Origin: Akkermansia muciniphila
GTDB taxonomy: Bacteria > Verrucomicrobiota > Verrucomicrobiia > Limisphaerales > UBA9464
Assembly: GCA_945900455.1 (NCBI GenBank)
Contig: CAMDJH010000035.1
Span: 1-34,334, forward strand
DNA length: 34,334 nucleotides
Reading direction: 5' to 3'
Of the stretch, positions 1-34,334 are shown piece by piece (position 1 is the first letter of the stretch; every line of letters starts with the position of its first letter). The position numbers and the translations under genes were made by a program. The notes beneath the pieces were generated by a model. It was not told where the DNA came from. It worked only from the letters and a program-made list of their open reading frames with translations, and ran no database searches.

Positions 1-1919
1 TGGGCGGCGGTCAATAGCACCCGCGTGCTGGCCGCCTTCCAATCGCCGACAATGACGATCCGTTTCGGTTCCTGGAGTGCAAAGTCGAGCGCCAGGAGTA
101 GGTGTGGCACAGCGTGGGGCACTTGATGCAGTCGTTGGGCGAACAAACGGATCGTTTTCTCAGCCGCATCCCGCCATTCCTTTCGATCACAGATAGCGGC
201 CAGTTTCAATAGCGCCAGGGCCGCCACCGAATTACCCGATGGCTCCGCGCCGTCATAGTCCTCCTTCACCCGCAGGAGAAGGTGCGGAGTGTCGGCTGAA
301 GTCTGCCAAAATCCGCCCTCGGCCGAATCGTAAAACCGCTGCATCATCGCCTCGGCCAACTCGACGGCAAACTGCAGATGGGCAGGGTCGAGGGTCGCCT
401 CATACAAATCCAGCACGCCCGCCAACTGATTGGCATAGGCATCCAGCAACTGAAGGGAATCGCGCCCGCCGTCCCGCCAGCGGAGATGAAGAGCCTTTTC
501 CTTCGAGTCCCATAAGTGGGCGCGAATGAACGCCAGGTTGCGTTCCGCCGTCTCCCTAAATTCCTCATCGCCGAGAATCGCAAAGGCGCGGGCAAACGCC
601 CCCAGCATCATCCCGTTCCACGATGAAAGGATTTTATCATCGAGGTGTGGACGCACCCGTTTTGCGCGTGCCGCCAAGAGTTTCCGTCGCGCCGAAGCCA
701 GTGAAACTCCGGCCGCCTTCGTGAGCTTCGGATCCACGACGCTCAGGATGTTCTGTCCTGGCAACGGATGCGGATCGCTGTGGTCGACGAAATTACCGAC
801 CGCTGTGATTCCGAAATAGCGGCTGACCACCGCTAACTCATCCGGTGTGAGCAATTTTCCGAGCTCTTCGCGCGTCCAGCAGTAGAACTTGCCCTCTTTT
901 CCCTCGCTGTCAGCGTCTTCCGCCGAAAAAAATCCACCCTCCCGGTGAGTCATATCCCGCTTTACATAGTGCAGGATGTCCCGAACGACTGCCGCATGTT
1001 TCGCGTCGCCACTGACCAGATGAGCGTCCAGATATAGCTGAACTAACTGGGCATTGTCATACAGCATCTTTTCAAAATGTGGGACAAGCCAGTGTTCATC
1101 GACGCTATACCGGGAAAAACCTCCCCCCAACTGGTCGTACATTCCGCCCGCGGCCATCCGGGAGCAGGTGTGCAAGACGGCTTCGCTCGCTTCCTTCTCA
1201 CCAAATCGGCGCCCATATCGGAGGAGAAACAGGGGCTGACTGGGGCGAGGAAATTTCGGGGCATGACCGAACCCGCCATTCACCGGGTCGTATTCGTGCA
1301 AGAACGCCTGGCCGGCGCCGTGTAGTTCCCGTTCGCCCGCTGGAAATGCATTCCCGGATTCATGCTCGGCCGTCGCCTTAAGCCGCGCGGTCAACGCTCC
1401 GGCCGATTCCGCGACATCCGCCCGTTTGGTCTGCCAGAGCTCGACGATCCGCTCGAGTAGTTGCCGGAAGCTGGGGCGGCCATGATTTGGCTCCGGAGGG
1501 AAATAGGTGCCAGCGTAAAATGGCTTCAGATCGGGCGTGAGGAACACGTTCAAAGGCCACCCCCCCGACCCCATCGTCAGTTGGGCGAAGGTCATGTAAA
1601 TCTTGTCAATGTCTGGGCGTTCCTCGCGGTCCACTTTGATGCTGACAAAATGCTCGTTCAGGTACGCTCCGAGTTTCTCATCGGTGAAGGATTCCCGTTC
1701 CATCACGTGGCACCAATGGCAGGTGGAGTACCCAATGCTCAGCAGGATCGGCTTATCGCCCCCCCGGGCCTTGGCGAAGGCCTCATCCCCCCAGGGATAC
1801 CAGTCCACCGGATTGTGGGCATGCTGTTGGAGATAGGGGGACTTTTCGCGGATCAACCGGTTGGAATGTCCTGGCGGTGAATTGGGTGCAGTGTTCACGG
1901 CGACGATCCTAGTCGGCAT
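1..1919 (-). CDS. DUF255 / thioredoxin-domain protein (YyaL/SSP411-like), 3' end truncated by window edge
   Basis: Manual minus-strand translation from ATG at 1919: [48 protein letters not shown]...[56 protein letters not shown]...[13 protein letters not shown].... The CHWCHVME motif is typical of the family. The frame is open to base 1, so the ORF track omitted it. Confidence 0.93.
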
Positions 1920-1972
1920 CCACTTCCTAGACAACGCGCAGAATCCACTTTTCTCCCCTCCTCAAAACGAGC

Positions 1973-2005
1973 AAGGCCCGCATCCAATTCAGGACGCGGG
2001 CCCTT
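1973..2005 (-). terminator. Hairpin, candidate terminator downstream of the Gfo/Idh/MocA gene
   Basis: Minus strand AAGGGCCCGCGTCC-TGAATT-GGATGCGGGCCTT: near-perfect ~13 bp stem with 6-nt loop (one bulge, one G.T), followed by GCTCGTTTTG. Lies 20 bp past the stop of the 2025-3395 CDS. Confidence 0.6.
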
Positions 2006-2024
2006 ACCGATCCAGAGTTCGGGT

Positions 2025-3395
2025 TCAGACGGTGATGGTGGTGCCGGGAACGGCAACGGCATAGAATCCCTGCGCATCCGGCTTGGACTTGAGCTCTGCG
2101 TCCCAGGCGAACCGGTCGGGCATCAGGTTAATCTTGGAATTCAGCGCGGCCTCGCGCTCGATGACCTTGCCGGAATAGGTCGCCATGCGGCCCATGATTG
2201 CCGTTAGAGTGCTGTGCGCCCCGTTCGCCGCCTCGTTGTACGGGAGGTCATTGCGGATGGCCTTGAACAGGTCGTCGTGCTCCTGTTGATAGGGATCGAT
2301 CTTGGTGTCACTTCGAAACCGCCACGGATCTCCGCTCCCGGTTTTGATGATGTGGCCGCTGACATCCGAATGGCCTTTGCTACCCACGCAATGTTCGGTC
2401 ACGGAGCTCCATGCGCCCCGGATATGGCGGCACTGACTAAACATCCGTGCGCCGTCGCGGAATTCATACTCGCAGGCGTGATGATCGTAGATCTCGCCGT
2501 ATTCCTTGGCTGTGCGGACCTGCCGGCCACCCATCCCGTGAACGCGGATCGGATAGTCATTCTTGATCCAGCAGCCAACATCAAGGTTGTGAATGTGCTG
2601 CTCGTTGATGTGATCCCCGCAAAGCCAGTTGAAGTAGTACCAATTACGAAGCTGGAATTCCATTTCCGTCTGGCTCTCCTTGCGCGGATTCACCCAAACC
2701 CCGCCGTCGTTCCAGTAGACCCGTACGGTGTGGATGTCACCAATGGCACCGTCATGTAATCGATGCAAGGTTTCGAGGTACCCCGGCTGATGGTGCCGCT
2801 GCAATCCCACGCCGACCTTCAGGTTCTTGCGTTTTGCCTCCTCCGCCGCGGCGAGTACCTTCCGGATACCGCCCGAATCGGTCGCCACGGGTTTTTCCAT
2901 GAAGATGTGCTTGCCCTGACGGACCGCCTCCTCGAAGTGGATCGGTCGGAATCCCGGCGGTGTCGCGAGAAGGACCACGTCCGCGAGGGCAATCGCCTGT
3001 TTATAAGCATCAAAGCCAATGAATTGCCGCTCCTTCGGAACATCGACCTTCCCCGGCTGCACCTTCGAGATAGCGGCCAGAGCGCCGTCCAGACGGTCTT
3101 GGAAGGCATCCGCCATGGCGACCAGTTTGACGTTCGGAGTTGTCAGGGCTTGATTGGCGGCGCCGGACCCGCGGCCACCGCAACCAATGAGCGCGATCTT
3201 CAACGTGTCCGTGTGAGCGGCATGGGCCGCATTGGCTGCGGTGAGAACCGCAGCCGTCGCTACAGCCGGTTTGGCGGTTTCCGTGCGGGAAGCACAGCCG
3301 GCAAGGATTGCCGCAATGCCTCCGGCTCCGGAGGTAGCGGTGATGAAATTCCGCCGTGTCACCGGCGCGATTCGAGATGTCTCTTTATTATTCAT
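2025..3395 (-). CDS. Gfo/Idh/MocA family oxidoreductase with Tat/lipoprotein-like signal
   Basis: ORF 2025..3449. Likely start MNNKETSRIAPVTRRNFITATSGAGGIAAILAGC (twin-Arg plus lipobox-like LAGC). KIALIGCGGRGSGAANQAL Rossmann motif; MEKPVATD and GVGLQRHHQPGYLE are typical of the family. Confidence 0.9.
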   Translation of the reverse strand: MNNKETSRIAPVTRRNFITATSGAGGIAAILAGCASRTETAKPAVATAAVLTAANAAHAAHTDTLKIALIGCGGRGSGAANQALTTPNVKLVAMADAFQDRLDGALAAISKVQPGKVDVPKERQFIGFDAYKQAIALADVVLLATPPGFRPIHFEEAVRQGKHIFMEKPVATDSGGIRKVLAAAEEAKRKNLKVGVGLQRHHQPGYLETLHRLHDGAIGDIHTVRVYWNDGGVWVNPRKESQTEMEFQLRNWYYFNWLCGDHINEQHIHNLDVGCWIKNDYPIRVHGMGGRQVRTAKEYGEIYDHHACEYEFRDGARMFSQCRHIRGAWSSVTEHCVGSKGHSDVSGHIIKTGSGDPWRFRSDTKIDPYQQEHDDLFKAIRNDLPYNEAANGAHSTLTAIMGRMATYSGKVIEREAALNSKINLMPDRFAWDAELKSKPDAQGFYAVAVPGTTITV

Positions 3396-3690
3396 GGCGT
3401 GAGGCAGATTGTTCCAGCCGGCAACTTGCAGTCGTCCGCAGCGGACCAAGCCGCTTACGACTGATCTGCTAATTTGCCTGCGGGAATTTCACCGAGTGTA
3501 CGGAGCACCCCTTCAGGAGCAATCGAAACTTTCACCCGAAACGGCTTTCGGGAAATCGCCGGAGGGTAATCGTCCGGCAAACACTGCTAGATTTGTCATT
3601 TCAAGTTTTCGGACCATCCGGGGTGTTGAAACTTCGTTTGGAAGTGTTACGCTCGGGGCCATAAGAACACATTTCAAAATCCCGAGCATC

Positions 3691-5226
3691 ATGGGTCTGG
3701 CCTTGTTGCTTGCTTGGGTCACCGATGCCTTTGCGGCGGGCTTCCGATTGGAGCGGGTGATCGGCGGATTGAACTATCCGGTGGCGGTTGCGCAAGCTCC
3801 GGGAGAGACCCACGCGATCTACATCGCCGAACTCGTCGTGGGTGACGCGAATCAACGTTCCAGCCGGCTCGGGCGGATTCTGCGCTATGATCTTCTGGCG
3901 AAAACCACAAACGTGTTCCTGGATTTATCCACCTTGGTCGCCCCGAACGGGTTCAACAGTCTCCTGCATTTCGCGTTTCATCCCGACTATGGCACGAATG
4001 GGAAATTTTACGTTGCGTATCAGTTCATCGGGACCACCAACACCGCGCGCCTCGCCGAGTACAAGGTGATTGCGGGCATGCCGATTTTTCAGCGCACGAT
4101 ACTGGAACATGACATCGTCAATGGCAGTGGCCACGTGATCAATATGGCGTTGTTCAAGCCCGGTGGTGATCCGAATCACCTCTACATTACCGTCGGCGAT
4201 GGCGCTCTCCAAGCCTCGGCGGCCGCTTACCTGACCAACCGCCCTCAAAATCTCGCCTTCAACTACGGCAAGATCCTGCGGGTGGATGTGTCAGACGGAC
4301 TGGACGACTATCCCGGTGATCCGAGAAAAAACTTCGGCATTCCCGCAATCAACACCGCCGCAATCGACCCGTCGGGTCGCAATGGAGAAGTCATTGCCTC
4401 GGGTTTTCGCAATCCGTGGCGGGCTGGATTTGATCCGTTGTATGGCGATCTTTACGTCGGTGACAATGGCATGGACTCCGCCGAGGAAGTGGATTTCATC
4501 AAGGAAAACGTGTTCTACCCCGCTTCCGTCGAGATCCCCGATTATGGCTGGCCTGCCACGGAGGCAATCTATTCTCCGGTGCCTGGAGCGAATGCGTTTG
4601 TGCAGAGTCTGCCGGCAAATCCCGCATCCATCTTCCCCATTTTGAGCCGCACGCACGCCACCTTACCTGCTGGGTTCAACGTGCCCAAGGATGGCGACAA
4701 TTCGGTGATCGGCGGAGTGGTCTATCGCGGGCCGATTACCGAATTTTATGGAAAATATATCTACGCGGATTTCGTGGCGGCGCGCATTTATCGTTTTGAA
4801 TTTGACCGCAGCACCGGTCCGACGTTGTTCCACGGAAACAATGTCGCAAACTTGACCGAAATTTCCACCCAATTGAAAGCGACCCTGCCGGGGGCAATTT
4901 TGAACAAGCCCGTTTCATTTTATGCCGACACCGTCGGGGATCTTTACATTGTCGAGTACGGTCTTAACTCTGCGGCGAAAAAAGGGATCGTTTACAAGGT
5001 CGTGGCCGTGCCGCTGACGCCAACGCTGAGTCAGTCGACCTACACAGGCGGGCAATTTCGCGTGGCCGTGACTGGCGCTGCCGGCGAGCAATACGCGGTG
5101 GAAATGTCCACGAACCTGCTCGACTGGACGGTTACCGCCACGGAAAAGTCCCCGTTCATCCACACGGACACGACCGCTGCATCGGCGCCTTACCGGTTTT
5201 ATCGCGCACGGCACAAACCGCAATGA
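3691..5226 (+). CDS. Exported PQQ-type glucose/sorbosone dehydrogenase-like beta-propeller protein
   Basis: ORF 3409..5226. Plausible start at 3691 (MGLALLLAWVTDAFA signal peptide). Motifs FRLERVIGGLNYPVAVAQAPGE, VASGFRNPWRAGFDP, GDLYVGDNGMDSAEEVDFI, DYGWP. C-terminal YAVEMSTNLLDWTV...YRFYRAR tail. Confidence 0.85.
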   Translation: MGLALLLAWVTDAFAAGFRLERVIGGLNYPVAVAQAPGETHAIYIAELVVGDANQRSSRLGRILRYDLLAKTTNVFLDLSTLVAPNGFNSLLHFAFHPDYGTNGKFYVAYQFIGTTNTARLAEYKVIAGMPIFQRTILEHDIVNGSGHVINMALFKPGGDPNHLYITVGDGALQASAAAYLTNRPQNLAFNYGKILRVDVSDGLDDYPGDPRKNFGIPAINTAAIDPSGRNGEVIASGFRNPWRAGFDPLYGDLYVGDNGMDSAEEVDFIKENVFYPASVEIPDYGWPATEAIYSPVPGANAFVQSLPANPASIFPILSRTHATLPAGFNVPKDGDNSVIGGVVYRGPITEFYGKYIYADFVAARIYRFEFDRSTGPTLFHGNNVANLTEISTQLKATLPGAILNKPVSFYADTVGDLYIVEYGLNSAAKKGIVYKVVAVPLTPTLSQSTYTGGQFRVAVTGAAGEQYAVEMSTNLLDWTVTATEKSPFIHTDTTAASAPYRFYRARHKPQ

Positions 5227-5384
5227 TCGTGGTTGTCGACGGCTGAAGAGAGTAAGATCCCATTTCTCGTGTCTGGGTGGGCTCCCGCGTTGTGATTGTT
5301 TTTCGCATCGTTCGGGAGAACCCCGGTCCGAGCGGCTGTGAATTGATCCTTCGCCCAAGCGCGGTTATTGTTATCATCTCTCGC

Positions 5385-7730
5385 ATGCACTTGAAGTTCC
5401 TGCCTGTCCTCGCCACCGGGCTGCTGATTGCGCCATCGGTGACGCACTGGGCGGAGGCTCCGCGTCCGCCGAAGGTGGAGTTCAGCCGCGATGTGCGACC
5501 GATCCTGTCGCAGAATTGCTTTGCGTGTCATGGGTTTGACAAGGCGGCCCGCAAGGCGGATCGGAGACTCGATACAAAGGAGGGGGCAACCGCAACGCGG
5601 GATGGCGTGACCGCAGTGGTTCCGGGAAGGCCGGAGGCGAGTGAATTGGTCGCGCGCATTTTTGCGAGCAAGGAGGAGGATATGATGCCGCCGAAGAAAT
5701 CCGGCAAACTCCTTACGGCACTGCAGAAGGAAACGCTGAAACGCTGGATCGAACAGGGGGCGACTTACCAGAGGCACTGGTCGTTTGAGTCGCCCCAGCG
5801 TCGCCTGCCGCCAGTGGTTCCGGGCGCGTCGCATCCGGTGGATCGTTTCATTCAGGCGCGACTTGCTGAGGAAGGACTCACGCCTTCGCGGATGGCGGAC
5901 AGTCTGACGTTGATTCGGCGGGTGTCCCTCGATTTGATTGGATTGCCCCCGTCCCCGGACGAGGTGGCTAATTTTGTCAAGGCGTCGGCGAAGGATCCGG
6001 AGGCCGCCTATCGCGAGTTGGTGGATCGCCTGCTGAGCAACCCCCACTACGGCGAACGCTGGGGCCGATGGTGGCTCGATCAGGCGCGGTATGCCGACAG
6101 CAATGGATACTCGATCGATGCGCCTCGGCAGATTTGGAAATATCGCGACTGGGTCGTCGAAGCCCTGAATGCCGACATGCCGTTTGATCAGTTCACGGTC
6201 GAGCAACTCGCAGGCGATTTGCTGCCGAATGCGACTGAGAATCAGAAAATCGCGACGGGGTTTCATCGCAACACGCAGATCAATCAGGAGGGGGGCATCG
6301 ACAAGGAGCAGTTCCGTGTGGACAGTGTATTCGACCGCGTGGCGACGACAGGCACGGTCTGGCTCGGACTTTCGGTGGGTTGCGCACAGTGCCACGATCA
6401 CAAATTCGATCCCATCGAACAGAAGGAATACTACCGCTTCTTCGCGTTCCTGAATAGTCAGGAGGAGCCGACGCTGAAGGTGTTTGATTCGAATTTGGAC
6501 GTCCGTGCACTCACGGCGGAGTTCAAAGAAACCGAGGGCAAGCTGACGGAATTGCTTAAGCAGCGCGGCGATGAACTTGCGACTTGGGAGGCCGGCCTGT
6601 CCGTGGAATTCAAAAAGACACTTTCGTCCGAACTGCAGAACGCCCTCGCCGTGCCCCAGGCAAAGCGTTCGCTGGCGCAGAACCGTCTCCTTTTTGGATC
6701 CATCTTGGGCCCGAGCGATGGCTTCCGCGTGGTGAATGATCGCTATACGGATCTGGACACGCTGCTCAACAGCGGCACCACGACGATGGTGATGCAAGAA
6801 CTGCCGAAGCCACGGAAGACGACCGTCTTTATCAAGGGTGACTTCACGCGGCCGGCGGATGAAGTGACTCCGGGCACGCCCGCGGTATTGCATGCATTTG
6901 AAAAGCCGCGAGAACAGCCGACCCGGCTCGACCTCGCACGCTGGATCGTCAGCCCACAGAATCCGCTGACGGCGCGCGTGATCGTGAATCGTCTGTGGCA
7001 GCAGTATTTTGGACGCGGCATCGTGGAGACGGAGAACGATTTCGGAATGCAGGGCACCGCACCCTCGCATTCGGAATTGCTCGACTGGCTGGCGGTCGAG
7101 TTCCTGGAGCGAAAATGGAGCCTCAAGGAAATGCACCGGCTCATCGTCACGGCGCACACGTATCGTCAGAGTTCATCGGACCGGCCGGAGCTTCGCGCGA
7201 AGGACCCGAACAACATTCTCCTCGCTCGCCAGCAACGTCTGCGACTCGATGCGGAGATTGTGCGTGATGTCGCCCTCGCGGCGAGCGGGTTGCTCTCGCC
7301 GAAGCTCGGTGGGCCGCCCGTGTATCCGCCGATTCCCGACGGCGTCATGGGCCAGGGCCAAGTGAAGCGCGCCTGGACCGTGAGCAAGGGCGAGGACAAG
7401 TTCCGCCGCGGCATTTACACCTTCGTCTATCGTGCCTCGCCACCTCCTTCGCTGAATGTATTTGATGCGCCGGATGGCTACAGCAGTTGCACGCGTCGCC
7501 TTCGCAGCAATACGCCGCTGCAGGCGCTCACGCTCATGAATGACAGCGGCTTCTTCGAGTTTGCCACCGCCCTGGAAAAGATCATCCAAAAGGATGGCCT
7601 CGATACCGCGTTCCGCCGTTGCACCACTCGCGCGCCGCGACCGGATGAACTCGCGGTCCTGAAAGAACTCGACACCCTCAACGCTGCCCGCGCCCTGCTA
7701 AACCTCGATGAAACTCTCACGAGAGAATAG
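5385..7730 (+). CDS. PSCyt1/DUF1549/DUF1553 planctomycete-type cytochrome c domain protein
   Basis: ORF 5277..7730. Likely start at 5385 (MHLKFLPVLATGLLIAPSV signal). VEFSRDVRPILSQNCFACHGFD (CxxCH); WGRWWLDQARYADSNGYSIDAPRQIWKYRDWVVEALNADMPFDQFTVEQLAGDLLP; C-terminal SNTPLQALTLMND. Confidence 0.93.
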   Translation: MHLKFLPVLATGLLIAPSVTHWAEAPRPPKVEFSRDVRPILSQNCFACHGFDKAARKADRRLDTKEGATATRDGVTAVVPGRPEASELVARIFASKEEDMMPPKKSGKLLTALQKETLKRWIEQGATYQRHWSFESPQRRLPPVVPGASHPVDRFIQARLAEEGLTPSRMADSLTLIRRVSLDLIGLPPSPDEVANFVKASAKDPEAAYRELVDRLLSNPHYGERWGRWWLDQARYADSNGYSIDAPRQIWKYRDWVVEALNADMPFDQFTVEQLAGDLLPNATENQKIATGFHRNTQINQEGGIDKEQFRVDSVFDRVATTGTVWLGLSVGCAQCHDHKFDPIEQKEYYRFFAFLNSQEEPTLKVFDSNLDVRALTAEFKETEGKLTELLKQRGDELATWEAGLSVEFKKTLSSELQNALAVPQAKRSLAQNRLLFGSILGPSDGFRVVNDRYTDLDTLLNSGTTTMVMQELPKPRKTTVFIKGDFTRPADEVTPGTPAVLHAFEKPREQPTRLDLARWIVSPQNPLTARVIVNRLWQQYFGRGIVETENDFGMQGTAPSHSELLDWLAVEFLERKWSLKEMHRLIVTAHTYRQSSSDRPELRAKDPNNILLARQQRLRLDAEIVRDVALAASGLLSPKLGGPPVYPPIPDGVMGQGQVKRAWTVSKGEDKFRRGIYTFVYRASPPPSLNVFDAPDGYSSCTRRLRSNTPLQALTLMNDSGFFEFATALEKIIQKDGLDTAFRRCTTRAPRPDELAVLKELDTLNAARALLNLDETLTRE

Positions 7731-7737
7731 GCATTCC

Positions 7738-9192
7738 ATGAACCCGGATCACGCACTGCGCGAAATCACGCGCCGCCACTTTTTCAGCCGATGCTCGCTG
7801 GGCGTCGGCTCCATCGCTCTCGCGTCGCTCATGGCCGAGCGCGGACTCGCTGCGGCGCCCACTGCGAATTTGCGTAATCCTTTCGAGCCGAAGCCGACCC
7901 ATTTTCCCGCGAAAGCTAAGAAAATCATCTTCCTCTTCATGGCTGGAGGACCCTCACAGCTGGAGTTGTTCGATTATAAGCCGAAGTTAACCGACCTCAA
8001 TGGGCAGCCGATTCCAGACAGCTACGTGGCTGGCAAACGCTTTGCCTTCATGGACAGCACGCATCGCACGAATCTGCTGGGCACCAAGCGGACGTTTAAG
8101 CGGCGCGGACAGAGCGGCGCATGGGTCAGCGATTTGCTGCCCCATACCGCGGGCATCGTGGACGAGATAAGTCTCCTCACCACCTGCAAGGGGGAGCTGT
8201 TCAATCACGCTCCCGCCAAACTCTTCATGAATGCCGGCAGCGGGCTCTTTGGCCGGCCAAGTATGGGCGCATGGGTCACCTACGGTCTCGGCAGCGAGTG
8301 CGACGATCTGCCCGGATTCGTCGTGCTGCAGAGCGGTCCGCGGGGTCCGCGCGGCGGCGCGGTGCTCTGGGGCAGCGGCATTTTACCGACGACCTATCAA
8401 GGGGTCCCGCTGCGCAATCAGGGCGATCCGATCGTCAATCTCTCCACGCCCCAATCCGTCAGCGTGGCCCAGCAGCGGCAGCTCGTCGACGCGGTGCGCG
8501 AGTTGAATCTCAAACGCCTGATTGAGACCGGCGACGGTGAGATTTCCACGCGCATCAACGCCTATGAAATGGCGTATCGCATGCAAACAAGTGCGCCGGA
8601 GTTGATGGACATCAGCGGCGAGAGTCAGACGACCCTTGATCTCTACGGTATCAAAGACTTGAAGGAGACCAGCTTCGCCCGCAACTGCCTGCTCGCGCGG
8701 CGCTTGGTCGAGCGGGGCGTGCGTTTTGTGCAGCTCTACGACACGAATTGGGACCACCACGGTGGCCCGACCGAGAATCTGGAGAAGCATTTGCCCCTGA
8801 AGTGCCTGGACGTCGATCAGTCCTCCGCCGCGCTCGTTCGGGATCTTAAGCAGCGTGGGTTGCTGGACGACACCATCGTGATTTGGGGCGGTGAATTTGG
8901 CCGCACACCGATGGGCGAAGTGCGTGAGTCCACGGGTCGAAATCATCATATCGACGCCTTCACCATGTGGTTCGCTGGAGGCGGATTCAAGGCCGGGCAA
9001 GTCTATGGCCAGACCGACGAATTCGGATTCGGAGCCGTTGAAGAACCCGTCCATGTCCACGACATCCATGCCACCCTCCTGCACCAACTAGGTCTTGATC
9101 ACGAACGCCTCTCCGTTCGCTCCCAGGGCCTCGACTTCCGACTCACCGGCGTGAGCCGGGCAAAGGTGGTAAAGGGTCTGCTCGAAGCATAG
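7738..9192 (+). CDS. DUF1501 domain-containing protein (sulfatase-like fold, Tat signal)
   Basis: ORF 7708..9192. Start at 7738 (MNPDHALREITRRHFFSRCSLGVGSIALASL). IIFLFMAGGPSQLELFDYKPKL; LVERGVRFVQLYDTNWDHHGG; VIWGGEFGRTPMGE; GRNHHIDAFTMWFAGGG. Immediately follows the DUF1549/1553 gene, as is usual for the pair. Confidence 0.94.
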   Translation: MNPDHALREITRRHFFSRCSLGVGSIALASLMAERGLAAAPTANLRNPFEPKPTHFPAKAKKIIFLFMAGGPSQLELFDYKPKLTDLNGQPIPDSYVAGKRFAFMDSTHRTNLLGTKRTFKRRGQSGAWVSDLLPHTAGIVDEISLLTTCKGELFNHAPAKLFMNAGSGLFGRPSMGAWVTYGLGSECDDLPGFVVLQSGPRGPRGGAVLWGSGILPTTYQGVPLRNQGDPIVNLSTPQSVSVAQQRQLVDAVRELNLKRLIETGDGEISTRINAYEMAYRMQTSAPELMDISGESQTTLDLYGIKDLKETSFARNCLLARRLVERGVRFVQLYDTNWDHHGGPTENLEKHLPLKCLDVDQSSAALVRDLKQRGLLDDTIVIWGGEFGRTPMGEVRESTGRNHHIDAFTMWFAGGGFKAGQVYGQTDEFGFGAVEEPVHVHDIHATLLHQLGLDHERLSVRSQGLDFRLTGVSRAKVVKGLLEA

Positions 9193-9273
9193 CCCGCAAA
9201 GGCGCCGACTTCTTGGGTTACCCGGCGGAGGACGGATTCTTCGCCGAGTGTCTCGCCCATGCATGAGCCTGCC

Positions 9274-10560
9274 TCACTTTAGCAACGCGCAAACGAGGCT
9301 GGTCTCGCTGCGGGAATAGATTCGGCCGCTTGCGTAGGCGGGATGGCTCCACGTCGGTCCAGTAAGCTGCGCGCGGGCGAGTTCCTTGAATCCTTCAGGG
9401 GTGGCGCGGGCGAGGATGAGTTCGCCACGGTCGTTGGTGATATACCAGGTGTCGTTTGCCGCGTTGCGCGTGAGAGTGGCTTGCGCGAACCCCTTGAGCG
9501 TCGTCACGCTTTTCTCGGTCCAGACGAGATTGCCATCCGACACGGAGAGGCACCGCACATCACCGCATGTCGCCTTGGCCGAGCCGTAATGGTTTAGCGC
9601 GTAGATGTGGTCACCGACGAGGATGGGCGAAGTGTGCAAGCAGCCGAGAGTCGTGCGATCCCACGCGACGCTGGCGGTCGGCTTGTCGCGGCCCAGTTGG
9701 AGAGCGATGCATCCCTCGCGGTCCGAGGGGAATAGCACGATGTTCCGTTCGGCGTGAAACGTCGGCACGGAAATGGCCTGGTCCCACGCGAGCTCGCGCC
9801 TCAGGTGCCAAAACACGGAGCCGTCCGCTGGGTTTAGCGCGCACATCGCTTCGCCCGTCCACGCGATGATCTGCCGTCGGCCACCCGAGTTGATCGCAAT
9901 GACTGGCGAGTAACCGGCTTTGTCGTCGAGCGCCCGCCAAAGCTCCTTTCCGGTGTCCTTGTCGAAGGCCATGACCGTGCCGCCCGGTTTGCCGCCCGCC
10001 TGCAGGATGAGCATTTTTCCTTCGACCAAGGGCGCGTTAGCGACGCCCCAGTCGGGTACCACTGCCGCGCACTCGGCGATCAAGTCCTTCTTCCAGATCA
10101 CGGCCCCGGATTTGGCGTCCACGCAATGCAAATCGCCCATCGCCCCCAAGGCATACACGCGCCCGTCGCGGACGGTGGGGGTGCAGCGGGGACCGTTGTC
10201 GTACCCGCCCTTGAGTTTGAGCTCGCGAGGGTAGGGGAGTTGCCAGAGCTCCCGGCCGTTGTTCGCGTCGAGGCAAAGAAGACGTTCCGTGTCAGCCGCG
10301 TTCGTGGCGGAAGGCTTGAGGCGGTCCATGATGAATAATCTGCCCTCCGCGACCGCCGGGCCGGCGTACCCCGCGCCGAGGGTCTGCTTCCACAGAACCA
10401 CCGGGCCATTCTTGGGCAGGGTCGCGGGCAATCCTGGCTCGTTCCAAATGCCGCTGCGCTCCGGTCCTCCGCGAAACTCTGGCCAGTCGGAGGCCGGTGC
10501 GGCCATTGTGATGGCGACGACCGTGGCGCAGGCAATTAGGAGCGACTTCAGGCGAATCAT
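9274..10560 (-). CDS. PQQ-binding-like (BamB-like) beta-propeller repeat protein
   Basis: ORF 9274..10617. Likely start MIRLKSLLIACATVVAITMAAPASDWPEFRGGPERSGIWNEPGLP. Repeats such as LLCLDANNGRELWQ, VMAFDKDTGKELWRALDD, ALNPADGSVFWHL. Confidence 0.88.
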   Translation of the reverse strand: MIRLKSLLIACATVVAITMAAPASDWPEFRGGPERSGIWNEPGLPATLPKNGPVVLWKQTLGAGYAGPAVAEGRLFIMDRLKPSATNAADTERLLCLDANNGRELWQLPYPRELKLKGGYDNGPRCTPTVRDGRVYALGAMGDLHCVDAKSGAVIWKKDLIAECAAVVPDWGVANAPLVEGKMLILQAGGKPGGTVMAFDKDTGKELWRALDDKAGYSPVIAINSGGRRQIIAWTGEAMCALNPADGSVFWHLRRELAWDQAISVPTFHAERNIVLFPSDREGCIALQLGRDKPTASVAWDRTTLGCLHTSPILVGDHIYALNHYGSAKATCGDVRCLSVSDGNLVWTEKSVTTLKGFAQATLTRNAANDTWYITNDRGELILARATPEGFKELARAQLTGPTWSHPAYASGRIYSRSETSLVCALLK

Positions 10561-10704
10561 CACGGGATTCATGCCATGGGATGAACGCAATGGCACGGGG
10601 AAAAATGTTCCGCCCAAACGCCAACATTGATTGCGATGGGTCGAAAGAACCTACCTATTCATCGACCCGCTCCCGTCGCGGAGGTGAGGCCAATGCAACC
10701 CATG

Positions 10705-12021
10705 TCAGCGCGGATGGCGAATTTTATCGAGCAGCACCGCCCCAAGAATGACGAGGCCCAACACGACTTTCTGGGTGTAGCTCTCGACGTTCGTCAGGTT
10801 CATACCATTTTGAATGACGGCGATTGTAAAGGCGCCCGTGAGCGTGCCGAGCATTTTGCCTTCGCCCCCCCGGAGGCTTGTGCCGCCCACAACGACGGCT
10901 GCGATGATGTAGAGTTCGTACATGTTGCCGTAGGTGGCCGAGCCGCTCTTGAGTTGCGATGCCATGATCACGCCCCCCAACCCGGCGAGTAGCGCGCTGG
11001 CCACGTAGGCGGACATCAGCACCCGTTGCACGGGCACACCTGAAAGGCGCGCGGCCTCGCGATTGCCGCCGACGGCATACAGGTATCGCCCCAGCTTTAT
11101 CCGCGACATCAAAGTATGCGCCAGCACATACAGGACGAACATTAGCACGACGGCATTCGGCAGGCTCGCCAGGTTTGCGCCGCGACCAAGCCAGACGAAG
11201 GAGTCGGGGATTTGGTAAATGGACTCCCCTTTCGCCAGAATGTAGGCGCACCCGCTGCTGACGAGCATCATGGCGAGCGTCACGATGAACGGTGGAATGC
11301 TGAATTGCGTAATCATCACTCCGGAGAATGCGCCGACGATTCCGCACAGGAGAATGGCGGCGACGCTGGCGAGCAGCATTCCGCTCGGGGACGCGGTCAC
11401 TCCCCCCGCAAAGTCGCGGATGAACCTCGCGGTGAGCACGGCGGATAGCGCGAGCAGGCTGCCGACGGAAAGATCAATGCCGCCGGTGATGATGACCATC
11501 GTCATGCCGATCGCGACGATGGCAATCACGGCGATTTGGTTGGCGATGTTCAGGAGGTTTTCGGACTTCAGAAAATTTGGCCATCGATAGCTGCGGGGCG
11601 TAACCAGGCGCGGTTCACCCAGAGCGGGGAAGTCTGCCTTCAAGTTGGCGAATACAAGCCAGGCTCCGGTGACTTGCGTGCAGGCGATGACGTCGAGAGT
11701 CCCCCCGGAGGCGTTGATTTTCTGCAGCGCCTCGCGGGCGTCCCTGGGTTCGCCTCTTACCACGGCGAGCACCTGCGCCCCCGAAGCGGAGAGGTCGCGC
11801 TCAAGTTTTGCCGCGAACGAAGCATCGCCTGGTTGATCGCTTGCGGCGATGAGCACGCGGGGGGCTTTCCCGAACGACACTTGGAGGGTCGTGGTGACTT
11901 GCTTCGCCGCTGCTTCACCGGTCGGCGACTGCTCGCTGTTGGTCACCACGCTAAAGAACGCGCACAGCAGCAGGAGCACAAAGAGCATCCCGTATTCGGT
12001 CAGAAATCGGGAGTTCTTCAT
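10705..12021 (-). CDS. Sugar ABC transporter permease (RbsC-like) with N-terminal inserted domain
   Basis: ORF 10705..12165. Likely start MKNSRFLTEYGMLFVLLLLCAFFSVVT. GMTMVIITGGIDLSVGSLLALSAVL and GREAARLSGVPVQR/VVGGTSLRGGEGKMLGTLTGA-type motifs of the BPD_transp_2 family. Confidence 0.9.
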   Translation of the reverse strand: MKNSRFLTEYGMLFVLLLLCAFFSVVTNSEQSPTGEAAAKQVTTTLQVSFGKAPRVLIAASDQPGDASFAAKLERDLSASGAQVLAVVRGEPRDAREALQKINASGGTLDVIACTQVTGAWLVFANLKADFPALGEPRLVTPRSYRWPNFLKSENLLNIANQIAVIAIVAIGMTMVIITGGIDLSVGSLLALSAVLTARFIRDFAGGVTASPSGMLLASVAAILLCGIVGAFSGVMITQFSIPPFIVTLAMMLVSSGCAYILAKGESIYQIPDSFVWLGRGANLASLPNAVVLMFVLYVLAHTLMSRIKLGRYLYAVGGNREAARLSGVPVQRVLMSAYVASALLAGLGGVIMASQLKSGSATYGNMYELYIIAAVVVGGTSLRGGEGKMLGTLTGAFTIAVIQNGMNLTNVESYTQKVVLGLVILGAVLLDKIRHPR

Positions 12022-12058
12022 GGGATCAGGCGACCACGAGTTGCCTGGAAGGATCCGG

Positions 12059-13033
12059 CTACTTGAGTTCGGGATCCTTCTGCGCGTCGGCCTTGCGGTA
12101 GAGACTCGTGGGGATAAGCATCTGCGGCGGCAGGGTCTCTCCTTTCGAGTGGCGAACGATCGCATCGATTATCTGCACGCCCATTTTATCCGGAAACTGA
12201 ATTGGGTCGGCGTAGATTTTTCCGTCCTTGATCGCCTGTTTGCCCTCGGGTTGGCCGTCGAATCCAACGATGAACACATGGGTCTTGCCGGCCTTTTCGA
12301 GCGCGGCCCGCGCGCCGAGCGCCGCGGGATCATTGATGGCAAAGATTCCGCGCAGATCCGCATGGGCCTGCAAAGCATCCTCCGCGGCTTTGTAGCCCAT
12401 GTCCTTCGCGCCGCTGCTCTCCAGTTCGGTGACGATTTCGACCTTCGCTTTGCCACTCGCATTGTGAGCATCGATGATTTCACGGAATCCTTTCACACGG
12501 AGAATGCAGGACTCCGCTTGCTTGAAATGGAGCACGGCAATCTTGCCGCCCGCTTCGCCGAGCGCTTCGATCATTGCGTGAGCCGCCTCCTTGCCACCGC
12601 TGAAGTTGTCGGTCGAAATCTGCGTGACAATCTTCGCACCCGGTTCGTTGCACGGTATGTCCACGGTAAAGACCGGGATACCGGCTGAGTTCGCCTCCTG
12701 AATGACCGGGATGATCGACTTTGAATCACACGGGCTCAGCACGATTGCGCTGACCTTCTTGACGATGAAATCTTTGATCTGGTTGCTCTGCTTGGCCACG
12801 TCTTTATCGCCGCTGACGACGATCGTCGCGTAGCCGCGCTTCTGACCTTCCGCGGTGATGGTGTCGCCGATTACTTTAAAGAATGGGTTGTCCAGGGTGA
12901 GGAGCGAGACACCGATCGTGCCCTTCGCTTGGGTGGCTGCGATCGGCGTACCGGTCGGTACCGTCGTGGGTTTATCGCACCCGGTCAGGAGGGCGAGCAC
13001 GCTGGCGAGGAGGGCAAGGAGTCGGTGTTTCAT
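12059..13033 (-). CDS. Sugar ABC transporter substrate-binding lipoprotein (RbsB-like, periplasmic-binding type)
   Basis: ORF 12059..13168. Likely start MKHRLLALLASVLALLTGCDKPTT (lipobox LTGC). GTIGVSLLTLDNPFFKVIGDTI; SPCDSKSIIPVIQEANSAGIPVFTVDIP; FAINDPAALGARAALEKAGK. Confidence 0.93.
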   Translation of the reverse strand: MKHRLLALLASVLALLTGCDKPTTVPTGTPIAATQAKGTIGVSLLTLDNPFFKVIGDTITAEGQKRGYATIVVSGDKDVAKQSNQIKDFIVKKVSAIVLSPCDSKSIIPVIQEANSAGIPVFTVDIPCNEPGAKIVTQISTDNFSGGKEAAHAMIEALGEAGGKIAVLHFKQAESCILRVKGFREIIDAHNASGKAKVEIVTELESSGAKDMGYKAAEDALQAHADLRGIFAINDPAALGARAALEKAGKTHVFIVGFDGQPEGKQAIKDGKIYADPIQFPDKMGVQIIDAIVRHSKGETLPPQMLIPTSLYRKADAQKDPELK

Positions 13034-13217
13034 GGTTAAATTTTGCGAGGAAGTCGCAACGGGATCAAGCATCCGGTCCACGAAGACACACGCCACGGTA
13101 TCGAGCTCCGCGCGTCTGGGCTTCCGATGGCACCGTGCCGACTTCCGGTCACTCTTTCCGAATTCCAAAAGTAAGGGCTATGCAGGAATCAAATAGCAGA
13201 TCCCGTCCAAGTTGACA

Positions 13218-13373
13218 TCACAGATTCGCAGGAAAATCCGTTTTGACAGGGGATACCGAGTGCAGGAAGAGCGATGCGTATTCCTTTGCGGCGATGTAAT
13301 CGGCTCCGGTACCCCCTTGGAGTTCGACTCGGCCGTCAGGCCGCTTAACCAGGCGTCCGCGTCCGAAGATCAT
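13218..13373 (-). CDS. Small hypothetical protein (about 51 aa if started at MIFGRGRLVKRPDGRVELQGG; up to 79 aa)
   Basis: ORF 13218..13457. The C-terminal part (IFGRGRLVKRPDGRVELQGGTGADYIAAKEYASLFLHS) reads as protein-like and fits co-linearly between the SBP and ALDH genes. No functional assignment. Confidence 0.5.
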   Translation of the reverse strand: MIFGRGRLVKRPDGRVELQGGTGADYIAAKEYASLFLHSVSPVKTDFPANL

Positions 13374-13480
13374 GATGACTTCCACGGTGGAATGAAGCGG
13401 GCGATGCGAGAAGGATTTGAACATGCGGGCCCGACGATGAGCCCGAGGGTCAGACATCCGCTGTCAGGGGGTAGTGGAAA

Positions 13481-14917
13481 TCAGGCGGCTCGTTCGATGC
13501 TTCGGCGGCGGTAGAGGAATTCAAACATGTTGCCCTCGTGGGGCTGGTCCCACGAGATTTTCATGGTCGAAATGGGCCCAAGATTCAGACGTTCAATCAA
13601 CGAGGATTCCAGGAGTTCGGCGGTGAAGCCTGGGTCGCGGGTAATCGCCGTTACAACGAGGGACGGTCCGATTTGAGAGAGCATGGCGGATTGAGGGGCC
13701 GTCACGACGCTGGCGTAGGGGCACAGAAACTCCCGATTGGCGAGCGGGTGTTCAAAAGAATCGCACAGCACGATGGTCGGTCGAAGGTAGGTCCCGCCGT
13801 TGAAGACAACCTTCCGAGGTCCGTTGCGATACTTGGCCGTGGCGTCGATCGCCCCGGGGATTTTCAAGTCCTGTTCAATTGCACCGTCGATCGAGTCGGC
13901 CATTTTTGGATTCGCGAATCCGCTGAGTTTCGCATTTTCGTCCTCGTTTGGCAGAGGGACAATGGGGCCAAGTTTTTTAGCCAGAGCGTCGGCGATCTCC
14001 GTTGCGTAGCGTGGCACAACGATGGCACTGGCATTGATGCACGATCGGCCACCGTTGTCGGCGATGGATGCGGCCATCAGGTCGATGTACTTGGGCCAGT
14101 TCTCGATCTCGTCGTCACCGATCAGAATCTTGCTGTAGCCAGGGCCGTGGAGCTGGATGGCTGGATTGTTCGCGTATTGCGCCATCGTTTGTTTGTCCCC
14201 AAAGATGAGCGCCCGGCCGCAGCTTTTCAGGATTTCAGCCGCCCCCTCGTGGTCGGTCGGATAGAAACCGAACGCTTCGGCGGGGACGCCGGCGGCAATG
14301 AAACTTTGGATGAGGCGAAAGGGAGTCCACGGCTCCTCCTTGCCCGGCTTCAGGACGACGGGTGTTTTTAGGGCGATGGCGGGGAGCCAGAGAGAATTCA
14401 CCGCCGGTGAATTGCTGGGCATTACCAGGCCGAGCGCCTGCGTGGTTGGATAAAAACTGCACGGAGAACCGCTGACCACACCGTACCCGGAATCAAGAAT
14501 GGCAGGATCGAGCCCGCGGGTGAGGCCGTTCAGAACCGTGGGCATCTCCTGCAGAGCGTGATGAATCTTCTGCATATTCCGGCGGACCATGACCCAGGGC
14601 AGGCCGCTGGTGGCACTGAGGGTGCTGACATACTCTGCCGGCGACTGGGTGTGACCCTTGCTGCCAAAGGGCAGGATGCCGTTCAAGAAGAGGTCGCCGG
14701 CTTTCGCGCAGAGATCGAACAACTGCGATACGGAGAAGCGCTTCAGAGAGGCGCGGGAGGCGCCCAGCTTCTGCATATCCTTCCGAATGATTCCCGCATT
14801 GATCGTGGAGACCGTCGCCATGAGTTCGCCATTGCGGTGATCGGCGACCTGGATGTGATCGAGGCTCTCGTAAGGCCGGCCAAGCCGGAGGACGGGAATG
14901 TGTGGGACCGTGTTCAT
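13481..14917 (-). CDS. Aldehyde dehydrogenase / acyl-CoA-reductase (LuxC-like) superfamily protein
   Basis: Full ORF. GLVMPSNSPAVNSLWLPAIALKTPVVLKPGKEEPWTPFRLIQSFIAAGVPAEAFGFYP; GDDEIENWPKYIDLMAASIADNGGRSCINAS (candidate catalytic Cys in GGRSCINAS). Confidence 0.8.
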   Translation of the reverse strand: MNTVPHIPVLRLGRPYESLDHIQVADHRNGELMATVSTINAGIIRKDMQKLGASRASLKRFSVSQLFDLCAKAGDLFLNGILPFGSKGHTQSPAEYVSTLSATSGLPWVMVRRNMQKIHHALQEMPTVLNGLTRGLDPAILDSGYGVVSGSPCSFYPTTQALGLVMPSNSPAVNSLWLPAIALKTPVVLKPGKEEPWTPFRLIQSFIAAGVPAEAFGFYPTDHEGAAEILKSCGRALIFGDKQTMAQYANNPAIQLHGPGYSKILIGDDEIENWPKYIDLMAASIADNGGRSCINASAIVVPRYATEIADALAKKLGPIVPLPNEDENAKLSGFANPKMADSIDGAIEQDLKIPGAIDATAKYRNGPRKVVFNGGTYLRPTIVLCDSFEHPLANREFLCPYASVVTAPQSAMLSQIGPSLVVTAITRDPGFTAELLESSLIERLNLGPISTMKISWDQPHEGNMFEFLYRRRSIERAA

Positions 14918-15026
14918 GAAAAAAAACCGGACAGTGTCAACCCGGACAAAATGATACGTCTGCGTAGAATTGCCAAATAGAAGTTTTCCTTCGGAATTCC
15001 CGGCGGGGCCCGAAACTCCGTTGGCA

Positions 15027-16805
15027 TCACTGCTCCTGACTCACGTCGATGGCATCGTACGCTTTTCCGAGGAAAACGATGGCCACGGCGATTTCGGCAT
15101 AAAGAATGGCGGCTCCGCCGGCTCCGGCGAGGACGAAGGCGACCCAGGGCGACACCAACAGACCGAGCCAAAACATTCCGACACTGACCAGGGCGACGGG
15201 TATCAAGCTGACTGAAAGCGTGATGAGCTGGGCAACCGCAAGAATCACCCGCTGTCCGGTTGCTTCCAGCCCCGGTCCAGGGCCGTCCTTCGTGGATTGC
15301 ATCCAAGCCGGGAAGAGCAGGGCGGCGGCCACCGGCAGAATGGCGAGAAGCATGATCAGTCCCGGTCCAACCGTGAGGAGTGCAACGGGCACACCGAGCA
15401 AGATGGGCCAGGGTACTACCAGGGAATCGGGAGCCATGGCGAACAGGGCGACGCCGATAAAGCATACGACCTGTCGGCACACGGTGCTGCCCACTCCTCC
15501 GAGGAATTCACCGACAACAAACTGTTGCCCGGTCAGCGGCATCGTTTTGTAGTGATCCACCATTCGGAGGTCCTGACGGACCCGGGTGGTAATCTCCATC
15601 ACTCCAAAAATTGGCATGATGCAGGCCATACCGAGCGGGAGGAGGGCGGCTGAATTCCGAAGGCTTTCGAGAATCTCAGCATCGGGAGCGACGCGGATTC
15701 CGACGGCTGCAAGGACGAACACGCCCATTGCGATCGCGTGGTTTCGAGGTCGGAATCGCAGTTCAATCAGGTGTTTCCAGGCGAGTGCGACGGCCGGGTT
15801 TCCCTCCGGCCGGAGCGAGAATGCAGCGGGACGGACCGTGGGTTTGGGCATGCCGACCCGGTGTTGGCGAGAACTCGCATCGGCAATGCGATCAGCCCAA
15901 CGGCGGGCACGCTCCAGGGACGCTTCCTCGAAAGCGACGTCCGAGCGGTCTACCCAGAGGAAGAGACCGGCGAGGACGAGCAGGGCGGGGCCAATGGCAA
16001 TGGCGAATTCGGTTCCGGATGTTGCCAGCCACGGGCGCACGAGAAGGCGGAAGGGGCCGAGGAGCCACGGAGCGGGTCCTGACGTAAAGGCGTGGTGTCC
16101 GAGGCTACGCCAGGCGTCGAAGGAACTGGGGATGCCCCCCTCGGCGAGGAACGTGCTCCGACTCCACCAGACCAGGGCACCCCCGACGGCGAATCCAACG
16201 AGACAACCCAGTGTCCGGCGGAGCCAGGAGGACAGTCCGCGCTCCGTCAGGCGCTGCACCACGAACGATGCGCCGAGGGCGTGCAGGCTGAGGGCCGCGA
16301 GCACCACCCACCACCCGCCAATGCGCAGCAAGGCGTGTCCTCCGGCCAACAAGCGGCCGGCCAAAAACCAAAGTACGAGAGAAGAAATCAGCAGGCCTGT
16401 CTGAAGGGAGGCGAGCTTGTACCGGATCAACGTGCGGCGGGAAATCGGTGCCGGCAGCAGATGCGCCAACTCGGTTTCTGTAAAGGCAAGGGCGGAGCGG
16501 GGTCCGGCAAAAACCCAGGCACCGAGCATGAAGAAAAACACACCTGTCGCTGCCATCCCTTCGAGCAATTGGCGCTGATTTAGATCAAATCCCGCTGCCA
16601 TGGGCGAGCCGGGCGTCCCGGAGCGCGGGAAGAACAAGCCGCCGAGCACAAATCGGCCGACGTAGATATAAAAGTAGGCGAGTCCGACCACCGCTCCCAC
16701 CAGGTATTTGGGCTGGCGCAAACGGCGAATCCGAGTCCGCAGTCGGTTCCAGAGAGAGCGGGACTGGAGGAAGAATAGGGCTTGAATGACGGACCAGGTA
16801 TTCAA
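15027..16805 (-). CDS. Putative ABC exporter permease, multi-spanning membrane protein
   Basis: Full ORF with many hydrophobic segments (YLVGAVVGLAYFYIYVG, PLGMACIMPIFGVMEITTRVRQDLRMVDHYKTMPLTGQQFVVGEFLGG). Directly downstream of the ABC ATPase. Confidence 0.8.
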   Translation of the reverse strand: MNTWSVIQALFFLQSRSLWNRLRTRIRRLRQPKYLVGAVVGLAYFYIYVGRFVLGGLFFPRSGTPGSPMAAGFDLNQRQLLEGMAATGVFFFMLGAWVFAGPRSALAFTETELAHLLPAPISRRTLIRYKLASLQTGLLISSLVLWFLAGRLLAGGHALLRIGGWWVVLAALSLHALGASFVVQRLTERGLSSWLRRTLGCLVGFAVGGALVWWSRSTFLAEGGIPSSFDAWRSLGHHAFTSGPAPWLLGPFRLLVRPWLATSGTEFAIAIGPALLVLAGLFLWVDRSDVAFEEASLERARRWADRIADASSRQHRVGMPKPTVRPAAFSLRPEGNPAVALAWKHLIELRFRPRNHAIAMGVFVLAAVGIRVAPDAEILESLRNSAALLPLGMACIMPIFGVMEITTRVRQDLRMVDHYKTMPLTGQQFVVGEFLGGVGSTVCRQVVCFIGVALFAMAPDSLVVPWPILLGVPVALLTVGPGLIMLLAILPVAAALLFPAWMQSTKDGPGPGLEATGQRVILAVAQLITLSVSLIPVALVSVGMFWLGLLVSPWVAFVLAGAGGAAILYAEIAVAIVFLGKAYDAIDVSQEQ

Positions 16806-16847
16806 TCGGTGAACGGGTCGCGGAGGAGGGAAAAAATGGGATGCCCC

Positions 16848-17636
16848 CTACGTCAGCGGCGGCGGTCCGGCAGAATCGGGCGGTGGCAGAGGCAGGAGGG
16901 GCGGCGGTTTGTCCCCCTGCGTGGCAATTCGCATAAATACCTCCTCGAGATCAACACCGGAATCGCCGTGGGCGAATTGCTCCCGCACTTCCTGCAACGA
17001 TCCGAAGGCGGCACGCACACCCCGTTTGACGACTAAAATATGCGTGCAGATTTCCTCGAGGAGATGGAGCAGATGCGAACTAATGATTACGGAAGCGCCA
17101 TCGCGGGCGAGGCGGCGGATCGTTTCCTTGGTCCGGCGGATCGCCAGCGGGTCAAGTCCCGTGAGGGGTTCGTCGAACAGGATCACTGTAGGCGAGTGGA
17201 TCAGGCCGCAGGCGAGTGCGACCTTTTGTTTCATGCCGCGCGAGAGCTCCCCGGGCAGGGAGTCCCGTTTGTCCGAAAGTTCGAGTTCCTCCAGTAAGCA
17301 CGGCGCCCTTACCTCCGCATCCTTGACCCCATAGATGCGAGCGACGAACGCCAGATGCTGAGCGACCGTCAGGTACTCGAAAAGGCGCGGTTCGTCCGCG
17401 AAAAAAGCGAGGTGGCGCTTGGCGGCGATTGGATCCGTTGCGAGATCGTATCCGGCGAGCCGGAGAGTGCCGCGGGTGGCTGGAATGATGCCGGCGAGGC
17501 ACCGCAGGCAGGTGGTCTTGCCGGCACCATTGGGGCCGACCAGTCCCAGGAGTTGCCCGGGTTGAACCGTAAAGGACAATTCCGAAACCGCGGCGAAGTC
17601 ACCGTACAGTTTGGTGAGTTGCGAAACTTCGATCAT
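16848..17636 (-). CDS. ABC transporter ATP-binding protein
   Basis: ORF 16848..17711, likely start MIEVSQLTKLYGDFAAV. Walker A GPNGAGKTT; signature variant LSRGMKQKVALACGLIHSPTVILFDEPLTGLDP; H-loop ISSHLL. Confidence 0.95.
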   Translation of the reverse strand: MIEVSQLTKLYGDFAAVSELSFTVQPGQLLGLVGPNGAGKTTCLRCLAGIIPATRGTLRLAGYDLATDPIAAKRHLAFFADEPRLFEYLTVAQHLAFVARIYGVKDAEVRAPCLLEELELSDKRDSLPGELSRGMKQKVALACGLIHSPTVILFDEPLTGLDPLAIRRTKETIRRLARDGASVIISSHLLHLLEEICTHILVVKRGVRAAFGSLQEVREQFAHGDSGVDLEEVFMRIATQGDKPPPLLPLPPPDSAGPPPLT

Positions 17637-17664
17637 CGTCGCCTGATCTAAATGGATGATCGGA

Positions 17665-18672
17665 TCAAAGGCCGTTTGCCGGACCGACGCCGGTAGAATT
17701 GGTTCCGGCAACCGCAGAACGTTCGCCGGGGCGTGGTGGCATCGGTGGCATCGAAGGAAGCGTGTTCACCAGTTTTCGCCAAGCTTCGCGTTCATTGGGC
17801 GTGAGGGCTTCCCAGCGAGCGGCGTTTTGCAGAAACTGCCCGCGCTGCGCCGGGGTGAAGTCGGCAAAGCGCTTGAATGAGCGCAGGCAACGGTCTCGGC
17901 GGACTGGGTCCAAGTCCGCGAAATCCCGCAAGGTGGCTTCCATCTGACGCCGCTCGGCCTCGGAGAGCGTTCGCAAAGTCCGGGCCTGTTCGGCCGTGCT
18001 CAATCGGAAAAAGGTGTCGAAATCGGTGAACGCACGGCGCCGCACCTCGGCCGGAAGAGTTTGCCAGCGGGCGAGCTGGGACTCGACCATCGCTCGATCC
18101 TGTTCCGGCACTTGGCGCAATACTCGTTGCTGATCCTGGGCCGGCAGCCGTTCGAGTTGAGCGAACCAACCGAGCGATTTTTCGTTTTCGAGCAGCGTCT
18201 GCCGGGCGGCTTCTGGCAACTGGTCCCAAGCCTTCAGGCGGTCCTCCAACAAGGGGCGAACGTCGCTCGGAATCCGGGCCAGGTTCTCTACGCGGGTGGT
18301 ACCGGGTTGGCGCAAAAGCGGTGATAGGTAGAATTGGATTTGCGCGACTCGGAGCCGGAGCTCACGCTCGTCCGGTGTCAGCGCCGCGAACTCTCGAAGT
18401 TTTGACCGGATGAGCGCTTGCGCCTCGGTCGATCGATTTGCCAGAAGCTGTTCCTGCTGAGTCGGCGATGCCGAGAGCAGCTCACGGAATTGTTCCACCG
18501 GCGGCCTCGGAATCGGTGGCATCGGCGGTGGGAAAGGGGGTAATCTCCGCGGCGAATCTGCTCCGAATGAGCGGAATAATAGTGTACCCACCACCAGCAG
18601 GAGTCCAAATATCCGGCAGGCGCGAAGGACCGCCCGGTGACCGGACGGCGCAGAGGGGAGGACGAAATCCAT
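17665..18672 (-). CDS. DUF3106-like protein with N-terminal membrane/signal segment
   Basis: Repeating pattern LxxLPxxxRxxxLxxxxxxxxWxxLxPxxRxxxL (e.g. FAALTPDERELRLRVAQIQFYLSPLLRQ, WQTLPAEVRRRAFTDFDTFFRLSTAEQARTLRTLSEAERRQMEATLRDF). N-terminus ILLVVGTLLFRSFGA-like segment. Confidence 0.75.
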   Translation of the reverse strand: MDFVLPSAPSGHRAVLRACRIFGLLLVVGTLLFRSFGADSPRRLPPFPPPMPPIPRPPVEQFRELLSASPTQQEQLLANRSTEAQALIRSKLREFAALTPDERELRLRVAQIQFYLSPLLRQPGTTRVENLARIPSDVRPLLEDRLKAWDQLPEAARQTLLENEKSLGWFAQLERLPAQDQQRVLRQVPEQDRAMVESQLARWQTLPAEVRRRAFTDFDTFFRLSTAEQARTLRTLSEAERRQMEATLRDFADLDPVRRDRCLRSFKRFADFTPAQRGQFLQNAARWEALTPNEREAWRKLVNTLPSMPPMPPRPGERSAVAGTNSTGVGPANGL

Positions 18673-18748
18673 GGGTTAGACCGAACGGAGGTTATGAAAT
18701 CGCGGACGAAGCACGTTTGAGCGAGGTGATTTCATTTCCTGGGCGTCG

Positions 18749-19363
18749 CTACTGACTCAGTGCCGTGAGCAAGGCGACATCATCCGGACGCGGCGCGGCG
18801 CCGACGCCCTGGATCGCATCAAAGTCCTGGAGGTACGAGGGGAGGTGGGTTGATCCGGTCGCTTGGGCGGAGTGCGCCATGGCTGCGACGCTTTGCGCGA
18901 GGCGGTTCCGTTGGTGCCCTTGCCATTGAAGCCAAGCGAGCCCTGCCAAGATCCCAACGCTGACGACACCCACCGCACGGACGGTTGGAAGGATTCGAAA
19001 TAATCCCCGCAATCGGGCCTGAACGGCTCCGCTGAATTCCGCGAACCATCCAATCGATCCAGGCGATCCACGGAATGCGGATTCTGCAATCGCTGCATCC
19101 ACCACCCGCCGAGTGAAGTTGGACGAGGCGGGGGGGGCAGAAGACGCCCGAAGAGCCCGGTTCAATGCCAGCTCCTCCTTAAGTTGCACGGGATCAATGA
19201 GTTCGTGATCCGGTAAGCTCGGAGATTCATTGTGATTCCCTTGCAGCGTGTTATGCAGCGACGGCTTGTACCTCAAATCAGGTGTCACGGCCGGCACGAC
19301 ACCCGACCAGATACTTTCAAGCCAAGCCGGTACGTTGTGAGATGGATCGCGGGGCTTCTTCAT
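18749..19363 (-). CDS. Single-TM protein, putative anti-sigma/regulator partner of the ECF sigma factor
   Basis: ORF 18749..19477, likely start MKKPRDPSHNVPAWLESIW. TM segment AVGVVSVGILAGLAWLQW; C-terminal YLQDFDAIQGVGAAPRPDDVALLTAL. Position directly after the ECF sigma gene. No Cys, so no zinc anti-sigma motif. Confidence 0.6.
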   Translation of the reverse strand: MKKPRDPSHNVPAWLESIWSGVVPAVTPDLRYKPSLHNTLQGNHNESPSLPDHELIDPVQLKEELALNRALRASSAPPASSNFTRRVVDAAIAESAFRGSPGSIGWFAEFSGAVQARLRGLFRILPTVRAVGVVSVGILAGLAWLQWQGHQRNRLAQSVAAMAHSAQATGSTHLPSYLQDFDAIQGVGAAPRPDDVALLTALSQ

Positions 19364-19531
19364 GCGTAACCTCGGGTTGATAACCAGTCGATGTGGAAAG
19401 TTTCGATCCTGCGATTTGCGCATCCCTGCGTGCGTCCGTCGGCGGTGAACCCTTCCGATGGAACGATTCCGCCGCATTGACCCACTGAGTTGAGACGGAG
19501 CGATAAAACGGGTCGATGAGCAATCATGCGT

Positions 19532-20158
19532 TTATCGGATAGCGGGTTTCCTGGATTCCCATTCGCCCGAGTGCAGGTAGGGTTTTAGCCGCGATTTTAA
19601 TGTCTCTCGGCCCCGGTGAATCAGTGACTTGGTGGCCTGCACCGAACAGCTCAAGATTTCGGCGATTTCTTCATAGCTGACCTCGTCGTCCTGGCAGAGC
19701 ACCAAGGCCGTCCGCTGCTTTTCCGGCAACTCCGCCACCGCGGCATTCACGAGGCGGATCAATTCTGTACGCGTCAGGGCCTGAACGCCCGACAACGCCG
19801 TCGCATCCTTAATCTGCTGAGGTGGATACGGATCGGACTCATCGTGGGGTACATCCAGCGACGAGGTCGGGTGACGAACTCGCCGGCGGATTTCGTTCAG
19901 GGTCAAGTTGCGCGCAATCGTAAACAGAAATGTGCTGAATTTGGCGGTTGCCTGGTAGCGGGCGGCGGTTTTCCAAATCTGCAGAAAAACGGACTGAGCG
20001 AGATCCTCCGCTTCGGTGGCATCCGGGAGCGAGCGGTAGACAAAGCTGATCACCGGCTGCTGCCATCGGTCGACCAATTCGGCAAATGCGCTGGAGTCGC
20101 CCCGACGGACTCGCTCCATCAGGGCGGCATCGGTCGTCGGGATTGAGGACTCGGCCAT
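19532..20158 (-). CDS. ECF-type RNA polymerase sigma-70 factor
   Basis: ORF 19532..20182, start MAESSIPTTDAALMERVRRGDSSAFAELVDRW. Region 2 DATEAEDLAQSVFLQIWKTAARYQATAKFSTFLFTIARNLTLNEIRRR. Region 4 LPEKQRTALVLCQDDEVSYEEIAEILSCSVQATKSLIHRGRETLKSRL. Confidence 0.96.
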   Translation of the reverse strand: MAESSIPTTDAALMERVRRGDSSAFAELVDRWQQPVISFVYRSLPDATEAEDLAQSVFLQIWKTAARYQATAKFSTFLFTIARNLTLNEIRRRVRHPTSSLDVPHDESDPYPPQQIKDATALSGVQALTRTELIRLVNAAVAELPEKQRTALVLCQDDEVSYEEIAEILSCSVQATKSLIHRGRETLKSRLKPYLHSGEWESRKPAIR

Positions 20159-20235
20159 CGGCACGTGAAGGCTATCGAACACCGACGAGGGTACAAGGTT
20201 GCACCGACCCGAGAACCGCGTACCGTCGACATCGA

Positions 20236-22998
20236 ATGGACGGATTAATTGCCAAGATAACCACGGAAGGACTGGAACGGCTTGGTGGCCCGCCGGGGCG
20301 TTCGCCCGAGGAGCTGCGTCCGATTTTCAAGAAATTCGTTGAAATCCACACACGCCAGATCCGCTGTGAACACGAGGAGGGTGCGGGTGGGTTGGCCGTG
20401 TGCCGCACGCGTGCGGCGATGCTGGACGTGGTGGTGGTACAGCTCCTCGCAGCTCTGTGGCCGACCACCGGGAAATCCTTGTCCCAGACGCCCTTTGCCC
20501 TGGTGGCGACGGGCGGCTACGGCCGGGCGGAATTGAATCCCGGAAGCGATATCGATCTGCTGTTCCTGGAGGGAGGCGGCATCATCAAGGAGGACGGTTC
20601 AACTCCGCTGTCGCGGCTGCCGCCCATGTTCATCCAGATCTTATATGACATTGGGTTGGAGCCGGGAGACCGTGCCGTTCGCACGATTGATGAATCCATT
20701 CGGTTGGCGGCGAAGAATATGGAGACAAAGACGTCGCTCCTGGAGGCCCGGCTCCTGGCGGGCGACGAAAAATTATTTCGTGATCTAAAGGTGGCTTTGC
20801 ACGAAAAATGCCTCAAGGGGCGCGAATCGGCATACATCCACGCCCGGTTGGAGGACCAGGAGGCTCGCCGGCTGAAACACGGCAATTCGCCCTGTATGCA
20901 GGAGCCGAATGTGAAGAATGGGGTCGGCGGCCTCCGGGACTACCAAAATCTGCTGTGGATGGCGCAGGTAAAGTATGGGATCCACAATCTTTCCCAGCTG
21001 GAACAACGCGAAATGCTTGATGCGGGGGAACGGGAACAACTCGAACGGGCCTACGATTTTTTGCTGCGGGTTCGGACCGAGCTTCACCTCGTGGCGGCCC
21101 GCGGGACGGACACGTTGACGCCCAATCATCAGCCGGCGGTGGCAGCAGGGTTGGGTTTTTTGGGGGATCCGCGAAGGCGCACCGAGAAATTCATGCACGA
21201 GTACTACAATGCGGCGCGAAACATTCATCTGATCACGCGTACGCTGGAACAGCGTCTGGCGCTGACCGATGCGGGTGAAAAGAAGGGCTGGCGAGATTTG
21301 CTGCGATTACGCCGGTCGACGGCGCGGGCGGAAGAATTTGACGGCTTCACGCTCAGTCATGGTCAGGTGCATTTTATTGATAAACGGCTGGTGCGTGACC
21401 AGCCCGCCCGTCTGATGCGCGCCTTCTTGCATGCCCAGACCCGCGGGGTACCGCTCCATCCCGACCTTTCGCAGTTCATCCGCCAGCAGGTTCAGCGATT
21501 GGACGAGGATTTTCGCACGAATGAACACGTTCGGGCCACATTTTTCCAGATCCTCTCCGGCCGCGGAAATGTCACGCCCGCGCTGCGCGGCATGCATGAA
21601 ACCGGTCTCCTGGGATTTTACCTGCCGGAATTCGGCCGGCTGACAAACCTGGTGCAGCACGAGTATTATCATCGATATGCGGTCGACGAGCACACGTTGA
21701 TGTGTATCGAAAAACTCGATCGCATCCTGCCGGCTGAGGATGAACAAAGCCGGCGGTATGCGGAACTGTATCGTCGGATCGAAAAGCCCGAAATTCTTCA
21801 TCTTGCCCTGCTGCTGCACGACTCCGGCAAGGCGAGCGAGGCGGGACCGCACGAGAAGATCGGCGGCCAACTGGCCGTCCGGGTGGCACGTCGCCTCCAA
21901 TTGGACGACGTAACCACGGAGACTTTGAAGCGTGTGATCGAACTGCACCTAGTAATGGTGCAGACCGCGCAGAAGCGTGATTTGGAGGATCCCGCCGTGA
22001 TTCGCTGGTTTTCGGACCAGGTCGAGACCCTTGGAAATCTCGACATGCTCACTCTGCACACCTTTGCCGATTCAAGCGGAACCAGCGAGTCGCTCTGGAA
22101 CGGATTCAAGGATCGCCTGCATTGGGAGTTGCATCAGCGGACTCGTGAATTGTTGACGGGCGACACCGGCCTGCAATTGGCGGAGGCGGAGCGGCTCATG
22201 GCGATGAGGAAAGAGGTGCGCGAGCTCTTGCCGTCGACGTTTGCGGTCGACGAACTGGCCGCCCACTTCTCCGGAATGCCCGCCCGCTATTTCCATCTGC
22301 ATTCGGCACGGGAAATTGTCCGGGACCTGACGCTGGCGCATCAGTTCATGCACCTTCAGATGACGGAAGAGGAACGGGCGCTTGAACCCGTAATCCACTG
22401 GCAGGATCAACGGGATCGCGGCTGCGTCGTACTGCACGTGTGCACCTGGGATCGCAGCGGGCTGTTCAGTAAAATTGCCGGCGCTCTCGCCGCCGCCGGA
22501 CTAAACATCTTCGGCGCCCAGATTGTGACCCGGGACGATGGAGTGATTTTTGACGAGTTCACGGTGGCCGACGCCCGCTCCGGTGAGCTGCCATCGAAGG
22601 AGTCGAAGCAAAAATTCGAACGGTTCCTGCTTCAGGTGTTGACCGGCCAGCTGGCCCTCGCGCCGGCGATTGCGAAAACCAAGCTGCTCCGGCCACTGTG
22701 GGCCGGGGTCGCCGGTGATCGCATCGCAACTCATATACGCCTCGATAATGAAGCGTCGGCGGACCGGACCCTGATCGAAATCGAGACGGAGGATCGCGTG
22801 GGTCTGTTATTCGCGATTTCGCAGGCACTGGTTGGGTTGCGCCTGGATCTTATTCTGGCCAAGATCGTCACAGAAAAGGGGGCGGCCATCGACAGCTTCT
22901 ATGTAACTGAGATTGGCGGAGGCAAGGTAATCGATCGCGACCGCCAGGACGCTATCGTAAAATCGCTTCAGGACGCCGTCGCTTCGTTTGAGGCGTAG
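20236..22998 (+). CDS. glnD: [Protein-PII] uridylyltransferase / bifunctional UTase-UR
   Basis: ORF 20086..22998, start MDGLIAKITTEGLERLG. Nucleotidyltransferase ATGGYGRAELNPGSDIDLLFL; GlnE-like KNGVGGLRDYQNLLWM; HD domain LALLLHDSGKA; two C-terminal ACT-like domains (TWDRSGLFSKIAGALAAAGLNIFGAQI and TEDRVGLLFAISQALVGLRLDLILAKI). Confidence 0.95.
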   Translation: MDGLIAKITTEGLERLGGPPGRSPEELRPIFKKFVEIHTRQIRCEHEEGAGGLAVCRTRAAMLDVVVVQLLAALWPTTGKSLSQTPFALVATGGYGRAELNPGSDIDLLFLEGGGIIKEDGSTPLSRLPPMFIQILYDIGLEPGDRAVRTIDESIRLAAKNMETKTSLLEARLLAGDEKLFRDLKVALHEKCLKGRESAYIHARLEDQEARRLKHGNSPCMQEPNVKNGVGGLRDYQNLLWMAQVKYGIHNLSQLEQREMLDAGEREQLERAYDFLLRVRTELHLVAARGTDTLTPNHQPAVAAGLGFLGDPRRRTEKFMHEYYNAARNIHLITRTLEQRLALTDAGEKKGWRDLLRLRRSTARAEEFDGFTLSHGQVHFIDKRLVRDQPARLMRAFLHAQTRGVPLHPDLSQFIRQQVQRLDEDFRTNEHVRATFFQILSGRGNVTPALRGMHETGLLGFYLPEFGRLTNLVQHEYYHRYAVDEHTLMCIEKLDRILPAEDEQSRRYAELYRRIEKPEILHLALLLHDSGKASEAGPHEKIGGQLAVRVARRLQLDDVTTETLKRVIELHLVMVQTAQKRDLEDPAVIRWFSDQVETLGNLDMLTLHTFADSSGTSESLWNGFKDRLHWELHQRTRELLTGDTGLQLAEAERLMAMRKEVRELLPSTFAVDELAAHFSGMPARYFHLHSAREIVRDLTLAHQFMHLQMTEEERALEPVIHWQDQRDRGCVVLHVCTWDRSGLFSKIAGALAAAGLNIFGAQIVTRDDGVIFDEFTVADARSGELPSKESKQKFERFLLQVLTGQLALAPAIAKTKLLRPLWAGVAGDRIATHIRLDNEASADRTLIEIETEDRVGLLFAISQALVGLRLDLILAKIVTEKGAAIDSFYVTEIGGGKVIDRDRQDAIVKSLQDAVASFEA

Positions 22999-23033
22999 CC
23001 CGTCCGGAGCGCGTGAAAGAATTGAAAATCGCC

Positions 23034-24047
23034 ATGTCCCAGCCCGCCCCAGAATCTGTCCCCCTTCCCGTAATTCTCCTCACCGGCTTTCTGGGGTCCG
23101 GAAAGACAACTTTGCTGTTGCGCTGGCTCCGGGAATCGCCCGCGACCGGGTTGCGGCCGGGAGTCGTCATGAACGAATTTGGGGCGGAAAGTGTCGATAG
23201 TCAGATTATTCGAAGGCCAGACCTTCCGGTGGAACAGGTGTCGGGCGGGTGTCTTTGTTGTGCGGATGACAACCAGATCGGAAATGCGGTGAGCCGATTG
23301 GTGCGTGCCGGTGCCGCCGATTTTCTAGTGGTGGAAACGTCCGGTCTGGCCGATCCAGACAACGTGATCGATGTGTTGACCGATCACGACCTGCTGCCGC
23401 AGATCCGCCTGCAAGCCGTTGTCACGGTCGTCGACGCGGTGTGGTATGCCCAACCCGGGGAGGATTTTGGTGAACGAATTCTCGCCCGACGTCAGATCGA
23501 GTTTGCCGATTTTCTCTGCCTGTCGAAATGCGATCTGCTGGATGCGCCTGCCCTGGAAGGGGTGGTGGAGCACGTGCGCCGTATCAATCCGGTCGCCGAA
23601 TTGTTCCGTCTGCCATTTGGGCTTCCGGATCTGGGTGCAATTCTAAAAAGACCGCCTGTTTCCGTTGAATTGCGGGAGATGACGGAGGCCAACCCAGGCC
23701 TGGCGGGTAGTAGGGCAGGGGAGAGCCATTTGCACCGGAGTTATCGAAGCTTAACATGGCGATTCCCTGTGCCGATTGATCGCAGCCGGTTCGAGAACTT
23801 CCTGGCAACGTTGCCGCCGCGAGAAGTGGTCCGCGCCAAGGGCTTTGTTCGGTTCCGCCAGACGCCCGAGAAACTCCATGTATTTCAGTCAGTGTGGGGT
23901 CAGGCGATGATTGACGAATTTCCGGCGCGACCTTGGCCGGATCCGGTGATGGTTCTCATTGGCCCGCGCCTGCCGCTAAGCCTCCTGGAGCAACAGCTTC
24001 GGGATTTAGCCTTTGGAGAAAGTCGCACCGTCCACCGAATCTCCTGA
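23034..24047 (+). CDS. CobW/COG0523-family GTP-binding protein
   Basis: ORF 23013..24047. VILLTGFLGSGKTTLLLRWLRE (Walker A), GGCLCCADDNQIG (CxCC motif), VVETSGLADPDNVIDVL, VVTVVDAVWY, C-terminal VRAKGFVRFRQTPEKLHVFQSVWG. Confidence 0.94.
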   Translation: MSQPAPESVPLPVILLTGFLGSGKTTLLLRWLRESPATGLRPGVVMNEFGAESVDSQIIRRPDLPVEQVSGGCLCCADDNQIGNAVSRLVRAGAADFLVVETSGLADPDNVIDVLTDHDLLPQIRLQAVVTVVDAVWYAQPGEDFGERILARRQIEFADFLCLSKCDLLDAPALEGVVEHVRRINPVAELFRLPFGLPDLGAILKRPPVSVELREMTEANPGLAGSRAGESHLHRSYRSLTWRFPVPIDRSRFENFLATLPPREVVRAKGFVRFRQTPEKLHVFQSVWGQAMIDEFPARPWPDPVMVLIGPRLPLSLLEQQLRDLAFGESRTVHRIS

Positions 24048-24262
24048 TTCGGCAGAACACGGCGATGGGTGGTGCGGTGGCCCTAGAGGCCGCTGGCCCG
24101 CTTGGGCGTCGGATTGATCACATCTGGTTTGCCGGCACGCTATCCAATCGAACACCATTGACCCGGCGTGGCTGAGCTTGGGTCGTTGGGCCTGCCTCCT
24201 GAAACACCGGGGTGAAGTTTGACTCGGCGCACCGAAAGCTTTGGGACCAAATCACGTTCAAA

Positions 24263-25138
24263 CTATTTTTTCACACTCATACGTTCCCAGAGCCAGAGGA
24301 AATCCCGCTTGCCAGCGTTATCGAAGCTGGGCCAGCCGGAATAGGGAGTGGGAATCTGCTTAACCCGCTTATCATATACCCAGGACCCTTTCCATTGGTG
24401 AATCTCGGAATGACCGTCCGCAAAGGAAAGACCCAGAGCGTTGTTGTGATAGGAAGCAGGCACATCGCCCCAACTGGTCGTGTTTCCCTGGGTCTCCAAG
24501 AAGTAGGCGTCATTAATCCCGTTGGCGTTTTCATCCAGCGTAACAAAAATGGAGGTCGGCTGCGGGATGGCACTCGTTTTCAGGAATTGGCGATAGGTCG
24601 ATTCGAATGTGTTGCCCGTAAGCGTTTGGTCGGATGGCGACGAGGAAAAGGGACCCATGAAGGCGTTCATCGAAATGCTGCGCAATCGTTGCCGCCAACC
24701 TAGCGCCCTTTGCGCGCTGGACAGAAAGATGTCCGCGGAACACTTGTAGATTCCGACCGCTCCCCCCGAATACCGCGACAGGATGCCATTCTTTACATAG
24801 TTCTCGTTGGTATTGTACTCCTCCGTCCCCCACGTCATCACGTTATTGACCCAGTTGTTGAACCGCTGACTCGTTATTTCGGCGACGGTTTCGCCGACGC
24901 CGTAGTTATTGACGCAACGGTCGTTGTTGTCCCCGGCGTACATGTTCCAGGCCAGCATCAATTGCCGTCCGTTGTTCATGCACTGGATGCCCTGGGCCTT
25001 GGTCTTCGCCTTCGCCAGAGCCGGCAGCAACATCCCCGCCAGAATGGCAATGATGGCGATGACCACCAGCAGTTCGATCAAGGTAAATCCGGCACCGCGG
25101 AGAGATTTTCCGGCGGTCAAAGTCGTGGAGTCTTTCAT
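24263..25138 (-). CDS. Type II secretion/prepilin-type N-terminal methylation domain protein (DUF1559-like)
   Basis: ORF 24263..25210, start [45 protein letters not shown] (class III/T2S prepilin peptide). C-terminal [20 protein letters not shown]. Confidence 0.94.
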
Positions 25139-25270
25139 ACAGATTATCCGCCTATCATTCATGGATCGAGGCGAGGACCGGATTAGTCCTGAGCCGTCCG
25201 AAAAGTGCAACTGCGCGTTTCAAGAGAAAGATTGTCATTCTGGGGGGCAATTCCGTAGCGTCGCTTCCGC

Positions 25271-25570
25271 ATGTTTTCACACGTTGTCATTTTTTGGACG
25301 GATCCCGCCAATCCCAAGGACGCCGATGATCTCTTGGCGGGATGTCATCGCTACCTGAAGCCCATCCCAGGGGTACTCAGTTATCACGCCGGTCGGATGG
25401 TTGGCAGCCCTAGGCCGGTGGTTGAGCAGTCCTACCAAGTGGCGCTGAATCTGGTGTTTTCCGACAAGAAAGCGCAGGATGACTACCAAGCGCATCCCAT
25501 GCATATCGAGTTTGTGGAGAAAGTGTTACGGCCGCTTTGCAAAAAAATCCTCGTCTATGACTTCGAGTAA
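25271..25570 (+). CDS. Dabb (stress-responsive alpha/beta-barrel) family protein
   Basis: MFSHVVIFWTDPANPKDADDLLAGCHRYLKPIPGVLSYHAGRM...YQVALNLVFSDKKAQDDYQAHPMHIEFVEKVLRPLCKKILVYDFE, the characteristic Dabb layout. Confidence 0.9.
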   Translation: MFSHVVIFWTDPANPKDADDLLAGCHRYLKPIPGVLSYHAGRMVGSPRPVVEQSYQVALNLVFSDKKAQDDYQAHPMHIEFVEKVLRPLCKKILVYDFE

Positions 25571-25572
25571 CC

Positions 25573-25917
25573 CGTATGGCCAAAAAACTCATGCGGCATC
25601 TCGGTAGTAGAATTTCAGGAGGCCGCCGAGGCGCTCGCGAGTGTGTAGATCCCCTGACATTTCACCGATCCGATCCTCGGGCGCTGGAAACAGGATCACG
25701 TTGCCCTTGCCTTTGACCTCGTTCTTGAGAATCCGGTTCTCCGTCACCAGATACTCGTTGCGCAGGAGGAGCTCCTGATCAACCGAACTGGAGAGGGTCG
25801 CCAGCATTCGTTTCCAATTCATCGCCGAGCCTTAACCGAACCAACGGCCTGCGAGCAATCTTCTGATCGTCCTGCAAATCGTTGAATATCGGTAGGTTCG
25901 AGTTTTTTGACCCTACG
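25573..25917 (-). mobile_element. Mini-element copy 1: internally deleted derivative of an integrase-type IS, with TIRs
   Basis: Left end cgtatggccaaaaaactc (25573-25590); right end gagttttttgaccctacg (25900-25917), reverse complement cgtagggtcaaaaaactc: 16/18 match. About 140 bp at the left end and about 100 bp at the right end match copy 2 at 29341-29730. Confidence 0.85.
25589..25822 (-). pseudogene. 77-aa in-frame remnant of IS transposase/integrase (N-terminus fused to C-terminus)
   Basis: MNWKRMLATLSSSVDQELLLRNEYLVTENRILKNEVK + GKGNVILFPAPEDRIGEMSGDLHTRERLGGLLKFYYRDAA. The start resembles N-termini of integrase-type transposases common in Verrucomicrobia (recollection). The C-terminal 35-40 aa match the 29357-29635 ORF. 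Confidence 0.75.
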
Positions 25918-26048
25918 AGCAAGGCGCAGGGTCGCCAGCCTGCAGAACACGAGTCCCGTAAAGCGAAGTTTCCGCAACTCCGGCGCCCGTGCTGTTCTTG
26001 ATGGTGCGTCCCTCGAGATGAGCGGTCGATGCAGCACAATCGCCGTGC

Positions 26049-29000
26049 TTACGGAGCGGCGATGCGGAGTCGGAAAAACCGTTGCCTGCCACCGGCGGGC
26101 TCGTGGTAGGTAACGATGCTGCCGTCGCCGGTCGTGGTGGCGCGGTCGGACCAAGCCCCAGGTTCGCTCGAAGCACTCTCGCGGGATTCGACCGTGTAAT
26201 GGTAACCCGGCTGCGTAGGGTAGCGGAAACGGAACTCACCGCCCGCCAGGCGCGGCGCGCAGTCACCGGAGGAAATCGTGCCGGCGTCGTCGAACCCCTG
26301 CGCGTTGCCGTGGTCGTCGCTGGCGAAGAGTTGCACCCGGAACTCCTGGCAGGCGGTCAGCGCGCTGAGCGTCAGCGCGAACCGCACCGTCACAGTGCGA
26401 CCTTCGGGTCCGGTCGTGGTGAGACTGCTTTGACTGAGGTCCACCGTTACCCACGGATTGGCGAATGTGTCATTGGCGCCGAAGGACTGGCCCGCGCTAA
26501 AGGTGTCGGTCGCGTCGTCGTGAAAGCTCAGCGTCCGTGTGGCTTCGTCGAACCGCAACCAGGCGACAACACCCTCGTGGCTCACCAGGCGGAGCTGGAC
26601 GGAGTCGAGGTCGGTCCAGACGTTCGGATGTTTCCAGGCCAGCTCCAGGAAAACGGGCTGCCCAGGCGTCGCGACCACGTGGCTGGGTGTGAGCGTGAAT
26701 TCTCCGACTCGGATGCCGTAGCGGATCGCGAACAAGCCGGCGTTGGCCTCGCCATCGGCCAACCCCTCCGGCGCGCCGATCAGCAGGTCGCTTTGCCCAT
26801 CGGCATCGAGGTCGAAGGCGGCCAGCGCATTGGGCGAGGCGAACGTCAGATTACCTCCGAGATGATCGTGAAGGACTGGCACACGTCCGAACTGCGGCAT
26901 CAAGAGGGTCTGCGCGTTCGCAAGGTTGAGGCTGCCCACCGCGAGCGCCGGCGGTGTCCCGATCAGGGGCGGGCACAGGGAGCAACTGGGCACCGTGGTC
27001 GCCGGTGGCCTGCTGCCGTGAATGAGAAACACGGCGCCGGCTTCGGTCGCCCCCGCGGTCAGCCGCGGCGCGGCCACGGCGAGGTCGGTGATGGCGTCGC
27101 CGCTGAAGTCCCCCGCGCAGAGCGTGTGGCCGAAGCGGATGGATTGGAGCGCGGTCCCGCCCGGTAGGTTGGTGCGGCAGAACGCCAGCGAGGCGTTGGT
27201 GGCCAGTGCGCCGATGAGCCCACGGTAGATCGCGACAAAGCCTGCGTCCGCCACGCCGCCGATGTTTTGCGACGGCGTTCCGACGGCCAGATCCAACTTG
27301 GTCAACGTGCCGCCGCCGAAGTTGCCGAGCGCCAGCGTCTCGCCGAAACGCGCGCCCGCTTGCGGCCCGGTGAAGGGCGCCGCCACGGAACGCGCGTCGC
27401 GCAGCGTGGCTCCGCTGAGTTGAAAGGTTTTGACGCCGCTGTTGCCTGGGATGACGAATACCACGCCCGCTCCGCCCACCGCGTTGTAACTCTCGCCCGG
27501 CGCGGAGACGATCAGGTCATCCGCGAAGTCACCCGTCACGTCACCCGCCGCGAGCGTGAATCCGAATTGATCGTTTGCTTCGTTGCCGCCGACTCCGCCC
27601 GTGGGCAGTTGATCCTCCACAATGAACAGGCTTTGAGCCTGTGTCAGGCCGCCCGGCCGGCCGTGGAAAACCGTCACGCGCCCCGAGTTGCCGGCGCTCC
27701 CGGCCGACATGCCGGGAGTGCCCACAGCCAGGTCGGCCAGCCCATCGTGATCGAAGTCCCCGACTGCCAGCGCGCTGCCGAAGTCGTCGCCGCCCACGAG
27801 CACCACCCTCGGCGCACTGGCCCTGCCGTCGAGGATGAAGACCCGACCCATGCCCGGCGCACCGATGGCGATCTCCTTGAAACCGTCGCCGTCAAAATCC
27901 CCCGCCACGAGCGTCTGGCCGAACCGTCCATTCGCCTGCGCCGTCACGCCCCAAAACGTCGGATTCACGCCGCCGGCCGGGAGCACCGCGCCGCTGGCTG
28001 AGATAAGAATGTTGAACTGAATCCCGGCGGGAGACACCAGACGCGCCACCACCCTCCCGCCGCCCGCCCCCGGGATTCCGATCGCCAGCGTCTGAAAAAC
28101 CGGTCCGTGGAACAGTTGCCCCACCGCGAAAGCACTTCCGAACTGCTCGCCCGCGCCCGCGTTGCCGAATGAACTGCCAGTATAAAATGTGTTGATGCTT
28201 TCCTGGTAATCGGGGCGGCCATCCTGATCCGAGTCCACCATCCAGCCGAAATTCGGATGCACGTTGAGGAAGCCCTGCTCCTCGAATTTGACTTTGCCCG
28301 AGCCGTTGGCGTTCATCACCCACAGATACTGCGGCGACTTCAAAATGGGCAGCAGGCCATGGAAAAAAGCGATCTTCGTCCCGTCCGGCGACCACGAAGG
28401 ATCGCCCGAGCCGAAGAGGTGATCGGTCGTGAGGTCCGCCGCGCTGCCGCCGTTGGCGGCGTTGATCACGAAGACGTCACCATAAGGCGGCGAGCCGTCG
28501 CGTTCCGAGGTGATGGTTAACCGCAGTCCATCGGGACTCCACGAGGCGTCGTGATCCTCACCGTCGGCCGAGGTGATCTGCCGCTCGTCCGTGCCGTCGG
28601 GCTTGATCGTAAAAATGTCCTTAAACCCCGGGCCGAACGCGCGGGTGAACGCGATGCGCGTCCCGTCCGGCGACCAGGCCGGCTCGACATCCTCGAACGG
28701 ATTCGTGGTGACGCGCGTGATCGCTCCGTTGGTCAAGTTGAGAATGTAAATGTCGAGTTTACCAAAACGTTCCGAGCTGAAGGCAATCCTGTTCCCATCC
28801 GGGGACCACGACGGTTCGGTGTCCAGCCCGGGCGAATCGGTGAGGCGTCGCCGGTTCGCGCCGTTCACGTCCATCACGTAGAGCTCCTTGTTGAAGGCGT
28901 GGCCGCGATTCGAGACGAAGGCGATCTGTTTTCCGTTCGGTGAGAGGGTCGGGTGATCTTCAGGCAATTGCAGCCCGTGCAAGTCATCCAGTTCAAAGAT

Positions 29001-29201
29001 GGGATTGGCGAAACTGGTGAGCTGTTTAAATCCGGTGCCATCGGGTCGGACGAGCCAGATGCCGCCGAAGCCTTCGCCATCCAACCCGACCGCGGTGAAG
29101 GCAATAAGTTGGCCGGCGCTGTTCGGCGGCACGGCCGCGGGGACGGTCATCGCGCCGGTGAAGAACAGCGCGGCGGCGAGGGAACAGAGTCTGGTTTTCA
29201 T
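26049..29201 (-). CDS. Exported TolB-like (PD40) plus FG-GAP/integrin-alpha-type repeat double beta-propeller protein
   Basis: Signal MKTRLCSLAAALFFTGAMTVPAA. At least four PD40 repeats (EPSWSPDGNRIAFSSERFG, EPAWSPDGTRIAFTRAF, DASWSPDGLRLTITSERDG, DPSWSPDGTKIAFFHG). About six FG-GAP repeats (DFDGDGFKEIAIGAPGMG, DFDHDGLADLAVGTPGMS, DVTGDFADDLIVSAPGES, DFSGDAITDLAVAAPRL, DLDADGQSDLLIGAPEG). C-terminal YTVESRES...FFRLRI. Confidence 0.9.
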   Translation of the reverse strand: MKTRLCSLAAALFFTGAMTVPAAVPPNSAGQLIAFTAVGLDGEGFGGIWLVRPDGTGFKQLTSFANPIFELDDLHGLQLPEDHPTLSPNGKQIAFVSNRGHAFNKELYVMDVNGANRRRLTDSPGLDTEPSWSPDGNRIAFSSERFGKLDIYILNLTNGAITRVTTNPFEDVEPAWSPDGTRIAFTRAFGPGFKDIFTIKPDGTDERQITSADGEDHDASWSPDGLRLTITSERDGSPPYGDVFVINAANGGSAADLTTDHLFGSGDPSWSPDGTKIAFFHGLLPILKSPQYLWVMNANGSGKVKFEEQGFLNVHPNFGWMVDSDQDGRPDYQESINTFYTGSSFGNAGAGEQFGSAFAVGQLFHGPVFQTLAIGIPGAGGGRVVARLVSPAGIQFNILISASGAVLPAGGVNPTFWGVTAQANGRFGQTLVAGDFDGDGFKEIAIGAPGMGRVFILDGRASAPRVVLVGGDDFGSALAVGDFDHDGLADLAVGTPGMSAGSAGNSGRVTVFHGRPGGLTQAQSLFIVEDQLPTGGVGGNEANDQFGFTLAAGDVTGDFADDLIVSAPGESYNAVGGAGVVFVIPGNSGVKTFQLSGATLRDARSVAAPFTGPQAGARFGETLALGNFGGGTLTKLDLAVGTPSQNIGGVADAGFVAIYRGLIGALATNASLAFCRTNLPGGTALQSIRFGHTLCAGDFSGDAITDLAVAAPRLTAGATEAGAVFLIHGSRPPATTVPSCSLCPPLIGTPPALAVGSLNLANAQTLLMPQFGRVPVLHDHLGGNLTFASPNALAAFDLDADGQSDLLIGAPEGLADGEANAGLFAIRYGIRVGEFTLTPSHVVATPGQPVFLELAWKHPNVWTDLDSVQLRLVSHEGVVAWLRFDEATRTLSFHDDATDTFSAGQSFGANDTFANPWVTVDLSQSSLTTTGPEGRTVTVRFALTLSALTACQEFRVQLFASDDHGNAQGFDDAGTISSGDCAPRLAGGEFRFRYPTQPGYHYTVESRESASSEPGAWSDRATTTGDGSIVTYHEPAGGRQRFFRLRIAAP

Positions 29202-29340
29202 GGGAACAGGCTGGAGCCGGGGGCATCAATGTGAGCGCTATTTGGTTTCGCTTACTGATGATGGCATTTAACCATCAAAGGTGTCCGGTCTCCTAGAACA
29301 AAGCGCTCCTCCCCTTCGCCCTCGCGGCGGCAATGTCACC

Positions 29341-29730
29341 CGTATGGTCAAAAAACTCATGCGGCCTCTCGGCAATAAAATTTCAAGAGACCGCCGAGGC
29401 CCTCGCGAGTCTGTATATCCCCTGACATTTCAACGATCCGATCCTCGGGCGCTGGAAACAGGATCACGTTGCCCTTGCCTTGGTGATTTTGCTCCGCGTG
29501 GAAATGATTCACGTAATTATCAAGGCAGTGGCGTTGAAGAACATTGCCAACGGTCTGATGGCTGAGCTCGTAACCCAAGTTGCTGAGCGCACCCACAATC
29601 CGGCGATAGCCCCAACTTCGGTTCTCACAATTCATCGACGAGACTTAACCGAGCCAACGGCTTGGGAGCAATCTTCTGATCGCCCTGCAAATCGTTGAAT
29701 ATTCGTAGGTTCGAGTTTTTTGACCCTACG
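29341..29730 (-). mobile_element. Mini-element copy 2: differently deleted derivative of the same IS, with TIRs
   Basis: Left end cgtatggtcaaaaaactc (29341-29358); right end gagttttttgaccctacg (29713-29730), reverse complement cgtagggtcaaaaaactc: 17/18 match. Flanking blocks nearly identical to copy 1, same orientation. Confidence 0.85.
29357..29635 (-). pseudogene. 92-aa in-frame remnant of IS transposase/integrase lacking the catalytic core
   Basis: MN + CENRSWGYRRIVGALSNLGYELSHQTVGNVLQRH + LDNYVNHFHAEQNHQ + GKGNVILFPAPEDRIVEMSGDIQTREGLGGLLKFYCREAA. ENRSWGYRRI and HFHAEQNHQG are family-typical pre-core and post-core segments; the DDE core is absent. Confidence 0.75.
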
Positions 29731-29921
29731 ACGTCCAAATAGATTGGCCATGGCGAAACCCTTTCAGGTCCATAGTCACAACATATAGTCACAAGAATGG
29801 GAACAACAAAGTGGAAAAACAGGCTGAAATGTTCATAAAAATGGCCTTTAAAAGAGGTGAAGTGAATTGGTGCTTCGGTTCATGGCATCACGGCGCGCAC
29901 TGTTGAGTTCGGTGGATTCTT

Positions 29922-29940
29922 TCCTCCATCCGATGGAGGA
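29922..29940. repeat. 19-bp near-perfect palindrome, candidate operator
   Basis: tcctccatc-c-gatggagga: 9-bp arms with 1-nt centre, about 85 bp upstream of the metallophosphoesterase start. Confidence 0.5.
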
Positions 29941-30025
29941 GAGGAGAGGAAGGAATCGAGGGGCTTGATGCAGCCCTGATCGTCCGGCACCCTCAGCAAC
30001 CATGCCTTTCCTATTTCATCAACCG

Positions 30026-30907
30026 ATGCATCGTCGCGGGTTCATCGAGAGTGCCGCCATGGGATGTACGCTCGCCGCGCTCGCAGGCTGCCGATCCAGT
30101 ACCCCGACTCGCAGCGATGCCCACGGACCTTCGCTCCACCTTGCGCTCCTGTCGGACACGCATATTCCGGGCGACCGGATCAATGGGCATCGCGGATTCA
30201 ATCCGTGGGAAAATCTGCATCGAATCGTTCCGGAGGTTCTCCAAGCCAAACCGGAGGGTGTCATCCTGAATGGCGATGCTGCGCGGTTGGAGGGGTTACC
30301 GGGTGACTACGCGGAGTTGCTGCAACTGCTCGCGCCTGTGGCGGCCGAGGCACCCGTTTACATCGGCCTCGGAAACCACGATGACCGGAAGAACTTCGGG
30401 CAAGCGTTGGCGACCCCAAGTGGCCATCGGCAGGCCGTGAAGGAGAAGCACGTGTTGGTCATCGAGCATGCCGTCATTCGGATTGTCGTTCTGGATTCAC
30501 TCCAATTCGTCAACAAGGCCCCGGGACTGCTCGGTAAGGAACAGCGGTCCTGGCTCGCCGAATTCCTCGCCACCCATCGCGACCGGCCCGTGGCACTCTT
30601 TGTTCATCATACCCTGGATGACAACGATGGCGATCTGCTGGATGCCCCGCGGTTATTCGAATTGCTACGCCACCACAACCACGTGAAGGCTGTCTTTTAC
30701 GGGCACTCCCACGTTTGGAGCCGTACCCATCGTCAAGGCATTCATATGGTCAACCTTCCCGCGGTTGGATACAACTTCCGTGACATGGATCCGCTCGGAT
30801 GGGTGGACGCCCACTTCCATGATACGGGTGTTGATCTGACTCTCCGTGCTTTCGCGGGCAATGTCGCCGATCACGGTAAGACCCACCGGATTTCATGGAC
30901 TTCGTAA
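30026..30907 (+). CDS. Exported metallophosphoesterase (calcineurin-like)
   Basis: ORF 30002..30907, likely start MHRRGFIESAAMGCTLAALAGC. LHLALLSDTHIPGD, GVILNGDAARLEG, YIGLGNHDDR, VALFVHHTL, VFYGHSHVWS. Confidence 0.94.
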   Translation: MHRRGFIESAAMGCTLAALAGCRSSTPTRSDAHGPSLHLALLSDTHIPGDRINGHRGFNPWENLHRIVPEVLQAKPEGVILNGDAARLEGLPGDYAELLQLLAPVAAEAPVYIGLGNHDDRKNFGQALATPSGHRQAVKEKHVLVIEHAVIRIVVLDSLQFVNKAPGLLGKEQRSWLAEFLATHRDRPVALFVHHTLDDNDGDLLDAPRLFELLRHHNHVKAVFYGHSHVWSRTHRQGIHMVNLPAVGYNFRDMDPLGWVDAHFHDTGVDLTLRAFAGNVADHGKTHRISWTS

Positions 30908-31064
30908 TCGGGACCGGTTCTTTTTTCCGGCCGCAGCGACCGTCTCGGGAATCGCGCTGGTGTTGTGCTTTTCCAACCGCTGCTCCACGGCAAACCAACT
31001 ATTGAATTAGCACGTGGCGAGTGACGAGCGGATGGGATGGAAGAGACAGGGTGGAGGATAATTT

Positions 31065-32669
31065 TTATTTGGACGCGGCGGCGGCGATCGCTTCGGCGAT
31101 GGTTTTGATTCCAGCGGGCTTGTAGGCATCAAAGGGGCCGTCGGCGCTGCTGGCGGGCCAGGTGGCGGGGTCCGCGTATTGGCCGTCGTCCTTAAACTCC
31201 TTTTGCAGGCGGGCGATTTCGGCTTTCAACAGAACGAATCGGGCGGCGACTTCAGGCTTCCCGGCCTCCGCGGCGGAGTAGAGCAGATTGTGCTGCTCGG
31301 TTGGGTCCTGAGTAAGGTCGAACATCTCGTAGACGTCCTTCTTCCAGTAATGGATGAGCTTGTGCGTGGCCGTTCGGACGCCGAGGTGTGCGGCGGTGTT
31401 GTGATGACCAGGATCATGATAGTAGCGGTAGTAGACGGTGTTGCGCCAGTCGGCGGGTGATTCGCCCCGCAGCAGCGGGACCAGCGAACGGCCCTGCATC
31501 GAAGCCGGTATGGGCAGGCGGGCGAGATCGAGAAAGGTGGGTGCGAGGTCCAAGTTGGAAACGAACTGCGCGGGGACGCTGCCCGCCTTGATGCCGGGCC
31601 CGCGCGAGAGCAGCGGGACGCTCAGGCCTGGCTCGTACATAAAGCGTTTGTCGTAGAGGCCGAGATCTCCGAGATACCAGCCATTGTCGGCGGAGTAGAT
31701 GACGATGGTGTTTTTGGCGAGACCGGACTGGTCCAGGTAATCGAGCACTTTGCCCACGCCGTCATCCACGCCCTGCACGCAGGCGAGGTAGTCACGCATA
31801 TAGCGCTGGTATTTCCATCCGATCAGCTCTTTGCCGGTGAGAGTTCTGCCATCCAAGGTGACTTCCATGGGCTTGAAGTTGAGCCACTGATTGACCGCGG
31901 CACCCTTGAGGCCCGCGGGCACTGCGAGCTTGAGATCGCGGCGCGTGAGATCGCGGGCGATGGTTTGTTCATTCGCCGGGAGCGCCCCGGGCCGGGTGGT
32001 GTAATCGTCCCAGAGCGTACTGGGCTCGGGGATGATTTTGTCTTTGAAGATTGCCTTGTTGCGCTCGTCCGGTTCCCACGCGCGGTGCGGGGCTTTTTGA
32101 TGCAGCATCAAAAAGAACGGCTTGTCCAGAGGACGGGTTCTTAGAAATTCGAGGCCGAGATCGGTGGTGATGTCGGTGCAGTGGCCCTCAATGGAGAGAC
32201 TTTGACCTGCGACGAGGAAGACGGGGTTCCAATACGCCCCCTGGCCAGGAAGAACGATCCAGCGGTCGAAGCCCGTGGGGTCGGACCCGAGATGCCATTT
32301 GCCGACCAATCCGGTGTGGTAGCCACCGGCTTGCAGATGCTTGGCGACGTTATCACGTGCGCCGTCGAAGCGATTAAAAACGGGCACGCCATTGAGGTGT
32401 GAATATTGCCCCGTGAGCAGCGTGGCGCGGCTGGGAGTGCAGATGGAATTGACGACAAATGAATTCTTAAAACGCGCGCCTTCCCGGGCGAGGCGATCAA
32501 TATTTGGTGTCTGGTTCACCTTCGAGCCATAGGCGGAGATGGCGTGCTGCGCGTGGTCGTCGGAGAAAATGAAGAGGATGTTCGGGCGCGGCGGTGCTGC
32601 CGATGACAAATGGGGAATGACAAATGTCGAAAGCAGGAGGGCGCGGACGAGGATGAGAATGGAGTTCAC
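31065..32669 (-). CDS. Sulfatase (Cys-type, S1 arylsulfatase-like), exported
   Basis: ORF 31065..32744. Plausible GTG start at 32669 (VNSILILVRALLLSTFVIPHLSSA signal). RPNILFIFSDDHAQHAISAYG; sulfatase signature ICTPSRATLLTG; VIYSADNGWYLGD. Confidence 0.94.
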   Translation of the reverse strand: MNSILILVRALLLSTFVIPHLSSAAPPRPNILFIFSDDHAQHAISAYGSKVNQTPNIDRLAREGARFKNSFVVNSICTPSRATLLTGQYSHLNGVPVFNRFDGARDNVAKHLQAGGYHTGLVGKWHLGSDPTGFDRWIVLPGQGAYWNPVFLVAGQSLSIEGHCTDITTDLGLEFLRTRPLDKPFFLMLHQKAPHRAWEPDERNKAIFKDKIIPEPSTLWDDYTTRPGALPANEQTIARDLTRRDLKLAVPAGLKGAAVNQWLNFKPMEVTLDGRTLTGKELIGWKYQRYMRDYLACVQGVDDGVGKVLDYLDQSGLAKNTIVIYSADNGWYLGDLGLYDKRFMYEPGLSVPLLSRGPGIKAGSVPAQFVSNLDLAPTFLDLARLPIPASMQGRSLVPLLRGESPADWRNTVYYRYYHDPGHHNTAAHLGVRTATHKLIHYWKKDVYEMFDLTQDPTEQHNLLYSAAEAGKPEVAARFVLLKAEIARLQKEFKDDGQYADPATWPASSADGPFDAYKPAGIKTIAEAIAAAASK

Positions 32670-32798
32670 GCGATTAGATCTTTTGTTATGTCGCGCGGCC
32701 GAAGCGACTTCTGCAAAAGTTCGAGCGACGGTGCAAAATGACAAACGGGCGCGGCCCCGAGGGCGGTCGAGTGGGGCCAGACGGAGGATCGAGTCGGG

Positions 32799-34334
32799 TC
32801 ATTGGCAATGTGCCAAAAATTCCACGAGGTCGGCGAGTTGGCTCTGGCCCAAGCTCTCTCCGAGTCCCTCTGGCATGGCAGATTGAGGGCTCATATGGAT
32901 CCCTCGAATTTGATCCCTTCGGATGTGGATCTCGCGTTGGTCGGCATTCCGCAGGTAGATTGCTTCACGGGTCTCGCGGCTGATCAGCCCGGAGTGGAAC
33001 TCCCCATCCGTCATCTCGATGGCGTAGCTCTCGTATCCATTCACGAGGGTCGAATTGGGATAGAGAATCGCCTCGTATAGATCCCGGCGCCCGCGGATTG
33101 CACCGATTTTCGACAGATCCGGTCCGAGCATCCCTCCCTCTCCCTGGATCCGGTGGCAAAGAAAACATGCCGCCCGATTGCTGAAGAACACACTGCGTCC
33201 CACCGAGGCATTCCCGGCCTTCGTCTCCGCCAGTACTCGGCTGAGGTTGGCAAGCTGCGCATCGGTCGATTGTGCAGAATCCCGGAACTTGGAGTGCAGT
33301 CCATCCCCTTCTCGGCGGACCGACTCCGGAAAGATCTGGAGCAGCGCAGTCAGCTGCTCGGGTCTGAGTGAAGCTAATCCCGGGCTTGTCCGCAGGGAAC
33401 GAACCAACCGTCGCCCAATTTCGTCCAGAGTTTCCTGCGGCCACGCCTTTCGCGGTGGTGAACTCCCGGGGCTTTCGACCGCTCCTTCCACGGTCGGTCG
33501 GAAATACTCGAAAGGTCGGAGCAATGGCGCAATCTCCATCGGACCGGCGCCTTCGACCAACGCACAGAGGGCTTGCATCTGATCGAGCCGGGCCGCAGAC
33601 GGCCTGAGATGACCCACGGAACGAACTGCCTGGCGCCGGAGTAGCGGGGGCGTTGACTCGCGTCGGATTAGCCCGGCCAGATACTCGAAAGCATCGTCCT
33701 CGATTGTTCCGTCGGCCTTGGCGATCGCCTCCAACGTTCCGACCCGGTTTTCGTCGGGTTCATCAACCCGCAGCGCGAGGGGACGCAGCGCCCCGATAAA
33801 GGGGGACGTTTCAAATGGAAGGATCGTGGCAACGGCCTGGTTGCGGAGGGCTTCGGATGAGGAGCCCAGGCACCGCTGGAGACCTTCGTTGAGTGCCGTC
33901 GGCAACTTGTTCAACAACCCGATCGCGGCGAGAAGGTGCAACTTTTTCGCCTCCGAGATACTATCCGAACTCAGCACCCGACCTAGCCGTTCAATGAATG
34001 CAGCATCTCCCGCCAGGGCCAAAACAATGCCATCAACATGATCCGCTGCGGAGGAATCCGGTTGAGGAGTATCCAGCCAACTCATGAAGACGTGGGTGAT
34101 TTCCGACTTCCACGCCGTGCGGGATGCGATCACCCGCCGGGCTTCATTCCGGACTCCAAGGTCCTTGGAGGAAAGCAGCGGCACGACCATCGATGGCGCC
34201 AACCCGTCCTTCTTCATCTGATCCAAGACTCGCAGGGCCGTCCGCTGCAAACCCGGACGAGATGAATCCGTGAGATACGCGGCGGTCCCCACTGGATCAG
34301 CAATCTCAATCAATGCGTACGTCAACGCGTGGAG
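32799..34334 (-). CDS. PVC-type CxxCH heme-binding protein with HEAT-like region, 5' end truncated by window edge
   Basis: The frame is open past the TTG at 34325 to the window end (LHALTYALIEIADPVG...). C-terminal GNASVGRSVFFSNRAACFLCHRIQGEGGMLGPDLSKIGAIRGRRDLYEAILYPNSTLVNGYESY contains CxxCH. Confidence 0.9.
   Translation of the reverse strand, partial: LHALTYALIEIADPVGTAAYLTDSSRPGLQRTALRVLDQMKKDGLAPSMVVPLLSSKDLGVRNEARRVIASRTAWKSEITHVFMSWLDTPQPDSSAADHVDGIVLALAGDAAFIERLGRVLSSDSISEAKKLHLLAAIGLLNKLPTALNEGLQRCLGSSSEALRNQAVATILPFETSPFIGALRPLALRVDEPDENRVGTLEAIAKADGTIEDDAFEYLAGLIRRESTPPLLRRQAVRSVGHLRPSAARLDQMQALCALVEGAGPMEIAPLLRPFEYFRPTVEGAVESPGSSPPRKAWPQETLDEIGRRLVRSLRTSPGLASLRPEQLTALLQIFPESVRREGDGLHSKFRDSAQSTDAQLANLSRVLAETKAGNASVGRSVFFSNRAACFLCHRIQGEGGMLGPDLSKIGAIRGRRDLYEAILYPNSTLVNGYESYAIEMTDGEFHSGLISRETREAIYLRNADQREIHIRRDQIRGIHMSPQSAMPEGLGESLGQSQLADLVEFLAHCQ

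Follow-up and report, generated by a model that had tools for sequence, protein, structure and literature searches.

A probable internally deleted insertion sequence beside a Dabb-domain gene, and its family of copies that lack target duplications and lie at breakpoints

The window analysed here, a stretch of 34,334 nucleotides from a 6.43-Mb MAG (420 contigs) of Akkermansia muciniphila, carries two short copies of one insertion sequence (IS), copies 1 and 2, on either side of a PD40/FG-GAP repeat gene. The features of this part of the window, with the evidence for each in brackets, are:

25271-25570, + strand: intact Dabb-domain gene (conserved flank ends at 25572 in comparison with a congener)
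25573-25917, − strand (transposase orientation): copy 1, a 345-bp IS with an internal deletion (sequence, BLASTN against its own genome, mapping to a 1182-bp parent reference)
25573-25590, + strand: inverted repeat at the 3′ (transposase stop) end of copy 1 (sequence, end-motif counts)
25589-25822, − strand: 77-aa frame, transposase residues 1-38 fused to 317-356 (ORF, BLASTP)
25713-25714, − strand: approximate deletion junction of copy 1, reference 204|1042, 837 bp, in frame (mapping)
25900-25917, − strand: inverted repeat at the 5′ (transposase start) end of copy 1 (sequence, end-motif counts)
26049-29201, − strand: PD40/FG-GAP repeat gene between copies 1 and 2 (comparison with the congener G002)
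29341-29730, − strand: copy 2, 390 bp, with two in-frame deletions (sequence, mapping)
29357-29635, − strand: 92-aa frame of copy 2, comprising an HTH part (residues about 111-148) and the C-terminal 58 residues (ORF, domain and alignment searches)
29731-29751, − strand: 5′ end of a tyrosine-recombinase gene (7 codons, MANLFGR), truncated at the copy 2 edge (flank comparison)

After the Dabb stop codon (TAA, 25568-25570) come two bases, CC, and the left end of copy 1, CGTATGGCCAAAAAACTC, at 25573-25590; the right end at 25900-25917 reads GAGTTTTTTGACCCTACG (reverse complement CGTAGGGTCAAAAAACTC). These termini are 18-bp inverted repeats with 16 of 18 positions identical, in agreement with a preliminary description of a 345-bp unit with inverted termini beginning 2 bp after the Dabb stop. 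The sole substantial frame inside the unit is the 77-aa frame, whose stop codon (25589-25591) overlaps the left repeat, as had been noticed, by 2 bases. Residues 1-39 of this frame align by BLASTP to residues 1-39, and residues 37-77 to residues 316-356, of a full transposase of 356 aa, which bears out the proposal that it joins the start and end of an integrase-type transposase; no Pfam domain remains in the fusion. Relative to an IS of ~1.18 kb, copy 1 lacks 837 bp in frame and keeps ~204 bp at the 5′ side and ~141 bp at the 3′ side. It is a genuine mobile-element remnant with its middle deleted, and the remnant itself is ordinary.

A BLASTN search of the host genome with the 345 bp gave 57 matches and a protein search gave 128. 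Sites resembling the end motif (up to 3 mismatches) also numbered 128 in the host genome, versus 8 for a reversed control pattern, so the ends of copy 1 are not due to chance. The matched places in the host and in two congeneric genomes, G001 and G002, were taken and mapped (183 chains) to a 1182-bp reference, a near-full host copy (C12:1-1140, with an in-frame stop) completed with the final 42 bp from copy 2. The host yielded about 95 mapped fragments, G001 36 and G002 42 (78 for the two congeners); 54 of all these have both ends. At 99 left and 119 right ends the conserved block starts with CG. Elements that end in the same way are found in Acidobacteria, Gammaproteobacteria, Opitutae and Bradyrhizobium erythrophlei GAS478 (three copies of 2.18 kb), and a plasmid search gave distant relatives only, with <60% identity. 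An intact parent was found in an Opitutae MAG (L181; 1179 bp, 359-aa frame, CGTATGGTCAAAAAACTC at both ends). Because this element and further relatives carry ends of the same form, the termini of the parent are those of copy 1; the preliminary description had staked its reading on ends shared with other genomic copies and on a full-length parent whose termini agree, and both were found. We could not find an intact transposase in the host MAG, which contains a single weak rve match and a near-full copy that lies at a contig end and is interrupted by an in-frame stop, and identical intact copies may be unassembled, given the 420 contigs and the copies at contig ends. Identical deletion junctions repeated across the three congeneric genomes support the reading that we hold with high confidence, namely that copy 1 derives by internal deletion from a ~1.18-kb IS with an rve/HTH transposase, is non-autonomous and is one of a family of about 95 host fragments.

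The parent is an IS of ~1.18 kb with a single-ORF rve/HTH transposase that is related to both IS481 and IS3. By domain search the transposase falls among HTH_32, HTH_21 and rve_3 proteins, and its best NCBIfam match is the IS481-family model NF033577 (96.9 and 86.5 bits versus a cut-off of 224), with the IS3-family model NF033516 at 72.3 and 62.8 bits versus a cut-off of 160. The parent resembles the IS481 family / IS1202 group in having an HTH and an rve-type catalytic domain, but it differs from IS481 in its CGTA...TACG ends, in a score far under the cut-off and in the absence of target-site duplications (TSDs). IS481 TSDs are reported as 2-15 bp, mostly 6 bp (PMC10045372), and the element has neither such a duplication nor a score above the NF033577 cut-off. 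The likeness to IS3 consists of the 72.3-bit match, which spans residues 17-317, and an N-terminus that is coiled-coil-like by eye, whereas the parent has one continuous ORF in place of the orfA/orfB of IS3 and scores under that cut-off as well. The IS630 family was rejected: the match reaches 44.8 bits versus a cut-off of 100, with its best stretch over the HTH, there is no TA at the ends, where IS630 would have a 2-bp TA duplication, and the sites of relatives lack the invariant CG. A sequence-based search for solved structures gave no match to the transposase.

Internal deletions of this IS take dozens of different forms. The two most abundant in the host, G001 and G002 together are a frameshifted 388-bp form (794-bp deletion) and an in-frame 438-bp form (744-bp deletion), with 18 copies each, followed by forms with deletions of 189 bp (13 copies) and 342 bp (10 copies); several junctions are common to different species and are combined in different ways. 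The 388- and 438-bp forms are true MITE families. Copy 1 is likewise a short element with inverted repeats and without a functional transposase, and it has its ends in common with an autonomous parent (L181). Its 345-bp structure, however, occurs once, where a MITE would have many dispersed copies, and the TSD that usually flanks a MITE is missing. The earlier suggestion of a MITE family thus holds for a non-autonomous remnant with many genomic relatives and fails for copies of the same length, the amplified forms being those of 388 and 438 bp. Like IS-derived bacterial MITEs such as MITEAba12 (PMC6382973), the short forms are non-autonomous and multi-copy, with IS ends and no functional transposase; the present family differs in the lack of TSDs, in the many internal deletions side by side and in the single occurrence of the 345-bp form.

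Because the 345-bp form is unique, copy 1 may have shrunk in place. We consider it an even chance that a full-length IS at 25573 lost its middle there and that transposition of the 345-bp form never took place. In the three congeneric genomes no other mapped copy has the 204|1042 junction, and many other junctions likewise occur singly; yet the 388- and 438-bp forms did move, so short forms of this family can be mobilised. For the 345-bp form itself mobilisation is unproven, since the structure occurs once. In the reading of copy 1 as an internally deleted IS, most deletions would run from one short direct repeat to another within the ORF, and some of the deleted forms would then be moved in trans by full-length transposase in the manner of MITEs.

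Over the three genomes we counted 36 distinct ORF-internal junctions, 22 of which are in frame (p=0.0006 versus an expectation of 1/3). Short direct repeats (at least 4-6 bases) in the coding sequence themselves favour in-frame spacing (0.40-0.44), and against a repeat-pair expectation of 0.42-0.44 the p-value is 0.016-0.03, which leaves the in-frame excess as a weak lead. One explanation for such an excess is that the short element is selected and that its in-frame fusion protein is a functional inhibitor of transposition. The KP derivative of the P-element, which is a repressor, offers a comparison for such a putative fusion-peptide inhibitor. The 22 in-frame junctions and the fact that all three deletions in the window (837, 330 and 462 bp) are multiples of three point in this direction, but a comparison of the singleton changes in each form with randomised changes drawn from an identical spectrum does not: singleton N/S in the in-frame 438-bp form is 0.78 of expectation (P(S)=0.13), near-neutral, much like the frameshifted 388-bp form, which is neutral (about 1.0 and 1.8). 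The 189- and 342-bp deletion forms have fewer amino-acid changes than expected (N/S 0.55 and 0.44), although this low N/S may reflect recent functional ancestry or recombination. Since frameshifted and in-frame forms are equally abundant and both neutral, a role for the short peptide is disfavoured; selection on the fusion peptides is unsupported for the abundant forms, and we regard an inhibitor as very improbable. With its frameshifted and in-frame forms equally amplified, the family serves as a natural experiment on the importance of truncated transposase frames, and here these frames apparently do not matter.

Copy 2 maps with two in-frame deletions, one of 330 bp (102|433, beginning a few bases within the ORF) and one of 462 bp (about 523|986), and the 462-bp junction recurs in one congener (L290). 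The outer flank of copy 2 consists of the first seven codons of the tyrosine-recombinase gene, the remainder of which is missing beyond the other side of the copy. The segment 29731-29990, comprising the leader of this gene and the 7 codons, contains a ~57-bp sequence, GAATCCACCGAACTCAAC...ATGAACCGAAGCACC, that is similar to one recurring at dozens of sites in G001 and G002. A composite transposon of copies 1 and 2 was rejected, as their outer flanks are not joined in G002. That congener holds a different gene between Dabb and a downstream metallophosphoesterase-like gene, which makes the place of the PD40/FG-GAP gene a variable slot.

No TSD is present at copy 1, as the preliminary description had observed. 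Of 53 copies for which both flanks are available, 51 likewise show none, and TSD-like matches are no commoner than with shuffled partners. The base composition of left versus right flanks excludes a TSD of each length from 1 to 15 bp (minimum p below 1e-9 per length). The flanks are mirror images, with a pyrimidine preceded by C/G on the left and a purine followed by C/G on the right (SY|element|RS). We considered whether the invariant CG could be a 2-bp TSD in an SYCGRS target. However, the uninterrupted sites of relatives continue with GC, GT, AC and similar, CG is seen in relatives' sites only where the relative itself carries the element, and 13 ISAs1 copies in Bradyrhizobium have GG at the position. 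Because these uninterrupted sites lack CG, it is part of the element. The suggestion that copy 1 is an old insertion or that its duplication has decayed is therefore unlikely: flank composition excludes a 1-15 bp TSD family-wide, and near-identical copies in the finished Bradyrhizobium genome also lack a TSD.

For 35 host copies the 75-bp flanks were joined and used as queries against G001 and G002. About 12 host copies had one flank conserved, and nearly all of the matches end at the element edge or a few bases from it, with no match among the testable copies crossing the junction into the other flank in either congener. At copy 1 the conserved Dabb side stops at 25572, after which G002 goes on with another gene. 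Comparison with related genomes, proposed earlier as a way to fix the ends, and the uniform start of the conserved block at CG in left and right ends make the boundaries of copy 1 exact. No testable copy had a contiguous empty site. Most of the missing flank halves are also absent elsewhere in the host; for the right flank of one copy (L080) the continuation is intact elsewhere (C17), making that flank a duplicated fragment of ~90 bp. One of the parent copies in Bradyrhizobium lies directly against an ISAs1 element lacking its first ~77 bp, which are present in 13 other ISAs1 copies, and at another parent copy a homologous flank of 1155 bp stops at the element edge. Since conserved flanks stop exactly at element edges, we conclude that the copies mark deletion or rearrangement breakpoints.

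False breakpoints could come from short-read contigs misjoined at repeats. The MAGs are fragmented, with 18 mapped host copies extending past the region end, mostly at contig ends (44 such elements over the three genomes), but the one-sided pattern is likewise seen in the isolate B. erythrophlei GAS478, and we judge an assembly artefact to be improbable.

Both transposase-mediated adjacent deletion and recombination between copies in the same orientation cause TSD-less IS copies (PMC11708052), and either could have brought about element-mediated deletion at the flanks here. The TSD-less IS movements with deletions or duplications described in that study, one of which involves an IS481 element, resemble the present copies in placing an IS at a deletion or rearrangement edge without a TSD. 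They differ in that TSD loss is occasional there, whereas here 53 two-flank copies show no TSDs beyond chance. It is possible, if doubtful, that insertion is conventional and that homologous recombination between copies is the sole cause of the missing TSDs and one-sided flanks. About 95 similar copies lie in one genome, and lost-TSD copies of such origin are documented (PMC11708052). Two pairs of copies (L036/L304 and L099/L316) have a one-sided junction common to the host and G002 with different internal deletions (794 versus 189 bp), which suggests crossover or conversion between copies or, alternatively, assembly chimeras. However, flank shuffling would leave average composition unchanged, and that composition excludes any TSD of 1-15 bp; in addition, the missing ISAs1 end in Bradyrhizobium adjoins neither of the other two known copies. 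Recombination alone does not account for the flank composition; the data do not otherwise separate it from transposase action.

A less likely reading is that the family integrates without target duplication, its ends being joined separately to SY|RS sites with loss of the DNA between them; target DNA would then be deleted at insertion as a rule. Were insertion the cause of the loss, such integration would be unusual and would truncate genes repeatedly. What is unusual is the family, a DDE-type IS group in at least four bacterial groups with copies that lack TSDs and lie at deletion edges.

Three further observations concern individual copies. The Bradyrhizobium version (L205 2862-5042, 2.18 kb) has a second gene, for a UPF0149 protein with a SEC-C motif, that is a possible passenger. 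In one copy (L098 583-1025), about 270 bp lie within the element with an apparent duplication of 6 bp of the element, possibly another small mobile element. Finally, one insertion of the form with the 744-bp deletion is common to the host (L048 2183-3801) and G002 (L283 1-1614) with flanks 99% identical, well above the 88-93% of two longer matched regions, which would fit recent transfer or cross-binning.
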